A stretch of 64,000 nucleotides of DNA from Ruania albidiflava DSM 18029 (GTDB lineage: Bacteria > Actinomycetota > Actinomycetes > Actinomycetales > Beutenbergiaceae): contig NZ_ATWL01000006.1 of the NCBI RefSeq assembly GCF_000421225.1, positions 1 through 64,000 of the forward strand, read 5' to 3'. The notes under the pieces were generated by a model. The model worked only from the letters and a program-made list of their open reading frames with translations. It was not told the DNA's origin and made no database searches. Shown piece by piece: positions 1 through 64,000 of this stretch; position 1 is the stretch's first letter, and the number at the start of each line of letters is the position of its first letter. The translations under genes and the position numbers were made by a program.

Positions 1-46
1 TGAGACAGGTGTCTGGCCGGGGCGCCTGGCCGGGCCCGGGGCGGGG

Positions 47-793
47 TCAGCGGCGGGACGGCCAGGGCCCGAGATCGGGCAGGTCGACGGTCTGCCCCGC
101 GCTGGTGGCCAGCGGCAGCGGACGCACCTCGCGCCCGGCGAGCCAGCCGGTGATCGAGGTGAGCGGCCCGGTGACGGTGACCGGCGCCGTCTGCTCGCAC
201 CCCGGTGCGGCGGCCACGACGTAGCGCACCCCGGGTTCGAAGGCGTCCAGCTCGATCAGCCCACCGGTGGGCAGCCGCACGGAGAGGAAGTCCAGCAGGT
301 GCTCGCAGAGCGCTTGGCTCCAGGCCTGCTCGGCGGTGGTGCCCACGTCTAGGTCGACCAGGTGGATGCTCACCTCCCGCCACCAGGCGAGTGCCACGTC
401 CACCACAGTGCCGTCCCGGTAGGTGACCGGGGCGAACCAGACCCGGGAGTCCTCGCCCGGCCAGTACCTGCGGTGCAGCTGCTGCACCTCGGTCAAGGCA
501 GCGACGTGCTCGGCGGGGCTGCGGGTCGCGCCCGCCTCGATGGCGGCGTCCCGGCCGGCCTGGCCGCCGTCGTAGACCTCGATGGTGCTGCCGCGCGCGG
601 CATGCTCGAGCTGGCGGGCCAGTGCCCGGCCGATGCCGTCGATGTGGGCGAGCACGTGACCGCGGGTCCAGCCGGGCAGCGCGCTGGGCGCGGCCAGGTC
701 CTCCTCGGCAGCGTTCTTCACGGCCGAGATCACCGCCCTCAGGGCATGCTCGCTCTCCCGCACAGCGGTCAGCGGTTCGGTCAGGTCGGTCAT
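47..793 (-). CDS. Maleylpyruvate isomerase-fold (MDMPI/DinB-like) protein
   Basis: 248-residue protein of the mycothiol-dependent maleylpyruvate isomerase N-domain family (DinB four-helix fold). The N-terminal half carries the family signature LPGWTRGHVLAHIDGIGRAL (about residues 40-60), with the first putative metal-binding His, and WWREVSIHLVDLD supplies a second. The C-terminal ~90 residues resemble the small domain that follows in this family. Substrate is unknown; family members use mycothiol or bind divalent metal, which fits an actinobacterial cytosolic enzyme. The ATG at 793 overlaps the stop of the upstream PdxH-like gene by four bases (ATGA), so the two are probably translationally coupled. 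A longer reading frame upstream is only antisense run-through within the pdxH frame region. Assignment to the family is firm; the reaction is not. Confidence 0.85.
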   Translation of the reverse strand: MTDLTEPLTAVRESEHALRAVISAVKNAAEEDLAAPSALPGWTRGHVLAHIDGIGRALARQLEHAARGSTIEVYDGGQAGRDAAIEAGATRSPAEHVAALTEVQQLHRRYWPGEDSRVWFAPVTYRDGTVVDVALAWWREVSIHLVDLDVGTTAEQAWSQALCEHLLDFLSVRLPTGGLIELDAFEPGVRYVVAAAPGCEQTAPVTVTGPLTSITGWLAGREVRPLPLATSAGQTVDLPDLGPWPSRR

Positions 794-1455
794 GGCCACA
801 GCAGCTCCTTGTGCCAGTCGGTCCCGGTGCGGCGGTAGTGCAGTCTGGTCTGCCCGGAGTCGGCGGTCGCCTGCCAGAACTCCACCGACTCTGCCTGCAG
901 GCCGTACACCCGCCAGGTCGGCAGCGGGGTCCGTGGGTGCTGCTGGACCTGCTCGAGCGCGGCGGCGAAGGCTTCGGCATAGGTCTGCCGGTCGGGGAGC
1001 ACCTGGCTCTGCTGGCCGACCAGCGCGGCGGCACGGGATCCGTCCGGACGGGCGTGGAAGTCTTCGTCGGCAGCGGCATCGCCCAGGTCGGTGACGGAGC
1101 CGGTGATGCGCACCTGGCGACCGAGTGGTGCCCAGAAGCTGGTCAGCGCGGCCCGGGGGTTCTCCACGAGCTGGGCCGCCTTCGGGCTGAGTGCCGAGGT
1201 GGCGATGCACCACGTGTGCTCGTACAGGTCCTTGAGGATCACCGTGCGGGCAGTGACCTGACCGTTGGCGTCGGCAGTGGCGAGGTTGACCGCGTGCGGG
1301 GCGGCCAGACCGGCGTCGGCAGCAGTGTGCAACCAGTCCAGGTAGAGCTCAGCAGGACCGGCCGGAGTGGCCTCCGGATCGAACGGTGGCAGGTGGTCGC
1401 GGTCGAAGGTCGGCAGCTGCCGCAGCCACTGCCGGGGTCCGGCGTCGGAGGTCAC
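790..1455 (-). CDS. Pyridoxamine 5'-phosphate oxidase family protein (PdxH-like)
   Basis: 221 residues, the usual length for PdxH, which makes pyridoxal 5'-phosphate from PNP/PMP with FMN. Family landmarks in order are TARTVILKDL (FMN/phosphate contact region, near residue 70), KAAQLVENPRAAL, the WAPLGRQVRITGSV strand, and a C-terminal PTWRVYGLQAESVEFWQ segment matching the PdxH C-terminal motif with its conserved W and E-F-W. The start is GTG at 1455; the nearby ATG at 1469 is out of frame and hits a stop at once. Overlaps the MDMPI-type gene by ATGA. The terminal R-L-xP end of canonical PdxH is modified here (HKELLWP), so a related flavin enzyme rather than true PdxH is possible. Confidence 0.82.
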   Translation of the reverse strand: MTSDAGPRQWLRQLPTFDRDHLPPFDPEATPAGPAELYLDWLHTAADAGLAAPHAVNLATADANGQVTARTVILKDLYEHTWCIATSALSPKAAQLVENPRAALTSFWAPLGRQVRITGSVTDLGDAAADEDFHARPDGSRAAALVGQQSQVLPDRQTYAEAFAAALEQVQQHPRTPLPTWRVYGLQAESVEFWQATADSGQTRLHYRRTGTDWHKELLWP

Positions 1456-1519
1456 GGTCCCAGCCTCATGGCGGCCGCCCGCCTGCGCAACTCCCGCAGG
1501 CGCGGAGCCACCACCTGCA

Positions 1520-1590
1520 CGCGCGGAGGCACGAAACGTCCATGGAGGCACGCTTGTTGCACCTCCATGGACCAGGAGTGCCTCCGCGCG
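1520..1590. repeat. Nested palindrome (two-tier stem-loop) between genes
   Basis: An outer pair of perfect 13-base arms (1520-1532 cgcgcggaggcac and 1578-1590) encloses a second pair of perfect 11-base arms (1538-1548 gtccatggagg and 1562-1572). They are separated by 5-base asymmetric internal loops and closed by a 13-base loop. GGAGGCACG also occurs twice as a direct repeat (1525 and 1544). It lies between two genes on the same strand and could fold as a terminator after the DUF4282 gene. It lacks a T-tract, so a REP-like element is equally possible. Confidence 0.6.
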
Positions 1591-1610
1591 GGCGGGGCGG
1601 GTGGTGTGGG

Positions 1611-2324
1611 CTACCTCGGGTTCTCGCGCTCGGCCAGGATGGAGGTGTTCTGTGCCGTCTTGATGGTGGCCACGGTGAACTCCAGACCCACGCGCACCCC
1701 GACGAGGAACAGCGCCGGCAGGATCCAACCGAACAAGATCGCCATGATCCCGAGGAAGACCGTGCCGTCGCTGCTGCTGCCGTACGGGCTGAGGGAGTCA
1801 CCGATGCTGCCCATGCCGAAACCGGCGATGATCGTGAACAACCACCACAGCGCGGCAACCACGATCGCGATGAAGAACAGCACCTTCGCGAACGTGAGGC
1901 TCACATAGCGGGAGAAGGAGAAGTCGAAGAAGGCGCCGAAGAAGCTGTTGTGCTGAGGCTGCTGGCCCCAGCCGGGCTGCGGCCCCCCGTAGCCACCGGG
2001 ACCGCCCGGGCCACCGGGACCACCAGGACCACCCGGTCCGTAGCCACCCGGTCCGCTCGGACCGCCAGGACCACCGGGCCCGTAGCTGCCGGGGCCTGCA
2101 GGCGGCGGGCCGGCAGGCGGCGGGCCAGCGGGCGGAGGAGCCGCGGACGCCGAGCCGAACGACGGGGTTCCCGGCGGCGGGCCAGCCGGACCGCCAGTGG
2201 GCTGCCCGGAGGGCGGCGGACCATAGCTGCCTGGTGCCGCGCTCGCCGAGCCGAAGCTCTGCGACGGGTCCTGGCTCCCCTCACCAGGCGCCCCGGACGA
2301 GCCGGACGTCGGGTTCTCGGACAT
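1611..2324 (-). CDS. DUF4282 domain membrane protein with Pro/Gly-rich N-terminus
   Basis: 237 residues. The first ~130 are a low-complexity, disordered stretch of PPAGPPPAGP and GGPGGPGG repeats. The last ~100 match DUF4282: FDFSFSRYVSLTFAKVLFF, a first membrane segment IAIVVAALWWLFTIIAGF, a second GIMAILFGWILPALFLVGV, and the ending RVGLEFTVATIKTAQNT. Function is unknown; the architecture suggests an inner-membrane protein with a long flexible cytoplasmic tail. Two ATGs lie six bases apart (2330 and 2324). The GGGGAG Shine-Dalgarno abuts the first and sits about six bases before the second, so 2324 (MSENPT) is preferred. It stands alone between hspR and the pdxH pair on the same strand. Confidence 0.8.
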   Translation of the reverse strand: MSENPTSGSSGAPGEGSQDPSQSFGSASAAPGSYGPPPSGQPTGGPAGPPPGTPSFGSASAAPPPAGPPPAGPPPAGPGSYGPGGPGGPSGPGGYGPGGPGGPGGPGGPGGYGGPQPGWGQQPQHNSFFGAFFDFSFSRYVSLTFAKVLFFIAIVVAALWWLFTIIAGFGMGSIGDSLSPYGSSSDGTVFLGIMAILFGWILPALFLVGVRVGLEFTVATIKTAQNTSILAERENPR

Positions 2325-2469
2325 GTTCATCTCCCCACTCTCGATCTCGATAACGCTCACGAGCGTAGCCGGAGACGGCTGTCGGCGTCCGAGCCGCGCG
2401 CAAGACCAGCCAGAATCGAACACCATCGCTCATCAGCCCGATGGTGCTGGGCACCATTGCGCGCTCAGC

Positions 2470-2874
2470 TCAGCGCTGCGGACGCCAGAGCACCATCGTG
2501 CCGGCGGACTCCACACGGCGCAGCCGGGTACCCAGCGGGACAGCGACCACGTCACCGGTGGTGTCGGCTGTGAACACCCGCCGGCCGGGACCGTGCGCGC
2601 GCAGGCGGGCGTTCTCGCTCTCCAGGCGTTCGTTCTCTGCGGCCAGCTGCAGGATGCGCTTGATACCAGCGAGGTTGATGCCCTCCTCCTGGGAGAGGCG
2701 CTGCACCTCGCGCAGCACGTCCACGTCCCGGGCGGAGTAGCGCCGGCCCCGGCCCCGGGTGCGCTGGGGCACCACGAGGCCGAGCCGGTCGTAGGTGCGC
2801 AGGGTCTGCGGATGCATCCCAGCGCGCTCGGCGGCCACCGAGATCAGGAAGATCGGGGCGTCATAGCCGGGCAT
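2470..2874 (-). CDS. hspR: Heat-shock repressor HspR (MerR family)
   Basis: 134-residue MerR-type regulator. The N-terminal helix-turn-helix reads ISVAAERAGMHPQTLRTYDR, followed by the wing LGLVVPQRTRGRGRRYSARD and a dimerisation coiled-coil with QEEGINLAGIKRILQL and NERLESENARLRA. This is the diagnostic HspR arrangement. HspR binds HAIR sequences, aided by DnaK as co-repressor in Streptomyces. It is the last gene of the dnaK operon, starting six bases after the dnaJ stop, so it should autoregulate through the HAIR boxes at 6492-6512 and 6555-6575. The basic C-terminal tail ends GTMVLWRPQR. Confidence 0.95.
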   Translation of the reverse strand: MPGYDAPIFLISVAAERAGMHPQTLRTYDRLGLVVPQRTRGRGRRYSARDVDVLREVQRLSQEEGINLAGIKRILQLAAENERLESENARLRAHGPGRRVFTADTTGDVVAVPLGTRLRRVESAGTMVLWRPQR

Positions 2875-2880
2875 CGCTCA

Positions 2881-3885
2881 TCACGCCCTCGCCGCGGCAA
2901 CCAGTCCGGCACGCGGATCGGTGCCGTCGCTGGCCTCGGCGAACTGCTTGAGGGCATCGGCTGCCGCCTTGCTCAGCTTCCGGGGCACCGCCACCTCGAC
3001 GGTGACGATCAGGTCCCCGGTTCCCTTCTTGGTCTTCACCCCGTGCCCCTTGGCCCGCAGGCGGGTCCCGGACTGGGTGCCGGCGGGCACCTTGAGCCTG
3101 ACCTCGGACCCGTCCAGGGTGGGCACGGCGATGGTCGCGCCGTGCACTGCCTCCGGGAAGGTGATCGGCACCGTGATCGTCAGGTTCTGGCCCCGGCTCC
3201 CGAACACGGGGTGCGGTTCCACCTGCACGGTGACCACCAGGTCTCCGGGCTCCCCGCCGGTGGGGCTGGGTTGACCCTTGCCGCGCAGCCGGATCTTCTG
3301 CCCGTCCTGCACCCCGGCCGGGATGCGCACGGTCATCGACCGGGAGCCGTCCAGGGTGAGGGTCACAGTCGCACCCTCGACCGCCGAACGGAACGGCAGC
3401 GAGGCGGAGGTGGTGATGTCCCCGCCCTTGGTCGGCGCCTGGAACCCGGCCCGGCCGCCTGGCGCGCCACCACCGAACAACCCGCCGAGGATGTCCTCGA
3501 AGCCGCCACCGCCGGGCATCGACCCGCCGGTGGAGTACCGCACCCGGGGCCCACCGCCGCCACCTGCACCGAACATCCCGCCGAACAGGTCCTCGAAGCC
3601 GGCCGCCCCGGCGGTGCCGCCCGGGCCGGAGGCGAACCGCGGTCCGCCTCCGGCCATGGCTCGCAGCGCGTCATACTGCTTGCGCTGCTCGGGGTCGGAG
3701 AGCACCGCGTAGGCCTCCCCGATCTCCTTGAACTTCTGCTCCGCCTTGGCGTCCCCGGGGTTCTGGTCCGGGTGCCAGGTGCGGGCGAGCTTCCGGTAGG
3801 CCTTCTTGATCGCGGCGGCGTCGGCGTCCTTGGACACACCCAGCGTCGCGTAGAAGTCCTTCTCCAGCCAGTCCTGTCCAGTCAC
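2881..3885 (-). CDS. dnaJ: DnaJ-type co-chaperone lacking the zinc finger
   Basis: 334 residues. The J-domain (about 10-75) contains the essential HPD in [10 protein letters not shown], then a G/F-rich linker ([32 protein letters not shown]), then the two beta-barrel substrate-binding domains ([19 protein letters not shown] ... [19 protein letters not shown] ... [17 protein letters not shown]). The four CxxCxGxG repeats of classical DnaJ are absent, so it is a class B J-protein even though it sits in the dnaK operon. The start is GTG at 3885, preceded by a near-perfect AGGAGGTG. Lies 40 bases after grpE and six before hspR. Confidence 0.93.
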
Positions 3886-3925
3886 CGCGCCACACCTCCT
3901 TCGATCATCATCGCGCTACCTGCGT

Positions 3926-4582
3926 TCACTGTGGGCCGGTCACCGCCACGCGGGCCGGCCGGACGACCTTCTCCCCCACCCGGTACCCCGGTTGCAGCAC
4001 CTGGGAGATGGTCTCGGTGGTCGCCTCCTCGTCCTGTTCGTGCATCAGCGCTTCGTGCACGGTGGGGTCGAACTCTTCCCCGGCCGCACCGAAGCGCTCC
4101 ACCTGGAACCGGGAGGCGAGGATCTCCTCGAGCTTCTCCGCCATCGCACCGAGCGGACCGGTCAGCCCGTCGTGCTCGCGTGCATGGTGGATGTCGTCGA
4201 GCACCGGCACGATCGCCTCCACCGCGTCCTCGACCCCGCGCCCCCGCTCGGCGAGCGCCTCGGCGCGGGACCGCTTGACGAAGTTGTTGAACCGCTGGTC
4301 CAGGTTGTACAGGTCCGCCTTCGCCCGGGCGAGCTGGTCCTGCAGGTCGGCAGCCTCGGCCTTGGCCGCGGCCACCGGGTCCTGGTCGGCGGGTGCGTCC
4401 TCCGCCCCGGCACCCCCACCCGAGGTGGGACCGGAGGCTGAGGAGGCTCCGCCGTCGTCGACAGGCCCTGCCGAGGTGGCCGCCTCCTCGGCGGCCACCT
4501 CCTCAGGAGTGCGCAGCTCGCCGGTGGTCGGATCCAGGCGCCGCTTGTCGCGGATCACCGGCTCCTCCTCCCACTCGGTCAC
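3926..4582 (-). CDS. grpE: GrpE nucleotide exchange factor
   Basis: 218 residues. An acidic, Ala/Gly-rich N-terminal tail (1-75) is followed by the long coiled-coil ([27 protein letters not shown]), the basic [14 protein letters not shown] segment, and the C-terminal beta domain ending [22 protein letters not shown], the canonical GrpE end. It releases ADP from DnaK. The start codon is GTG at 4582, overlapping the dnaK stop in a GTGA junction, so translation is coupled. Promoted from the HAIR-regulated dnaK promoter. Confidence 0.95.
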
Positions 4583-6444
4583 TTCTGCTCATCCTCGTCC
4601 ACGATCTCGGCGTCCACGATGTCCTCGTCCTCGGAGCTCGCGCCAGCGGCAGGCGCCTCCTGACCAGCGGCCCCGTCCGCGGACGGCGTCTCCTGCTGGG
4701 CGTAGAGCGCCTGACCGATCTTCTGGCTCGCCGCGGACAGCTCGGCCTGAGCAGTCTTCACCGCCTCGATGTCCTCGCCCTCCAGCGCGGTCTTCACCTT
4801 GTCGACGGCGGAACGCACCTCGGTCGCGACGTCCTCGGGGAGCTTGTCGGCGTTGTCGGTGAGCAGCTTCTCTGTGGAGTAGGCCAGCTGCTCGGCCGAG
4901 TTGCGGGTGTCCTGCTCCTCCCGGCGCTTGGCGTCCTCGGCGGCGTGCGCCTCGGCCTCCTTGACCATCCGGTCGATCTCCTCCTGCGGCAGGGCGGAGC
5001 CACCGGTGATGGTCATCGACTGCTCCTGACCGGTGCCGCGGTCCTTGGCGGACACGTGCACGATGCCGTTGGCGTCGATGTCGAAGGTCACCTCGATCTG
5101 CGGCATGCCGCGCGGCGCGGGGGCGATCCCGGTCAGCTCGAAGGTGCCCAGCGGCTTGTTGTCGCGGGCGAACTCCCGCTCACCCTGGAACACCTGGATG
5201 AGCACGCTCGGCTGGTTGTCCTCCGCAGTGGAGAACACCTCGGAGCGCTTGGTCGGGATAGCGGTGTTGCGCTCGATGAGCTTGGTCATCACCCCGCCCT
5301 TGGTCTCGATGCCCAGGGACAGCGGGGTGACGTCGATGAGCAGCACGTCGGTGCGCTCACCGCCCAGCACACCGGCCTGCAGCGCGGCACCGACGGCCAC
5401 GACCTCGTCCGGGTTCACACCCTTGTTCGGCTCCTTGCCGCCGGTCAGCTCCTTGACCACCTCGGTGACGGCGGGCATCCGGGTGGAGCCACCGACGAGC
5501 ACCACGTGGTCGATGTCCGAGATGGCGATCCCGGCGTCCTTGATCACGTTGTGGAACGGGGTCTTGGTGCGGTCCAGCAGGTCCGAGGTCATCTGCTCGA
5601 ACTGGGCGCGGGTGAGGCGCTCGTCCAGGTGGATGGGCCCGTTCTCGGACATGGACAGGTACTGCAGGGAGATGTTCGTGGAGGTCGCGCTGGAGAGCTC
5701 CTTCTTCGCCTGCTCGGCCGCCTCACGCAGCCGCTGCAGGGCGATCTTGTCCTTGGACAGGTCCACGCCGTTGGCGTTCTTCACCTGGGTGACCAGCCAG
5801 TCGACGACCCGCTGGTCCCAGTCGTCCCCACCGAGGCGGTTGTCACCGTTGGTGGCGCGCACCTGGATGGTGGAGAAGTCGTCCTCGTCCTTGCCCACCT
5901 CGAGCAGGGAGACGTCGAAGGTACCGCCACCGAGGTCGAAGACCAGGATGAGCTCGTCCTCCTTGCCCTTCTCCAGCCCGTAGGCGAGGGCGGCGGCGGT
6001 GGGCTCGTTGATGATGCGGGAGACGTCCAGCCCGGCGATCTGCCCGGCCTCCTTGGTCGCCTGCCGCTCAGCGTCGTTGAAGTAGGCGGGCACGGTGATG
6101 ACCGCTTCGGTGACCGGCTCGCCCAGGTAGGACTCGGCGTCCTTCTTCAGCTTGCCCAGGATGCGCGCGGAGATCTCCTGCGCGGTGTAGGTCTTGTCGT
6201 CGATCTCGGTCTTCCAGTCGGTGCCCATGTGGCGCTTGACCGAGGAGATGGTGCGGTCGACGTTGGTGACGGCCTGACGCTTGGCCACCTCACCGACGAG
6301 CACCTCACCGGTCTTGCTGAACGCCACGACCGACGGTGTGGTGCGAGCGCCTTCGGCGTTCGCAATGACAGTGGGTTCGCCACCCTCGAGGACGGTCACC
6401 ACGGAGTTCGTGGTACCCAGGTCGATTCCGACCGCTCGTGCCAT
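4579..6444 (-). CDS. dnaK: Hsp70 chaperone DnaK
   Basis: 621 residues, normal length. It begins [16 protein letters not shown] (phosphate-1 loop), then [33 protein letters not shown], the [17 protein letters not shown] ATPase motifs, [13 protein letters not shown], the interdomain linker [16 protein letters not shown], the substrate-binding domain, and an acidic C-terminus ending [12 protein letters not shown]. An in-frame extension to 6507 exists but has no homology. The ATG at 6444 has an AAGGAG about ten bases upstream. First gene of the dnaK-grpE-dnaJ-hspR operon; its 5' region holds two HAIR-type inverted repeats. Confidence 0.98.
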
Positions 6445-6491
6445 GGTCTGTTGCTCCTTCCGCGCCGCCGGATCTCGACGACACTGCTGTG

Positions 6492-6512
6492 GATGAGTCT
6501 GCCGCACTCAAG
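6492..6512. promoter_or_regulatory. HAIR-type HspR operator, proximal copy
   Basis: Inverted repeat with 7-base half sites gATGAGT / ACTCAAG separated by seven bases (ctgccgc). The HAIR consensus is CTTGAGT-N7-ACTCAAG; one half is perfect and the other matches 5 of 7. It lies 48 bases upstream of the dnaK ATG, where HspR repression is expected. Confidence 0.75.
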
Positions 6513-6554
6513 TTTGCGCGCCCCGGTCCAGATCTCCAAATCGGGAGGCCAGAA

Positions 6555-6575
6555 CTTGAGTCTGTGTGGCTCAAC
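6555..6575. promoter_or_regulatory. HAIR-type HspR operator, distal copy
   Basis: CTTGAGT (perfect half site) - N7 - gCTCAAc (5 of 7). Centre-to-centre distance to the proximal HAIR is 63 bases, about six helical turns, so two HspR dimers could bind the same DNA face. Located between dnaK and the divergent TIGR02569 kinase gene. Confidence 0.75.
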
Positions 6576-6660
6576 TATGAGGCGGGCGGATGTATTCCCG
6601 AGGTGCTGCCGCGGTGGTTCCGGGTCGGCGGGCTGGGCTTGGCCGCGCGCCCTGCACGCC

Positions 6661-6710
6661 GCTGGCGCGGAAGATCACTGGTGCCCTAGCCGCAGCAGAC
6701 TTCCACGCGA
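6661..6710 (+). repeat. 50-bp direct repeat, copy 1 (upstream of TIGR02569 gene)
   Basis: 44 of 50 bases match the segment 7551-7600, in the same orientation. The core ggaagatcactggtgcc is invariant, as is cagcagacttcc. Within each copy GGAAG...CTGG can pair with CCAG...CTTCC, giving a weak hairpin. The 3' end of this copy overlaps the probable -35 region of the downstream gene. Confidence 0.75.
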
Positions 6711-6722
6711 ACCAGTACTCAG

Positions 6723-6728
6723 TAGTCT
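6723..6728 (+). promoter_or_regulatory. Probable -10 box of a leaderless promoter for the TIGR02569 gene
   Basis: TAGTCT lies six bases before the ATG at 6735, with TTCCAC 16 bases further upstream as a possible -35. No Shine-Dalgarno is visible, so a leaderless transcript is likely. The promoter assignment is inference from spacing only. Confidence 0.4.
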
Positions 6729-6734
6729 GGGCTG

Positions 6735-7541
6735 ATGCTGCACCGGCCGCCCGACAACGTAGTCCGCGCGTTCGGAGCCGACCCGGACCAGCTCCTCCGG
6801 CTGCCGGGCGGTCAGGGCACCTCCTGGCGTGCCGGCGACCTGGTGCTCAAGCCCGGCGAAGCGCCCCTGCAGCGCTGGCTCAGCAGCACGCTCCGCGAGC
6901 TCGAACCGGCCGGGCTGCGGCTGGCGGTCCCGGTCGCCGCTGCCGGGGGCGCCTGGTCAGTGGCTGGCTGGACCGCTACCTCGTTCGTCGACGGCCAGGA
7001 GCCCGATCTGCGCCGACCCACCTCCTGGCCGAAGATCGTGGCGGCCGGGCGTCTCTTCCACCACGCGCTCGCCGACGCCCCGCGCCCCGCCCTGCTCGAC
7101 TCCCGCACCGACCCATGGGCGGTCGCCGACCGGGTCGCGTGGGGCGAGCAGCACGCGCAGTTCCATCCAGCCTTCGACGAAATCGCCGGCCGGTTGCGCG
7201 CCCAACCGGACCCGCCCGGTCCGGCTCAGCTGGTGCACGGCGACCTCACCGGCAACGTGCTCCTGGCGCCTGGTCTGGCACCGGCAGTGATCGACGTGTC
7301 GCCCTACTGGCGCCCGGCCCTCTGGGCGGAGGCGGTGGTGGTCGCCGATGCGCTCTGCTTCCATGGCGCGGACGCCGCAGCGCTCCCAGCGGCTGGGGTC
7401 GCGGTACCGGACGTCGCCCGTGCGCTGCTGTTCCGGCTCGCAACCACCAACGCGTTCCTCGCCGCGGGCCGCACCGACATCGACGCGGCGGCCGAGGCCC
7501 GCCGGTTCACCTGTGCCGCCGCCGAGATCGGCATCAGCTAG
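6735..7541 (+). CDS. TIGR02569 family kinase-fold protein
   Basis: 268 residues, matching the actinobacterial TIGR02569 family, which has an aminoglycoside-phosphotransferase fold. It starts PPDNVVRAFGADPDQLLRLPGGQGTSWRAGDLVLKP, with the nucleotide-loop equivalent GGQGTSW and the catalytic-loop motif VHGDLTGNVLL (about 170), followed by PAVIDVSPYWRP. The catalytic loop HGDLTGN is one residue shorter than the HGDxxxxN of aminoglycoside kinases, as is typical of this family. Substrate is unknown, and the evidence does not support antibiotic resistance. The gene is divergent from dnaK and lies exactly between two copies of a 50-bp direct repeat. Confidence 0.85.
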   Translation: MLHRPPDNVVRAFGADPDQLLRLPGGQGTSWRAGDLVLKPGEAPLQRWLSSTLRELEPAGLRLAVPVAAAGGAWSVAGWTATSFVDGQEPDLRRPTSWPKIVAAGRLFHHALADAPRPALLDSRTDPWAVADRVAWGEQHAQFHPAFDEIAGRLRAQPDPPGPAQLVHGDLTGNVLLAPGLAPAVIDVSPYWRPALWAEAVVVADALCFHGADAAALPAAGVAVPDVARALLFRLATTNAFLAAGRTDIDAAAEARRFTCAAAEIGIS

Positions 7542-7550
7542 GCCCGACTC

Positions 7551-7600
7551 GCTGGTGTGGAAGATCACTGGTGCCATAGCCCCAGCAGACTTCCGCGCGG
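7551..7600 (+). repeat. 50-bp direct repeat, copy 2 (downstream of TIGR02569 gene)
   Basis: Starts ten bases after the stop of the TIGR02569 gene and matches 6661-6710 at 44 of 50 positions. It lies in the convergent gap before the DUF418 gene, where its imperfect hairpin could help end transcription. The identical element upstream of the gene argues for a dispersed or duplicated repeat instead. Confidence 0.75.
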
Positions 7601-7626
7601 GCAGCGGATCTCGGTCGGTGCTGCTG

Positions 7627-8862
7627 TCACCTCGAAGCCGTCCGGTCACGGTAGGCGAAGCGACGCAACAGGATCTCGATCGGCCCGCGGTGACCTCGGC
7701 GGTGCATCAGGCCGGCGACCAGCACGCTCGCCAACCAGATACCGATCGCGCAGCACACCGCGACCATTGCGGGAGATTCCGCGTCCCGGGCGAGGTGCAG
7801 GCCGAACGGTGCCAGCAGCACCAGCCAGGCCAGAGACTGCACCAGATAGCCGCTCAGCGAGCGCTGGCCGAGCGCCACGATCGAGCCGACGACGGCGTTC
7901 GAGCGCCACCGGTCGGCATGCCGCGACATCACCCGGCCGACCAGACCGAACAGGCAGGCATAGGCAATGCCTCCAAAGAACCCGGACATCTCGTAGACCG
8001 TCCGGGCCAGGCCTGCGGTCTCAGCGTCCAGCTCGACGAAACCGCCGGCAAGCAGCCCCATCGGCAGTGCACCGGCGATCGCGATGGTGAACCCGCCGAC
8101 CAGGCCGGTGGTCAGAAGGCGCTGGTGGCGCTCGGGCTCCTCCAGGACACGGCGACGCGCTGCCCAGGCGCCCACCCACACCATCAGCACGAACGGCAGG
8201 AAGACCAGTGTGGTCACGGGCCACTCCACCACCCGCTCGATCAGCGAGGCGCCGTAGGTCGTTGCTTCCTGGGACGGCGACGGGTCGACCGGCAGCGGGC
8301 TCGGGGCGCCAGCCCGGGCGGCGATCCCGGCGTAGGCGAGCCTTGCGAGCACGGCGACAGCCAGCCCGGCCCCGAGCACATAGATCGGCGCCGAGCGCAG
8401 GATCCAGTCGCGCACCCGGCCGCCTGGTCGCAGCAGCAGCAAGAAGGCGAGACCGACGACGCCGAACGCGCCCACGATGTCCCCGGAGAAGAGCAGCACG
8501 CCGTGCAGCGCCCCGATGACCACCATCCCCAGGTGCCTGCGGACGAGCACGCGACGCGTGGTCGGCCACGGGATGCCCGACAGCCGTTGGTGCCGCGTGA
8601 ACTGCACCAGGCCGTAGCCGAACAGCATGACGAACAACGGCAACGCGCAGGCGTGCACGAACACGATCATCACCAGCGAATAGCCGCGCGTCAGGCCCTC
8701 CGGGGCCGGGTCGAGGCCCGGCACGTTCATGTACACGAAGCCCGCGGTGTGCGCGAGCGCCACCAGCAGCAGCGCGAACCCGCGCGCCAGGTCGGGCGCG
8801 AGGATCCGCTCACCAGCCGGAACTGAGACCGGCGGTGGGGCAGTATCGACTGCCTGAGACAT
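7627..8862 (-). CDS. DUF418 domain multi-pass membrane protein (YeiB-like)
   Basis: 411 residues with about ten hydrophobic segments. It begins after a short polar head with APDLARGFALLLVALAHTAGFVY, matching the YeiB/DUF418 N-terminal D-xxRGxAll motif. The DUF418 C-terminal block is seen as VALGQRSLSGYLVQSLAWLVLL and, at the end, HRRGHRGPIEILLRRFAYRD, the characteristic GP-E-LLR ending. The molecular function of the family is unknown; some members are proposed to be transporters or acyl-group handlers. The start at 8862 is chosen because AAGGGG lies about six bases upstream. Convergent with the TIGR02569 gene. Confidence 0.88.
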   Translation of the reverse strand: MSQAVDTAPPPVSVPAGERILAPDLARGFALLLVALAHTAGFVYMNVPGLDPAPEGLTRGYSLVMIVFVHACALPLFVMLFGYGLVQFTRHQRLSGIPWPTTRRVLVRRHLGMVVIGALHGVLLFSGDIVGAFGVVGLAFLLLLRPGGRVRDWILRSAPIYVLGAGLAVAVLARLAYAGIAARAGAPSPLPVDPSPSQEATTYGASLIERVVEWPVTTLVFLPFVLMVWVGAWAARRRVLEEPERHQRLLTTGLVGGFTIAIAGALPMGLLAGGFVELDAETAGLARTVYEMSGFFGGIAYACLFGLVGRVMSRHADRWRSNAVVGSIVALGQRSLSGYLVQSLAWLVLLAPFGLHLARDAESPAMVAVCCAIGIWLASVLVAGLMHRRGHRGPIEILLRRFAYRDRTASR

Positions 8863-9040
8863 GGTCACCCCTTGGTCGAAGGTGTATGCCCCGTTCGGGG
8901 GCACTCGAAGCCGTTAGTCATGCCCTCGTAGTGACAGCAACGACGGCGAGGCGTTGCTGGCTCGCCCCGGGTCAGCTCGCGTGCTCGCCGGTGCAGCACC
9001 CCTTGCCCTGCATCCGCCAGAACAGGCCCCGGGCGGGTCG

Positions 9041-10117
9041 CTACCGCGGCCGGTAGGCGGCCACGATCGGGCACTCGAACGGGTCGGCCTGACCGAGGCC
9101 CACCCGGTTCAGGTACCGGATCACGATCCCGTAGGCCTCGACCAGCCCGGTCTCGGTGTAGGGAACGTTGCGCTCGGCGCAGTACTCCCGGACGATCTCG
9201 CGGGTCTGGCGCAGGTTCACGCTGGGCATCCGGGGGAAGAGGTGGTGCTCGATCTGGTAGTTCAGCCCGCCCATCCCCCAGGTCATCAGCGCGCCGCCGC
9301 GGATGTTGCGGGAGGTCATCACCTGTCGGCGGAGGAAGTCCACCCGCGATTCCTTGGGCAGCAGCGGCATGCCCTTGTGGTTCGGGGCGAACGTGGCCCC
9401 CATGTACACACCGAAGACCACCAGCTGGACCGCCAGGAACGCGGCGCCGAGAGCGGGACCCATGGCCACCACGATCAGCGCCGGAAAGCCGATCAGTCGG
9501 ATCGCGAGCAGTGTGACCTCCAGCCAGCGGCGGTTCATCTCCTTGTCGGTGAAGATCGTCCGGATGGCGGCCACGTGCAGGTTGAGCCCTTCCAGCGTCA
9601 GCATCGGGAAGAAGAGCCACCCCTGGCGGCGGGTGATCCAGCCGACGATCCCGGTGCGCTCGGACGCATCAGCCGGGTCGAACACGAGCGCCCCGGTGGC
9701 GATGTCGCCGTCCTTGCCGATCACGTTCGGGTTGGCGTGGTGCCGGCCGTGCTTGCGCGCCCACCAGCCGTGACTGAGCCCAACCACGAGGTTGGCGATG
9801 AGCTGCGACAACAGCTCGTTCCGGCCGCTGTCGGAGAAGACCTGCTGGTGCGCAGCGTCGTGACCGAAGAAGGCGGCCTGGGTCAGCAGCACCCCGAACA
9901 GGGCAGCGACGGCCAGCTGCCACGGGCTGGAGCCGAGCGTCAGCAGCAGAAGGGTGGCACCGGCGAAGCCCGCCACCAGGATCGCGGCGCGGGCCACGTA
10001 CCAGCCGGGGCGGCGGTCCATCAAGCCGGCGGCCTTGACGCGTCGGGACAGGTCGAGGAAGTCGCGCTGCGGGTTCGGCCTCGCGCGTACCTTCGGAGCT
10101 GCGGCGGTGGTGGTCAT
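9041..10117 (-). CDS. Membrane fatty-acid (acyl-CoA/lipid) desaturase
   Basis: 358 residues. The three histidine boxes of membrane di-iron desaturases are all present: HDAAH (about 105), HGRHH (about 140) and QIEHH (about 305), interleaved with four hydrophobic segments. The QIEHHLFP box is typical of front-end/linoleoyl-CoA-type and mycobacterial DesA3-like enzymes that introduce double bases into acyl chains with O2 and an electron donor. The short, Ala-rich start MTTTAAAPKVRARPNPQ at 10117 is preferred over an in-frame extension that lacks homology. It lies downstream of a histidine kinase gene on the same strand, suggesting but not proving membrane-fluidity control. Confidence 0.93.
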   Translation of the reverse strand: MTTTAAAPKVRARPNPQRDFLDLSRRVKAAGLMDRRPGWYVARAAILVAGFAGATLLLLTLGSSPWQLAVAALFGVLLTQAAFFGHDAAHQQVFSDSGRNELLSQLIANLVVGLSHGWWARKHGRHHANPNVIGKDGDIATGALVFDPADASERTGIVGWITRRQGWLFFPMLTLEGLNLHVAAIRTIFTDKEMNRRWLEVTLLAIRLIGFPALIVVAMGPALGAAFLAVQLVVFGVYMGATFAPNHKGMPLLPKESRVDFLRRQVMTSRNIRGGALMTWGMGGLNYQIEHHLFPRMPSVNLRQTREIVREYCAERNVPYTETGLVEAYGIVIRYLNRVGLGQADPFECPIVAAYRPR

Positions 10118-10259
10118 GGCCTGACGGTACGAAGCCGGTCGCCGCCGGGGCGTCACCCATGAGAGTGAATCGAACCCCCTACCCCGGTAGGGCCACCGGG
10201 CGACCGCCGGCGCGACCATCCGTCCAACCCACCGGTGTGCGAGAGCCAAACGCCTCCGG

Positions 10260-11513
10260 TCACTCCGCGGCAGGTGGGCTGTCGCCCACCGGGAGGACCG
10301 CCCGAAGGCGGAACCCACCGGTGGCTGTCGGGGTTGCCTCGACCGTCCCGCCGAGGGCGCTCACCCGCTCGCGGACACCGGCGAGCCCGAGCCCGGAACC
10401 GGGTGCAGGCACAGCGTCTCCTCGTGGTGGGGAGTTGACCACCTCGACCGTCAGCGCCCGACCCTCGTCCTGGAACGTCGTCCGCACCTCGATCTCCGCG
10501 CCGGGGGCGTGGCGGAGGGCGTTGCTCAGGCCTTCTTGAACGATCCGGTAGGCGGTCATCCCGATGGTGGCCGGCGCCCCGGTCTGGATCGAGTCGGTGA
10601 TGGTGGCACCGGAGGCGCGGGCGGTCTCGACCAGCTCGCGGACGTCCTGCAGCGTGGGTGCGGGGGCTGTGGGGGCGGCATCGTCGCTGCGCAGCACGGT
10701 CAGCAATGCCCGCATCTCGCTGAGCGCCTGCCGCGCGGACCTGGCGATGTCGTCGAACTCCTGCTGCACAGAAGCATCGATACCAGGCTTGCGGTACTGC
10801 GCAGTGCTGGCCTGCACATGGATCACCGACATGCTGTGCGCCACGACATCGTGCAGCTCCCGGGCGATCCGGTTCCGCTCCTCCAGGTCGCGCCGACGCT
10901 GCGCCTCCTCGGCGCTGAGCTCCTCGGCCTGCTGCACCCGGATGGCGCCCTGCCGCCAGAGTCGCTCGAGCACGCCGAGCATAGCCAGTCCAGCAGTCAC
11001 CGAAACCAGCACGACACCGTTGGCCAGACCTCCCAGCGTCCGTTCCGGCGTCACCACGAACGCCAGCGCGGTGAGCACCGTACCCGCACCCCAACCGCCG
11101 GCGACCCAGTACCACTGGTGCCGCAGCGCCAGCAGAACCACCAGCAGGCAGTGAGCCACGATGCCGGTCACCGGCCACGGCCAGGGCAGCAGCGGAGCCA
11201 TCGCGAAGGTAGCCAGCATGGTAGCCAAAGACCCCGCAGAGGACACCGCGATCCCCACCACGGGCCAACGGACCGCGAGCACGATCGCCGCACTGTGCGC
11301 CATCGACAGCACCATCGCCACCGCCGGATGCTGCCTGTACAGAACGACCAGCACCGGCCATTCGACGGCGAGGAGCGCGAGCGCGACGAATGCGGCGCCC
11401 GCCCAGACCCACCGAACGCTGCGCACGGTGCGCAGCCGTGGGGTGTGCAGTCGGCCGCGCAGCCCGCGAGCCGAGGGTGCTGCTGCAGAGGCAGACGACG
11501 GCTCCAGTGACAT
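10260..11513 (-). CDS. Sensor histidine kinase, NarL/HisKA_3 type
   Basis: 417 residues. About five membrane helices in the first ~165 residues lack an extracytoplasmic sensor domain. They are followed by a coiled-coil (QQAEELSAEEAQRRRDLEERN), the dimerisation/phosphoacceptor motif RIARELHDVVAHSMSVIHVQ (His in ELHD), and the ATPase domain with EGLSNALRHAPGAEIEV (N box) and GSGLGLAGVRERVSALGG (G box). The start MSLEPSS at 11513 is taken because the upstream extension has no recognisable content. The partner response regulator is transcribed divergently 119 bases away; the desaturase lies downstream on the same strand. Confidence 0.92.
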   Translation of the reverse strand: MSLEPSSASAAAPSARGLRGRLHTPRLRTVRSVRWVWAGAAFVALALLAVEWPVLVVLYRQHPAVAMVLSMAHSAAIVLAVRWPVVGIAVSSAGSLATMLATFAMAPLLPWPWPVTGIVAHCLLVVLLALRHQWYWVAGGWGAGTVLTALAFVVTPERTLGGLANGVVLVSVTAGLAMLGVLERLWRQGAIRVQQAEELSAEEAQRRRDLEERNRIARELHDVVAHSMSVIHVQASTAQYRKPGIDASVQQEFDDIARSARQALSEMRALLTVLRSDDAAPTAPAPTLQDVRELVETARASGATITDSIQTGAPATIGMTAYRIVQEGLSNALRHAPGAEIEVRTTFQDEGRALTVEVVNSPPRGDAVPAPGSGLGLAGVRERVSALGGTVEATPTATGGFRLRAVLPVGDSPPAAE

Positions 11514-11632
11514 GGCTTGCACGTTAGGGCATGTCCCGGCCGCTCGCGTCACCCCAGAGAGGGACCTACCCTCGGCCCGGTGTGCTGCCGACCCGCATCG
11601 CCACGGCAGGCGGCACGGGATACGTTGAGGAC

Positions 11633-12322
11633 ATGACCCTTGCGAGCAGCACCCGCAGCACGCCGGTACGGGTGCTCGTCGTCGACGACCAGTCGATGAT
11701 CCGGGCGGGGTTCGCAGCCCTGCTCGATGCGCAGCAGGACATCGTCGTGGTCGGCACCGCCGATGACGGGCTGGGGATCACCGACGTCGTGCGGCGCACC
11801 CAGCCGGACGTCGTGCTGATGGACATCCGCATGCCGAAGGTAAATGGACTGGACGCCACACGCGCGATCTTCGCGATGCCGGGCGAGGGACCCAAGGTGA
11901 TCATGCTCACCACCTTCGACGCCGACGAGTATGTCTTCACCGCACTCCGTGTCGGTGCAAGCGGATTCCTGCTGAAGGACTCACCGCCGGAGGAGCTCGT
12001 CCAGGCGGTCCGGGTGGTCGCCGACGGCGAAGCCCTGCTCTCCCCGAAGGTCACCAGAGCCCTGATCGCCGACTATGCCGCGCGCCCGCAGCCCCCGGCC
12101 AAGGACAGCGTCCGGCTGGGGGTGCTCACCGAGCGGGAGCGGGAGGTGATGGTGCGCGTCGCCCGTGGCCGGTCGAACGCGGAGATCTCCGAGGACCTGT
12201 TCGTGGCCGAACAGACCATCAAGACTCATGTCAGCCGCATCCTCACCAAGCTCGACCTGCGGGATCGTACTCAGATGGTGGTGGCAGCCTACGAGTCGGG
12301 GCTGGTGCACACCGAGCGCTGA
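11633..12322 (+). CDS. LuxR/NarL-family response regulator
   Basis: 229 residues. The receiver domain has the acidic pair in VLVVDDQSMIRAG, the phosphoacceptor Asp in DVVLMDIRMPKVNGLDA, the Thr in VIMLTTFD and Lys in GFLLKDSPPEEL. The C-terminal LuxR helix-turn-helix is LTEREREVMVRVARG ... NAEISEDLFVAEQTIKTHVSRILTKL. The ATG at 11633 follows GTTGAGGAC. It is divergent from its probable cognate kinase. Targets are unknown; the nearby desaturase is a candidate. Confidence 0.93.
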   Translation: MTLASSTRSTPVRVLVVDDQSMIRAGFAALLDAQQDIVVVGTADDGLGITDVVRRTQPDVVLMDIRMPKVNGLDATRAIFAMPGEGPKVIMLTTFDADEYVFTALRVGASGFLLKDSPPEELVQAVRVVADGEALLSPKVTRALIADYAARPQPPAKDSVRLGVLTEREREVMVRVARGRSNAEISEDLFVAEQTIKTHVSRILTKLDLRDRTQMVVAAYESGLVHTER

Positions 12323-12436
12323 GCCACCGTCGGAGGCTCGGCTCCACCGTGCGCGCCTTCCCGTAGCTGACCTCGACGCCCGCGCGTCGAGCTGACGCGT
12401 GAGCACCACCCGAGGCCCTCGAGCGAGCCTCTTGCG

Positions 12437-13558
12437 TCAGCTCGCGACCGGCTCGGTCGGTATGTGCAACAGCTTGGCCGCGGAGTGCGCGGGCCGGAAG
12501 GCGTAGACGCACACCAGCCGCACCCGGGCGGTGGTCCGGTAGGCCTCGAGCCGGCGCTGCCAGTCCCCCGGCACGTGCCCGTACCCCTGGAGCACGGCGG
12601 TGGCACAGGTGCGGGCCCGGTCGTTGCTGCACCGGCCCTGGTGGCTGCGCAGCTGAAGGTGGGTGAGCAGGTTCGCCACGTCCAGGGCCGGATCACCGAA
12701 GGCGGCGAGGTCGAAGTCGAGCAGGCCCACATCGGTGCCGTCCAGCAGCAGCTGCTTGTCGTGCAGGTCCCGGTGCAGCAGCGCCGTCGCAGGTCTCGCT
12801 GCGGCGAGCCGTTCCGCGGCCTGGTCGAGGAGGCGGTGCAGCTCGGCAGCCCGCTGGCCGAGCACCTGGTGCTCGGTAGCCAGGTGGATCCAGCGCCTGG
12901 CCACATCCACCTCGGCGGCCGCGTCGTGGCTGGGCAGCGGGGCGGCCACTGTGCTGGTGTGCAGGTGGCGGATCGCACCGCCGACGGCGGAGCTCACCGT
13001 GGTCAGGTCGGCGTCGGTGCTCGTGGGGTCACCGAGCAGGTCGTAGAGCGTCCGGCCGCGCAGCTCAGCGAACGTGACCCTGCCGGCGCGTTCGTCCACT
13101 GCCTGCACAGCGGGGGTGGCCACGCCGGCCACGGTCAGGCGGGCGCCGGTCACCGTACGTGCCAGCCGGCGAGGGCGGACGAGCTTGACGTAGGTGGTCG
13201 GGGCTTGTGCTGGGGAGAGCCGCACGACGGCCCGCTGCTCCGGCCGGTGGGCCACCAGGTTCGCTCCCTCGGCAGCTGCCAGCCCGGGTAGCCCGGGCAG
13301 CTTGCGGTCCGCACCGCCAGGTTGCAGCAGCGTCCCGCCCGGCAGCAGCTGCACCCCTGCTGCGGGTGCGGCCCGGACGGTCTGGGCGTGCACGGCGCGC
13401 GCCTCGTCCCGGTCAGCGAACCACTGTCCGGCGAGCAGTCCGCCGTCGGGCCGGCGCAGCTCCAGGCCCAGCTGCGTAGCCGACCGTGGGATGGCCTTGA
13501 CCAGGGTGAGGCCCTCCGCCGCCACCGCCGCGGCGACCCGGTGCAGCTGGGCGGGCAT
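12437..13558 (-). CDS. Kinase-fold phosphotransferase with HRDLHDKQ loop
   Basis: 373 residues, last gene of a six-gene operon. The C-terminal lobe shows the kinase catalytic loop LLHRDLHDKQLLLD (about 260-275) and the metal-binding GLLDFDLAAFGDPALDVANLL. Aminoglycoside kinases have Asn eight positions into HxDxxxxN; this protein has Gln, a change also found in maltokinase-type sugar kinases. The N-terminal lobe is poorly conserved. Substrate is not known; a sugar or glycan intermediate is inferred from the three glycosyltransferases and exporter upstream. The start overlaps the previous stop by one base (TGATG). Confidence 0.8.
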   Translation of the reverse strand: MPAQLHRVAAAVAAEGLTLVKAIPRSATQLGLELRRPDGGLLAGQWFADRDEARAVHAQTVRAAPAAGVQLLPGGTLLQPGGADRKLPGLPGLAAAEGANLVAHRPEQRAVVRLSPAQAPTTYVKLVRPRRLARTVTGARLTVAGVATPAVQAVDERAGRVTFAELRGRTLYDLLGDPTSTDADLTTVSSAVGGAIRHLHTSTVAAPLPSHDAAAEVDVARRWIHLATEHQVLGQRAAELHRLLDQAAERLAAARPATALLHRDLHDKQLLLDGTDVGLLDFDLAAFGDPALDVANLLTHLQLRSHQGRCSNDRARTCATAVLQGYGHVPGDWQRRLEAYRTTARVRLVCVYAFRPAHSAAKLLHIPTEPVAS

Positions 13559-14811
13559 CAGGTCCGCACCCCGCCGACCTCGGCCGCCACATGCTCTGCC
13601 TCGGTGAGCAGTGCGGCAGCGGCCGCCGGCCAGTCGGGTACCTGCCCGAGGCGGAACGGTTCCGCGGTGAGCCGCAGCAGGTGTGCGGCCGTGTGCCCGC
13701 GCACCCGGTCCGTCCGCGCCGGACCGCGTGCTGCGGTGTAGCCCTGGTGCAGAGCGGTGAGGCGGCGCTGCTGGTCGGCCTCGGTCCGGGCACCGAGCAC
13801 GCGGTCCCGGACCAGGGCCGCACCGGCGCAGCCCAGGTCGGCGGCCGGGTCCGCCACCGCCGCGGCGTCCAGGTCGATCAGCGCAGCCTCACCCTCCGGG
13901 CCGATCACCGCCTGGTCCAGGGAGAAGTCGCCGTGCACACAGCTGGGCTGCCCACCGGCGACGGTCAGCAGGGCGGCGACCTGCTCCGCCAGGTGGTGCG
14001 CCCGCTCGGCCAGGTGGGGCAGCAGCACGGCGAGCTGGTCGGCGGCGGCCCGCACCTGCTCGGCATCAGCGTCCGCTCGGCGCTGCGGCAGGGTGCGACC
14101 GGGGTGGTGGTGCAGTGCGGCCAGGGCCCGCCCGACCGCTGCCACCGCCTCCGCCGGTGCTTCCTGGGCGGTGGTCCCGGGCAGGTAAGCGGCGGCGAGC
14201 GCACCGCGCCGGGGGTGGCAGCCGAGCAGCTGTGGGGTCCGTGGTGCGGTACCGGCCAGCGCGGTCAGGGCGTGGGCTGCGGCCTGGGTGGCGGCCGGTC
14301 GTTGCACCCGCAGCAGCACGTGCTCCCCGGTGGCACTGGGCAGCAGACCCACCCAGCGGCGGTGCGGTTTGTACCGCAGCAGCACCGGTTCGACCGCGGG
14401 GTCCACCACCGGTCCGTGACGCAGCAGCCGGCCCAGCAGCCGGTCGCGCTGGGCGGGTTCGGTCAGCAGCGCCACTCCGGGCAGGTCCCGGTCGGCGGCT
14501 GGTGTGCCCACCAGCACCTGCCGTCCGGGGTCGGTGCCGATGATCGACCCGGCGGAGCGCTCCAGGGTCTTGGCGTGCTTGGCGGCCTCGGAGCGGGCGG
14601 TGGCCGCGACCAGCAGCGCTTGGTCGCCGGCCTGGACGTGCAGCACGCAGCTGGTGCCGGGCTTGTACCGCAGGTGGTGCAGGCGCACGGTGACCGGCCT
14701 GCCGAGCAGGCTCCCGAGCCAGCGGGTGAGCCGGTCACGGTCCAGCAGCAGGGCCAGGCCGGGCAGGTCCGGGTCGCGGTCGACCAGGGACTGTTCAGCG
14801 CCGGGCAGCAT
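13558..14811 (-). CDS. Kinase-fold phosphotransferase with HGDFSLDQ loop
   Basis: 417 residues, homologous in plan to the next gene. The N-lobe contains LHHLRYKPGTSCVLHVQ, and a second basic repeat reads VLLRYKPHRRWVGLL. The catalytic loop is CVHGDFSLDQAVIG (about 315), followed by AALIDLDAAAVADPAADLGCAG, whose D-L-D is the metal-binding motif. As in its neighbour, Gln replaces the usual Asn. The ATG at 14811 has AAGGAG seven bases upstream and overlaps the ABC exporter's end by 17 bases; its own stop overlaps the following kinase by one base. Probably a small-molecule or sugar kinase acting with the adjacent glycosyltransferases. Confidence 0.8.
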   Translation of the reverse strand: MLPGAEQSLVDRDPDLPGLALLLDRDRLTRWLGSLLGRPVTVRLHHLRYKPGTSCVLHVQAGDQALLVAATARSEAAKHAKTLERSAGSIIGTDPGRQVLVGTPAADRDLPGVALLTEPAQRDRLLGRLLRHGPVVDPAVEPVLLRYKPHRRWVGLLPSATGEHVLLRVQRPAATQAAAHALTALAGTAPRTPQLLGCHPRRGALAAAYLPGTTAQEAPAEAVAAVGRALAALHHHPGRTLPQRRADADAEQVRAAADQLAVLLPHLAERAHHLAEQVAALLTVAGGQPSCVHGDFSLDQAVIGPEGEAALIDLDAAAVADPAADLGCAGAALVRDRVLGARTEADQQRRLTALHQGYTAARGPARTDRVRGHTAAHLLRLTAEPFRLGQVPDWPAAAAALLTEAEHVAAEVGGVRT

Positions 14812-16570
14812 CGGCGCGCTCCTTCCGGTGCTGGCGGGCCGGCGAGGGCTCCGCACGGCCGGCGGAGATCCGCACCACCCGGTCGGCACGGTCGGCGGCG
14901 GACAGGTCGTGGGTGACCACCAGGGTGGTGCGGCCCTCGGTGAGCCGGTCCAGCGCAGCGGAGACCTCCCGTTCGGTGTCGGTGTCCAGGCCGGTCATCG
15001 CCTCGTCCAGGACGATCACGCTGGCGTCCCGGATGGCGGCCCGTGCGATCGCGATCCGCTGCCGCTGCCCGCCGGAGAGGGTGCCACCGCGTTCGCCCAC
15101 CACGGTGTCGTAGCCGTCCGGCAGGTCGAGGATGAACTCGTGCGCCCCGGCCAGCCGGGCGGCGGCCTCGATCTGGGCGTGGCTGGCCTCGGGCAGGCCG
15201 TGGGCGATGTTCTCGGCGATGCTGGTGGCGAACAGCACACTGTCCTGGAGCACGATGGCCACCTGCGAGCGCACGGTCTCCAGGGTGAGGTCGCGCAGGT
15301 CCTGCCCGTCGATGGTCACCTGGCCGGTGTCCGGGTCGATCAGCCGGGAGAGCAGCAGCACCAGGGTGGACTTGCCCGAGCCGGACGGGCCGACGATCGC
15401 CACCCGTTCCCCGGCGCGCACGTGCAGGTCCACCCCGCGCAGCACCGGCCGACCCGGCACGTAGGAGAGCCACACGTTCTCCAGCCGGACCTCGCCGCGG
15501 AACCGGCCGGCCGGGCGGGCCCAGGAGTGGTTGGCGATCGCCGGCTGCACCTGCAGCACCTGCACGATCCGCTCCGCCGAGGCGGTCGCGGAGGCGATCC
15601 GGCCGGTGTACTTGGCCAGGTCGCGCATCGGCTTGAAGGCCGCCTTGAGGTAGGTGAGGAAGACGACCAGCTCACCGGGGGTGAGCGCTCCGGCGAGCAC
15701 CCGGTGGGCGCCGACGAAGAGCACCACCGCCGTGGCGAGCCCGACCAGCACGTCGGTCTTGCGCTCCAGGCCGGCGGCGAGCTTCTTCGCCTTGACCCCG
15801 TCCTTGAGGGTCTTGGTGTTGCTGCTGTCGAACTCCCGCTGCATCTGCTCCTCGAGGGAGTAGGACTGCACCACCTGCATCGCCGAGAGCACCTCGGTGG
15901 CGCGGGTGGCCAGGGCCCCCTCGGCCTTGCGCTGGGTGCGGGAGACAGTGTGGATGCGCCGGCTCAGCCGCACCCCGATCAGCGCGAACAAGGGGAACAC
16001 GCCGAGCATCACCAGGGCGAGCTGCCAGTCCATGATCGCCACCACGGCGACCATGCCGACCAGCGTGGCCAGGTTGCCCAGCAGGGGCAGGCCGGCGGTG
16101 ACCGCGACCTCCTTGAGCCGGCCGACGTCCGCGGTGACCCGCTGCACCATGTCCCCGGTGCCGACCTTGTCGTGGAACGCCATGGACAGCCGTTGCAGGT
16201 GGGCGTACAGGTCGGCGCGTACGCGGGTGAGCAGCCGGTTGCCCACGAGGGCGAAGCACACGGTCATCAGGTAGGCCGCGAGCGCGCGCAGGGCCACCAC
16301 CACCAGCAGCGCGGCACAGGCCAGCAGCAGCACGGCCTGCAGGCTGATCGACTGGGTGGGGACGCCCTCGGCGCCGGCCTCGGCGATGACTCCGTCGATG
16401 ACGAACTTCAGCGGCCAGGGTTCGGCCAGTCGCATGCCGACCTCGGCGAGCAGCGCGGCCAGCCCGCCGGCGATCAGTGGTCGTTCCGGGCGCAGGTGCG
16501 CGGTGAACGAGCCCCGGGTGCCGGCCAGCCGACGCAGCGACTCCCGGAGGGTCTGCGGGCGCCGGGACAT
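14795..16570 (-). CDS. ABC exporter, fused permease-ATPase
   Basis: 591-residue half-transporter. Residues 1-310 form a six-helix type IV exporter domain (GLAALLAEVGMRLAEPWPLKFVIDG ... FHDKVGTGDMVQRVTADVGRLKE ... VQSYSLEEQMQREFD). The ATPase domain has Walker A GPSGSGKSTL, Q-loop VLQDSVLFATSIAENI, signature LSGGQRQRIAIARA, Walker B VIVLDEAMTGLD and H-loop VVTHD. It should act as a homodimer in the cytoplasmic membrane, exporting a lipid-linked or hydrophobic product. The ATG at 16570 has AAGGAGG upstream. It lies between glycosyltransferase and kinase genes in one operon, so the cargo may be the glycan or glycolipid made by this locus. Confidence 0.92.
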   Translation of the reverse strand: MSRRPQTLRESLRRLAGTRGSFTAHLRPERPLIAGGLAALLAEVGMRLAEPWPLKFVIDGVIAEAGAEGVPTQSISLQAVLLLACAALLVVVALRALAAYLMTVCFALVGNRLLTRVRADLYAHLQRLSMAFHDKVGTGDMVQRVTADVGRLKEVAVTAGLPLLGNLATLVGMVAVVAIMDWQLALVMLGVFPLFALIGVRLSRRIHTVSRTQRKAEGALATRATEVLSAMQVVQSYSLEEQMQREFDSSNTKTLKDGVKAKKLAAGLERKTDVLVGLATAVVLFVGAHRVLAGALTPGELVVFLTYLKAAFKPMRDLAKYTGRIASATASAERIVQVLQVQPAIANHSWARPAGRFRGEVRLENVWLSYVPGRPVLRGVDLHVRAGERVAIVGPSGSGKSTLVLLLSRLIDPDTGQVTIDGQDLRDLTLETVRSQVAIVLQDSVLFATSIAENIAHGLPEASHAQIEAAARLAGAHEFILDLPDGYDTVVGERGGTLSGGQRQRIAIARAAIRDASVIVLDEAMTGLDTDTEREVSAALDRLTEGRTTLVVTHDLSAADRADRVVRISAGRAEPSPARQHRKERADAARR

Positions 16571-16572
16571 GG

Positions 16573-17724
16573 TCAGGACCTCCTTGCCAGGCTGAGAGCA
16601 CGGTCCACCACACCGGTCCAGTCGTGGTGGCGGACCATCTCCTGCCGGCCGGTCTGGCCCAGGTGGTGCCGACGCTCGGGGTCCTGGCGCAGGGCGGTGA
16701 TCGCGTCGGCGAGCTTGCGTGGCTGGCCGGGCTCGACCAGCACGCCGAGGCGGCCGTGGTCGAGCAGGTCGGGGAGGGTGCCGACGGCGCTGGCTACGGT
16801 GGGTAGCCCGGCCGCCAGGTATTCGTAGAGCTTCAGTGGGGAGAAGTAGAAGTCGCCATCGGCAGGGTAGGGCGCCACGGCCACGTGCATCCGGTGCAGC
16901 TGGGAGGGGATGTCCGCGGGGTCGAGCGCGCCGGTGGCCTCGATGGCGTCGACGATGCCGAGCTGCTCGGCCCGGGCCACCAGCGCCTCCCGCTCGGGTC
17001 CGTCGCCGACGAGCAGCAGCCGGTAGCCGGGGTCGTCGGCGAGCACCAGGGCGAGCGCGTCGAGCAGGATGGGCAGGCCGTGCCAGGGCTTGAGCGTGCC
17101 GACGAAGCCGATTGTGAACGGCTCGGACGGCGGCGGTGGGCCGGGGGTGATGCGGGTGGTGTCCACCCCGTTGGCCAGGATGTGCACGCGGGCTGGGTCG
17201 GTGGCGTGCCGGCGGGCCCAGTCTGCTACCGGGTCGCTGACGCACAGGGCGGCTGTGGTCGCGGAGAGGGCGGCAGCGGCGACGCTCTCGGCGCCGGCGC
17301 GGTCCACCAGCACCCGGTGCTCGGCCTGCTCGGCCACCAGCGGAGCGTTCACCTCCAGCAGGTGAGGCACCTGGTGGTCTCGCGCCCAGGCCGAGGCGGC
17401 CCGGCCCCAGAGCGAGTACCGCTCGTAGACCAGGTCCACCCCGGCACTGGCGTGCAGGTGGTCCAGGACCTGGGTGACCTCGGCGTCCGCTTGCTGGGTG
17501 GCGACCTCGCGTGCGGCCGGGTCGGTCTGCCGGGCGCGGGAGACCTGGTGCAGCGGCAGGTCGGCCAGCTGTGGCGGCACCGGGCCCCCGGTGCGGGCGG
17601 TGATCAGCTGTACCTGTTCCCCGCGCCGCTGCAGCGCGGCCAGCACGGCCTGGACGTGCACGGAGGCGCCCTTGCGGCCGAAGACGGGCACCCCGGGGTC
17701 GGTGCAGACGTAGGCGACGGTCAT
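16573..17724 (-). CDS. Glycosyltransferase family 4 enzyme
   Basis: 383-residue GT-B fold protein. The N-terminal acceptor domain starts AYVCTDPGVPVFGRKGASVHVQAVLAAL. The donor domain has FTIGFVGTLKPWHGLPILLDAL, LLLVGDGPEREAL, and the GT4 EX7E-type region FSPLKLYEYLAAGLPTVAS, retaining the second Glu in KLYEYLA. Predicted retaining transferase using a nucleotide sugar in the cytoplasm. The stop is three bases before the ABC exporter start; the start overlaps the upstream glycosyltransferase by one base (TGATG). Confidence 0.92.
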   Translation of the reverse strand: MTVAYVCTDPGVPVFGRKGASVHVQAVLAALQRRGEQVQLITARTGGPVPPQLADLPLHQVSRARQTDPAAREVATQQADAEVTQVLDHLHASAGVDLVYERYSLWGRAASAWARDHQVPHLLEVNAPLVAEQAEHRVLVDRAGAESVAAAALSATTAALCVSDPVADWARRHATDPARVHILANGVDTTRITPGPPPPSEPFTIGFVGTLKPWHGLPILLDALALVLADDPGYRLLLVGDGPEREALVARAEQLGIVDAIEATGALDPADIPSQLHRMHVAVAPYPADGDFYFSPLKLYEYLAAGLPTVASAVGTLPDLLDHGRLGVLVEPGQPRKLADAITALRQDPERRHHLGQTGRQEMVRHHDWTGVVDRALSLARRS

Positions 17725-18944
17725 CAGATCAGCTCCGCGGTCAGGTCAGCGCCGGTGAGCAGGTCCCGCAGCTGGGCGCTGGTGCACCTGTCGTCGAACT
17801 CGGTCTCGATCAGGGTGCGGGCGGCGCCGGCGAGCCGCACCCGCAGCTGCTCGTCGGTGAGCAGCCGGTCCAGCTGCTCGGCCAGGGCGAGGTGGTCCCC
17901 CTCCGGGACCAGCAGCCCGGTCTGCTCGTGCTGCAGCACCTCGGGGATCCCGGTGACCGGGGTGGCCACGCACGGGGTGCCCAGGGCCATCGCCTCCAGC
18001 AAGATGGTGGGCAGCCCGTCCCGGTTGCCGTCCTGGCCCACCACACAGGGTGCGGCGAGCGCTCCGGCGCTCTGCACCACCTCGCGCACCCGGTGCTGGG
18101 GCAGCGGACCGAGCAGGCGCACGTGCTGGTGCAGACCGAGCCGGGCGACCTGCTCCCGCAGGGCGGCCTCCAGCTCACCGGTGCCCACCAGGTCCAGCCG
18201 GACCGGGCGACCCTGTGCGGCCAGGTGAGCGACGGCGTCGAGCAGGTGGCCAAAGCCCTTCTTCTCCACCAGGCGGCCCACACCGACGACCACCCGGTCC
18301 CGGTCGACAGGAGCCCGGTAGCCGAACCGGCTCAGGTCCAGGCCGTTGTAGATGCGGTGCACCCGGTCAGCGGCGGCACCGAAGGTGCGCTGCAGGTGGG
18401 CCAGGTTGTAGTCGCTGACCGTGACCACGCTGGTGGCGTCGGCGAGGCGGCGCTCCAGCGCCACCGGGTCGACCGACTCGTGGAAGATGTCCTTGGCGTG
18501 CGCGGTGAAGCTGTACCCGATGCCGGTGATCGCTGCAGCCACGCGCGCCACGGCGGTGGCCACCGAGGCGAAGTGGGCGTGCAGGTGGACCAGGCCGCGC
18601 TCCTGGACAGCCATGGCGAGCTCCAGCGCGGCGACGGCGTCGACGGCCTCGAGCTCGAGCAGGTCACCCAGGTGCACGGACAGGCCCGGGAAGACCTGGT
18701 GCGCACGCTCCAGGCGGTCCCACAGGCCCTGGGCACGCACGTGCCGGCTGAGGTAGCTCACCGGTGCGCGGACCTGGCTGAGGGTCTCGTGGAAGCGCCC
18801 GTCGGCGGGTGGGTGCAGGGAGAGGATCTCCAGGTCCAGGCCGGCTCGCTCCAGGGCGAGCACCTCGTTGACGATGAAGGTCTCGGAGAACCGCGGATAC
18901 ATCTTGGTGACGTAGCCGATCCGCATCTGGTCAGACGGCAGCAT
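17724..18944 (-). CDS. Glycosyltransferase family 4 enzyme (colanic-acid type)
   Basis: 406 residues. It opens MRIGYVTKMYPRFSETFIVNEVLALERAGLDLEILSL, the pattern of colanic acid/exopolysaccharide GT4 enzymes. The donor domain shows VVGVGRLVEKKGFGHLLDAV, RLDLVGTGELEAAL and the catalytic DGLPTILLEAMALGTPCVAT. The ATG at 18944 is preferred, since GGAGG lies nine bases upstream, whereas the internal ATG at 18926 has no ribosome site. This start overlaps the upstream gene by 14 bases. Predicted cytosolic or membrane-peripheral sugar transfer in the glycan operon. Confidence 0.92.
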   Translation of the reverse strand: MLPSDQMRIGYVTKMYPRFSETFIVNEVLALERAGLDLEILSLHPPADGRFHETLSQVRAPVSYLSRHVRAQGLWDRLERAHQVFPGLSVHLGDLLELEAVDAVAALELAMAVQERGLVHLHAHFASVATAVARVAAAITGIGYSFTAHAKDIFHESVDPVALERRLADATSVVTVSDYNLAHLQRTFGAAADRVHRIYNGLDLSRFGYRAPVDRDRVVVGVGRLVEKKGFGHLLDAVAHLAAQGRPVRLDLVGTGELEAALREQVARLGLHQHVRLLGPLPQHRVREVVQSAGALAAPCVVGQDGNRDGLPTILLEAMALGTPCVATPVTGIPEVLQHEQTGLLVPEGDHLALAEQLDRLLTDEQLRVRLAGAARTLIETEFDDRCTSAQLRDLLTGADLTAELI

Positions 18945-20241
18945 GGTGTTCGGCCTCCACGTGGTGGTCGGTGAGCAGGGCTTCGGCACGCTGACGCAGG
19001 TGGACCAGGCCGTCCAGGTCGATCTGGCCGAGCATGCGTCGTGGTCGGGTGACGGTCCGGGACAGCCAGGTGCCGATCCGTGCCGGGCTGAGGTCGTCCG
19101 GGTGCAGCGTGTCCACCCACCCGACCTGGGCGAGGGCGGCGGCGCGCACCGCCTGCTCCAGCCGGGGCACGGTGCGGGGGACGACCAGTGCCGGGCAGCG
19201 GGCGGCGAGCAGCTCGCAGACCGAGTTGTAACCGCCCATGGTCACCGCGGCCCTGGCGCCGGCTACGAGCTCGTGGGTGCGGTCGGTGAAGCCGTGCACG
19301 ACCAGCTCCGGGCGGGTGCTGGCGGTCTCCGCCAGGCTGCGGCGCCGCTGCTGGCTCATGTACGGCCCGGTGACCAGCACACCGTGGTGGCCGGCGGGCA
19401 GGGGGCTGGCCACGAACGCCTCGGCCAGCGCCGCACCGTCCTGCCCACCACCGACCAGGCAGAGGACGTAGGGGCCGGTCGGCACCAGCGGCTGGTCCTC
19501 GACACCGCCGGGGCGGCTGCGCGGGGGGCGGTAGTCGGGGCGATGGTCGGCGAGGTAGCCGGTGTAGACGAGCTTGCGGCGCACGGCCCAGGGCCAGTCG
19601 TAGGCGGCCGCGGCGTCGAACACCTGCGGGTCGCCGTAGACCCACACCTCGTCGTAGTAGTCCTGGATCGCCGCCGTGGTGCCGGTGGCCTCCCACTCCT
19701 GCACTGTGGCCGCCGGGGAGTCGAGCACGTCCCGCAGCCCGAGCACCACAGTGGTGCTGGTGCCACGCAGCGCGCGCAGCGCCAGGTCCAGCTCGCCGTG
19801 CACACCGCGCACCGCCTTGTCCACCACGAACAGGTCGGGTGCGAAGGCGTCCAGGGCTGCTGCCACGATCTGGCCACGTACGCCCAGCACCTCGGTCAGG
19901 GGGAGGCCCAGGGTCTTCGGCCGGTAGCTGCCGGTGACGTCCTTGTGCAGCGTCGGCAGGGTGACGATCTCGGTGTTCGCCGGCAGCGGGAGGGCCGCGG
20001 CCTCCGGGGCGCCGGTGAGCAGCAGCACGTCGGTGGCCGGGTCGGACTCGACCAGCGCGGAGGCGATGGAGATGTTCCGCCGCACGTGCCCCAGCCCCTG
20101 GGTGTCGTGGGAGTAGAGCGCGATGCGTCGTCGCGGCACTCCCAGCTCTGCATGCAGCACGAGGAACCTCCGGGTCGCCGATACGGCCGCTGCGCGACCT
20201 CCTGTGCCGACGAGGGTTGCGAGCGTGGATGAGGTGCCCAT
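18931..20241 (-). CDS. MurG-like predicted glycosyltransferase (COG4671 type)
   Basis: 436 residues, first gene of the operon. After ~30 variable residues it reads RIALYSHDTQGLGHVRRNISIASALV, the signature of the COG4671/GT28-like group. Other landmarks are VLCLVGGGQDGAALAEAF and, in the donor site, AAVTMGGYNSVCELLAARCPALVVPR (G-G-YNS-E, like MurG-type UDP-sugar sites). The acceptor is unknown. No strong ribosome site precedes the ATG at 20241. It is divergent from the GntR gene, and its promoter must lie within the 100-base gap that also carries the GntR operator. Confidence 0.85.
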   Translation of the reverse strand: MGTSSTLATLVGTGGRAAAVSATRRFLVLHAELGVPRRRIALYSHDTQGLGHVRRNISIASALVESDPATDVLLLTGAPEAAALPLPANTEIVTLPTLHKDVTGSYRPKTLGLPLTEVLGVRGQIVAAALDAFAPDLFVVDKAVRGVHGELDLALRALRGTSTTVVLGLRDVLDSPAATVQEWEATGTTAAIQDYYDEVWVYGDPQVFDAAAAYDWPWAVRRKLVYTGYLADHRPDYRPPRSRPGGVEDQPLVPTGPYVLCLVGGGQDGAALAEAFVASPLPAGHHGVLVTGPYMSQQRRRSLAETASTRPELVVHGFTDRTHELVAGARAAVTMGGYNSVCELLAARCPALVVPRTVPRLEQAVRAAALAQVGWVDTLHPDDLSPARIGTWLSRTVTRPRRMLGQIDLDGLVHLRQRAEALLTDHHVEAEHHAAV

Positions 20242-20299
20242 GAACAGATGATGAGAGCCCTCTCATGTTCCGGGATTGACACCACGCCCCCAACGTGTC

Positions 20300-20323
20300 A
20301 CTGTACTAAGCACTTAATACAGT
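20300..20323. promoter_or_regulatory. Palindromic operator upstream of gntR (YtrA type)
   Basis: A 24-base near-perfect palindrome with half sites ACTGTAcTAAG and CTTAaTACAGT; only two base pairs break symmetry. It lies 19 bases before the GntR ATG and between two divergent operons. YtrA-family repressors recognise GTA-rich/TAC palindromes of this kind and usually autoregulate, so this is the likely binding site. It may also affect the divergent glycosyltransferase operon. Confidence 0.7.
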
Positions 20324-20342
20324 CATACGCGAGGAGCCGCCC

Positions 20343-20744
20343 ATGGAGTTCGACACCAGCTCCCCCATCTGGGGACAGCTCGTGGCCGAGTTCTCCCGGC
20401 GGATCGTCACCAGCCAGTGGCCACCAGGCGGACGGATCGCCGGGGTGCGCGAGCTGGCCGCTGAGCTCGGGGTGAACCCGAACACGGTGCAGCGGGCGCT
20501 GGCCGAGCTGGAGCGACAAGAGCTCTGCCGGTCAGAACGGACCGCGGGTCGGTTCGTCACCACCGACGCCGACCGGATCGACGCACTGCGCGCCGAGCTC
20601 GCCGAAGGAGCGGCGGACGACTTCGTCCGCCGCGCCCGCGGTCTGGGCATGGCAGCGGACCAGGCACGACGACTGATCGAGGAGAGATGGACCCATGACG
20701 ACGACATCACCGACCTGGCAGGAGCAACTGGCCATGACCGATGA
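20343..20744 (+). CDS. GntR-family regulator, YtrA subfamily
   Basis: 133 residues, the short YtrA type with only the winged helix-turn-helix (SSPIWGQLVAEFSRRIVTSQWPPGGRIAGVRELAAELGVNPNTVQRALAELER) and a brief C-terminal helical tail rather than an effector domain. Ribosome site GAGGAG lies eight bases before the ATG. First gene of an operon with an ABC ATPase and permease, the standard YtrA arrangement, in which the repressor answers cell-envelope stress or peptide antibiotics. Confidence 0.92.
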   Translation: MEFDTSSPIWGQLVAEFSRRIVTSQWPPGGRIAGVRELAAELGVNPNTVQRALAELERQELCRSERTAGRFVTTDADRIDALRAELAEGAADDFVRRARGLGMAADQARRLIEERWTHDDDITDLAGATGHDR

Positions 20745-21438
20745 GGACGCGCTGGTCAGTGTGCGTGGCCTGACCGTCCGCTACGGCATGCAGGTCGCGC
20801 TTGACCGGCTCGACCTGGACCTGCCTGCCGGCCGCATCGTCGGGCTGCTCGGCGAGAACGGCTGCGGCAAGTCCACTCTGCTCAAGGTGCTCGCCGGGGT
20901 GTACGCCGACCACACCGGCGACGTCCGCCTGGCCGGGCACCGACCGGGGCCGGAGTCGAAGGCGCTGGTGAGCTACCTACCGGACCAGAGCTCGCTGCCG
21001 GACCGGGCCCGGGTGAGCTACTGCCTCGGCCTGTTCGAGGACTTCTACGCCGACTTCGACCGGCAGAAGGCCACCGACCTGATCGACTTCTTCGGCCTGG
21101 ACAGCCAGATGCGCCTGAAGGAGATGTCCAAGGGTATGCGGGAGAAGGTGCAGATCTCCTTGGCGATGGCCCGCCGAGCCCGGGTGTTCCTGCTGGACGA
21201 GCCGATCTCCGGCGTCGACCCGGCCGCCCGCGAAGGCATCCTGGACGGCATCCTGCGCGGCCTCGAAGCAGACTCTCTGCTGCTGGTCGCCACCCACCTG
21301 GTGCACGACCTGGAGACCGCCCTGGACTCAGTGGTGATGATGCGCCACGGCCGGGTGCTGCTCACCGGTGAGGTGGACGACCTGCGCGCCGAGCACGGCG
21401 CCAGCCTCGAACAGATCTTCCGAAAGGTGTACCGCTGA
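20734..21438 (+). CDS. ABC transporter ATP-binding protein (YtrB-like)
   Basis: 234 residues from this start. Walker A is GENGCGKSTLL, the signature is unusual (EMSKGMREKVQISLAMAR instead of LSGGQ, as in YtrB/EcsA-like ATPases), Walker B is RVFLLDEPISGVD, and the switch His is ATHLVHD. Two ATGs are possible: 20695 (13 residues longer, AGGAG ten bases away) and 20734 (AGGAG nine bases away). The latter is chosen because homologues begin just before the LVSVRGLTVRYG strand. It overlaps gntR and is followed by the permease through a TGATG junction. Confidence 0.88.
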   Translation: MTDEDALVSVRGLTVRYGMQVALDRLDLDLPAGRIVGLLGENGCGKSTLLKVLAGVYADHTGDVRLAGHRPGPESKALVSYLPDQSSLPDRARVSYCLGLFEDFYADFDRQKATDLIDFFGLDSQMRLKEMSKGMREKVQISLAMARRARVFLLDEPISGVDPAAREGILDGILRGLEADSLLLVATHLVHDLETALDSVVMMRHGRVLLTGEVDDLRAEHGASLEQIFRKVYR

Positions 21439-22262
21439 TGTTCACGCTGCTCAAGCACGAGTTCCTCCGCACCCGCGACATGCTCGCCCTGGTGGCCGGG
21501 GTCGCAGTGCTGCTCGCCCTCGCGGGCACGCTGCTGGTTGCCACCGGCGTGCCGATCCTCGCGTCGGTCGGGCTGGTCGCCGGTCTGGCTGCCGTCTTCG
21601 GCCTGGTCCCGGCAGCACAGCTCATGCTGACGGTGACCTACTGGCGCTCCAGCTACGGCCGCACCGGGTACCTGACCCAGACCCTGCCGCTGCGGGGCTC
21701 GACCATCTACTGGTCGAAGCTGCTCTGGGCCTGGCTGGTCTCCCTGGTCGCAGCCGCGCTGAGCGTGGGCATGGTGCTTGCGGCAGCACCGGTGGTCTCC
21801 GGCGCTACCGGCGGTCAGACCGACGCACTGTTCACGACGTTGCGGCAGGGCTGGGCGCAGCTGGGCGAGCTGGCGCCCGGCTGGGGAGTCCCCAGCGCAC
21901 TCGCCGCATTCGTGGTGATGATCCTCATCTGGCCCACGCAGTACTTCTTCGCCGCCTCGATCGGTAGCCAGTCCCCGTTGAACCGGTTGGGCATCGGCGG
22001 TCCGGTGCTGGTCTGGCTCGGTCTCTACCTGGCCGTGCAGGTGATCACGTTCGCGTCCTTCGCGGTGGTCCCGCTGGCCATCGGCATGGACGGCGACCGG
22101 CTGGGAGTGGTGCCCTTCAACCTGTTCGCCGAGATCGCAGCCGGCACCAGCAACACCGCCGAGGTGATGCCGGTGGGGTTCCTGCCCGGACTGCTGGCGG
22201 TCTCCGCCGTGTGCATCGCCTGGAGCGTGCGCTCCTGGAACCGGCGGGTGTCGCTGGTCTGA
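21438..22262 (+). CDS. ABC transporter permease of the GntR operon
   Basis: 274 residues with six predicted membrane helices: LALVAGVAVLLALAGTLLVA, SVGLVAGLAAVFGLV, WAWLVSLVAAALSVGMVLA, LAAFVVMILIWPTQYFFAAS, VLVWLGLYLAVQVITFASFAV and a final GLLAVSAVCIAWSV. A cytoplasmic loop reads YWRSSYGRTGYLTQTLPLRGS, typical of ABC-2-like export permeases that remodel the Gly-Tyr-Leu-T-LP segment. Start codon overlaps the ATPase stop (TGATG). The complex probably exports or senses an envelope-active compound; the substrate cannot be inferred. Confidence 0.85.
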   Translation: MFTLLKHEFLRTRDMLALVAGVAVLLALAGTLLVATGVPILASVGLVAGLAAVFGLVPAAQLMLTVTYWRSSYGRTGYLTQTLPLRGSTIYWSKLLWAWLVSLVAAALSVGMVLAAAPVVSGATGGQTDALFTTLRQGWAQLGELAPGWGVPSALAAFVVMILIWPTQYFFAASIGSQSPLNRLGIGGPVLVWLGLYLAVQVITFASFAVVPLAIGMDGDRLGVVPFNLFAEIAAGTSNTAEVMPVGFLPGLLAVSAVCIAWSVRSWNRRVSLV

Positions 22263-22427
22263 ACCAGCCAGCGCCAGCGGACCAGTGGACGTGGTCGTCG
22301 AGCACAGCGGGCAGATGGTCGTTCCGCGCACGCACCTGGCTGTCGACAGGTCGAGGGTGCGTGCTCTGCCACGACGCCCAGGTTCTGCCCAGGTGGCACC
22401 CAGGAAGGCGCGTTACGTTCGAGGAAC

Positions 22428-23567
22428 GTGACCAGCCCGACCGCCACCACTGCACGCCCGCGCACCCCCGCCCGGCCGGGGGTGCGGCTGCGGGCGATGG
22501 ATGCGCTGCGCCTGCTCGCCGCGCTGGCGGTGGTGCTGTTCCACTTCACCACGCGCGACCATGGCCGGTGGGGCGCCCAGCTGCCGCACGAGCTGTTCCC
22601 GGCGCTGTCCCACGTGGTCCGGTACGGCTACGCCGGGGTGCACCTGTTCTTCACCATCAGCGGGTTCGTGATCCTGATGTCGGTGTGGGGCCGCAGCCCG
22701 CGACAGTTCGTCGCCTCCCGGATCAGCCGGCTCTACCCGGCGTTCTGGGTAGCGGTGCTCGCCACGGCGACGTTGCGCTGGGCCTGGCCGGCGTTCTCCG
22801 ACCGCAGCATCGGGGAGGTGCTGGCGAACCTCACCATGTTCCACGAACCGTTCGGGATACCGAGCGTGGACGGCGTGTACTGGACGTTGTGGGTGGAGAT
22901 GCAGTTCTACCTGCTGATGCTCGTGATGGCGTTCCTGGGCATCACCCGACGGCGGGTGCTGGCTGTGGCGTTCGCCCTCCCGCTGGTCTGCACGGCCCTG
23001 GTGATGACCGTGCCGCACGTGGACGCCCGAGCCACGGCACTGAGCTGGGCGCCGCTGTTCGCGGCCGGGATGGTGCTGTACGTCATCTATCGGGACGGGC
23101 ACAGCTGGCAGCGGTGGGCACTGGTGGGGCTGAACGCTGCCCAGGCGATGGTGATCGGTGCGACGCACAAGATCGACGTGATCGACGCCGTCGCCAGTGG
23201 TGAGCACACCTCCGCGCTGCTCTTCAGCCTGGTGGTGCTGGGCACCATCGCGGCAGTGGCGGCTGTCGCCCTGGTGCCGGCGGTCCGGGACCTGGACTGG
23301 CGGGTGCTGACGTTCCTGGGCGCGCTCACCTATCCGCTCTACCTGTTGCACGAGTACTTCGGCTGGGCGCTGATCCAGGTGCTGCACCCGGTGCTGGGCA
23401 AGTGGCTGACCCTCACCGCGGCCGTGGTCCTCTCGCTGCTGATGGCGTGGTTGGTGCACCGCTTCGTGGAGCAGCCGGTGCACCGGCCGTTGCGGAAGGC
23501 GCTCGAAGGGGTCGGCCCGCACCTCGGTGAAGACCGGGCTACTCGCCGGTACCCAGCCGCCCGGTGA
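22428..23567 (+). CDS. Acyltransferase 3 family membrane protein
   Basis: 379 residues with about ten helices. The N-terminal acyltransferase-3 motif reads RLRAMDALRLLAALAVVLFHF, containing the conserved R/D and the catalytic His region, followed by GYAGVHLFFTISGFVI. Later blocks are SRISRLYPAFWVAV and VYWTLWVEMQFYLLML (W-E-Q-F motif), and it ends in a short basic tail. Such proteins O-acylate sugars, lipids or glycans at the membrane. The start is GTG at 22428 with a close AGGAAC. It stands alone, with its 3' end overlapping the convergent SulP gene by 29 bases. Confidence 0.9.
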   Translation: MTSPTATTARPRTPARPGVRLRAMDALRLLAALAVVLFHFTTRDHGRWGAQLPHELFPALSHVVRYGYAGVHLFFTISGFVILMSVWGRSPRQFVASRISRLYPAFWVAVLATATLRWAWPAFSDRSIGEVLANLTMFHEPFGIPSVDGVYWTLWVEMQFYLLMLVMAFLGITRRRVLAVAFALPLVCTALVMTVPHVDARATALSWAPLFAAGMVLYVIYRDGHSWQRWALVGLNAAQAMVIGATHKIDVIDAVASGEHTSALLFSLVVLGTIAAVAAVALVPAVRDLDWRVLTFLGALTYPLYLLHEYFGWALIQVLHPVLGKWLTLTAAVVLSLLMAWLVHRFVEQPVHRPLRKALEGVGPHLGEDRATRRYPAAR

Positions 23568-25059
23568 GCGGGCGGTGCCAGGCGAGGCTGGCCTCGTTCA
23601 ACCCGACGATCTCCACCTTCTTTCCCTTCTGGGCGTACTTCAGCTCGATGGCGTCCAAAGCAGCCACGGTCGAGGAGTCGTAGATCTGCGACTCGGACAG
23701 GTCGATGATCACGTGCTGCGGGTCGCCGGCGTAGTCGAACTGGTACACCAGGTCGTTGCTGGAGGCGAAGAACAGCACACCTCGGACCGCGTACACGCGG
23801 GTCTCCTCCGCCGGGCGCGTCACGTCGACCACCTCGGTGAAGTGCGCGACCCGACGGGCGAAGAACAGGGTCGCCACGACCACCCCGAGCAGCACCCCGA
23901 TCGCCAGGTTGCTGGTGACCACAGTGGCCACCACGGTCACGACCATGATCACGGTGGCACTCAGCGGCATCCGCCGCAGCGTCGCCGGGTGCACGCTGTG
24001 GAGGTCGAACGTGCCGACCGAGACCATGATCATCACCGCGACCAAGGCAGCCATCGGCATCAGCGCGACCACGTCACCGAGAACGACCACGAGGATGAGC
24101 AGGAACACACCGGCCAAGAACGTGGAGATCCGGGTGCGGGAGCCGGACTGCTTCACGTTGATCATCGTCTGGCCGATCATGGCGCAGCCACCCATGCCGC
24201 CGAACAGGCCGGTGACGATGTTCGCCACGCCCTGGCCCCAGGTCTCCCGGGTCTTGTCGGAGTGGGTGTCGGTGATGTCGTCGACGAGCTTGGCCGTCAT
24301 CAGTGACTCCAGCAGACCCACCACTGCCACGCCCAGCGCCACCGGGCCGATGATCTGCAGCGTCTCGAGGGTGAGCGGCACGTCGGGCCAGAACAGGGTG
24401 GGCAGGCTCTCCGGCAGCTCACCCTGGTCGCCGACGGTCGGCACGTGGATACCCAGCAGCAGGACCACAGCAGTGAGCAGCACGATCGCGACCAGCGGGG
24501 CGGGCACCACCTTGGTGACCTTGGGGAAGAGCACGATGACCAGCACACCGGCTGCCACCAGGGGGTAGACCTGCCACGGGACGTTGACCAGGTGCGGCAG
24601 CTGGGCGATGAAGATGAGGATGGCCAGCGCGTTGACGAACCCGATCATCACGCTGCGCGGGATGAACCGCATCAACCGCGCCACCCCGAGCAGGCCGAGG
24701 ACGATCTGCAGCGCTCCGGCCAGCAGCACGGTCGCGACCAGGTAGTCGAGCCCGTACTGGCGGGTGAGCGGCGCCACCACGAGCGCAACCGCACCGGTGG
24801 CGGCGGAGATCATCGCCCGCCGGCCGCCGGTGAACGCGATGGTCACGGCCATCGTGAACGAGGCGAACAGCCCCACGCGTGGGTCGACGCCGGCGATCAG
24901 CGAGAACGAGATCGCCTCGGGGATCAGCGCGAGCGCGACCACCAGACCGCCGAGCACCTCGGTGCGCAGCATCCGCGGCGAGCGCAGTGCGGCTCGCACC
25001 GAGTGGGCGGGGTGGTCGGTGGGTGGACCCTGCGGCCGCGCTGGGGACCCGGTGGACAT
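23539..25059 (-). CDS. SulP family anion transporter with STAS domain
   Basis: 506 residues. The SulP core starts LRTEVLGGLVVALALIPEAISFSLIAGVDPRVGLFASF, with about 12 helices and the repeated GxN/GGMGGCAMIGQTMINVKQSGSRTRIS segment. A C-terminal STAS domain follows (VYAVRGVLFFASSNDLVYQF ... HVIIDLSESQIYDSSTVAALDAIE). Close relatives transport sulfate or bicarbonate by H+ or Na+ symport; the substrate cannot be fixed from sequence. Start ATG at 25059 with GGAG upstream. It overlaps the acyltransferase tail to tail. Confidence 0.93.
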   Translation of the reverse strand: MSTGSPARPQGPPTDHPAHSVRAALRSPRMLRTEVLGGLVVALALIPEAISFSLIAGVDPRVGLFASFTMAVTIAFTGGRRAMISAATGAVALVVAPLTRQYGLDYLVATVLLAGALQIVLGLLGVARLMRFIPRSVMIGFVNALAILIFIAQLPHLVNVPWQVYPLVAAGVLVIVLFPKVTKVVPAPLVAIVLLTAVVLLLGIHVPTVGDQGELPESLPTLFWPDVPLTLETLQIIGPVALGVAVVGLLESLMTAKLVDDITDTHSDKTRETWGQGVANIVTGLFGGMGGCAMIGQTMINVKQSGSRTRISTFLAGVFLLILVVVLGDVVALMPMAALVAVMIMVSVGTFDLHSVHPATLRRMPLSATVIMVVTVVATVVTSNLAIGVLLGVVVATLFFARRVAHFTEVVDVTRPAEETRVYAVRGVLFFASSNDLVYQFDYAGDPQHVIIDLSESQIYDSSTVAALDAIELKYAQKGKKVEIVGLNEASLAWHRPLTGRLGTGE

Positions 25060-25403
25060 GGGTGGGCTCCGTTCGTCGGTCAGTGGAAGAGGCCGGCGGG
25101 TAGCCGTTCACGCTCGTGCTGGTCGAGCGGGCTGCGAGCGCTGAGCACACACATCGTGTGCTGTCGCAGCGGCAGCAGAGTCTAGTGGCCCGCTGCTGAC
25201 CGCATCCGGGCTGATCAGCCTGCGGACAGCGCGTCGACCTGCAGGCTGCCCACCCAGGATCGGCGCCCGGCACGCGCACCGGACGTCGGGGACATGAGCC
25301 TGCGGGTGGCGCGCTACCAGCAGGCAACCGTGGCAGGCGGTGAAGATGATGGCGGCGATGGGCGTCCGCCACCCGAGCGTCTCGGGCCGGTGCTGGTGCG
25401 GTC
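25060..25403. other. 344-base gap without a convincing gene
   Basis: Between the SulP start and the GNAT stop, both on the minus strand. The frames here lack homology. The only structure seen is a 7-base inverted repeat AGCACAC/GTGTGCT with a 5-base spacer (25144-25162), which could be an operator for the SulP gene. Confidence 0.5.
25144..25162. promoter_or_regulatory. Short inverted repeat upstream of the SulP gene
   Basis: Perfect 7-base arms AGCACAC and GTGTGCT with spacer acatc, 85 bases upstream of the SulP ATG. The size is typical of a dimeric regulator site. No regulator gene is adjacent and function is speculative. Confidence 0.3.
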
Positions 25404-25829
25404 TTAGTCGTCGGTGAGCATGAGCCGGAAGACGACCTCGCCGATGCCTTCGTCCTCGATGTTCTCCAGGATGCCGTTCGAGGTGAAACCCAGGTGCACG
25501 TGCCAGGCCTGCGGCTGCGGCTCGTCGGTCTGCGAGGAGCTGAGCAGGGCCACGTACCCCTCGGAACGCAGGTGGTCGGCGAGTGCGTCGATCATCAGCC
25601 GGGAGTGTCCCTGGCCGCGGTGGGCCTCGGCGATCATGATCTGGCAGAGGAACGGCACCGTGGCCCACAGCACGGCATAGTGCAGCATGCCGACGACGGC
25701 GTCACCTTCCTCGAGCACCATCACCTCGCCGTTTCCGATCAGCCGGTTCCAGGACTTCTCGCTGGGCCAGGGGTCGAGGGCGCGGAGTGCGTCCAGGTCG
25801 TCGGGTCGGGCGAGCCGGGTCGTTGCCAT
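25404..25829 (-). CDS. GNAT family N-acetyltransferase
   Basis: 141 residues, single GNAT domain. It begins TTRLARPDDLDALRALD; strand 4 reads MVLEEGDAVVGMLHYAVLWATVPFLCQIMIAEAHRGQGHSRLMIDAL, where H-RGQGHSRLM is the acetyl-CoA-binding motif A (R/Q-x-x-G-x-G/A). It ends LGFTSNGILENIEDEGIGEVVFRL. The acceptor is unknown. Divergent from the kinase-fold gene at 25899, sharing a 69-base control region. Confidence 0.88.
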   Translation of the reverse strand: MATTRLARPDDLDALRALDPWPSEKSWNRLIGNGEVMVLEEGDAVVGMLHYAVLWATVPFLCQIMIAEAHRGQGHSRLMIDALADHLRSEGYVALLSSSQTDEPQPQAWHVHLGFTSNGILENIEDEGIGEVVFRLMLTDD

Positions 25830-25885
25830 GGCTCACCGTAGGTTCTCGACGGCGGTGCTCGTCAACGCGTTTTTCGCGCCTCACC

Positions 25886-25891
25886 TAGCAT
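25886..25891 (+). promoter_or_regulatory. -10 box giving a probable leaderless GTG start
   Basis: TAGCAT lies seven bases before the GTG at 25899 and no Shine-Dalgarno is present, so the kinase mRNA probably begins at or next to its GTG. Inference from spacing. Confidence 0.45.
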
Positions 25892-25898
25892 CACTGGG

Positions 25899-26753
25899 GT
25901 GTCCGCCGAACTGTTGACGCCGCTGTCCCCGCGCCAGCGCGAGCTGCTGGCCGCCTGGCTGCCCGGTGCGCTGGTGCAGGCAGACCTGAGCTGGGGTCTG
26001 GTGGGCACCACCGTGCTGGACGTGCTCGCTGCCGACGGCACCCGCTGCATCGTCAAGGCTGGCGGTCCGAAGGACCATCACCTGGAGCGGGAGATCCACG
26101 CGCACCTGCACTGGCTCAGCCCGTGGACGGCCACCGGGCACGCACCGCAGCTGCTGCACCGGGACCGGGAGGCGAAGTTGTTGGTCACCCGCTACCTGCC
26201 CGGTGTCCTGGTCCAGGGTCATCCCGCAGAGGACCGCGCGGACACCTACGCCCAGGCCGGAGCCCTGCTCGCCAGCTTCCATGGTCAGCATCGCAGCGTC
26301 GACCCCGGTCACGAGGATGCGCAGAACCGGCGCACCCTGGCCTGGTTGGCCGGGGAGCACCGGATCCCGGACGCTGAGACCGCCCGGCTGCAGAAGCTGA
26401 TCGCCTCCTGGCCCACTCCCCCGGCGACGTTGGTACCCACCCATGGCGACTGGCAGCCACGCAACTGGCTGATCGACGATGGCACTGTGCGGGTGATCGA
26501 CTTCGGCCGGGCGGCGTTGCGGGAGCCGATGACCGACCTGGCCCGGCTCGCCGCCCGGCAGTTCCGCGACCGGCCGGACCTGGAAGCAGCCTTCTTCTCC
26601 GGATACGGACCGGACCCGCGGGAGGTGCACGCCTGGCGCCGGGTCCAGCTGCGCGAGGCTGTCGGCACAGCGGTATGGGCCTACCAGGTGGGCGATGAAC
26701 AGTTCGAGGCCCAGGGGTTCCGGATGCTCGCGGAGGCACTCGCGGTGTTCTGA
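25899..26753 (+). CDS. Aminoglycoside-phosphotransferase-fold kinase
   Basis: 284 residues. The N-lobe has TVLDVLAADGTRCIVKAGG with the nucleotide-binding Lys. The catalytic loop is canonical, PTHGDWQPRNWLIDDGTVRVIDFGRAALREPMTDLARL, with HGDxxxxN and the metal-binding IDFG. Unlike the two kinases of the glycan operon it keeps the catalytic Asn. Substrate is unknown; homologues act on small hydroxylated molecules, and antibiotic resistance cannot be claimed. Start GTG at 25899 appears leaderless. Converges with the LysR gene 24 bases downstream. Confidence 0.85.
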   Translation: MSAELLTPLSPRQRELLAAWLPGALVQADLSWGLVGTTVLDVLAADGTRCIVKAGGPKDHHLEREIHAHLHWLSPWTATGHAPQLLHRDREAKLLVTRYLPGVLVQGHPAEDRADTYAQAGALLASFHGQHRSVDPGHEDAQNRRTLAWLAGEHRIPDAETARLQKLIASWPTPPATLVPTHGDWQPRNWLIDDGTVRVIDFGRAALREPMTDLARLAARQFRDRPDLEAAFFSGYGPDPREVHAWRRVQLREAVGTAVWAYQVGDEQFEAQGFRMLAEALAVF

Positions 26754-26777
26754 GCGGTTCGCGTCCCACCGGTCCTG

Positions 26778-27665
26778 TCAGTGGGCGCTCTGGTGCAGGT
26801 CCAGCAGAGCAGCCGCCGCCGGGTTGGCCGGCTCTCCGGCCCGCAGCACCAGCGCCAGCCGCCGCACCAGACCAGCTAGACCGACCGTCGGCAACCCGCT
26901 GTCGACAGCAACCGGGTGCGGCACGATCGCTACCCCGAGACCGTGCCGGACCAGGGCGAGCACCATGCTCATCTGGGTGGCGGCAAAGGCGATCCGGCGG
27001 CGCAGCCCCGCCTGGGCGCACAGCCGCTCCACCACAGTCTGCAGGCCGGTCCCCGCCTGGAAGTCCACGAAGTCCGCCCCAGCGAGCTCGCTGAGCTGGA
27101 CGCTCTCGGCACCGGCCAACGCGGTCTGCGGTCCGGTGATCAGCACCAGCTCGTCCTCGAACACCTGAGCGGCCCGAAGCCCGGTCGGCAACGGACTGTC
27201 GTCCAGGGCCACGAACGCCAGGTCCAGCTCCCCGGCACTGAGGGCCTGCAGCAGGGACGCGGTGGTGTCCTCCCGCAGTGTGATGCGCACACCCGGGTGC
27301 GCGGTGTGGAACTCGGCGAGCAGACCGGCCAGGTCCACCGAGGTGAACGTCTGCACGGTGCCGATGCACACCTCGCCGGCGGCAAGCTCGGTGATGGCCG
27401 AGACCTGGTCCCGCGCCCGGGCAGCGCTCGCCAGCAGACCACGTGCGGCCCTGACCAGCTCGGTACCGGCAGGCGTCGGGCGGACCCGGGGCCCTCGCTC
27501 GAGCAGCACGGCACCGACTTCGGCCTCCAGTCGCCGGATCGAGGAGCTCAGGCCCGGCTGGGACAGCCCCAGCTCGGCCGCAGCAGCTGTGAAGCTGCCC
27601 ACGTCCGCCACCACGACCAGGTGCCGGAGCCGGCGCAGATCCAACGGCACACCCGCGTCATTCAT
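26778..27665 (-). CDS. LysR-family transcriptional regulator
   Basis: 295 residues, normal for the family. The N-terminal winged helix-turn-helix is LDLRRLRHLVVVADVGSFTAAAAELGLSQPGLSSSIRRLEAEVGAVLLERG; the periplasmic-binding-like effector domain starts about residue 90 (GEVCIGTVQTFTSVDLAGLLAEF). Divergent from an MFS exporter gene with 67 bases between the starts, and a GATAG-N9-CTATC site lies in between, so the exporter is its probable target. The inducer is unknown. Confidence 0.92.
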   Translation of the reverse strand: MNDAGVPLDLRRLRHLVVVADVGSFTAAAAELGLSQPGLSSSIRRLEAEVGAVLLERGPRVRPTPAGTELVRAARGLLASAARARDQVSAITELAAGEVCIGTVQTFTSVDLAGLLAEFHTAHPGVRITLREDTTASLLQALSAGELDLAFVALDDSPLPTGLRAAQVFEDELVLITGPQTALAGAESVQLSELAGADFVDFQAGTGLQTVVERLCAQAGLRRRIAFAATQMSMVLALVRHGLGVAIVPHPVAVDSGLPTVGLAGLVRRLALVLRAGEPANPAAAALLDLHQSAH

Positions 27666-27684
27666 GATAGTGATGCACTCTATC
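27666..27684. promoter_or_regulatory. LysR-type box between divergent regulator and exporter
   Basis: GATAG-N9-CTATC, a perfect 5-base dyad containing the T-N11-A pattern of LysR binding sites. It begins one base beyond the regulator's own start codon, as expected for autoregulation. Confidence 0.55.
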
Positions 27685-27732
27685 TGACTCAGTTGTTGGA
27701 CTTATCGCCGGTGCTCACGGGACTCTGTCTGC

Positions 27733-29001
27733 ATGTCTGACGAACCCGGCCGGCCCTCTGCGCAGATCACCGGCTCCAGCCGGACACCGGGGAATGCTGC
27801 ACAGAACCCCGGCATCAGCGGACGACTCGTGCTGGTGATGGCCCTGGCCTCCGGGCTTGTGGTCGCGAACAGCTACTACGCCCAGCCGGTCGTGGGCATC
27901 ATCGCCGACACCTTCGACGCCTCCACCACCAGCGTCGGCCTGGTGGTCACCGCGAGCCAGGTCGGGTATGCGTTCGGGCTCGCGTTCCTCGTGCCGCTCG
28001 GTGACCTGCTGGAGCGCCGCCGGCTGCTCACCGGTGTGCTCACGGTGACCACGCTCTGCCTGGTGGCGATGGCTCTGGCGCCGAGCTGGCAGGTGCTGGG
28101 CGTCGCCGCGCTGCTGGTCGGGGTGAGCTCAGTGGTGGGGCAGGTGCTGGTGCCGTTCGCCGCCTCGCTGGCCGCTGAGCACGAGCGCGGCCGGGTGATC
28201 GGGAACGTGATGACCGGTCTGCTGCTGGGCATCCTGTTGTCCCGGGTGGTGGCCGGTCTGGTCACCGAGGTGCTCGGCTGGCAGGCGGTGTTCTGGATGG
28301 CTGCCGGCCTGATGGTGCTCACCGCGGTCCTGCTGCACCGTGAGCTGCCGAAGGTGCCGCCGCCGGCCCAGCTGCGGTACAGCGCCCTGCTGCGGTCGGT
28401 GCTGGCGCTGGTGCGCGAGGAGCCGCTGCTGCGCCGCCGGATGGTCTACGGCGCCCTCACCTATGCCTCGTTCGGGGTGTTCTGGACCCCGATCGGCTTC
28501 CTCCTCGCCGGGGAGCCGCACTACTTCAGCGACGCCCAGATCGGCCTGTTCACCCTGTTCGGCGTGGCCGGTGCGCTGGCAGCCCGGTTCGCCGGCCGGC
28601 TCGCCGACCGCGGCCACGGCTTCACGCAGACCGGACCGTTCGTGGCGGCCACCGCGGCCAGCTTCCTGCTGCTGTGGATCGGTGAGCAGCACCTGGCGGC
28701 ACTGGCGGTCGGGGTGGCGTTGCTGGACCTGGGCATCCAGGGCACGCACATCACCAACCAGTCGCTGTTCTACCCGCTGCGCCCGGATGCCCGCAGCCGG
28801 CTGAACACCGCCTACATGACCTGCTACTTCGCTGCCGGGTCACTGGGCAGCGCGGCCTCCGCCGTCGTGTACGGCAGCTACGGCTGGGCCGGGGTCTGCC
28901 TGCTGGGCGCCGCCTTCCCGGCGGTGGGCACCGCCATCTGGGTGGTGGAGACCCTCCGCCGGCGGAAGGTCTCGCCCACCGCGAGGACGGCGTCCAGGTA
29001 A
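27733..29001 (+). CDS. Major facilitator superfamily transporter
   Basis: 422 residues with 12 helices. Near the N-terminus NSYYAQPVVGIIADTFDAS matches the YnfM/arabinose-efflux-like group of MFS. The motif A-like loop between helices 2 and 3 is LVPLGDLLERRRLL. The C-half includes LLDLGIQGTHITNQSLFYPL and RSRLNTAYMTCYFAAGSLGS, also characteristic of that group. Probably a proton-driven exporter. Its start is next to the LysR box region. Its stop overlaps the 29001-29016 hairpin. Confidence 0.92.
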   Translation: MSDEPGRPSAQITGSSRTPGNAAQNPGISGRLVLVMALASGLVVANSYYAQPVVGIIADTFDASTTSVGLVVTASQVGYAFGLAFLVPLGDLLERRRLLTGVLTVTTLCLVAMALAPSWQVLGVAALLVGVSSVVGQVLVPFAASLAAEHERGRVIGNVMTGLLLGILLSRVVAGLVTEVLGWQAVFWMAAGLMVLTAVLLHRELPKVPPPAQLRYSALLRSVLALVREEPLLRRRMVYGALTYASFGVFWTPIGFLLAGEPHYFSDAQIGLFTLFGVAGALAARFAGRLADRGHGFTQTGPFVAATAASFLLLWIGEQHLAALAVGVALLDLGIQGTHITNQSLFYPLRPDARSRLNTAYMTCYFAAGSLGSAASAVVYGSYGWAGVCLLGAAFPAVGTAIWVVETLRRRKVSPTARTASR

Positions 29002-29016
29002 GGGCGGAGACGCCCT
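29001..29016. terminator. Small hairpin between convergent genes
   Basis: AGGGCG-GAGA-CGCCCT: a 6-bp stem closed by a GNRA-type tetraloop, exactly between the stop codons of the MFS gene and the convergent ABC ATPase. It has no T-tract; a bidirectional termination or 3'-end stabilising role is plausible. Confidence 0.45.
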
Positions 29017-29696
29017 CACACCCCTTCGAGCACGCGGGCCCGCCCGTCGACGATCTCCACCACGTCATCGGCGTGGGCGAGCTGGTCCTTGTCGTGGGTG
29101 ACCATCACCGTGGCCACCTCGCGCTCCAGGGTGAGCCGGCGGAGCAGGCCGAGGATGGCGGCGCCGCGCTCGGAGTCCAGTGCGCTGGTCGGTTCGTCCA
29201 CGAGCAGCAGGCCCGGGTCGTTCATCAGCCCGCGGGCGATGGTCACCCGCTGGCGCTGACCACCGGAGAGCTGGTGCGGGCGGCGCCCGGCCTGATCGGC
29301 CAGGCCGACCGCGTCCAGCAGCTCCATCGCCTGGTCCCGGGCGCGCTCCAGCCGGCCCCCGCCGAGGTGGGCCATCACGGTCAGCTGCTCCAGCGCCGTC
29401 AGCGAGGCGATCAGGTTCGAGGTCTGGAACACGATGCCGATCTGCTCGCGGCGCACCCGGGTGCGCTCACGCGCAGACAGCCTCGTCAGCTCGGTGCCGT
29501 CCAGGAGCACCTGCCCGGTCTCCGGGGTGATCAGCGTGGCAGCCACGGCGAGCAGGCTGGACTTGCCGGAACCGGAGGGTCCCACGACAGCGGTCAGGCG
29601 CCCCCGCTCGGCGGTCATGGTCACCTGGTCCAGGGCGGTCAACCGGGACTCGCCGTCCGGGTAGGTGAGGGTGATGTCGGTCAGCTGCAGGGTCAT
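29016..29696 (-). CDS. ABC transporter ATP-binding protein (MacB/LolD type)
   Basis: 226 residues, the length of MacB/LolD ATPases. Walker A GPSGSGKSSLL, Q-loop IGIVFQTSNLIASLTALEQL, signature LSGGQRQRVTIARGL, Walker B LLLVDEPTSALDSERG, switch His MVTHD. It is 42 bases downstream of its FtsX-like permease on the same strand. Type VII ABC systems of this kind drive mechanotransmission or lipoprotein/peptide handling rather than classical transport. Confidence 0.92.
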   Translation of the reverse strand: MTLQLTDITLTYPDGESRLTALDQVTMTAERGRLTAVVGPSGSGKSSLLAVAATLITPETGQVLLDGTELTRLSARERTRVRREQIGIVFQTSNLIASLTALEQLTVMAHLGGGRLERARDQAMELLDAVGLADQAGRRPHQLSGGQRQRVTIARGLMNDPGLLLVDEPTSALDSERGAAILGLLRRLTLEREVATVMVTHDKDQLAHADDVVEIVDGRARVLEGV

Positions 29697-29738
29697 CGTG
29701 GGCTCCTAGGTCGAACGGTCAGGGGGTCGGGGGCCGGC

Positions 29739-30812
29739 TCAGCGGGCGCTGCCCAGGGCGGTGAGCGGATCCACGGAGACGATCTGGCGCAGCGAGACCG
29801 CGGCACCGAGCAGCCCGAGTGCCACCAGCGCCAGCACCGGCACCGCCACGGTCGCCACGTCCAGCACGAACGGCACCGTCCCGGCAGCGAGCAGCCCGAG
29901 ACCGGTGGCTGCCCCGGCCCCGAGGAGGGTGCCGAGCAGCAGCAGCACCAGTGCCTGGCCGAGCGCGTCCCGCAGCAGGTACCCGGTGCTGGCACCGACC
30001 GCCTTGAGCACGGCGATCTCACCGCGCCGCTGCACGGTCCACACGGTGAAGAACGCGCCGATCACCAGCGCGGAGATGACCAGCAGCAGCCCGCGCATCA
30101 GCTGCAGCGAACCGTTCTCGCTGCTGAACGAGGGCAGCGCCTGCACCGAGTCGGCCAACGGCAGCGTCTCGGTGCCGGCAGCCGCGTCGGTGGCCTGCCG
30201 GTCGGCGTCGGTGAGCTGGTCGGTGCCCAGCACCAGCACCGTGGCGGCATCGCCGTGCTGGTCCCCGCCGCCCGCGTCCAGCCCACCGGGCAACCAGGCG
30301 ACCGACAGGTGGGAGTAGGCGTCCTGACCACCGACCGCGCCGAGGAGCACCTCCTCGCCGTTGATCCGCACCTGGTCACCGGCGGAGACGTCGAGCTCCT
30401 CGGCCACCGCCGCCGGCAGCAGCACCTGCCCGTCCGGCACGTCCGTGGGCGGCAGCGTGGAGCCGGCGGGCACGGCGAAGGCGGCCACGGTCGCAGACCG
30501 CTCGCCCACGGTCAGCCGGCTGGTGCGGATCTGCAGCGGCTCGACCTGCTGCACCCCGGGCGTGTCCGCCCACAGGTGAGCGGCGCCGTCGGGAATCTGC
30601 GACTCGGCGAACGACGGCGACTGCCCCTCGGCAGGTGCGGCGAAGACCACCTCCTGGCCCGGCAGGGCAAGCACCGCAGAGGTGTTCTCCCGGGCGAGTC
30701 CCGCCGTCAGGCCGGAGAGCAGCACCACGAGCAGGGTGATCAGGGCAACCACCCCGCCCATCAGGGCGAAACGGCCACGGGCGAACTTCAGGTCACGGAC
30801 GGCGACGAACAC
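29739..30812 (-). CDS. FtsX/MacB-like ABC permease
   Basis: 357 residues. N-terminal helix FALMGGVVALITLLVVLLSGLTAGL, a ~210-residue extracytoplasmic domain, then three FtsX-type helices (LLLVISALVIGAFFTVWTVQRRGEIAVLKAVGAS, ALVLLLLGTLLGAGAATGLG, VAVPVLALVALGLLGAAVSL). The RRGEIAVLKAVGAS motif is the coupling segment of the FtsX/MacB family. The GTG at 30812 is preceded by GAGGAG. It is divergent from a two-component system, which may sense or control this pair. Confidence 0.9.
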   Translation of the reverse strand: MFVAVRDLKFARGRFALMGGVVALITLLVVLLSGLTAGLARENTSAVLALPGQEVVFAAPAEGQSPSFAESQIPDGAAHLWADTPGVQQVEPLQIRTSRLTVGERSATVAAFAVPAGSTLPPTDVPDGQVLLPAAVAEELDVSAGDQVRINGEEVLLGAVGGQDAYSHLSVAWLPGGLDAGGGDQHGDAATVLVLGTDQLTDADRQATDAAAGTETLPLADSVQALPSFSSENGSLQLMRGLLLVISALVIGAFFTVWTVQRRGEIAVLKAVGASTGYLLRDALGQALVLLLLGTLLGAGAATGLGLLAAGTVPFVLDVATVAVPVLALVALGLLGAAVSLRQIVSVDPLTALGSAR

Positions 30813-30995
30813 GGCACTCCTCACAGTGGGACAGCTCGATCGGGCGGTGCGGATCGGGCAGGTTCCACTCTCCTCAGCCCGGGACGGCGGAGCATCGCCT
30901 GCGGGGTCGAGCTTTCCTGGCCATCCGGTCCAGGTGGGTATCAACCGTTCGATCGATGCCTGGGCGCGGACCTGCCGCTTAGGCTGGTCGGCACC

Positions 30996-32192
30996 ATGAC
31001 CGAGCGCGCTCTCACCCCGGTGCCGCGACTGCTGAGCGCGTGCCTGCACCTGCTGGTGCTCGCGCTGCTCGTGCTGGCCACTGTGCGCGCGTTCCTCGGG
31101 GCCGCCGAGCACCCGGGCGGGGTGCTGACCGCGGCTGTCGTGGTCGGCGCGGTGTACCTGACCGGTCCGCTGCTGTCCGGTGTGCGCCGATCTGCAGCCG
31201 GGGCCGGGCTGTGGCTCGCTGTGCTGCTGGTGGCCTGGTTGGTGCTGCTGGTGCTCACCCCGGATGCGGTCTGGCTGGCGTTCGCCTGGTACTTCCTGCT
31301 GCTGCACCTGCTGCCCTGGCGGGTGGGGCTGGTGCTGGTCGGCATCACTGCGGCGGTGGCGGTGGCAGGGTTCGCCTGGCACCAGCGCGAGTTCATGGTG
31401 GCGATGGCGGTCGGCCCGGTGCTCGGCGCCGCCGTGGTGGTCGCCACCGTCTGGGGGTTCCAGCAGCTGCACGCCGAGTCCGAGCGGCGGCGGGCACTGA
31501 TCGCGGAGCTGACCGCCACCCGGGCGGAGCTGGCCGCGGCCGAACGCGAGCAGGGGGTGCTGGCCGAGCGGGAACGTCTCGCCCGGGAGATCCATGACAC
31601 CCTCACCCAGGGGTTCTCCTCGGTGAACCTGCTGCTCACCGCCGCTGGCCGGCAGCTGGCCGAGCACCCCGGCCTGGACGGACCGGCCGGCTATGTGGAG
31701 CAGGCCCGCCAGGTGTCGCTGGACAACCTCGGGGAGGCGCGCAGCCTGGTGCGGGCTCTCGCACCGCCGGACCTGCGCGCCACGTCGTTGGTCGATGCGC
31801 TGCGCCGGCTGGCCGACCGGACCCGCACCCCGGAGGTGACGCTGCGCACCGAGGGTGAGCCGTTCGCCCTGCCGACCGCCTGGGAGGTGGCGTTGCTGCG
31901 GATCGCGCAGTCGGCGCTGGCGAACACTGTGGCGCACGCCGGTGCCACCCGGGCCACCATCACCCTCACCTTCCTGGCCGGCGAGGTGCACCTGGACCTG
32001 GTGGACGACGGCAGCGGTTTCGACCCGGCAGACCTACCGGACGGGCCCGGACCGGAGGGCGGCTTCGGCCTGGCCTCGATGCGCTCGCGGGCCGCCGAGC
32101 TGGGTGGCACGCTGGTGGTGGAGTCCGCACCCGGGGCCGGGACCGCGGTGAGTGTCCGGTTCGCCGGCGAAGTGGAGCATGAGGAACGATGA
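30996..32192 (+). CDS. Sensor histidine kinase (HisKA_3)
   Basis: 398 residues. Five to six helices in the first ~150 residues with no obvious external sensor domain, then coiled-coil, phosphoacceptor motif RLAREIHDTLTQGFSSVNLLL, N-box QSALANTVAHAGATRA and G-box GGFGLASMRSRAAELGG. The EIHDTLTQG variant groups it with LiaS/MacS-like NarL-type kinases. The ATG at 30996 follows a TAGGCT -10 box by ten bases, suggesting a leaderless or very short leader. It overlaps its regulator by four bases (ATGA). Confidence 0.92.
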   Translation: MTERALTPVPRLLSACLHLLVLALLVLATVRAFLGAAEHPGGVLTAAVVVGAVYLTGPLLSGVRRSAAGAGLWLAVLLVAWLVLLVLTPDAVWLAFAWYFLLLHLLPWRVGLVLVGITAAVAVAGFAWHQREFMVAMAVGPVLGAAVVVATVWGFQQLHAESERRRALIAELTATRAELAAAEREQGVLAERERLAREIHDTLTQGFSSVNLLLTAAGRQLAEHPGLDGPAGYVEQARQVSLDNLGEARSLVRALAPPDLRATSLVDALRRLADRTRTPEVTLRTEGEPFALPTAWEVALLRIAQSALANTVAHAGATRATITLTFLAGEVHLDLVDDGSGFDPADLPDGPGPEGGFGLASMRSRAAELGGTLVVESAPGAGTAVSVRFAGEVEHEER

Positions 32193-32824
32193 TCGACCTG
32201 CTGCTCGCGGACGACCACCCGGTGGTGCGCGCCGGGCTGCGCGCGGTCCTGGAGCTGGCCGAGGACATGCAGGTGCAGGGCGAGGCGGGCACTGCCGCCG
32301 TGGCGGTGCGCCGCGCCGGCGAGCTGCGGGCAGCGGGCGCGCTGGACGTGGTGCTGATGGACCTGCAGTTCGGCTCGGAGCTGGCCGGTATCGGCGCCAC
32401 CGAGCAGATCGCCGCCCTGCCGGATCCGCCGCGGGTGCTCGTCCTGACCACCTATGACACCGATGCGGACATCCTCGCCGCCGTGGAGGCCGGGGCGGCC
32501 GGCTACCTGCTCAAGGACGCCCCGCCCGAGGAGCTGCTGGCCGCAGTGCGCACCGCGGCCGCGGGCCAGTCGGCGCTCGCCCCGGCGGTGGCGTTGCGGC
32601 TGATGGACCGGATGCGTTCACCGGGCCGGGCGCTGTCCGCTCGGGAGATCGACGTGCTCACCCAGGTGGCCGCCGGGCTGTCGAACCTACAGATCGCCCG
32701 GGCGCTGTTCATCTCCGAGGCCACGGTGAAGTCCCACCTGGTGCACATCTACACCAAGCTGGGCGTCGACTCCCGCACTGCGGCCGCAGCGGAGGCGGCC
32801 AAGCAGGGCCTGATCCGCCGCTGA
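32189..32824 (+). CDS. LuxR/NarL-family response regulator
   Basis: 211 residues. Receiver with LLLADDHPVVRAG, phosphoacceptor in DVVLMDLQFG, VLVLTTYD and GYLLKDAPPEEL; LuxR HTH at the C-terminus (SAREIDVLTQVAAGLSNLQIARALFISEATVKSHLVHIYTKLGV). Start overlaps the kinase stop, so it is coupled and cognate. The likely target is the divergent MacB-like ABC pair. Confidence 0.93.
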   Translation: MIDLLLADDHPVVRAGLRAVLELAEDMQVQGEAGTAAVAVRRAGELRAAGALDVVLMDLQFGSELAGIGATEQIAALPDPPRVLVLTTYDTDADILAAVEAGAAGYLLKDAPPEELLAAVRTAAAGQSALAPAVALRLMDRMRSPGRALSAREIDVLTQVAAGLSNLQIARALFISEATVKSHLVHIYTKLGVDSRTAAAAEAAKQGLIRR

Positions 32825-32831
32825 GGCCGCT

Positions 32832-33437
32832 TCATCGGTCGGTGGCCAGCATCCGGTGCAGCAGGTCGAGCTGGGCTGCGGTCAGGTCGGCCGCCTGCGC
32901 GGTGCCCTGCCGGGCCTGATCAGCCACCGACCACTCGTCCAGCGTGCGCAGCACGGCCGTGACCAGCGCCAGCTGCAGGTCCGCCGGCAGCTCGGTGCGC
33001 ACCTGGCCGCTCTCCCGCCCGACCGCCAGCACCCGGCCCACCCAGGCCTCGATCCCCTCGATCGCCGCTGCGCCGGGGGCGCCACCGGCGTAGACCAGCC
33101 GGCCCAGCAGCAGCGCGTCCTCGTTGCCCACCAGCACTGCAGTGAGCTGGTCGGTGAGCTCGGCGACCTGCGGCCAGAACGCCGGCCCGGCAAAGGTCTC
33201 CGGTGCCGGCGGGTGCAGGTCGGCGGCGACCTCGGCGGCCAGGTCGGCGACCGCGAGCTGGTAGAGCTCCTCCTTGGAGGAGAGCAGGTGGTAGAAGGAG
33301 CTCTTGCTCATGCCCATCCCGGCGAGGATCCGGTTCAGCGAGGCCGCCGCGAACCCGGCAGCGGCGAACTCCTCGGCGGCCAGGCGCACCAGCTGACGGC
33401 GCCGGTGCGGGGCGAGCCGCTCGAGTGCTGTGGTCAC
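32832..33437 (-). CDS. TetR-family transcriptional repressor
   Basis: 201 residues. N-terminal HTH: RRQLVRLAAEEFAAAGFAAASLNRILAGMGMSKSSFYHLLSSKEELYQLAV, the standard TetR arrangement, with a helical ligand domain behind it. Divergent from a FAD monooxygenase; two palindromes with TGGAC/GTCCA half sites lie in the 101-base gap and are its probable operators. The inducer is unknown, perhaps the monooxygenase's aromatic or polyketide-like substrate. Confidence 0.92.
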   Translation of the reverse strand: MTTALERLAPHRRRQLVRLAAEEFAAAGFAAASLNRILAGMGMSKSSFYHLLSSKEELYQLAVADLAAEVAADLHPPAPETFAGPAFWPQVAELTDQLTAVLVGNEDALLLGRLVYAGGAPGAAAIEGIEAWVGRVLAVGRESGQVRTELPADLQLALVTAVLRTLDEWSVADQARQGTAQAADLTAAQLDLLHRMLATDR

Positions 33438-33468
33438 CCCCTGAGCCTAACCCGGCCGCCAGCCGCTC

Positions 33469-33484
33469 TGGACCAGGCGGTCCA
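33469..33484. promoter_or_regulatory. TetR operator 1
   Basis: TGGACC-aggc-GGTCCA, perfect 6-base dyad with a 4-base spacer, 32 bases from the TetR start. It shares the half site TGGAC with the second palindrome, 32 bases away (start to start). Confidence 0.65.
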
Positions 33485-33500
33485 CTCTGCCCTAGGCTGC

Positions 33501-33520
33501 TGTGGACCACCCAGTCCACA
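33501..33520. promoter_or_regulatory. TetR operator 2
   Basis: TGTGGAC-N6-GTCCACA, perfect 7-base dyad ending 18 bases before the GTG of the monooxygenase gene. A TAGGCT -10-like box (33494-33499) lies between the two palindromes, so repressor at both sites would block it. Confidence 0.65.
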
Positions 33521-33538
33521 CCCGTTGGGAGGCATGCT

Positions 33539-34849
33539 GTGCCACTCTTGCCCACCACTCTCGCCGACCAGGCCGAGGCGACGGCCGGAGACCCGTTGCG
33601 GGTGCTCGTGGTCGGCGCCGGGATGGCGGGGCTGACCACCGCCCAGCTGCTCCGGGGCGCGGGGCTGCACCCGATCCTGCTGGACCGCCTCGCCGACGAG
33701 TCGCACCCGGGCTACATGCTCGCGCTGATGCCGATGGTCGACCCGGTGCTCACCGAACTGGACGCCTGGGCGCACTACCGCGAGCGCAGCATCGGGCTCA
33801 CCCACTACCGGGCCCGTACGCACACCGGACGGGTGCTGCGCACCGACTCGATGGCCGAGGTGCTGCACCGGTTCGGCGACTACCGCGGTATCGAGCGAGG
33901 TGAGCTGGTCGAGACGCTCAGCCACGCCGGCGCCCCGGTGAGCCTGGCCACCACGGTGACCGACCTGCGCGAGCAGGCTCACGCCGTCGAGGTGACCTGC
34001 CGTCAGGGTGAGACCAGCAGCACGCTGACCGTCGACGTCGTCGTTGTGGCGGACGGCATCGGCTCACGGACCCGCGACCTGGTCCCCGGCGGGCGGGAGA
34101 CCACTGGTACCGACACCGGCTGGGGCGGCTGGGTGGTGTGGGCCCCGGAGGACGACCAGGGCCAGCTTGCCGAAGAGCTCTGGGGGACCGGGTTCTTCCT
34201 CGGCATCTACCCGGTGCTCGGCCGGCGCGGGGTGTTCCTCGGCGGCCCGGGTGCGGCCACCGCCGCCGGACCGGAGGCGTTCGTGGCCGAGGCGCGCTCC
34301 CGCCTGCGCACGATCGACCCTCGGGTGGCACGAGGATTGCAGGCGGTGACCGACGATCCGGACCCGTACTACTGGGCGCTGAAGGATGCGCGCGCCCCGC
34401 GGTGGACCACTCGCCGCACCGTGCTGCTCGGCGACGCTGCCGCCGGGTTCCTGCCCACCGCCGGCATCGGGGCAGGGATGGCGATGGAGTCGGCCTGGGT
34501 GCTGGCGACCATGCTGCGCAGCCTGCTGCCGACGGCGGAGCCCGGCCTGGCCACGGACGGCACCACTACCGGTTCCACCCGGGCGGGCCGGGTGGCCGCG
34601 GGTCAGCTCGCAGCTGCGCTCGCCCGGTACGAGCGGGAGCAGCGGCCGCGGGTGGAGACGGCGCAGGACACCTCCCGCAGCCTGGCCCGCTGGATGTTCT
34701 CCCAGAGCACCGTGCTGGCGGTGCTGCGCGACCTGGCGTTCCGGGTGCTCAGCGTGCAGTCCGCGATCGCACCGATCACCCGGTTGCTCGCCGATCCCCC
34801 GGACCCGGGGCACCTCACCGCGGCAGCGAGCGTTGCGCGGGACGGATGA
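33539..34849 (+). CDS. FAD-dependent monooxygenase
   Basis: 436 residues. Rossmann fingerprint VLVVGAGMAGLTTAQLLRGAGL (GxGxxG), the intermediate VVVVADGIGSRTRDLV (DG motif contacting FAD and NAD(P)H), and the second FAD motif VLLGDAAAGFLPTAGIGAGMAMESAWVLA (GD). This is the PHBH/UbiH-like class A flavoprotein set. The GTG at 33539 is chosen: GGGAGG lies six bases upstream and homology starts just after. Controlled by the divergent TetR. Its 3' end overlaps, antisense, the tail of the DUF3137-like reading frame. Confidence 0.9.
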   Translation: MPLLPTTLADQAEATAGDPLRVLVVGAGMAGLTTAQLLRGAGLHPILLDRLADESHPGYMLALMPMVDPVLTELDAWAHYRERSIGLTHYRARTHTGRVLRTDSMAEVLHRFGDYRGIERGELVETLSHAGAPVSLATTVTDLREQAHAVEVTCRQGETSSTLTVDVVVVADGIGSRTRDLVPGGRETTGTDTGWGGWVVWAPEDDQGQLAEELWGTGFFLGIYPVLGRRGVFLGGPGAATAAGPEAFVAEARSRLRTIDPRVARGLQAVTDDPDPYYWALKDARAPRWTTRRTVLLGDAAAGFLPTAGIGAGMAMESAWVLATMLRSLLPTAEPGLATDGTTTGSTRAGRVAAGQLAAALARYEREQRPRVETAQDTSRSLARWMFSQSTVLAVLRDLAFRVLSVQSAIAPITRLLADPPDPGHLTAAASVARDG

Positions 34850-35373
34850 CGAACCTCCCGTCCCGCAGGGCCCCAACTCCGGCGGTGCCCTCGGGCGTCC
34901 TGCCACACGAAGTCGGGCACCAGCGCTGCCAGGTCGGCCAGCAGCGCCAGGGTCGGCTCGATCTGGTCCACCTCCGGGAAGCCATCCCGCATCGCGACCA
35001 GGTTCGCACCATCCACCAGGATCGTGGTCTCGGCGGCGTCAGGTAGCGCGAGCGCTGTCACATGCTCCTGGTGCACGGCCGGAGCGCTGCCGAGCGCCGC
35101 CCACTCGTACCGGAAGGAGACTGCTGCCACACCGTTCCACGATCCCAGGAGCACGTCCTCAGCGCCGGGTGTGCCACTGTCGCCCACGGGCAGCAACCGG
35201 AGCTGGCGGAGCAACGAGGGGTCCGCAGGCCGGTAGCCCCATCCGTGCTGGCGGGCCCACTGCGGCGGGGGCGGCAGCCTCCGCCCCAGACCTTTTCCGC
35301 GCACGGCGTAGAGAGCGATCCCGGTCCCCAGTGCACCTACCACCAGCAGCAGGGTCAGCAGCCGGTCATCCAT
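34603..35373 (-). CDS. DUF3137-like membrane-anchored protein, third paralogue, probable 3' frameshift
   Basis: The open frame gives 256 residues: helix LLTLLLVVGALGTGIALYAV, then QWARQHGWGYRPADPSLL, VLLGSWNGVAAVSFRYEWAA, and IEPTLALLADLAALVPDFVWQDA, all matching its two neighbours. The middle block present in them (LP-LP-L ... FN-AW-V ... LHPR) is missing. After QDA (near 34900) the frame becomes unlike its relatives and runs 247 bases antisense into the monooxygenase gene. The +1 frame from there reads EGTAGVGALRDGRFVIRPAQ and stops at 34815 with much better third-position GC, so one base was probably lost or gained. The ATG at 35373 is taken; GTG at 35379 is also possible. Confidence 0.5.
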   Translation of the reverse strand: MDDRLLTLLLVVGALGTGIALYAVRGKGLGRRLPPPPQWARQHGWGYRPADPSLLRQLRLLPVGDSGTPGAEDVLLGSWNGVAAVSFRYEWAALGSAPAVHQEHVTALALPDAAETTILVDGANLVAMRDGFPEVDQIEPTLALLADLAALVPDFVWQDARGHRRSWGPAGREVRHPSRATLAAAVRCPGSGGSASNRVIGAIADCTLSTRNARSRSTASTVLWENIQRARLREVSCAVSTRGRCSRSYRASAAAS

Positions 35374-35388
35374 CGGCACGAGAGTCGA

Positions 35389-36078
35389 TCATCGGGCTGC
35401 GCCGGTGGCCTCCGGGTCGTAGCCCACCTTCAACCAGAGGAACCGGGGGATCTGGTCCATGAGGTCGGAGAGCAGCTGCAGCGACGGCTGGATCGCCGCC
35501 AGGTCCTGCTTGCCGGACCGGTAGAGGTAGAGGTCGGAGCCCTCCACAGTGATCGATGTGCCGTACGCGTCCGACCCCAGCAGCCGCTGCATCATCCGGG
35601 GGTGCAGGAAGTCGTAGGGAAACTGACCCTCCGGCCCCTTCACCCGCCATGCGTCGTTGAACCGGGACGACTCGAACTCGATGTCCTGCCCGCCGAAGAA
35701 CTTGGCGATCGAGTTGCCCACACCCTCCGGCTCCAGCTGCAGCCACGGCAGCCGGGCTGGCAGCGAGTAGGCCACCACGTGGAAGTAGTGCGTGCTGCGG
35801 TTCTTTCCGCTGCCCGTGTCGTAGCTGTACTGGAAGGACGTGGCCGGGCGGCCGTTCCAGGTGCCGGTCAGCACGTTCCGGGTCGAGCGGCTGCTGCCCC
35901 GCCGGAACGGGGGTGAGGACCACCTGCGCACCAGGGTCGGGTCAGCGGCCGACCAGGACCACTGGTGCGCGGCAGCCCACTGCTGCGCCGCCTTGCGGGC
36001 ACGCCTGGCCATCACACCGCTGATGACCACGACAACGATCGTGACGATGCCCACGATCACGAAGACGCCTAGCTCCAC
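35389..36078 (-). CDS. DUF3137-like membrane-anchored protein, second paralogue
   Basis: 229 residues: one N-terminal helix (VFVIVGIVTIVVVVISGVMA), a basic stretch, then a soluble domain with WAAAHQWSWSAADPTLVRRW, VLTGTWNGRPATSFQYSYDT, FHVVAYSLPARLPWLQLEPE, FNDAWRVKG, FLHPRMMQRLL and a C-terminal IQPSLQLLSDLMDQIPRFLWL. The pattern resembles DUF3137. The preferred start is GTG at 36078, which has GGGAGG upstream; the longer frame to 36114 precedes that ribosome site. Function unknown; probably an inner-membrane protein with a cytosolic domain. Confidence 0.65.
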   Translation of the reverse strand: MELGVFVIVGIVTIVVVVISGVMARRARKAAQQWAAAHQWSWSAADPTLVRRWSSPPFRRGSSRSTRNVLTGTWNGRPATSFQYSYDTGSGKNRSTHYFHVVAYSLPARLPWLQLEPEGVGNSIAKFFGGQDIEFESSRFNDAWRVKGPEGQFPYDFLHPRMMQRLLGSDAYGTSITVEGSDLYLYRSGKQDLAAIQPSLQLLSDLMDQIPRFLWLKVGYDPEATGAAR

Positions 36079-36213
36079 AGTTCGGGGCACCTCCCTTCGG
36101 CTGGCCCTCGGCACGGCTGGGTCGACGGCACGGAGCCTAACAAGGCGACCCTCGCTGCCGCCCCGGTTCGGGTGGGGAGCACTCCCCAGCCGTCCCGGCG
36201 CTCGGAGCAGGCC

Positions 36214-36897
36214 TCAGGCCCGGCGTGCTGCGCCGTAGCTGCGCAGCACGTGCTCCGGGATGAGTGCGGCCACCTCCGCCAGCAGCCGGAGGGAGGGCTC
36301 GATCCGGTCCAGCTCGGTGCGGCCGCGCCGCATGGTGAACAGCTGGTTCCCGCTGATGAACAGCTCGCGGCCCTTGACCACGGCGTCGTCCTGGAGGAGC
36401 CGTGCCATCAGCCGGGGGTGCAGGAAGTCGCTGACGAACCGGTGGTCGCTGCCGTGCACGTGCCAGGCGCGGTTGAACTCGGCCGACTCCAGGTCGATCT
36501 CCGGCACCGGCCCGGGAGCATAGATCCGGGTGGCGCCTCCTCGTGGTGCCAGGGCCACCATCGGCAGCTTGACCGGCAGGGTGATCGCGACCACGTGGAA
36601 CTGCGGATCGTCGTTGGGCACCTTGTACCCGTACATGAAGGACATCGCGTTCCGGTCCTCCCACCGGCCGCGCAGCACCTGCATCGTCCACGGGCGGGAG
36701 ATCTGCCGGTTGGCGGGGTTGAACCAGGTGCGGGCGAGCGTGTCCTCGGTCTGCTGGTCGGTGACACGCTCCCAGCCGTGCTCCTGCACCCAGGAGTCGA
36801 TCTGAGCGTTCGCCTTCCTCAGCTGCTTGACGGCGATCGGGATCAGCACCGCGACCACCACGACGACGCCGATGACGATCCAGACCGCTGGCTCCAT
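36214..36897 (-). CDS. DUF3137-like membrane-anchored protein, first paralogue
   Basis: 227 residues, the most complete of three tandem paralogues. N-terminal helix AVWIVIGVVVVVAVLIPIAV, then SWVQEHGWERVTDQQTEDTL, VLRGRWEDRNAMSFMYGYKV, FHVVAITLPVKLPMVALAPR, the DLESAEFNRAWHVHGSD segment, FLHPRLMARLL and ending LDRIEPSLRLLAEVAALIPEHVL. Leads the three-gene set on the minus strand, separated from the next by 135 bases. Function unknown. Confidence 0.7.
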   Translation of the reverse strand: MEPAVWIVIGVVVVVAVLIPIAVKQLRKANAQIDSWVQEHGWERVTDQQTEDTLARTWFNPANRQISRPWTMQVLRGRWEDRNAMSFMYGYKVPNDDPQFHVVAITLPVKLPMVALAPRGGATRIYAPGPVPEIDLESAEFNRAWHVHGSDHRFVSDFLHPRLMARLLQDDAVVKGRELFISGNQLFTMRRGRTELDRIEPSLRLLAEVAALIPEHVLRSYGAARRA

Positions 36898-37137
36898 CTC
36901 TTCGGACTCTCTTTCTCTCCAGGAACACGAACGCGCTTACGCTAGTCCCTGGCGGCACCTCCCGGTGGCTATCCGCCCGGGGAGTACTCCCCACTGCCCC
37001 CGCACTGGTCCTGCTGCACCATCCGGATGTGGCGTTCCCGCGCACGTGTGGTCGCTTCGGGGAGGTGTCGTGAGTACGCCGGGCGGGTCCTGCGAAACCG
37101 CAAGAGACAGCCCGGACCACCTGCCAGGGTCGACGGC

Positions 37138-38034
37138 GTGACCACCTCGAGCCTCGCCGTCAACAGCTCCCGCAGCGCCCGGGCCGTCCAAGCCGCAGCG
37201 CAGCTGTTCCGCTTCGCCTGGTTGGAGCTGCAGTGCTGCCTCTTTCCGCTGGCGATCTTCGCCGGTCTTGCCCTCAGCGCGGTGCTGCCGCTGCCGGTCG
37301 CCCGGTACGACGCCCTGCTGGTGTACGCACTCGCGGTGACGGCCGCCTTCTACCTGCTCGGGCTGGAGACCCGGCGGGAGCTGGCGATCATCGCCGTCTT
37401 CCACCTGGTGGGGCTGGTGCTGGAGATCTTCAAGGTGCACGTCGGCTCCTGGTCCTACCCGGACGAGGGCGTGCTGCGCCTGGGCGGTGTGCCGCTGTAC
37501 TCCGGGTTCATGTACGCCGCGGTGGCCTCCTACATCTGCCAGGCGTTCCGCCGGTTGCGTCTGCAGGTGGTGGGGCTGCGGGTGCTGCCGACGGCGGTGC
37601 TCGCCGCAGCTGCGTACGTCAACTTCTTCACCCATCACCTCATCTGGGACCTGCGCTGGGTGATCGCTGCCGGGTTCGTGATCACTCTCTGGGGCTGCAC
37701 AGTGGCGTTCACCGTGGGCCGGCGACGCTACCGGATGCCGCTGGCGGTCAGCTTCGTGCTGATCGGGTTCTTCCTGTGGCTGGCGGAGAATGCCGGCACC
37801 CTGCTCGGGGCGTGGCAGTACCCGAACCAGGTGCAGATCTGGGAGATGGTGCACGCCGGCAAGTGGGGATCCTGGGCCCTGCTGGTGAGCCTGAGCTTCA
37901 TGCTGGTCGCCGTGCTGAAGACCCGCGACGGCTCCGTGCAGCCACGCCGGCGCAGCCCTGAGGTCACAATTGCTCGTCGATCTGGCCACGCCGGGCCACC
38001 AGATCAACGAGCAGCGTCCCCCTGGGACTCGTAG
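37138..38034 (+). CDS. DUF817 family membrane protein
   Basis: 298 residues with about eight helices. DUF817 landmarks: [102 protein letters not shown], and [15 protein letters not shown]. Molecular function unknown. The GTG at 37138 is chosen over an in-frame ATG at 37027, because the extra 37 residues are Arg-rich and unlike the family. Its end overlaps the convergent tauB-like gene by 31 bases, at a strong hairpin. Confidence 0.85.
37971..38013. terminator. Hairpin spanning the overlap of two convergent genes
   Basis: Fifteen-base arms tgctcgtcgatctgg (37971-37985) and ccagatcaacgagca (37999-38013) with one C/A mismatch that becomes a G.U wobble in minus-strand RNA; 13-base GC-rich loop. 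It covers the stop of the minus-strand gene (38004) and the last codons of DUF817. No T-tract, yet the position suits a shared bidirectional terminator encoded inside coding DNA. Confidence 0.5.
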
Positions 38035-38792
38035 ATCTGGTCGGCGATCTTGTCCCGCAGCTCCACGAACTCCGGGGTGGAACGCAGCTCCTTGCCGGGC
38101 AAGATCCGTCCGTAGGTCTCCGAGATGCGGACCGGTTCGTCCAGCACCACACGGCCTGGCCGGGCACTCATCACCAGTACCCGGTCACCGAGGAACACTG
38201 CCTCCTCCACACTGTGGGTGATGAAGAAGATCGTCTTGCGTCGCTCTCGGGAGATCTTCAGCAGGTCCATCTGCAGCCGCTCCCGGGTCAGCGCGTCCAA
38301 CGCACCGAACGGCTCGTCCATGAGGATGATCTCCGGGTCGTTGGCCAGCACCCGGGCGATCTGCGTGCGCTGCTGCATACCGCCGGAGAGCTCGTAGGTC
38401 TTCTTGTCCTCGAACCCGGCCAGGCCGACGAGAGCCAGGCAGTCCTCGGCGATCTTGCGGCGCTCGGCCGCGGCGACGTTGCGGAACTTCAGGCCGAGCT
38501 CGACGTTCTTGCGCACGGTCAGCCACGGGTAGAGGTTCGCGTGCTGGAACACCACGCCTCGCTGCCAGGACGGGCCCTGGATCGGTTCGCCGTCGACGGC
38601 TGCGATCCCGCCGGTGGGCTTGAGGAAGCCGGCAAGGATCTTCAGCAGGGTGGTCTTCCCGCAGCCGGACGGTCCCACCACGCAGACGAAGGACCCCTTC
38701 TCGACGGTCAGTGTGGTGTCTGCCAGCGCATGCACCACCTCACCACTGTCGGTGATGTAGCGCTGGGAGACCGCTTCGAGGGAGAAGCTCAC
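38004..38792 (-). CDS. tauB: Taurine/sulfonate-type ABC transporter ATPase (TauB-like)
   Basis: 262 residues. Walker [13 protein letters not shown]-loop [20 protein letters not shown], signature [15 protein letters not shown], Walker [21 protein letters not shown], switch His [20 protein letters not shown], the pattern of TauB/SsuB/NrtD importers. GTG start at 38792 overlaps the stop of the binding-protein gene (GTGA). Energises import with the permease and lipoprotein encoded upstream. Confidence 0.88.
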
Positions 38793-39868
38793 TGACCGGC
38801 CACCGTGTCGATCGCATCGGTGTAGATGGCGTTCTCGTACTGCTCCGGCGGGTTGACCTCGTCGATCTCCTCCTGAGTGACCAGGAAGTCGGCCGTGTTG
38901 ATCAAGTCCTGACCGAGCGCCCCGCCGAAGTAGTCCTCACCAGCCTGCTCGCTGGCGTCGAGGTAGATGTACCCCTCGAACTGGCTGAGCACCTGCTCCG
39001 GTTCGATGCCGAGCTGTACCGCGACCGAGGCGGCCGCGTTCTCCGGGTCATCCTTGATCATGGCGACCGCCTCGTTCTGCACCGCGGTCCAGATCTCCAT
39101 GAACTCTGGGTTCTCCTCCACGAACGGCGTGGTGGCCGCAGCGAGGTCATAGGTCGGGGCCACATCGGCGGTGTCCTCGGCGGAGAGGATGATCGAGCCG
39201 GTGTCCAGAAGCTCGGGCAGGGTCGGGGCCCACACCCAGGCGGCGTCGATCTCCTCCCGCTCCCAGGCGGCGAGCATCGCATCCGGGGAGAGGTTGGTCA
39301 GGTTGATGTCGCTGGGGGTCATCCCCTCCCGGTCCAGCGCGGCGAGCAGGGAGTAGTGCGCGGTGGAGGCGAACGGCACGGCCACTCGCTTGCCCTCGAG
39401 CTCGGGCAGGCTGGTGGCGTCCACGCTGTCCTGCACCACGAGGGACTCGGCCTCGCCGATCACGTCATGGATCCAGACGACCTGCAGGTCGTCGCTGACC
39501 GGCGGCGAGAGCGCCTTGGTGCCGGGGCTGGAGCCGACGAGGGCGAGGTCCACCGAGTCGGAACCGAACGCCTGCACCACGCTGCCGCCGTCGCTGAACT
39601 GCTCCCAGGTGATGTCGGCGTTCGGCATGCACGCTTCCAGCCAGCCCAGGTCTCGGACCACGAGGTCACCGTTCGGGATCGGTTGGTAGCCGATACGTAC
39701 CGTGGTGGTGACGTCCTCGTTCACCTCGACCGGGCAGGCGGTGTCGGTACCCTCCTGCTCGCTGTCCGGATTGTTGGTTCGACCGGACTCGACGCAGGCC
39801 GAGAGCGTCAGCGCTGTAGCCCCTGCGAGCGCGACGATGCCCAGGAGGCGGGGACGGGACTGGGTCAT
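38789..39868 (-). CDS. tauA: TauA-like substrate-binding lipoprotein
   Basis: 359 residues. Signal peptide with lipobox LSAC, Cys at residue 25, then a mature domain of the TauA family (TIGR01729-like): [94 protein letters not shown]. Expected substrate is taurine or a related sulfonate or betaine-like compound; specificity is inferred. ATG at 39868 has AAGGAG close upstream. Middle gene of the permease-binding protein-ATPase operon. Confidence 0.88.
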
Positions 39869-39881
39869 GGTTCTCCTTCGA

Positions 39882-40787
39882 TCAGGCTTTTCCGTACCAC
39901 GGCACCGCAACGTTGCCGAGGTACTTGATCAGTGCGTCCAGCGCTACGGCCGCGAGGCCGATGACGATGATGCAGGCGATGGTCAGCGCGGTCTGCAGCT
40001 GTTGACCCGAGGTGAAGGCCAGACCACCGATGCCGGGGATACCAGCGTTCAGCTCGGCAGCAACCACACAGGTCCAGGCGAACCCGGTGGCGATACGGAT
40101 GCCGGCGATGATCTCCGGCAGCGCTGAGGGCAGGATCACCGAGGTGCCCACCTGCCACCGGTTGGCGCCCATGGACAGTGCGGCGTGCACGCTGTCCTGC
40201 TTCACCCCGCGTACGCCGTTGATCGTGGCGATCACGATCGGCGGGAACGCGGCCAGGAACAGCAACCAGTTCTTCGAGGTGTCGTTGATGCCGAACCACA
40301 CGATCAGCAGGCCGATGTAGCCCAGCGGCGGCAGCGAGCGCAGGAAGTTCAGGTATGGCTCCAGCGCCGTGTTCAGCCAGCCGACGGTCGCCATCAAGAA
40401 GCCAGCCAGCGGGCCGAGGATCACGGCGATCCCCACACCGATCGCCATCCGCTGCAGGGAGGCGATCAGGTGTTCCCACATGTAGTAGTTCTGCTCACCG
40501 CAGACGGTGCGGGTCTCGCTGATCGCACGGCAGGAGTTGGACTGGATGAAGGCGTCCCACACCGCACCGGGTGACGGCAGGTAGAGCGGGTTCACCAGCT
40601 CCATCCTGGCGATCAGCCACCAGACCGCGAGGAACACCATCAGGACACTGAGCTGGAGCCCTGTCCTGCGCACCCGGCCCATCCGGACGGCGTGGCGGTG
40701 GTCGGAGGCGACCTTGAGGCTCTGGCCGAGGTGCTCGTCGGGTGGCGCGGTCGTGGTGGACTCGCTCGGGCTGTCGTTGATCGTCAC
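39882..40787 (-). CDS. tauC: TauC-like ABC permease
   Basis: 301 residues from GTG at 40787. Polar ~40-residue head, then about six helices with the TauC family features LELVNPLYLPSPGAVWDAF and LRSLPPLGYIGLLIVWFGINDTSKN, and the EAA coupling loop IIAGIRIATGFAWTCVVAAELN. A 20-residue longer version from ATG 40847 is possible, but its added part looks non-coding. It is 13 bases upstream of the tauA-like gene. Likely imports a sulfonate. Confidence 0.87.
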   Translation of the reverse strand: MTINDSPSESTTTAPPDEHLGQSLKVASDHRHAVRMGRVRRTGLQLSVLMVFLAVWWLIARMELVNPLYLPSPGAVWDAFIQSNSCRAISETRTVCGEQNYYMWEHLIASLQRMAIGVGIAVILGPLAGFLMATVGWLNTALEPYLNFLRSLPPLGYIGLLIVWFGINDTSKNWLLFLAAFPPIVIATINGVRGVKQDSVHAALSMGANRWQVGTSVILPSALPEIIAGIRIATGFAWTCVVAAELNAGIPGIGGLAFTSGQQLQTALTIACIIVIGLAAVALDALIKYLGNVAVPWYGKA

Positions 40788-40949
40788 GCTCTGTCCTGGT
40801 CCATCGGCTCGGTGCCTGGTGCTCCGTTGCAGAGGGTAACCCACCATGATCAGAGGCGGTCACAACCACAAGGGCAGGAACCGAGAATACACCTGCGCAC
40901 TGGGAGCCGTCTGTCAGGTGCGCCAGCGAGGCTCGACCCGACCGGGGTG

Positions 40950-42507
40950 TCAGTGCTCGGTGCCCTCACCGGCTGCCGCCGCGTCTGCCGTGGTGGGCAT
41001 CGGAGCTCGCCTGCGCACGGCTGTCACCGACTGCTCGAACTCGGTGCTGATCTCCTCGTCTGCCTTGAACGTCAGCAGGCTGACCACCACGGCCACGACC
41101 AGGTTCGCGACGAACCCGGGCACGATCTCGTACAACGTGTCCGAGAGCGCCGACTGGCCCCAGGCGTAGGCGACCACGGCACCGGCAATCAAGCCGGACA
41201 GTGCACCCCAGTTGCTCAGTCGCTTCCAGAACAGCGACAGCAGCACGATCGGGCCGAACGAGGCACCGAAGCCGGCCCACGCGAAGCCGACCAGGTTCAG
41301 GATGCTGTCGGAGGGATTGATCGCCAGGACGGCAGCGATGATCGCGACCACCAGGACTCCGAGCCGCCCGAGCAGCACGTAGGTCTTGTCCGTCAGCTGT
41401 GCCACTCCGCCGGTCTTCTCGGCGATGATCTTGAACAGGTCCTCCACCAGAGCCGAGGAGGTGACTACCAGCTGGGAGGAGATCGTGGACATGATCGCCG
41501 CGAGCACGGCGGCGAGCACCAGGCCGGCGATGAACGGGTGGAACAGGATCTGCGCGAGGTCGAGGAACACGGTCTCGCCACTCTCCGCGTCGGTGGGGGA
41601 CCCGCCGGTGCGGTGGAAGTAGGCGATGCCGATCAGTGCGGTGCAGATGGACCCGGCCACGGTCAGGATCATCCAGCCGATGCCGATCCGGCGGGCCGCG
41701 TGCGCCTGCTGCGGGTTCCGCAGCGCCATGAACCGCACGATGATGTGCGGTTGGCCGAAGTAGCCCAGTCCCCAGGCTGCAGCGGAAGCGATGCCGAGCA
41801 CAGTGCCGCCGGCGAACAGGCTGAGTAGCTCGGGGTCGACCTCCTGGATCGAGGCGACCGTCTGCGACGGGCCGCCGGCACTGAACACGGCGACCAGTGG
41901 GACGGCGACCAGTGCCGCCAGCATCAGCAGCCCCTGGGCCACGTCGGTCAGGGTTGCACCGAGGAAGCCACCGAAGAACGTGTACAGGATGGTGATACCG
42001 GAGACCAGCAGCATCCCGAACATGGTAGGGCGCGTCGAAGCTGGAGGTGAAGAACTTCCCTGCGGCGACCATCCCGCTGGAGACGTAGAAGGTGAAGAAC
42101 ACCAGGATGATCAGCCCGCAGACGATCCGGATCGCACGCGTGGTGCCCTTGAGCCGGTGCTCGAAGAAGCTCGGGATCGTGATCGAGTTGCCGGCCACCT
42201 CGGTGTAGGCACGCAGCCGAGGCGCCACGAACTTCCAGTTCAGCCAGGCACCGATGGTCAGACCGATGGCGATCCACGCCTCGATCAGACCGGACATGTA
42301 GATCGCCCCCGGCAGCCCCATCAGCAGCCAGCCGGACATGTCCGAGGCGCCGGCGCTCAGCGCGGCGACCCCGGGCCGCAGGCCGCGGTCAGCGAGCATG
42401 TAGCCGTCGAGGTTGTTCTTCGTGCGTCGGTAGGCGAAGTAGCCGATGGTCAGCATCCCCGCGAAGTACAGGACGATCGCGATGGTCTGGAACGTGGAGT
42501 CGGGCAT
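40950..42507 (-). pseudogene. putP: Sodium/solute symporter (PutP type) broken by a one-base insertion
   Basis: From ATG 42507 the frame encodes helices of an SSS-family symporter (IAIVLYFAGMLTIGYFAYRRTKNNLDGYMLADRGLRP, GASDMSGWLLMGLPGAIYMSGLIEAWIAIGL, VVFFTFYVSSGMVAAGKFF). It leaves homology right after SSFDAPY. The protein resumes without gap in the neighbouring frame at 42023 with MFGMLLVSGITILYTFFGGFLGATLTD and continues to 40950. Removing one of the two G at 42024-42025 (plus strand) would restore DAPY-MFGMLL, the expected PutP sequence (~518 residues). Joined, it matches Na+/proline symporters. It may be a real inactivating mutation, a phase-variable site, or a base-calling error. Confidence 0.85.
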
Positions 42508-42521
42508 AGCCCTCGCCGCCT

Positions 42522-42539
42522 TCTTACGTCTGTGTAAGA
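42522..42539. promoter_or_regulatory. Inverted repeat upstream of the putP-type gene
   Basis: TCTTAC-N6-GTAAGA, a perfect 6-base dyad 15 bases upstream of the symporter ATG. Placement overlaps the leader or promoter, suggesting an operator of a GntR- or TetR-type regulator. No regulator gene is adjacent. Confidence 0.4.
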
Positions 42540-42588
42540 CCTTCGACACTGTACACGCGACTGGCTCCGGTGTCAGCAGCAGCTGCGG

Positions 42589-43575
42589 CTACAGCTCCAC
42601 CACGCCGCGAGGTTCCACCTGTACCCGTACCGGGCTCCCGGCGTCCAGGCAGGTCGCCCCGTCAGCAGTCGCGGTCTGCTCCCCCCACCCGGGGATCGCC
42701 ACCCGGGCGGTGGTACGCCCCCGCGCGAAGCCGACCGAGACCACGGTGCCCTGGAGGAGGTGGCTGTCTGGATCGATGTGACCTGCGCCGTCGTCCTCGA
42801 CGAGCGGTGCCACGGTGAGCGCGTGCGGGCTGATCGCGAGGGTCCGTCCCGCCTCCTGCACCACCCAGTAGCCGAGGAACCGGGCAGCCTCGGCATCGAC
42901 CGGGTGGGCCCACAGCTCGGCGGGGGTGCCGGTCTGCACGATCTGCCCGGTGCGCATCAGCGCCACCCGGTCGGCCACGGTGAACGCCTCGTCGTGGTCG
43001 TGGGTCACGTACAGCGCCGTGGTGCCGGCAGCCCGGAGGATGTCGTGCAGCTCGGTGGCCAAGTGTTCGCGCAGCGCCCGGTCCAGCGCGGAGAGCGGCT
43101 CGTCCAGGAGCAGCAGCCGGGGGCGGGGGGCGAGCGCCCGGGCGAGAGCCACCCGCTGCTGCTCACCACCGGAGAGTGCGGTGATCGGACGGGTGGCGTA
43201 GTCGGCCAGCCCCACCAGGTCCAGCAGCTCGGCGACCCGCTCCCGCTGAGCTGCGCGTGGCATGCCGGCCATCTGCAGCCCGTAGACCACGTTCCCGGCG
43301 ACGTCCCGGTGCGGGAAGAGCTGCCCGTCCTGGAACATCAGCCCGAAGCCGCGCCGATGCACCGGCACCCCGGTCATGTCCGCACCGTCCCAGGTGAGCT
43401 CGCCTGCAGCGAGCGGCTCCAGCCCGGCCACCGCCCGCAGCAGCGAGGACTTCCCGCACCCGGAGGGCCCCAGCAGGGCGACCACCTCGCCCCGGCGCAC
43501 CCGTAGGTCCACCCCGGCGACCGCCGTCGTCGATCCGTACCGGACCACCCCGCCGCGCAGCTGCAGACCGTCCAC
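42589..43575 (-). CDS. thiQ: Thiamine-type ABC transporter ATPase
   Basis: 328 residues. Walker A GPSGCGKSSLLR, Q-loop LMFQDGQLFPHRDVAGNVVYGL, signature LSGGEQQRVALARAL, Walker B LLLLDEPLSALDRALRE, switch YVTHDHDEAFTVADRV. An extra C-terminal ~90 residues contain ILLQGTVVSVGFARGRTTARVAI-like TOBE strands, as in iron/thiamine importers. GTG at 43575 has AGGAG six bases upstream. Functionally it should pair with ThiP/ThiB encoded ~1 kb upstream, although a flavin oxidoreductase gene on the opposite strand lies between. Iron(III) transport is the alternative, but the TPP riboswitch before thiB favours thiamine. Confidence 0.82.
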   Translation of the reverse strand: MDGLQLRGGVVRYGSTTAVAGVDLRVRRGEVVALLGPSGCGKSSLLRAVAGLEPLAAGELTWDGADMTGVPVHRRGFGLMFQDGQLFPHRDVAGNVVYGLQMAGMPRAAQRERVAELLDLVGLADYATRPITALSGGEQQRVALARALAPRPRLLLLDEPLSALDRALREHLATELHDILRAAGTTALYVTHDHDEAFTVADRVALMRTGQIVQTGTPAELWAHPVDAEAARFLGYWVVQEAGRTLAISPHALTVAPLVEDDGAGHIDPDSHLLQGTVVSVGFARGRTTARVAIPGWGEQTATADGATCLDAGSPVRVQVEPRGVVEL

Positions 43576-43612
43576 ATCAGCTCCTGTCCTCGGTGTCGAT
43601 GCTAGGCGTGGC

Positions 43613-43618
43613 TACGCT
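43613..43618 (+). promoter_or_regulatory. -10 box giving a probable leaderless start
   Basis: TACGCT lies six bases before the ATG at 43625 and no ribosome site is present. The transcript of the flavin oxidoreductase likely begins at its start codon. Confidence 0.45.
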
Positions 43619-43624
43619 GGCGCC

Positions 43625-44548
43625 ATGTCTGCGCTCCGCCCGGTCCCTGCCCGCGACGTGCGCATCGGTGTGTGCCTGCTGCCGGAACGGCCCTGGCGGG
43701 AGGCCGCCGACCTGTGGCGCCGGGTGGAGGACCTCGGCGCCGTGCACGCCTGGACCTATGACCACCTGGTCTGGGGCGGGCTGCCGGACTCCCCCTGGTA
43801 CGCCACGATGCCCACGCTGGCGGCAGCGGCGCTGGTCACCGAGCGCATCGGCCTGGGCACGTTCGTCGCCTCGCCGAACTTCCGCCATCCGGCGCTGCTG
43901 GCCAAGGACGCGGTCACCCTGGACGACCTCTCCGACGGCCGGCTGCTGCTCGGGCTCGGCGCCGGCGGGGACCTGGACAGCCGGCTGCTCGGGGTCGAGC
44001 ACACCCGTGCCGAACGCACCCGCCGGTTCGCCGAGATGGTCACGCTGACCGACCAGCTGCTCACTGCGGACCGGGTCGACCACGAGGGTGAGTTCTTCGC
44101 CGCCCAGGGCGCCCGGGCGCTGCCCCGGTGCGTGCAGCGGCCGCGGGTGCCGTTCGTGATCGCCGCCAACGGGCCGAGAGCCATGGCGCTGGCCGCCAGC
44201 CACGGGCAGGGCTGGCTGACCACCGGACCGTCGGCCGGTCCGGCGCCGACCGGAGCCGAGGACCCCTCGGCGGCCCGTGCGCAGGTCGCCACCTGGTGGC
44301 GCGGGGTCGCCGACCTCGCCAAGCGGATGGACACCGCGGAGGCTGCCCGGGGCGAGGCGCACCCACCGTTGCGCCGGTACCTGTCCGTGGATGCGGCCGG
44401 ACCGGCGGCGCTGAGCAGCCGCACCTTCGCCGAGGAGCAGGTGGGCCGGGCCGCTGAGCTGGGGTTCACCGACGTGGTGGTGCACTGGCCGCGCGCTGAG
44501 GCCCCCTACCGCGGTTCGGTGGCGGTGCTGGAGCACCTGCTGGGCTGA
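43625..44548 (+). CDS. LLM-class flavin-dependent oxidoreductase
   Basis: 307 residues of the bacterial luciferase-like (LLM) fold. Landmarks: RIGVCLLPERPWREAADLWRRVEDLGAVHAWTYDHLVWGG, LAAAALVTERIGLGTFVASPNFRHPALLAKDAVTLDDLSDGRLLLGLGAGG, then PFVIAANGPRAMALAASHGQGWLTTG. The HPALLAKD...L(S)DGR..LGLG..G block is typical of F420- or FMN-dependent members in actinobacteria. The cofactor and substrate are not determinable. It is transcribed opposite to, and inserted between, thiP and thiQ. Confidence 0.9.
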   Translation: MSALRPVPARDVRIGVCLLPERPWREAADLWRRVEDLGAVHAWTYDHLVWGGLPDSPWYATMPTLAAAALVTERIGLGTFVASPNFRHPALLAKDAVTLDDLSDGRLLLGLGAGGDLDSRLLGVEHTRAERTRRFAEMVTLTDQLLTADRVDHEGEFFAAQGARALPRCVQRPRVPFVIAANGPRAMALAASHGQGWLTTGPSAGPAPTGAEDPSAARAQVATWWRGVADLAKRMDTAEAARGEAHPPLRRYLSVDAAGPAALSSRTFAEEQVGRAAELGFTDVVVHWPRAEAPYRGSVAVLEHLLG

Positions 44549-44573
44549 CCACCACGCCTGCAGCGCACGCCGC

Positions 44574-46235
44574 TCAGATCTCACCGGCGTGCTCCCCGCG
44601 CAGGCGTTCGGCCAGGCCCATCACCGTGGCGGTGAGCAGCGCGAGCACCACCGCCGCGGCCAGCGCCATCCCCTGGTTCAGCGCGCCCGGCTGGCCGATC
44701 AGCCGGAACACCACCACCGGCAGCGTGGGCCGGTCCGGGCGGGAGAGGAAGCTGGTGGCGCCGAACTCCCCGAGCGAGACCGCGAACGCGAACCCGATCG
44801 CCAGCCCCAGGGAACGCACCAGGTAGGGGCCGTCCACGGTGAGCAGCACCCGTAGCGGGGTGGCGCCGAGCACGGCGGCCACCTGCCGCTGGCGCGGGTC
44901 GATCGCACGCAGCACCGGCAGCACGGTGCGCACCACCAGCGGCAGGGCCACGATCGCCTGCGCGATCGGGATGAGCACCGGGGAGGAGCGCAGGTCCAGC
45001 GGCGGGTGGTTCAGCGCGATGAGGAATCCGAAGCCGACGGTCACCGCGGAGACGCCCAGCGGCAGCATCACCGCCCCGTCCAACCAGGCGACCGCCCGGC
45101 GCCCGGCGGCACTCCGCGGCCGGCGGGAGACCACCAGGGCCACCAGCACCCCCATCAGCACTGCGAGCGTGGTGGCGTCCACCGCGATCCGCAGCGAGTT
45201 CGCCGCCGCCTGCCACACGGTCACGGTGAGCGCGTTGTCGCCGCCGGTGCTGCCCAGTGCCCAGTAGTTGTCCAGCCCCCAGCCGTCCGGGGTGCGCAGC
45301 GAGCGGAGCAGCAGGGTGAGCATCGGGGCGAGCAGCAGAACCCCGGCCACGACGGCGGTCACCACAGCGGGCAGCAGGTCGCTGCCGGGGCGCCCGCGCC
45401 GGGTCAGCTGCAGCGGGGCGGTCCGTGCCGGGCTGCCGTGCAAGGTCAGCGCCCGCTCCCGGCGCGCCCGGGTGCGGGAGAACACCGCGAGCGCGGCCAC
45501 CACCACCACGAGCTGCACCACCGACAGCACCGAGGCGGCGCGCAGGTTGAGGAACTGGGTGGTCTGGATCCAGATCTCGGTCTCCACGGTGCCGAACTGC
45601 AGCCCGCCGAGCACCAGCACCACCCCGAACGCGGTGGCGCAGAACAGGAACACCACCGAGGCGGCCGAGGCGATCGCCGGGCCCAGCGCGGGCAGCGTCA
45701 CGGTGAGGAAGGCCCGCGCCGGAGAGGCACCCAGCGCCCGGGCCGCCTGCGCGGTGCGCGGATCCAGCCGCTCCCAGAGGCCGCCGACAGTGCGCACCAC
45801 CACCGCGTAGTTGAAGAACACCAGGGCGAGCACGATCGCGGTGAACGTGCCGTCCAGGCCGAGGAAGCCCAGCGGCCCGGAGGAGGCCAGCAGCGACCGG
45901 AACGCCACCCCGACCACCACAGTGGGCAGCACGAACGGCACGGTCACCAGCGCCCGCACCAGGGTGCGACCGGGGAAGCTGCGGCAGTACAGCACATAGG
46001 CCCCGGGCACGCCGAGGAGCACAGCGCCGAGCGTGCCGAGGATCGCCTGGGCGAAGGTGAGCCCGATGATCCGCCAGGTGCGGCTGCTGCTGAACACCTC
46101 CGCCACCCCGCCCAGGTCCAGGGCGCCGTCGGTGATGAATCCGCGGGCCACCAGCGCCGCCACCGGGTAGGCGAAGAAGATCGCCAGGAACGCCAGCGGC
46201 ACGGCGGCGGCGACCACCACGCCCGCGGTCCCCAC
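44574..46235 (-). CDS. thiP: Thiamine-type ABC permease, two fused halves
   Basis: 553 residues with about 12 helices in two homologous BPD_transp_1 halves. EAA-type loops: LDPRTAQAARALGASPARAFLTVTLPAL in the first half and IDPRQRQVAAVLGATPLRVLLTVDGPYL in the second. ThiP/FbpB-type architecture. The start is put at GTG 46235, which has GAGG seven bases upstream and directly precedes the first helix (GTAGVVVAAAVPLAFLAIFFAYPVAAL). Upstream frame codons would run through a perfect palindrome at 46259-46314 and are unlikely to be coding. Downstream of thiB on the same strand. Confidence 0.85.
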   Translation of the reverse strand: MGTAGVVVAAAVPLAFLAIFFAYPVAALVARGFITDGALDLGGVAEVFSSSRTWRIIGLTFAQAILGTLGAVLLGVPGAYVLYCRSFPGRTLVRALVTVPFVLPTVVVGVAFRSLLASSGPLGFLGLDGTFTAIVLALVFFNYAVVVRTVGGLWERLDPRTAQAARALGASPARAFLTVTLPALGPAIASAASVVFLFCATAFGVVLVLGGLQFGTVETEIWIQTTQFLNLRAASVLSVVQLVVVVAALAVFSRTRARRERALTLHGSPARTAPLQLTRRGRPGSDLLPAVVTAVVAGVLLLAPMLTLLLRSLRTPDGWGLDNYWALGSTGGDNALTVTVWQAAANSLRIAVDATTLAVLMGVLVALVVSRRPRSAAGRRAVAWLDGAVMLPLGVSAVTVGFGFLIALNHPPLDLRSSPVLIPIAQAIVALPLVVRTVLPVLRAIDPRQRQVAAVLGATPLRVLLTVDGPYLVRSLGLAIGFAFAVSLGEFGATSFLSRPDRPTLPVVVFRLIGQPGALNQGMALAAAVVLALLTATVMGLAERLRGEHAGEI

Positions 46236-46249
46236 CCAGCCGCCTCGGT

Positions 46250-46319
46250 CCTGCCCGCCGGGGGTGTGGTTGACGTCGGTTATGGGTCGATAACCGACGT
46301 CAACCACACCCCCGGCAGG
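46250..46319. repeat. Perfect 24-bp palindrome between thiB and thiP
   Basis: Arms 46259-46282 and 46291-46314 are exact inverted copies (24 bases each) around an 8-base loop. Five more bases outside (46250-46254 and 46315-46319) pair again across a 4-base bulge on one side. Such a stem is very stable as RNA. It may trim or pause thiBP transcripts so that the binding protein is made in excess, or be an inserted palindromic element. Confidence 0.75.
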
Positions 46320-46366
46320 AGGGCGGGCCGCGCGTTCGGGGCCGGTGCGGACGGTCGGCACCGTGG

Positions 46367-47461
46367 CTAGCCGATCACGGTCTGCGTCCACTGCTCGATC
46401 CACTCGTCGCGGTGGCTGTTGATGTCCTCGATGCTCACCGTGAACGGATCGTCGGCCAGCGGCGCGAACTGGGTCCAGGACTCCGGCAGGTCGATCGCCT
46501 CGTTCACCGGGTACATGAACATCTGCTCGGGGATGTCGGCCTGCACCTCGTCGGAGAGCAGGAAGTCGATGAACGCCTGCGCGCCCTCGGAGTTGTCCGC
46601 ACCGGCGAGCACCCCGGCGTACTCCACCTGCCGGAAGCAGGTGTTCAGCAGCGCCCCGGTGGGGACCTCGTCGTCGTCCTCGTCCACCTCGAAGGCCGGG
46701 GAGGTGGAGTAGGACAGCACGATCGGCCGGTCGCCCTCACCGGTGGAACCGGAGAAGTCCACCGAGTAGGCGTCCGACCAGCCGTCCACCACCTTCAGGC
46801 CGTTGTCGGCGAGCTGCTGCCAGTAGTCCACCCAGCCGTCCTCACCGTAGGCACCGACGGTGGCCAGCAGGAACGCCAGCCCGGGTGAGGAGGTGGCCGG
46901 GTTGGTCACCACCACCAGGTCCTGGTACTCCTCCTCGAGCAGGTCGTCCAGCGTCTCCGGCTCGGCCACGTCGTGCTCGGTGAACCACTCGTGGTCCACG
47001 TTCAGGCACACGTCGCCCATGTCGATCGGGGTGAGCGACCCGGCGTCGTCGGCGAGGTACTGCTCGGCGCCGGCCGGCAGGTCAGCGGAGGTGTACGGCT
47101 CGAACACACCCTCGGCGATCCCGCGACCGGCGAAGGAGTTGTCCACCCCGTAGGCCACGTCCCCGAGCGGAGAGTCCTTGGTGAGGATGAGCTGGTTCAC
47201 CAGCTCACCACCATCACCCGGGGCACTGAGCTCCACGGTGTAGCCGGTGTCGTCCTCGAAGTCTGCGACCAGGTCCTCGGACAGGGCGAAGGAGTCGTGC
47301 GTGACCACGCGCAGCACTCCCGGGTCGTCGCCGTCCTCGTCGCCACCTTCACCTGAGCTCTGGCCGATCAGCGAGCAGCCGGTCATCGCCAGCACGACGG
47401 CGGTGCCCACCATGGCCGGGACGGCTCGCCGGGACCGGGCGGTGCTTCTGGTGCAGGTCAT
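46367..47461 (-). CDS. thiB: Thiamine-binding lipoprotein (ThiB-like)
   Basis: 364 residues. Signal peptide with lipobox MTGC, Cys at residue 29, an acidic linker (GEGGDEDGDDPG), then a type II binding-protein domain: LRVVTHDSFALSEDLVADFEDDTGYTVELSAPGDGGELVNQLILTKDSPLGDVAYGVDNSFAGRG, matching ThiB/TbpA. Further: PIDMGDVCLNVDHEWF and VVTNPATSSPGLAFLLATVGAYG. The ATG at 47461 has GAGGAGG four bases upstream, in a stem that can hide it. A TPP riboswitch lies 60 bases upstream, strongly supporting thiamine or its precursor as ligand. Confidence 0.92.
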   Translation of the reverse strand: MTCTRSTARSRRAVPAMVGTAVVLAMTGCSLIGQSSGEGGDEDGDDPGVLRVVTHDSFALSEDLVADFEDDTGYTVELSAPGDGGELVNQLILTKDSPLGDVAYGVDNSFAGRGIAEGVFEPYTSADLPAGAEQYLADDAGSLTPIDMGDVCLNVDHEWFTEHDVAEPETLDDLLEEEYQDLVVVTNPATSSPGLAFLLATVGAYGEDGWVDYWQQLADNGLKVVDGWSDAYSVDFSGSTGEGDRPIVLSYSTSPAFEVDEDDDEVPTGALLNTCFRQVEYAGVLAGADNSEGAQAFIDFLLSDEVQADIPEQMFMYPVNEAIDLPESWTQFAPLADDPFTVSIEDINSHRDEWIEQWTQTVIG

Positions 47462-47465
47462 GCAT

Positions 47466-47489
47466 CCTCCTCAACATCGATTGAGAAGG
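47466..47489 (-). promoter_or_regulatory. Hairpin sequestering the thiB Shine-Dalgarno
   Basis: In the minus-strand RNA, CCUUCUCAA can pair with UUGAGGAGG (nine pairs including one G.U) around a 6-base loop, burying the GAGGAGG ribosome site. It sits between the riboswitch and the start codon, so it is a likely translational expression platform. Confidence 0.6.
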
Positions 47490-47520
47490 GGTCCGTGGAA
47501 GTTCCACGTCGAGAGGTGCT

Positions 47521-47606
47521 CGACTCCCTTCGCCGGTGCTAACCGGAGCAGGTTCGAGGGTCTGCGGTTGGCCGCACTCTCAGCGCTCGCAGGCGCTCCC
47601 CTGTCG
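47521..47606 (-). ncRNA. TPP riboswitch (THI element)
   Basis: Minus-strand RNA contains the TPP aptamer landmarks in order: an AGGGGAGC side of P1/P2, GCUGAGAGUGCGGCC (pyrimidine sensor helix with CUGAGA), CCGCAGACCCUCGAACCUG, the GGUUAGCACC P5 stem and closing GCGAAGGGAG, with short outer pairing CGAC/GUCG. Spacing and core nucleotides fit the consensus well. It precedes thiB and should repress thiamine uptake when TPP is abundant. Confidence 0.93.
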
Positions 47607-47675
47607 TCTGCCACCACGGTACACCGCGGCTCGGGCAGGAGCGAACGAAGGTGACCTGGCTCACCGGTTGCCCGC

Positions 47676-50048
47676 TCAGCGGCCGGCGGCCTGCGCGGCC
47701 AGCACCACCCGCGGCACCTGCACCAGCTGTACCGAGTCGACCTGCACCCCGGCCGGCACGTCCCGCACCGACGGGTCCACCCACACCCCCGCCTCCGGAC
47801 GCCAGGGCAGCAGCTCGAGCACCAGACCGTGGCTGCGCACCTGCTCCAGGTGAGGGGTCAGGTCCACGTCCCAGTCCCGGCCGTGCCAGAAGTGGTCGCT
47901 GACCACCTCACCGTCGACCAGCGCCCGGCCCACGTCCCCGGTCCAGGTGATGCGCAGCAGCACCCGGTCGACGGCGGCGCTCACCTCTCCCGGCAGGTCC
48001 ACCTGGAGGCGGGTCGCACCGGAGAAGTCCTGCGGCATGCTCAACCGGTCCGCGGGCCCACCGCGTGCCGGTGCCGGCAGGTCAGCCAGCGGGGCATGCT
48101 CCTGCAGCGTGCGCACGCTCGCCGGCAGGGGCGCAGCGTCCGGGTCGTGCAGGGTCCAGGACCGCCAGCGGCTCTCGGCCGTGGGCTCAGCCTCGGCCAG
48201 CGCTGCCGTGCCGGGCCGGGCGGCCAGTGCTGCCGGTGCGGGCAGGATGCTCAGCCTGGAGCGCTCCTGCACCGGATGTGCCACCAGGTGGCCCTCGGGT
48301 GTGGTGTAGACCGGTGCCTCGGAGAGCACCAGGTGGTCCCGGCCGGCGAGCGGGAGCCGGTAGAGCCGGTTCGCGTTCTCTTCGTCCAGCACCAGCACGT
48401 CCACCCCAGGCAGCCCCACCACGGCCGCTGGCCCGGGCGCGCCGGCCAGAGCCAGGTGCGTACCGCCGTCGACCATCGTGGCCACCACGGGGCCGGAGAC
48501 CGGCACCGGGTCGCTGTCCGGGTGCTCCACCACGATCTGCACCGGGACCCCCGGTGTGGCGACGAGCACGACCAGGTCGCGACCGCCGTCGAGGGTGACC
48601 CGGGTGAGCAGCCCGGCGGTGGCGTGCCGCAGCACCAGCTGGTCGGAGAGCGGGTAGCGCAGCGGCCAGGCGACCGAGACCCCGGCGGGCACGTCCACCG
48701 GGGTGTGCGGCACGGTGACCGGGCCACCATCCAGCTCCACGGTCAGCTGCACCTGCGGCTGGGCCGGCAGCGGGCGACGGGCGGGCTGGTAGGTGGTCAG
48801 GAACAGGTAGCCGCGCTGCCCGTCGGAGCGCACTGCCCAGCGCAGCGCACCGGGATCGTCGCTGGGCGGCGCCGGGCGGGAGGGCATCGTGGCGAGCGCC
48901 GCGCCGTCGGTGGCCAGCCACAGGTGCTGGCGGCGGAGCAGGTGGTGGTGCTCGCGGACCTGACCGTGCTCGCCGAGCGGGGCGTGGAAGTCATAGCTCC
49001 GGGTGGGCACGTCGTTCGGGTAGCCGGTGGCCTGGGACTCCTGCTCGGTGCCGTGCGGGCCGACGCGCTGGGTGCCGCCGGCGTACATGTAGTAGCCCTG
49101 CCAGACCGATCCGCTGCCGATCTTCGCCAGGGCGAGCGCGGCGACGTCCTGGGCGGTGACCAGCGGCCGGCGGTGGTAGGCCACGTGCATCCCGCCGCCG
49201 AGCTCGCAGGTGACGAACGGGGTGGGCTGCGGTGCAGCAGGGGTGGCGGGCGCGGGCGCCGCCGTGCCCTGGCCGGTGCCGAACACCTCCCGGACATCGG
49301 CGCCGACGGTCAGGTCGTCGCGGACTTCCTGGTAGTCGAAGTGGGCGGCGGCGAAGTCCGGCCAGTCCTCGTCGTCGGCCCAGAAGCCGTCGGCGTAGGC
49401 GCTGTAGACCGGCAGCAGCGTGGCCGGCACCTGGGCGCCGCCCCAACCGGTGGCGGTCCAGATCGGCAGCTGCAGCCCTGCCTGTTCGGCGAGGGTGCGC
49501 AGCGTGGCCAGGTGCTCGGGCTGGTCGTAGAGCTCGTTCTCCACCTGGGCGCCGACCACGGGGCCGCCGTCGGCGTGGGTGAGGCCGGCCAGCTGGGCGG
49601 CGATCTGCTCGTAGAGGCGGCGGACCAGGTCCAGGTAGGCGGGATCGTTGCGGCGGGTGGGCTGGCCGCTGGTAGCCACCCAGTCCGGAAATCCGCCGTA
49701 CCGGGCCTCACCGTGCGCCCACGGTCCGAGCCGCACCACCACGTCCAGCCCGTGCTGGCCGGCGAGCTCGACGAACGCGCGCAGGTCCCGGTTGCCGTCC
49801 CAGCGGAACTGGCCGGGCTGCGGCTCGTGCGCCTGCCAGAACACGTAGCAGGCCACGGAGGTGAGCCCGCCGGCGCGCGCGTGCCCGAGCACCTCGGGCC
49901 AGCGGTCGCGCGGCAGCCGAGCGTAGTGGATCTCTCCGGTGACCGGGAACCAGGGGCTACCGTCCCGGACCAGCCAGCGTCCGTTGCTCTCGATCCGGGC
50001 GCTGCTCGTGGTCGCAGCCGGTGCGGACGGGGATGAGGAGGTGGGCAC
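47676..50048 (-). CDS. GH35-type beta-galactosidase-like glycosidase
   Basis: 790 residues. The N-terminal TIM barrel follows the GH35 pattern: GEIHYARLPRDRWPEVLGHARAGGLTSVACYVFWQAHEPQPGQF, with acid/base Glu in GAQVENEL and the nucleophile Glu in FVTCELGGGMHVAYHRR. C-terminal beta domains follow, with VLLRITWTGDVGRALVDGEVVSDHFWHGRDWDVDL resembling jelly-roll units. No signal peptide, so cytosolic. The start is uncertain: GTG 50048 is used, with TACGGT as a close -10 suggesting a leaderless message; ATG 50084 would add 12 residues. The substrate may be beta-galactosides; specificity unproven. Confidence 0.87.
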   Translation of the reverse strand: MPTSSSPSAPAATTSSARIESNGRWLVRDGSPWFPVTGEIHYARLPRDRWPEVLGHARAGGLTSVACYVFWQAHEPQPGQFRWDGNRDLRAFVELAGQHGLDVVVRLGPWAHGEARYGGFPDWVATSGQPTRRNDPAYLDLVRRLYEQIAAQLAGLTHADGGPVVGAQVENELYDQPEHLATLRTLAEQAGLQLPIWTATGWGGAQVPATLLPVYSAYADGFWADDEDWPDFAAAHFDYQEVRDDLTVGADVREVFGTGQGTAAPAPATPAAPQPTPFVTCELGGGMHVAYHRRPLVTAQDVAALALAKIGSGSVWQGYYMYAGGTQRVGPHGTEQESQATGYPNDVPTRSYDFHAPLGEHGQVREHHHLLRRQHLWLATDGAALATMPSRPAPPSDDPGALRWAVRSDGQRGYLFLTTYQPARRPLPAQPQVQLTVELDGGPVTVPHTPVDVPAGVSVAWPLRYPLSDQLVLRHATAGLLTRVTLDGGRDLVVLVATPGVPVQIVVEHPDSDPVPVSGPVVATMVDGGTHLALAGAPGPAAVVGLPGVDVLVLDEENANRLYRLPLAGRDHLVLSEAPVYTTPEGHLVAHPVQERSRLSILPAPAALAARPGTAALAEAEPTAESRWRSWTLHDPDAAPLPASVRTLQEHAPLADLPAPARGGPADRLSMPQDFSGATRLQVDLPGEVSAAVDRVLLRITWTGDVGRALVDGEVVSDHFWHGRDWDVDLTPHLEQVRSHGLVLELLPWRPEAGVWVDPSVRDVPAGVQVDSVQLVQVPRVVLAAQAAGR

Positions 50049-50157
50049 CCGGCGACCGTAACCCGCCCAGCGGGCGGCGGCCATGGTCGTTCCGACGATG
50101 GTGCTGGACGACTCGCTGGTCGATAGGGTGGCCACGGAACACGATCAAGGAGTCCGC

Positions 50158-50421
50158 ATGAACGTGCAGAAGCTGGTCACCACAGTGGCGGCGATCGCCG
50201 CCGGATTTGCTGCGAACAAGCTGCTCGCCGCCGGGTGGAAGGCCGCGACCGGGCACGAGCCGCCGACCGGTGACCCCGACGATGGCGAGATCAGCATCGG
50301 TGAGCTGGTGGTGTTCGCCGCGGTGAGCGGTGCCGTGGTCGCCTTCGCCCGCGCGTTCGCCACCCGCGGTGCTGCGAAGTGGATGGCCAGCGGGGACAAG
50401 CCCGCGATCGAGAAGGAGTAG
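50158..50421 (+). CDS. DUF4235 small membrane protein
   Basis: 87 residues. MNVQKLVTTVAAIAAGFAANKLLAAGWKAATGHEPP, then GELVVFAAVSGAVVAFARAFATRGAAKW, the DUF4235 pattern with two hydrophobic segments. Function unknown. ATG at 50158 has AAGGAG spaced for initiation. Divergent from the GH35 gene and convergent with mnhG across a palindromic terminator. Confidence 0.85.
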   Translation: MNVQKLVTTVAAIAAGFAANKLLAAGWKAATGHEPPTGDPDDGEISIGELVVFAAVSGAVVAFARAFATRGAAKWMASGDKPAIEKE

Positions 50422-50440
50422 CCCGTAACGTCAATAGAAG

Positions 50441-50458
50441 GCGGGCACCGGTGCCCGC
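50441..50458. terminator. Palindromic terminator-like hairpin between convergent genes
   Basis: gcgggcaccggtgcccgc, a perfect 18-base palindrome between the DUF4235 stop (50421) and the mnhG stop (50492). It could terminate both converging transcripts. T-tracts are absent, as usual in very GC-rich genomes. Confidence 0.55.
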
Positions 50459-50491
50459 TCTGGCTTGACCTTGTGGGTAGGACCGGCGGGG

Positions 50492-50854
50492 TCAGGACTC
50501 CTGCTCCGCCTCCTCCCGCGCCCGCTGGAGGTCCTCTGTGAGCTCGTCGGTGACCAGGTGCTCCGGGTCGACCTTGCGGGTGCGGTAGCCGGCCCGGCCG
50601 ACCATGTGTGCCGAGACCGGGGCGGTGATCAGCTGGAACATCACCACCAGGGTGAGCTTCCAGGTGATCTGGCTGGAGCCGAGGCTGATCGCCAGCCCGC
50701 CCATCATCAGCAGCAGCCCGAGCACCTGCGGTTTGGTGGCCGCGTGCATCCGGGAGAGCAGGTCCGGGAACCGGGCCACCCCGACAGCGGCGACGAAGGT
50801 CAGCGCCGACCCGCTGATCAGCAGCACGGCGGAGAGGATCTCGGCGACGGTCAC
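50492..50854 (-). CDS. mnhG: Mrp Na+/H+ antiporter subunit G
   Basis: 120 residues, three helices. AEILSAVLLISGSALTFVAAVGVARFPDLLSRMHAATKPQVLGLLLMM is the MnhG/PhaG signature, followed by FQLITAPVSAHMVGRAGYR and an acidic tail. Last gene of the antiporter operon; its start overlaps the mnhF stop (GTGA/ATGA-type overlap of four bases). Part of the membrane complex exchanging Na+ (or K+) for H+. Confidence 0.92.
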   Translation of the reverse strand: MTVAEILSAVLLISGSALTFVAAVGVARFPDLLSRMHAATKPQVLGLLLMMGGLAISLGSSQITWKLTLVVMFQLITAPVSAHMVGRAGYRTRKVDPEHLVTDELTEDLQRAREEAEQES

Positions 50855-51189
50855 AGCTCACCGTCCCCGAACCGGGCGCGGGCCTCGGCCTCGGCTGCCT
50901 CCTGGGCGGTCAGGATCCGCGCTTCCGTCTCCGGTTCCGCAGCGGCGAACCGGGCCAGGGTGACCGACCCGACGAACCCGACCAGCGCGAGCACGGTCAG
51001 CAGCAGCACCAGGTCGCTGCGGCCGAACCACAACGAGACCAGCGCCAGGCAGCCCATCAGGCAGGAGACCAGCACGTCCAGGGCCACGATCCGGTCCAGC
51101 ATGCTCGGTCCGCGCTCCACCCGGAACAGGGTGATCAGCGCCGCCGGGACCAGCAGCGCGGCGCACACGGCCATCACGATCGGGCTCAC
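50851..51189 (-). CDS. mnhF: Mrp Na+/H+ antiporter subunit F
   Basis: 112 residues with three helices: IVMAVCAALLVPAALITLFRVERGPSMLDRIVALDVLVSCLMGCLALVSLWFGRSDLVLLLTVLALVGFVGSVTLARF, the full MnhF pattern including RGP-x-x-DR. GTG at 51189 has AGGAGCG upstream and overlaps the mnhE stop. A highly acidic/Ala-rich tail follows the last helix. Confidence 0.92.
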   Translation of the reverse strand: MSPIVMAVCAALLVPAALITLFRVERGPSMLDRIVALDVLVSCLMGCLALVSLWFGRSDLVLLLTVLALVGFVGSVTLARFAAAEPETEARILTAQEAAEAEARARFGDGEL

Positions 51190-51776
51190 TGTTCGCTCCT
51201 TGCTGCCTGCTGCCGAGCGCGCCGCCGCCAGGGCCGGGGCGGGTAGCCGGCCTCGGCGATGTCCTCGTCCTTGGACAAGGCGTACATCACCCACTTCTCC
51301 TGCTCCAGCACGCCCCGGCGCGCCTTCTCCACCGCACCGGGTGCGCTGGCATCGAGCACGTGCACGTACAGCATCCCGGTCAGTCGGTGCGCCTCCACCA
51401 CGATGGAACCGGGCACGATCACGGTGAGCTCCGCCGTCAACGTGAGCACCAGGTCGGAGGTGGAGGCGAGCTTCACCCGCATCACCGCACCCTTGGGGTA
51501 GTGGCCGAAGCGCAGCGCGTGCGCAGCCACGTTGATCGAGGCGCGAACGATGTCCACCAGCAGCCGGCCGAGCAACATGAGTGTGCCGATCACCGACACG
51601 TGCCCGTCGAAGCCGACCCGCGGCATCGGCATCACCCGGAGCAGACCGAAGCTGATCACCACGCCGGTGATCACGTTCGCCACGGTCAGGTTGCCCCAGA
51701 GCAGCACCCAGACGATCGTCATCCACACCGCCATCGGCCAGCGGCGCAGCCAGTCGTAGGCGTCCGGTGACCTCAT
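51186..51776 (-). CDS. mnhE: Mrp Na+/H+ antiporter subunit E
   Basis: 196 residues. WPMAVWMTIVWVLLWGNLTVANVITGVVISFGLL, then LLGRLLVDIVRASINVAAHAL and LTLTAELTVIVPGSIVVEAHRLTGMLYVHVLD, characteristic of MnhE. The C-terminal ~50 basic residues (PPRPWRRRARQQAARSEQ) extend beyond typical subunits. Overlaps mnhD by ATGA. Confidence 0.92.
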   Translation of the reverse strand: MRSPDAYDWLRRWPMAVWMTIVWVLLWGNLTVANVITGVVISFGLLRVMPMPRVGFDGHVSVIGTLMLLGRLLVDIVRASINVAAHALRFGHYPKGAVMRVKLASTSDLVLTLTAELTVIVPGSIVVEAHRLTGMLYVHVLDASAPGAVEKARRGVLEQEKWVMYALSKDEDIAEAGYPPRPWRRRARQQAARSEQ

Positions 51777-53311
51777 CCGTCACCCCCAGCGGCGTCCGAG
51801 GACTGCCCCGCGCCGCGGTCCCCGTGCACCAGGACCGCCTCGATGTAGGGGGTGCGGGCGCGCAGGTCACGGGCGGCGTCGTCGGTGTAGTGGTACAACG
51901 GCCCGCCGATCACCGCGATCAGCACGCCGACGGAGGCGATCACCGCGGCCGGACCGAACATGGTGCGCGGCACCCGGGTGTCCGGCAGCGGCTGCGGCGC
52001 CTCCTGCCAGAACGCCTTGTTCCAGGCCTTGATCACCGCGTACAGGGTGAGCAGGGAGGTGAGCAACCCGGTGCCGACCCCGACCAGGGCGAGCCCGGAA
52101 CCGGTCTGGATGCCGGCCTGCAGCAGACCGATCTTGCCGAGGAACCCGGACATCGGCGGGATGCCGGCCAGGTTCATTGCAGAAAGGAAGAACACGGCAC
52201 CGAGCGCGGGGGCGACCTTGGCCAGGCTGCCCAGCTCTTCCAGGGAGGTGGTGCCGCCGCGGCGCTCCACCAACCCGGCGATGAGGAACAGTGCGGTCTG
52301 CACGGTGATGTGGTGCACGATGTAGAAGATCGAGGCGGACAGCCCGGTGTCCGAGGCCAGCGAGATGCCGAAGATCATGTAGCCGATGTGGCTGACCAGG
52401 GTGAAGGACAGCAGCCGCTTGATGTCTTCCTGCGCCACTGCGCCGATGATGCCGACCAGCATGGTGGCGATCGCCGCGACGAGCAGGACGTCGTCCAAGA
52501 CGCCATCGGTGAACAGCAGCGTCTGCGCGCGGATGATCGCGTACACCCCGACCTTGGTGAGCAGGCCGGCGAACACTGCCGTCACCGGTGCCGGGGCGGT
52601 CGGGTAGGAGTCCGGCAGCCAGGCGGACAGCGGGAACACCGCCGCCTTGATGGCGAACCCGAGCAGCAGCATGATCTGCAGCAGCAGACGTATCCCGGAG
52701 TCCACCTCCGGAAGTCGCTCGGCCAGCTGGGCGAGGTTCAGTGTGCCGGTGGCGGCGTAGATCAGCGCGATGGAGACCAGGAACAGCACCGAGGACAGCA
52801 GCGAGACCACCACGTAGATGGACCCAGCGCGGATACGTTCCCCGGTGCCGCCGAGAGTGAGCAGCACGAAGCTGGCCGCGAGCAGGATCTCGAAGCCGAC
52901 GTACAGGTTGAACAGGTCGCCGGAGAGGAACGCCATCGACACCCCGGCGGCCAGCACCAGGTAGGTGGGGTGGTAGATCGCGACCGGGGCGCCGTCGTTC
53001 CCGTCCGCCAGACCCTGGGCGAGGGAGTAGGCGAGCACGCCGAGGATCACCAGCGCGGAAACCACGAGCATCAGGGCGGAGAGCCGGTCGGCGACCAGGG
53101 CGATACCCACTGGTGCGGCCCAGTCGCCCACGTCCACCACCTGCGGACCCGCCGTGTGGGTGAGGAAGATCAGCGCCACGGCCACGGCGAGCACAGTGCT
53201 CACTGCGGCGACCGAGATGATCCCCTGCGCACGGGAGCGCCGGGAGACGGCCAGCGCCAGCCCGGCGGCCACCAGCGGGACCACCACGGGCAGCGGGACG
53301 AGCCAGGTCAT
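51773..53311 (-). CDS. mnhD: Mrp Na+/H+ antiporter subunit D
   Basis: 512 residues, ~14 helices, of the NuoN/NuoM-like proton-channel family. Key region: LFNLYVGFEILLAASFVLLTLGG (Glu), AIKAAVFPLSAWLPDSYPTAPAPVTAVFAGLLTKVGVYAIIR (Lys in AIKAA, helix 7; second Lys in LTKVG). Late segment: NLAGIPPMSGFLGKIGLLQA. These lysines and the Glu match proton-path residues of Mrp-D and NDH-1. Overlaps mnhC and mnhE. Confidence 0.95.
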   Translation of the reverse strand: MTWLVPLPVVVPLVAAGLALAVSRRSRAQGIISVAAVSTVLAVAVALIFLTHTAGPQVVDVGDWAAPVGIALVADRLSALMLVVSALVILGVLAYSLAQGLADGNDGAPVAIYHPTYLVLAAGVSMAFLSGDLFNLYVGFEILLAASFVLLTLGGTGERIRAGSIYVVVSLLSSVLFLVSIALIYAATGTLNLAQLAERLPEVDSGIRLLLQIMLLLGFAIKAAVFPLSAWLPDSYPTAPAPVTAVFAGLLTKVGVYAIIRAQTLLFTDGVLDDVLLVAAIATMLVGIIGAVAQEDIKRLLSFTLVSHIGYMIFGISLASDTGLSASIFYIVHHITVQTALFLIAGLVERRGGTTSLEELGSLAKVAPALGAVFFLSAMNLAGIPPMSGFLGKIGLLQAGIQTGSGLALVGVGTGLLTSLLTLYAVIKAWNKAFWQEAPQPLPDTRVPRTMFGPAAVIASVGVLIAVIGGPLYHYTDDAARDLRARTPYIEAVLVHGDRGAGQSSDAAGGDG

Positions 53312-53832
53312 CGGTCCCCTCCCGTGATCGGGCCGCCGTGGTCCTCCGGGGTGTGCGCCTCCGGCGTCCCGGCCGGGGCCTCCTCAGTCTCGTCCCGGGC
53401 CTCGGCCGCCTCCGTCTGCAGGTCGGTGCCGACGTCGTCCGCGCGGCTGTCCGCCTCCCGCAGTGCGGCGCGGCGGGCGATCCGGCGGTCCTCCAGGTCG
53501 TCCTGCACCTCGTCGTGACCGTGCAGCTGCCAGGACCGGTAGGCCATGGCGAGCACGAAGGCGGTCAGGCCGAGGTTGATCACGATCGCGGTGAGCACCA
53601 TCGCTTGCGGCAGCGGGTCGCTCATCTCGCCGGGGTCGGTGGCGCCGATCAGCGGCGGCCCGCCGGCCGCGCCACCGGCGATCAGGAACAGCACGTTCAC
53701 CCCGTTGCTGATCAGGGTGATGCCGACGATCACCCGGGACAGGGACCGCTCCAGCAGCAGGTACACACCGGTGCCGACGAGCACGCCGACCACGAGCACC
53801 AGCGCCAGCGAGGGGCTCATCTCGATGTTCAT
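53308..53832 (-). CDS. mnhC: Mrp Na+/H+ antiporter subunit C with long acidic tail
   Basis: 174 residues. Residues 1-110 are the NuoK-like MnhC core: LALVLVVGVLVGTGVYLLLERSLSRVIVGITLISNGVNVLFLIAG, then DPLPQAMVLTAIVINLGLTAFVLAMAYRSW (Glu in LLLERS). About 65 further residues are mostly Asp, Glu, Arg and Ala (DDLEDRRIARRAALREADSR ... EEAPAGTPEAHTPED), beyond normal subunit length (~110-125) and probably disordered in the cytoplasm. ATG at 53832 has AGAGGG upstream. Confidence 0.92.
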   Translation of the reverse strand: MNIEMSPSLALVLVVGVLVGTGVYLLLERSLSRVIVGITLISNGVNVLFLIAGGAAGGPPLIGATDPGEMSDPLPQAMVLTAIVINLGLTAFVLAMAYRSWQLHGHDEVQDDLEDRRIARRAALREADSRADDVGTDLQTEAAEARDETEEAPAGTPEAHTPEDHGGPITGGDR

Positions 53833-53914
53833 CAGGCCCTCTTCTCTGCCCGCTGCGGTGCCTCGCTCCGGCGCACCTCGTGCCTCGGCGCACCTCCGCG
53901 GGGGCTCCTCACGG

Positions 53915-56890
53915 TCACGAGGTTCCCCCGTCCCCGGTGTGCACGAGCTCGGGCTCGGTGTCGTCGGCGGTGCTGCGCGGGGAGTCGTGCGCCACGTCCG
54001 GGGCGGCCTGGCCGGCGGCCTCACCCTGCCGGTCGACCTCGGAGCCGAGGGAGCGCAGCACGTCCAGCATCAGTCCGACCACCACGAGGAACACGCCGAT
54101 GTCGAAGAACAGGGAGGTGACCAGGTGCACCTCACCGAAGATCCACAAGCTGACGTCCAGCTCCACCGACTGCAGCACCGCCCCGCCGAAGAACAGCGGT
54201 ACCGCCCCCGCCCCGGCAGACAGGAACAGACCGGAGCCCAGCAACGCACCGGGCAGGATCGGCATCGCCTCACCGAGCTCGTACCGGCCGCCGGCCAGGT
54301 AGCGCACCGTCAGTGCGATGCCGACGACCAGTCCGGCCACGAACCCGCCCCCGGGGGCGTTGTGTCCGGAGAACAGCAGGAACACGGCGAACACGAGCAT
54401 CGTGTGGAACACGATCCGGGTGGCCACCTCGAAGATCACCGAGCGCCGGTAGGGCGGCAGTGCCACCCCGGCGGGCAACCAGCGCCGGTTCCGGCGGTCG
54501 TCCTGGTTGTCCGCGGGGTCGCCGCGCAATCCCCCGGCGGCATCCTCCCCGGGCGGAACCGGCCAGACCGAAGGCGCACCCGGCTTGATGTCCCGGACCC
54601 GGTCCACACCGCGGGAGCGGGCCCGCAGGAACACCAGGGAGGCGACACCGGTGGCGGCGACCAGCAGCACGGAGATCTCCCCCATGGTGTCCCAGGCGCG
54701 GATGTCCACGAGCGTGACGTTCACGATGTTCTTGCCGTAGCCGAACTGGGACGCCTCCTCCGGGAAGAACTCGGCGATCGGGTCTGCCACCCGGGCGCCG
54801 GGCACCACGAGCGCGAGCAGCATCGCCATCACCCCCACGGCCGCACCGAGGACCGCCCGCCACCAGCGGCTGGCCTTCAGTGGCCGGTTCGAGTAGTACG
54901 GGGGCAGGCGGCGCAGCACCAGGATGAACACCACCAGGGAGATGGTCTCCACCAGTGCCTGGGTGAGGGCCAGGTCGGGTGCGCCGTGCAGGGCGAACAG
55001 CACCACCACCCCGTAGCCGGTGACCCCGAGCAGCACCACCGCCTTGAGCCGGCGGCGGGCGCGGGCGGCGAGGAAGGCGCCGATGGCGATCACCAGGGCC
55101 ACGGCGATCTGTGCGGGGGTGTCGAACCAGCGCACGTCACCGATCTGCACCCCGCCGGTGATGCTGGCGATGCTGATCGAGACGACGGTGGTGAGCAGGA
55201 TGATCGCCAGGTACAGCGGCAGCGAACCACGCTGGGTGGTGGAGGTGACGGCGATCGCCACCCGGTCCAGCCGGCGCATCGTGGAGCGGTAGGTGTGGTC
55301 CGCGTCCGGTCCGAGGATGACGGCGTCCTGCGCCTTGAACACTGCGGCGCGCCCGGCGTAGAGCGCGAGTCCGAGGAGCAGGACGCCGGCGGTCAGCAGC
55401 AGTGGGAGGCCGAACCCGCCCCAGAGGGTCAGGTGGCCGGCCTCGCCGGACGGGTAGGTGGCGGCGTGCCCGGACAGCAGCCGTTCCCCCAGTCCTGGCA
55501 GCAACCCGGCGACCAGCCCGGCCAGCGCGAGCAGGATGCCGGGCACGAACAGTCCGGCGGCCTCGGTGTCCAGCGGCGTGTCCGGCACACCGGGCTTGCG
55601 GGCGAAGGCGCCCCACAGGAACCGCAGCCCGTAGCCGACGGTGAGCACCGACCCGACCACGATCACGACCAGGACGATGCTCTGCTGCGTCCCGCCGCCG
55701 TGGGTGAGCGCCTCCAGTGCTGCTTCTTTGCCGACGTACCCGGCGAACGGGGGCAGCCCGATCATGGAGAACGCGGCGAGGAAGCCGGCCACGGTGGCGG
55801 CCGGGAGCCGGCGGCCGAGCCCGGAGAGCTCGCGCAGGTCCCGGGTGCCGGCGGCGGCGTCGATCACGCCGACGGTGAGGAACAGGGCGGCCTTGAACAT
55901 GGCGTGCGCCCCGAGCAGCGCGAGCCCCGCCAGGGCGACCGCGCGGTCGCTCTGGCCGACGAGCAGGATCAGGAAGCCGAGCTGGCTGACGGTGCCGAAC
56001 GCGAGCAGCAGCTTCAGGTCGTGCTGCTTCAGCGACCGGTAGCCGCCGATGATCATGGTGGCGCCCCCGGCGACCAGGACCACCCAGCGCCAGGCGTCCA
56101 GGTCGGCGAACCCGGGAGCCATGCGAGCGACCAGGTACACCCCGGCCTTGACCATGGCGGCCGCGTGCAGGTAGGCACTCACCGGGGTGGGTGCGGCCAT
56201 CGCCGAGGGCAGCCAGAAGTGGAACGGCACCTGCGCGGACTTGGTCAGCGCCCCGACGAGCACCAGCACCACAGCGGTGGTCACGCCCCATCCGGTCGGC
56301 GGGTGTGCGACCAGCTCGGACAGGGAGTAGGACCCGCCCGGGGTCTCCCCGAGGATGATGAAGCCACCGAGCATCGCCAGCCCGCCGAGCGTGGTGACGA
56401 TGATCGCCTGCATCGCCGACCGGCGGGACCCCTTGCGGTCGAAGTAGTGCCCGATGAGCAGGTAGGAGAAGATCGTGGTCAGCTCCCAGAACACGTACAG
56501 CACGAGCGTGTCGTCGGTGCTGACCAGGCCGAGCATCGCACCGGCGAAGGCCACGAACACGCCGGCGAACCGGCCGAGGAACTTCGCCCCGGAGGAGAAG
56601 TACCAGGCGCAGTAGGCGAGCACCAGGGCGCCGACGGCACCGACCACCAGCACCATGAACCAGGTCAGCGTGTCCATCCGGAAGGTGAGGTTCATCCCGA
56701 TGGAGGCGACCCAGGCCACCTCGACCTGTGGACCGTGCCCGGCCAGCACGCTGGAGGTCTGGGTCAGTGCCCACACCGCTGCCGAACCGGGCACCAGCGC
56801 CAGCGGCAGGAACATCTTCCGCCCGTACCGCGCGACCACGAAGGGGGCAGCCAGAGCCGCGATGATGTGCACGGCTAATAGCTGCAGCAC
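53915..56890 (-). CDS. mnhA: Mrp Na+/H+ antiporter subunit A fused to subunit B
   Basis: 991 residues. The NuoL-like A subunit spans about 1-790 (FWELTTIFSYLLIGHYFDRKGSRRSA; the proton-path segment TKSAQVPFHFWLPSAMAAPTPVSAYLHAAAMVKAGVYLVARM; MnhA C-terminal DUF4040-like helices ending DIRAWDTMGEISVLLVAATG). From ~815 comes an MnhB domain: IVFHTMLVFAVFLLFSGHNAPGGGFVAGLVVG and FFDIGVFLVVVGLMLDVLRSLG. No separate mnhB gene exists, so A and B are fused, as in several actinobacteria. GTG at 56890 has AGGAG upstream. First gene of the operon. Confidence 0.95.
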   Translation of the reverse strand: MLQLLAVHIIAALAAPFVVARYGRKMFLPLALVPGSAAVWALTQTSSVLAGHGPQVEVAWVASIGMNLTFRMDTLTWFMVLVVGAVGALVLAYCAWYFSSGAKFLGRFAGVFVAFAGAMLGLVSTDDTLVLYVFWELTTIFSYLLIGHYFDRKGSRRSAMQAIIVTTLGGLAMLGGFIILGETPGGSYSLSELVAHPPTGWGVTTAVVLVLVGALTKSAQVPFHFWLPSAMAAPTPVSAYLHAAAMVKAGVYLVARMAPGFADLDAWRWVVLVAGGATMIIGGYRSLKQHDLKLLLAFGTVSQLGFLILLVGQSDRAVALAGLALLGAHAMFKAALFLTVGVIDAAAGTRDLRELSGLGRRLPAATVAGFLAAFSMIGLPPFAGYVGKEAALEALTHGGGTQQSIVLVVIVVGSVLTVGYGLRFLWGAFARKPGVPDTPLDTEAAGLFVPGILLALAGLVAGLLPGLGERLLSGHAATYPSGEAGHLTLWGGFGLPLLLTAGVLLLGLALYAGRAAVFKAQDAVILGPDADHTYRSTMRRLDRVAIAVTSTTQRGSLPLYLAIILLTTVVSISIASITGGVQIGDVRWFDTPAQIAVALVIAIGAFLAARARRRLKAVVLLGVTGYGVVVLFALHGAPDLALTQALVETISLVVFILVLRRLPPYYSNRPLKASRWWRAVLGAAVGVMAMLLALVVPGARVADPIAEFFPEEASQFGYGKNIVNVTLVDIRAWDTMGEISVLLVAATGVASLVFLRARSRGVDRVRDIKPGAPSVWPVPPGEDAAGGLRGDPADNQDDRRNRRWLPAGVALPPYRRSVIFEVATRIVFHTMLVFAVFLLFSGHNAPGGGFVAGLVVGIALTVRYLAGGRYELGEAMPILPGALLGSGLFLSAGAGAVPLFFGGAVLQSVELDVSLWIFGEVHLVTSLFFDIGVFLVVVGLMLDVLRSLGSEVDRQGEAAGQAAPDVAHDSPRSTADDTEPELVHTGDGGTS

Positions 56891-57071
56891 GTCCGCTCCT
56901 GCTCAGTGGGCGTGGTCAGTGGTCAGTGTTCAAATGGTGCAGTTGTGTTGGGAAGTTGAGGAAAATGGCTCGCCACACCGCTTCCGAGCGGACAACGGAC
57001 CGGTCCCAATACTAACAATGGCCACGCGGTGCTCCCGGCGGCGTCCAGTCGGCAGACACCTGCCGTGGTGG

Positions 57072-57677
57072 CTACAACCACCCGTTCTCCTGCGCCAGCC
57101 GCGCGGCCTCGGCGCGGGTGCGGGCACCGGTCTTGCCGATCGCCGCGGACAGGTGGTTGCGCACTGTGCCCTCGGACAGGTGCAGCGCCCGGGCCAGGTC
57201 GGCGACGGTGCCACCGGCGGCGGCCTCGCGGAGCACGTCGGTCTCGCGGGCGGTCAGTGGGGACTCGCCGGCAACCAGCCCCTCAGCGGCAAGCACCGGG
57301 TCCACCACGCGCAGGCCGGCGTGCACCCGGCGGACCGCATCGGCCAAGCGACGGGCCGGGGTGTCCTTGACCACGAACCCGTCCGCCCCGGCGCGAAGTG
57401 CGCGACGCAGGTACCCGGGTCGGCCGAACGTGGTGACGATCAGCACCCGCACCCCCGGATGGTCGGCCTTGATCGCAGCGGTCAGGGCGATACCGTCCAT
57501 CCCTGGCATCTCCACGTCCACCAGCGCCACGTCCACCTCGGCAGACCGCAGCAGGTCGAGCACCTCCGCGCCGCTGCCGGCCTCGCCGGCCACCTCGATG
57601 TCCTCCTCCAGCCCGAGCAGCGCGGCCACCGCCCCGCGCACCAGGGACTGGTCGTCGGCGAGCAGCACCCGGATCAT
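57072..57677 (-). CDS. LuxR-family response regulator (DesR-like)
   Basis: 201 residues. VLLADDQSLVRGAVAALL acidic pair, phosphoacceptor in DVALVDVEMPGMDGI, VLIVTTFGRPGYLRRAL and GFVVKDTPARRLADAV; C-terminal LuxR HTH LTARETDVLREAAAGGTVADLARALHLSEGTVRNHLSAAIGK. Overlaps the kinase gene by four bases (ATGA). Last gene of the operon ATPase-permease-kinase-regulator. Confidence 0.93.
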   Translation of the reverse strand: MIRVLLADDQSLVRGAVAALLGLEEDIEVAGEAGSGAEVLDLLRSAEVDVALVDVEMPGMDGIALTAAIKADHPGVRVLIVTTFGRPGYLRRALRAGADGFVVKDTPARRLADAVRRVHAGLRVVDPVLAAEGLVAGESPLTARETDVLREAAAGGTVADLARALHLSEGTVRNHLSAAIGKTGARTRAEAARLAQENGWL

Positions 57678-58963
57678 CGCGGCACCTGCACGGTCAGCTC
57701 GAACCCGTGCGGGTCCGTGGACCGGGTGAGGAGCACCGCACCGGCCATCCGAGCGCGTTCCCGCAGCCCACGCAACCCGTTCCCGCCGCCAGCACCTGCA
57801 CCCGGGGCGCTCTCCTCCCCCACCGGACCGGCTGTGTCGGCCGAGCCCGCGCTGCCCGGCGGACCTGCGCCGTCATCGGTGATCGTGAGCCGGTCCGGCG
57901 CGATCCGCACCGTGCAGGAGCGGGCGCCGGAGTGCCGGATCACGTTCGTCACCCCTTCGCGCACGGTCCAGGCGTACAGGTCGCGCACCTGGGTGGGCAC
58001 CTCGTCGACGGCGGTGGGCACCTCCGCGAGGATGTCCGCCGACTCCAGGGCTTCTCGGGCGCGCACCAGCTCCCCGGCCAGGCTCAGGTCGCGGTAGCCC
58101 TCCACGGCGCGGCGCACATCGTGCAGCGTGTCCCGGGAGAGCCGCTCCAGCCCGGCCAGCTCCGCGCGGGCCCGGTCGGTGTCCACCTCCAGCAGCCGGC
58201 TGGCCAGCTCGATCTTCACGGTGATCACGGTGAGCGAGTGGCCGAGCACGTCGTGCAGGTCGCGGGCCATCCGGTGCCGTTCCTCGGCCACCGCCAGCCG
58301 GGCGTTCTCCTCCCGGGCGGCCATCAGCGCACGGGTGCGCTGACGCATCAGCCGGATCCCCCACACCGCGAGCGCGGAGGCTGCGATGGACAGCGGCACC
58401 CCGAACCCAGGGTCCCAGCCGGGCACCACCCATTCCAGCACGCCGACCGTCACCACCAGCGCGGCGACCAGGACGGGACCGACCACCCGCGGCAGCCACA
58501 GCACCATGAGCACGCCGACGAACGGCAGTGCGGCGGTGGCCGACTGCCCCAGGGTGACCATCATGAGGACCACCAGCACGATCTGCACGACGATCACCGT
58601 GATGCCCAGTGCCCTGCCGGTCGGCCACGGATCCCACGCCCGCCGGCCCCGCGGTCCGCCACCTGCGATCAGGGAGCGCAGCCAACCCGGCCGGATCTGC
58701 AGCATCCACGCACCGAGGTAGACCAGGGCGATGAGCAGCGTGGCAGCCAGACCGATCAGCCCCGCCGAGGTGTCTCGGGATGCCCACGCGGTCGATATCG
58801 GGTCGGCGAGGAACACCAACCAGATGGCGGAGAACGCGAGAACTCCCCAGGTGGAGAACATCGGCCGCCCGGCCGGGACAGTGGGCTCCCGCACCTCCCG
58901 GTCCGTCGGCTCGGACGAGGGGGGCTCGCTCTGTTCCGGGCAGGTCACCCTGTCATTGTTCAC
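57674..58963 (-). CDS. Sensor histidine kinase (DesK-like)
   Basis: 429 residues. Around six helices (residues 35-215), then a coiled-coil and RHRMARDLHDVLGHSLTVITVKIELASRLL, the DesK-type phosphoacceptor region; N-box VREGVTNVIRHSGARSC and G-box GGGNGLRGLRERARMAGAVL. The ATPase domain is interrupted by a Gly/Pro/Ala-rich insert (PPGSAGSADTAGPVGEESAP). GTG at 58963 overlaps the permease stop (GTGA), supporting co-translation. Likely governs or senses the attached ABC exporter. Confidence 0.92.
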   Translation of the reverse strand: MNNDRVTCPEQSEPPSSEPTDREVREPTVPAGRPMFSTWGVLAFSAIWLVFLADPISTAWASRDTSAGLIGLAATLLIALVYLGAWMLQIRPGWLRSLIAGGGPRGRRAWDPWPTGRALGITVIVVQIVLVVLMMVTLGQSATAALPFVGVLMVLWLPRVVGPVLVAALVVTVGVLEWVVPGWDPGFGVPLSIAASALAVWGIRLMRQRTRALMAAREENARLAVAEERHRMARDLHDVLGHSLTVITVKIELASRLLEVDTDRARAELAGLERLSRDTLHDVRRAVEGYRDLSLAGELVRAREALESADILAEVPTAVDEVPTQVRDLYAWTVREGVTNVIRHSGARSCTVRIAPDRLTITDDGAGPPGSAGSADTAGPVGEESAPGAGAGGGNGLRGLRERARMAGAVLLTRSTDPHGFELTVQVPR

Positions 58964-59790
58964 CCGCGGGCGGTGTCCGCGCGGAACCGCCAGACGGCGC
59001 CGAGCACGAAGATCGCGAACCAGACCAGCACGTTCAGCACCCAGACAGCCTGCACGGGGTCGCCGGTCAGCGGTGCGTGCACCAGGTGGCCGAGCCCGTA
59101 CAGGGGGGTGAACGAGGCGACCAGGTCGAGCGTGGAGCCCGCCGGGATCGGGTAGAACAGTCCGCCGAGGAACGCCATCGCGGCCACCCCCAGGCCGAGG
59201 AACTGCATCACGTTCTCGCTCGGCAGCAGGTAGCCGAGGAACAGACCGAGAGCGGCGAACACCAACGACCCGGCGAGCGCGATGCCCGCAGTCAGCGGCC
59301 ACAGGTAGCCGGCCATCTGCGGGCCGCCGGAGACCGCTCCGGCGAGGTACACCGCGGTCACGCTCAGCGCGCCGAGCACGACGGCGCAGCACGCCTTGAG
59401 CAGGATGTAGGCCACCGGGGTCAGGGGGGTCAGCCGGAGCTGGCGGGTCCAGCCGCGGGAGCGTTCCACGGCCACCATCGCCTCGGCGCTGGTGGTGGCG
59501 AGCATGGCGCCGTAGACGCCCATCGAGATGAGGATGTAGGCGGCGACGTTGCCGTGGCCGGCGTCCTGGTCACCGCCGACCGAGGAGGAGGCGATGAAGT
59601 ACAGCGCGACCGGCATCACCACCATGAGGATCACCGTGCGGCGGTTGCGCAGCAGCCGGCGCACCTCCAGGGCGAACAGACGCAGCGAGAACCCGCCCCA
59701 CGCCGGGACGGGACGGTGCAGGGTCGGCAGCACAGCCGGTGCGGGCCGCACCGGGTGGCCGGGCTGGGCGGACTGGGTGGCGCTGGTCAT
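58960..59790 (-). CDS. ABC-2 type permease
   Basis: 276 residues. After a ~35-residue proline-rich head come six helices, beginning LRLFALEVRRLLRNRRTVILMVVMPVALYFIASS, with SRGWTRQLRLTPLTPVAYILLKA (ABC-2 coupling region) and LGLGVAAMAFLGGLFYPIPAGSTL. Partner of the upstream ATPase and of the kinase-regulator pair, a common drug- or lipid-efflux arrangement. Start overlaps the ATPase stop by four bases. Confidence 0.92.
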   Translation of the reverse strand: MTSATQSAQPGHPVRPAPAVLPTLHRPVPAWGGFSLRLFALEVRRLLRNRRTVILMVVMPVALYFIASSSVGGDQDAGHGNVAAYILISMGVYGAMLATTSAEAMVAVERSRGWTRQLRLTPLTPVAYILLKACCAVVLGALSVTAVYLAGAVSGGPQMAGYLWPLTAGIALAGSLVFAALGLFLGYLLPSENVMQFLGLGVAAMAFLGGLFYPIPAGSTLDLVASFTPLYGLGHLVHAPLTGDPVQAVWVLNVLVWFAIFVLGAVWRFRADTARG

Positions 59791-60761
59791 CGGTCGCTCC
59801 CTTCAGGGGTGGTGCTGGGTTCGGGCGCGGCGGTCAGGGAGACGAACGCGTCCTCCAGGGCGCGGGCGGTGATCTCCAGGTCCCGGGCGGTGGTGGCATC
59901 GAGCAGGTAGCGGGCCACGGCGTCGGAGTCGGCGGTGTGCACCAGCACGCTCTCCCCGCGCACCTCCACCTCGTCCACCCCGGACAGGTCGCCGAGGCGG
60001 TGCAGGTCGGCAGTGGGCAGCCCGCCGGGCACGGTGGCGCGCACTGTGCGCCCGGAGGCGAGGGCCTTGACCTCGGCGGTGGTGCCGTCGGCGACGACCA
60101 GGCCGCGGGCCATCAGCACGATCCGGTCGGCGTAGACGTCCGCCTCCTCCAGGTAGTGGGTGGCGAACAGCACGGTGCGCCCCTCGTCCCCGTCGGCGCG
60201 GATGGACTGCCAGAACCGGCGCCGGCCGTCCACGTCCATCCCGGTGGTGGGCTCGTCCAGGACCAGCAGCGCCGGGTCGGCGAGCAGAGCCATGGCGAAC
60301 CGGAGCCGCTGCTGCTCGCCGCCGGAGCACTTGCCGACCTTGCGGTCGGCGATGCCGGTGATGCCGGCGCGCTGCAGCACCTCGGCGACCGGCCGGGTGC
60401 GGGCGAACAGGCAGGCGGTGTAGGTGACCATCTCCTTGACCGTGAGGTCGGGCAGCAGCCCGCCGCTCTGCAGCACAGCGGCCACCAGCCCGCGGGCGAC
60501 GGCGGTGCGCGGGGGCATGCCGTACAGGCTCACCTCGCCGGTGGTCGGGGTGCCCAGGCCGAGGATCATGTCCAGCGTGGTGGTCTTGCCGGCGCCGTTC
60601 GGTCCGAGCAGGGCGACTACCTCACCGGGGCGCACGTGCAGGTCCACGCCGCGCACGGCTGCTGTTCTACCGAACGTCTTGGTGGCACCGGTCAGGGCGA
60701 CGGCGAGGAGGTCGCTGCCGGTGGTCTGCCGGCCAGGTGCTGGCGCAGTGGTGGTGTTCAT
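59787..60761 (-). CDS. ABC transporter ATP-binding protein (ABC-2 partner)
   Basis: 324 residues. Walker A GPNGAGKTTTLDM, Q-loop AAVLQSGGLLPDLTVKEMV, signature KCSGGEQQRLRFAMAL (LSGGQ altered to CSGGE), Walker B LLVLDEPTTGMDVDGRR, switch FATHYLEEADVYADR. The C-terminal ~90 residues form a regulatory add-on typical of ABC-2 ATPases (DrrA/CcmA-like). First gene of a four-gene operon with permease, kinase and regulator. Confidence 0.93.
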   Translation of the reverse strand: MNTTTAPAPGRQTTGSDLLAVALTGATKTFGRTAAVRGVDLHVRPGEVVALLGPNGAGKTTTLDMILGLGTPTTGEVSLYGMPPRTAVARGLVAAVLQSGGLLPDLTVKEMVTYTACLFARTRPVAEVLQRAGITGIADRKVGKCSGGEQQRLRFAMALLADPALLVLDEPTTGMDVDGRRRFWQSIRADGDEGRTVLFATHYLEEADVYADRIVLMARGLVVADGTTAEVKALASGRTVRATVPGGLPTADLHRLGDLSGVDEVEVRGESVLVHTADSDAVARYLLDATTARDLEITARALEDAFVSLTAAPEPSTTPEGSDR

Positions 60762-60862
60762 GCCTCCACGGTGCGCCCAGGCGGTGAGGTGTCCCCGGTG
60801 CGGCTGTCACGACCTACCCCTGACATCCGTCACGGGCGCATCCCTCCCCACCCCACCCCACC

Positions 60863-60912
60863 GGGTCGTCATGCCACGAGTGCGCTCTGGCGCACTCTGG
60901 GCATGACGACCC
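60863..60912. terminator. Two-tier stem-loop downstream of the unknown gene
   Basis: Outer perfect 13-base arms gggtcgtcatgcc (60863-60875) and ggcatgacgaccc (60900-60912) enclose a symmetric 3x3 internal loop, then inner 6-base arms agtgcg/cgcact (60879-60884 and 60891-60896) with a 6-base loop. Flanking C-rich and G-rich tracts (60842-60862 and 60913-60935) can extend the stem. It lies just beyond the stop at 60935, so it probably terminates the dcd-unknown gene transcript. Confidence 0.6.
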
Positions 60913-60934
60913 TCAGTGGGGGGGTAGGGGTGGG

Positions 60935-61918
60935 TCAGGGCTGGACGAGGAAGCCGTCGTCGTCGGTGGCCTGGCCGCCGGCCGCGGTCAGCACCGCACG
61001 GGCGGCGGCCTCGATCCGCTCCCGGGCATCGGCGCACTCGGACCGCAGCGCGGCCGGGACCGGGTCGCGCTGCCACTGCTGGTCGTCGGCCGGGTGCCAG
61101 CGCAGCTCGTAGGCCATCACCCCCTCGCCGGCCCAGTCCAGGCCAGCGAGCACGGCGGGCAGCGCGTCAGCCGCCGACACGGCCACTGTGATCACCCCAC
61201 CGCTGGGGTAGCGCCAGAGGGCGCCGTAGGCCTCCAAGACCTCCGGCTGGGCGAGGGCGTGCGCGTCGTAGGCATCCGCCTCGGCGTGCAGCCAGGCCCG
61301 TTCGCCGTCGTCCAGCTCCGGCACACCGTGGGGCCGCCCGGTCGCCGGCGGGACCGGACCCTCGGCCGGCTGGGTGTCGGTGAGCGCCTGCACCCCGGGC
61401 AGCACCGGACGCAGCACGTGCACCAGGGCGTCCGGGTAGAGCCACACCGGGGCGTGCACGGTCAGGTCCACGCCGGCCCACTCCTCCGCCTCGATCAGGT
61501 GCCCGGTGCTGGTGCGCACCAACGCACCGAGCCGGCGGCCCATCGCGAGCAGCAGCTCGAGCGCCTCCCGCTCGGTGCCGACCACCTCCGCGTCGGCGAA
61601 GGCAGCGAGGAGGCCGCCGGTAGTGGCGAGCTCCGCCGGAACCGGACCGCCCCGCTGGGGTGGGGCGGTGAGCAGGTAGATGCCCGCTACCCAACCCGGC
61701 AGCCCCAGCTCCCGGTGAGCTCCGCCGTCGAGCGAGAACGGACCGGACAGGTGCACCCCGGAGGCCAGGGTGAGCACATCGGGCTCCGAGCGGACGGCGG
61801 CCGGGTACCGGGAGAGGGCGAGTGCCTCGACCTCCTCGGCTGCGACGTCGTCGGCGACCGCCAGCAGGTGCCGGGACCGCGCGAGGCCGGTATCCAGGGA
61901 GGTGAGGTCCGCAGGCAC
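60935..61918 (-). CDS. Conserved-looking protein of unknown function downstream of dcd
   Basis: 327 residues, no family recognised. It is soluble, acidic, with no signal peptide or helix. Two similar halves may exist: VRSEPDVLTLASGVHLSGPFSLDGG / LPGWVAGIYLLTAPPQRGG near the N-terminus, and LWRYPSGGVITVAVSAADALPAVLAGLDWAGEGVMAYELRW near the C-terminus. Codon use is fully typical of the region and it starts with GTG immediately after the dcd stop (TAG then GTG), so it is surely expressed with dcd. A nucleotide-related role is only guilt by association. Ends at a strong stem-loop. Confidence 0.8.
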   Translation of the reverse strand: MPADLTSLDTGLARSRHLLAVADDVAAEEVEALALSRYPAAVRSEPDVLTLASGVHLSGPFSLDGGAHRELGLPGWVAGIYLLTAPPQRGGPVPAELATTGGLLAAFADAEVVGTEREALELLLAMGRRLGALVRTSTGHLIEAEEWAGVDLTVHAPVWLYPDALVHVLRPVLPGVQALTDTQPAEGPVPPATGRPHGVPELDDGERAWLHAEADAYDAHALAQPEVLEAYGALWRYPSGGVITVAVSAADALPAVLAGLDWAGEGVMAYELRWHPADDQQWQRDPVPAALRSECADARERIEAAARAVLTAAGGQATDDDGFLVQP

Positions 61919-62500
61919 CTAGTCCGCCACAGGTGTGCGGTGGAAGCTGAGGTGCGAACGGGACGCGGTGGGCCCGCGCTGCCCTTGGTAGCGCGAACCG
62001 GTGGCGCCGGCGCCGTAGGGCTTCTCCGCGGGGCTGGTGAGCCGGAAGTAGCACAGCTGTCCGATCTTCATTCCCGGCCAGAGCGTGATCGGCAGCGTGG
62101 CCACGTTGGACAGCTCCAACGTGACGTGCCCGGAGAAGCCCGGGTCGATGAAGCCGGCGGTGGAGTGGGTGAGCAGGCCGAGCCGGCCGAGGGAGGACTT
62201 GCCCTCCAACCGGGCGGCAAGGTCGTCGGGAAGGGTGATCAGCTCCAGGGTGGAGCCGAGCACGAACTCACCGGGATGCAGCATGAACGGCTCGTCGGGG
62301 GGAACCTCGACCAGGCGGGTCAGCTCAGGCTGCTCGGCTGCTGGGTCGATCACCGGGTACTTGTGGTTGTCGAAGAGTCGGAAGTACCGGTCCAGGCGCA
62401 CGTCCACGCTCGAGGGCTGGACCATCGTCTCGTCGAGCGGGTCCAGGCCCACACGTCCGGAGGTCAGCTCGGCTCGGATGTCACGGTCGGAGAGGAGCAC
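61919..62500 (-). CDS. dcd: dCTP deaminase (bifunctional DCD-DUT type)
   Basis: 193 residues. [43 protein letters not shown] is the family start; the catalytic region is [35 protein letters not shown] (E and S-R residues), then [15 protein letters not shown] and the nucleotide-closing tail [26 protein letters not shown]. Actinobacterial homologues turn dCTP directly into dUMP, feeding thymidylate synthesis and avoiding dUTP. GTG at 62500 follows a TACCGT -10 box by six bases, hence probably leaderless. Confidence 0.96.
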
Positions 62501-62628
62501 GAGGCCACGGTAGCCGAGCGGCGCCTGTAGCTGCGAGCGCCCGGTTCATCCCGGTCGGCAGGCGGCCCGTCGATCCCGGCTGGCAGGGGCCCGCTCGGGG
62601 CACCCCGTCCCACTGTGCGACAGCCGAT

Positions 62629-62658
62629 GTGAAAACACCCGGTCCCGTTAGGTATGCT
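62629..62658 (+). promoter_or_regulatory. Promoter of tRNA-Gly
   Basis: TGTGAA (62629-62634) and TATGCT (62653-62658) separated by 18 bases, 30 bases upstream of the tRNA. A sigma-A type promoter by spacing and sequence. Confidence 0.55.
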
Positions 62659-62688
62659 GGCCCCGCTGTGGTCCTCCATGGGCCTCAT

Positions 62689-62762
62689 GCGGGTGTAGTT
62701 CAATGGTAGAACTTCAGCTTCCCAAGCTGACGGCGCGGGTTCGATTCCCGTCACCCGCTCCA
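62689..62762 (+). tRNA. tRNA-Gly (anticodon CCC)
   Basis: 74 bases including encoded CCA. Acceptor stem gcgggtg/cacccgc, D-arm TAGTTCAATGGTAGAA, anticodon stem TCAGC/GCTGA with loop TTCCCAA (anticodon CCC), T-arm gcgggTTCGATtcccgt, discriminator T, then CCA. Reads GGG glycine codons. It is the last recognisable core gene before accessory sequence. Confidence 0.97.
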
Positions 62763-62785
62763 TGTGATGTCTCGCGACATCGTGA

Positions 62786-62824
62786 ACGGCTGAACCCTCA
62801 CCGAGTGTGGGTTCAGCCGTTTTT
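62786..62824 (+). terminator. Rho-independent terminator after tRNA-Gly
   Basis: Perfect 12-base arms acggctgaaccc and gggttcagccgt, an 11-base loop, followed by a run of five T (62820-62824). Starts 24 bases after the tRNA CCA. Confidence 0.9.
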
Positions 62825-62825
62825 C

Positions 62826-63078
62826 CACTTGGTAGGCGTGGGCAGGGGTCTTGCGGTTGATGCCACGGTGGGGGCGCTGATGGTTGTAGTAGTCGCGGAA
62901 GGTATCTAGGACGTGTTGCAACTCGGTCAGTGTGGCTGGGTGTTGGGTGCGTAGATGTTTGGCCAGGGTCTGCCAGAAACGTTCGATCTTGCCCTGGGTG
63001 GTGGGCTTGAAGGGTTTGCCGTTCTTCTGGGTGATGCCGTGCAGGGCCAGGAGGGTTTCGAGGGCGTTGCCGGCATCT
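62826..63078 (-). pseudogene. IS481-type transposase, C-terminal remnant
   Basis: Minus-strand translation starting at 63078 reads GNALETLLALHGITQKNG, KPFKPTTQGKIERFWQTL and DTFRDYYNHQRPHRGINRKT, ending PAHAYQVEK. This matches the rve (DDE integrase core) C-terminus of IS481 family transposases (G-K-x-ER-x-Q-TLK..., YYN-x-RPHR, TPAxAY). The N-terminal HTH and first catalytic residues are missing, and the normal end after TPAxAY is lost at the tRNA terminator. Truncated on both sides, therefore inactive. Base composition is poorer in GC than the neighbours. Confidence 0.85.
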
Positions 63079-63079
63079 C

Positions 63080-63430
63080 CACCTCGGTGCCATCATCGAG
63101 CTCGGCGTCGGCGAAATCGGATGTCATGCCCTCCTGCCGTAGAAGGGCAGGTTGGTCGCGCAGCGCATGAGGGCGCGGCGCATGGTCGGCTCCTCGTCCT
63201 TGGCGACAGACGACCTGCTCGGCGACGGCGTCCGGCGCCATCAAATCGACCGGTATTCCGTTCGGTGATATCCACGACCCGAGGGCGCTCGGCCGTGCGT
63301 CGGGAACGAAGCCAGCGGCCCTCATCGCAACCTCGACAAGCCGCTCGGAGGCCAGGAGGTCGGGATCGACCGCCAGGTCGCCGTCGGTCGTGAACTCGGC
63401 GAGCGCGATCTCGGTCGCGCTCGTTGGGTA
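63080..63430 (-). pseudogene. Remnant of a nucleotidyltransferase-like gene and a following ORF
   Basis: A minus-strand frame reads YPTSATEIALAEFTTDGDLA, then VDPDLLASERLVEVAMRAAG, and SALGSWISPNGIPVDLMAPD, resembling AbiEii-like nucleotidyltransferases that carry a TTD-D...-VDL pattern. It then loses sense after AVAE; the next frame gives EEPTMRRALMRCATNLPFYGRR and a stop that overlaps an ATG (ATGA). That next ORF encodes MTSDFADAELDDGTEVEM before the IS481 remnant cuts it. A frameshift and an insertion have therefore damaged two coupled genes. The family call is tentative. Confidence 0.4.
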
Positions 63431-63518
63431 CGGCCGCGAGCGGCGGCGGCGACAGGGCCGGGTACTCCCCGGAGGGCGTCGAAGCGTCGACGGAGATGAC
63501 GGTCAGCGTCTGCGGTCG

Positions 63519-64000
63519 TCACCGCGGTTCGACGGGCTCCCGGGTGCGCCACCAGGCGATCGTACGTTCCAGGCCAACCCGCCAAGGCACCATCGGCCGC
63601 CATCCGAGAAGATCGCGCGCGAGGGTCGTGTCGGGCCGCCGGATCTGAGGGTCGTCCACGGGTCGCGCGATGTAGTCGATGGACGACGCGGATCCGACAG
63701 TCGCGATGACGTCCTCCGCAATCCGGAGGACGCCCAACTCCTCCGTACCGCCGAGATTCACTGGCCCCGCATGGGCACCGTCGGCGAAGGCGAGGACACC
63801 GCGCACGAGGTCGTCGACGTAGCACAACGAGCGAGTCTGTTCTCCGTCGCCAGCCACGGTGAGAGCATCACCAGCGAGCGCCTGACGGATGAACGTCGGC
63901 ACGGCACGTCCGTCGTGGACGCGCATGCGCGGTCCGTAGGTGTTGAAGATGCGCACGATCCCGGCGTCGACGCCTTTGGCGTCACGATACGCGGCCGTCA
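63519..64000 (-). CDS. NAD-dependent epimerase/dehydratase, 3' part (window edge)
   Basis: About 160 C-terminal residues of a short-chain nucleotide-sugar enzyme; the N-terminus lies beyond the window. It reads VRIFNTYGPRMRVHDGRAVP, TFIRQALAGDALTVAGDGEQ and TRSLCYVDDLVRGVLAF, then GPVNLGGTEELGVLRIAEDV and LGWRPMVPWRVGLERTIAWW. This matches the UDP-glucuronate decarboxylase / dTDP-glucose dehydratase group; RIFNTYGPRM-x-x-DGR is the UDP-xylose synthase style. Suggests a surface-polysaccharide locus continues to the right of the window. Confidence 0.85.
   Translation of the reverse strand, partial: TAAYRDAKGVDAGIVRIFNTYGPRMRVHDGRAVPTFIRQALAGDALTVAGDGEQTRSLCYVDDLVRGVLAFADGAHAGPVNLGGTEELGVLRIAEDVIATVGSASSIDYIARPVDDPQIRRPDTTLARDLLGWRPMVPWRVGLERTIAWWRTREPVEPR

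Follow-up and report, generated by a model that had tools for sequence, protein, structure and literature searches.

Repeats bracketing a gene at the dnaK locus of Ruania albidiflava are probably two members of a dispersed, untagged family of REP-like palindromes

Two same-orientation repeats that bracket a gene in the first 64,000 nucleotides of contig NZ_ATWL01000006.1 of Ruania albidiflava DSM 18029 (the stretch analysed here as a whole and referred to below as the window) are probably two members of a dispersed, untagged family of REP-like palindromes of about 50 bp, designated family A. A sequence-only reading of the window had suggested that the repeats could allow excision or duplication of the gene, and had offered a dispersed hairpin family as the alternative. 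It is this alternative that is supported, by 17 places in the genome of R. albidiflava (hereafter, the own genome) and by covariation of the hairpin arms across 40 copies from three species. The features observed are dispersal within one genome, hairpin geometry, covarying arms, a tendency to lie by gene 3' ends, copies kept at matching places in different species at several loci and, at one of these loci, a short gap that lacks the element in other congeners. Two covariance models were employed, R1 built from ten copies of the own genome and R2 built from 40 copies; the scores of the two window copies given below are those of members of the building sets of both models.

6662..6711, no strand assigned: family A palindrome, copy 1 (arms 6662-6684 and 6689-6711, loop 6685-6688); R1 E 7.3e-13 in the own genome, R2 55.4 bits in the window
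6735..7541, plus strand: open reading frame of the TIGR02569-like gene, 268 aa, between the copies
7552..7601, no strand assigned: family A palindrome, copy 2 (arms 7552-7574 and 7579-7601, loop 7575-7578); R1 E 1.5e-14, R2 61 bits

The repeats, first noticed at 6661-6710 and 7551-7600, are real: they agree at 44 of 50 positions, with a longest identical run of 17, and 30 is the top identity of 50-mers at other offsets of at least 60 in a scan of 6000-8400. A repeat listing places the pair at 6660-6709 and 7550-7599 with 90% identity, the similarity ending with the palindrome at 50 nt, and both repeats are themselves imperfect palindromes of about 50 bp each. The second begins ten bases past the stop of the gene, as had been stated (the stop codon ends at 7541 and the repeat starts at 7551), and the palindrome of copy 1 stops 23 bases 5' of the predicted ATG (6735). 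The exact core GGAAGATCACTGGTGCC occurs twice in the 64,000-nt window and twice in the whole own genome. When the window was scanned with R2, copies 1 and 2 alone matched better than E 0.8. Neither copy matched Rfam at the gathering threshold, and the single match at E <= 1 over 6500-7750 lies outside the repeats. The match of the bracketed gene to TIGR02569 (E 1.5e-25) reaches 90.1 bits, below the curated cut-off of 136.75, and the name is applied to the predicted protein for its resemblance only; the gene had no Pfam match at E <= 0.001 and was not found in viral contigs.

A 71-base query against the own genome returned further copies, several of them matching on both strands, and ten own-genome copies aligned without gaps into a palindrome of 50 positions with a 4-base loop. 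R1 was run at E <= 0.01 on 39 genomes (the own genome and 38 relatives) and R2 on 24 genomes of the family; about 150 first-look candidates were scored per genome, so that all copy numbers are lower bounds, and the E-values of the models are rough. By R1, family A occupies at least 17 places in the own genome of 4.2 Mb, 15 in the congener G003 and 9 in the congener G007; R2 raised the count in G003 to 16 and otherwise gave the same picture. Neither model detected the family in the five other congeners of the seven. R1 at E <= 0.01 also gave weaker matches in four other genomes. Matches in G035 and G037 were set aside, the palindromes there being built differently, and G019 and G022 had 5 and 4 places by R1 at E <= 0.01 and 2 and none by R2 at E <= 1e-4. 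Exact matches to the core in 16 stretches of genome contigs and in 1 stretch of viral contigs were taken as chance, and one-mismatch matches in six relatives have flanks in which no family palindrome was seen, four of the six looking like one common coding motif. Plasmids, queried with copy 2, and phages, queried with the copy on contig C9, gave no match. No earlier description of family A was found in the literature searched, which, given its partial coverage, is weak evidence of novelty.

Covariation was assessed in an alignment of 40 of the 42 places of the three genomes, leaving out a 52-nt copy on contig C176 of G007 and the G003 place at 3160867, found in the R2 search only. In this alignment 82.6% of cells pair, both sides are changed in 116 cells (64.7 in shuffles and 14-27 in slid structures), the covariation score is 0.308 against 0.181 for shuffles, and the symmetry extends through 23 positions per arm. 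When arms are swapped between copies within a genome, pairing falls in G003 (p < 0.0002) and in G007 (p 0.02), while within the own genome the effect is not significant (p 0.17), and the own-genome alignment of ten copies taken alone shows covariation no higher than shuffles, which counts against the REP-like reading. Part of the covariation signal is thus ascribed to differences between species. Templated correction of quasi-palindromes in replication could also produce covariation of the arms. With each copy read in the direction of its adjacent gene, G-T mismatches are as common as A-C ones (35 vs 32), so that a role of the sense-strand RNA is not favoured; the control for this comparison, eight hairpins of which at least two are apparently members of family A, was unusable.

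The genomic placement of the copies was derived with a home-made gene caller, which miscalls starts and possibly misses small genes. On these crude calls, 33 of the 40 copies are no more than 120 bp away from a predicted gene 3' end, with distances of 5-40 bp in many cases, and the copies lie between convergent (14), tandem (21) and divergent (5) genes, against 5.8%, 65.7% and 28.5%, respectively, in a crude background of possible placements in the window. Copy 1 is situated between two gene 5' ends, like four others of the 40, which counts against the preferred reading. Copies are found at the same place in all three genomes at the metallophosphoesterase locus, in the own genome and G007 at the clpC and dtd loci, and in G003 and G007 at the L125/L137 and Rce1-like loci (the names clpC, dtd, bcp and desaturase are presumed, being read from the sequences, and the other gene names have Pfam or NCBIfam support). 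Paired changes of the arms accompany this retention. At the PBP locus the G003 copy is off position relative to its two counterparts, and only partial alignment was obtained for the SRPBCC, WYL and bcp orthologue sets. Between bcp and rpiR, the own genome, G003 and G007 have a gap of 68-122 bp that contains the palindrome; the gap without it is 9 bp long in G005 and spans 30-37 bp in G001, G004 and G006, and in G002 the neighbour gene is different. The region past clpC carries a family A palindrome in the own genome and G007 and palindromic sequence of another family in G004, G005 and G006, and neither type was seen in the first 300 bases past clpC in G001, G002 and G003. A strong hairpin closely follows the clpC stop in 18 of 18 genomes (L194-L211), with a GGCCGG-rich stem common to many of them; the family A palindromes of the own genome and G007 are located farther on.

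The arms also differ between species in a concerted manner. GTG stands in both arms of all 15 aligned G003 copies, at alignment columns 10-12 and the positions paired with them, against none of the 17 own-genome copies and one of nine G007 copies (none of the eight aligned ones, plus the ninth), the G003 orthologue of that ninth copy being likewise GTG. By protein identity, G003 and G007 are the closer pair. The cleanest case is the metallophosphoesterase locus, where the flanks align on both sides and the arms differ. Replacement, gene conversion and co-evolution with a factor that binds the elements could each account for the pattern. A speculative extension, to which we give little credence at present, is that the palindromes of the genus change in concert with a putative trans-acting protein that binds or processes hairpins and is not a Y1 transposase, and that an unrelated family occupies the same position at gene ends in other congeners.

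Such a second family, family B, to which the palindromic sequence past clpC in G004, G005 and G006 belongs, consists of palindromes of about 56-60 bp that are unrelated to family A in sequence. It gave 3 matches in G002, 14 in G004, 7 in G005 and 19 in G006 (both strands, E <= 0.001) and, at the same threshold, 2 in the own genome, 1 in G007 and none in G001 and G003. Among 22 family B loci, 11 are convergent, 11 tandem and none divergent, and 4 of the 22 palindromes are irregular in form. One member falls in the window:

46257-46316: family B palindrome, 60 bases, nearly perfect, 50 bp past the predicted 3' end of the gene at 46367-47461 (minus strand)

A TPP riboswitch (window 47508-47612, minus strand, 59.6 bits) precedes the genes that surround this palindrome. 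Palindromes of a third type, unlike both A and B, are present 5' of dnaK in G004 and G006 (L189:677-721 and L187, reverse strand 754-798), and G037 contains two 104-bp direct repeats (L107:1436-1539 and 2138-2241) that are 96% identical and 702 bp apart, each with a long palindrome, and that may mark where a small element begins and ends.

Excision or duplication of the gene through the repeats is left without support. The pair is not exceptionally alike: over the palindrome its identity of 43/50 is joint second among 136 own-genome pairs, whose median is 36, and an identical run of 17 bp is short for homologous recombination. Relatives that have lost the gene and retain a single repeat, which excision had been expected to leave, are not among the seven congeners. 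All seven have dnaK, and the stretches compared around it (3.3 to 5.2 kb; 3.3 kb in G007) contain neither the gene nor a family A copy; the DUF418-like gene is likewise missing from these stretches. Homologues of the bracketed gene in G003 and G007 (47 and 49% identity) are found elsewhere, with no adjoining family A copy. Since homology upstream of dnaK stops at 6598-6606 in all seven congeners, the locus is a rearranged junction with its edge about 60 bp before the palindrome. Conservation of the dnaK-upstream region itself (window 6444-6606) extends in all seven congeners as far as about 6606 and takes in two CTTGAGT-N7-ACTCAAG-like boxes that resemble the HspR (HAIR) operator. G007 has a palindrome about 40 bp past a desaturase-like gene, and in the own genome the DUF418-like gene sits between the desaturase and copy 2; the G007 palindrome and copy 2 may represent the same site, although the two are not specially alike.

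Copies of family A are mildly clustered. In a simulation that disregards contig ends, the own genome has 3 gaps below 5 kb where 0.32 are expected (p 0.003) and 1 below 1.2 kb (p 0.075), and G003 has 1 below 1.2 kb (p 0.053), 1 below 5 kb (p 0.21) and 4 below 30 kb (p 0.033). The strongest remaining case for a cassette-like role is a second bracketed gene, AbiEi-like, which lies between two copies about 1.1 kb apart at orthologous places with the same neighbours in two congeners:

L106:1641-2788 (G003) and L105:1415-2528 (G007): AbiEi-like gene bracketed by family A palindromes

That the two window copies form a recombining bracket, by which the gene is excised, duplicated or exchanged as a cassette, nevertheless seems very unlikely. 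The clustering would suit such a bracket, as would the presence of the gene at the dnaK locus in just one of the eight genomes of the genus and the greater divergence of the AbiEi-like gene (70% identity between G003 and G007) compared with its neighbours (94-96%); it is opposed by the lack of a lone left-over repeat in any congener, the brevity of the identical run, the break of homology in front of the palindrome instead of at it, and the gene homologues that have no copy alongside. Still less credible is that the pair arose by local duplication only. The two copies are each other's nearest relatives, but 15 more copies exist elsewhere in the genome, copy 2 agrees almost as well (42/50) with a copy on contig C26, the C3 and C9 contig copies share 46/50, more than the window pair, and similarity ends at the edge of the palindrome.

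The copies might be bidirectional terminators, alike in sequence because of common descent and maintained by selection on the RNA hairpin, never having been mobile elements; we consider this rather unlikely. It is favoured by the closeness to gene 3' ends, the 14 convergent placements, the paired changes retained at orthologous places and the many strong folds, although the predicted energies of copies 1 and 2 are modest at -19 and -24 kcal/mol. Terminator function, however, needs no conservation of sequence, and family A is conserved in sequence while found at just 17 places in a genome of 4.2 Mb. Moreover, T-run terminators number 0 in 6400-7750 around the window copies (0.2 in shuffles), clpC is already followed by its separate strong hairpin, G-T mismatches are not in excess of A-C and five of the 40 copies stand between divergent genes. 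The neutrality of mismatch types with respect to strand would agree with duplex binding sites of a dyad-symmetric DNA-binding protein, as would the same species-specific sequence in both arms; yet the arms covary within copies in G003 and G007, most operators are shorter than a symmetry of 23 positions per arm, and the copies prefer gene ends to promoters, all of which makes this explanation improbable.

The REP-like reading can be set against known classes of repeats as described in PMC3733652. There, REPs are short, dispersed intergenic palindromes of heterogeneous sequence, mostly located between convergent or same-direction genes near 3' ends, and they include CGTC-tagged families that lack a dedicated transposase. 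Family A is similarly dispersed and extragenic, with the 3'-end preference given above on crude gene calls, but it differs from tagged REPs, in that account, by its 50 positions (20-40 bp in REPs) and by the 17 places found (high copy numbers in REPs). An unpaired terminal GTAG or CGTC tag was not seen in the ten-copy alignment with flanks nor in the 40 aligned copies, and, unlike the GTAG REPs with RAYT, no Y1/RAYT gene was found in the eight genus genomes. The same source names untagged REP-like families for M. tuberculosis, D. radiodurans, Bordetellae, Brucellae and Cyanobacteria; family A, with 17 intergenic places and no terminal motif, is likened to these by description. Like MITEs, which that source gives as 70-300 bp long with terminal inverted repeats of 15-30 bp, family A elements are non-coding inverted repeats near genes, but they measure about 50 bp, are palindromic throughout and have flanks that are not conserved. 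The hairpin just past many stop codons recalls intrinsic terminators, from which family A is separated by its conserved sequence, the T-run not found around the two window copies and the additional hairpin at clpC.

How the elements spread can be outlined only tentatively. PF01797 (Y1/RAYT, IS200/IS605-type) matched nothing in the eight genus genomes and was positive in G008, G037 and 5 of 14 controls; RAYT is thus not a resident mobiliser, and the failure of this search to find a mobilising enzyme counts against the REP-like reading. Under that reading, the elements would have spread in the past through a trans-acting activity, probably on single-stranded hairpin DNA, and would be tolerated or maintained near the ends of genes; there the hairpin, once transcribed, may work in either direction, weakly terminating transcription or shielding the 3' end of the mRNA. 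The gene would then be bracketed by two copies that happened to fall one gene apart, aided by mild local clustering, and not by a gene-moving device. What was suspected to be a gene-excision signal is thereby turned into a probable dispersed palindrome family in a little-studied family of actinobacteria, and may provide a small, testable case for a question raised in PMC3733652, that of what spreads or recognises untagged palindromic repeats.
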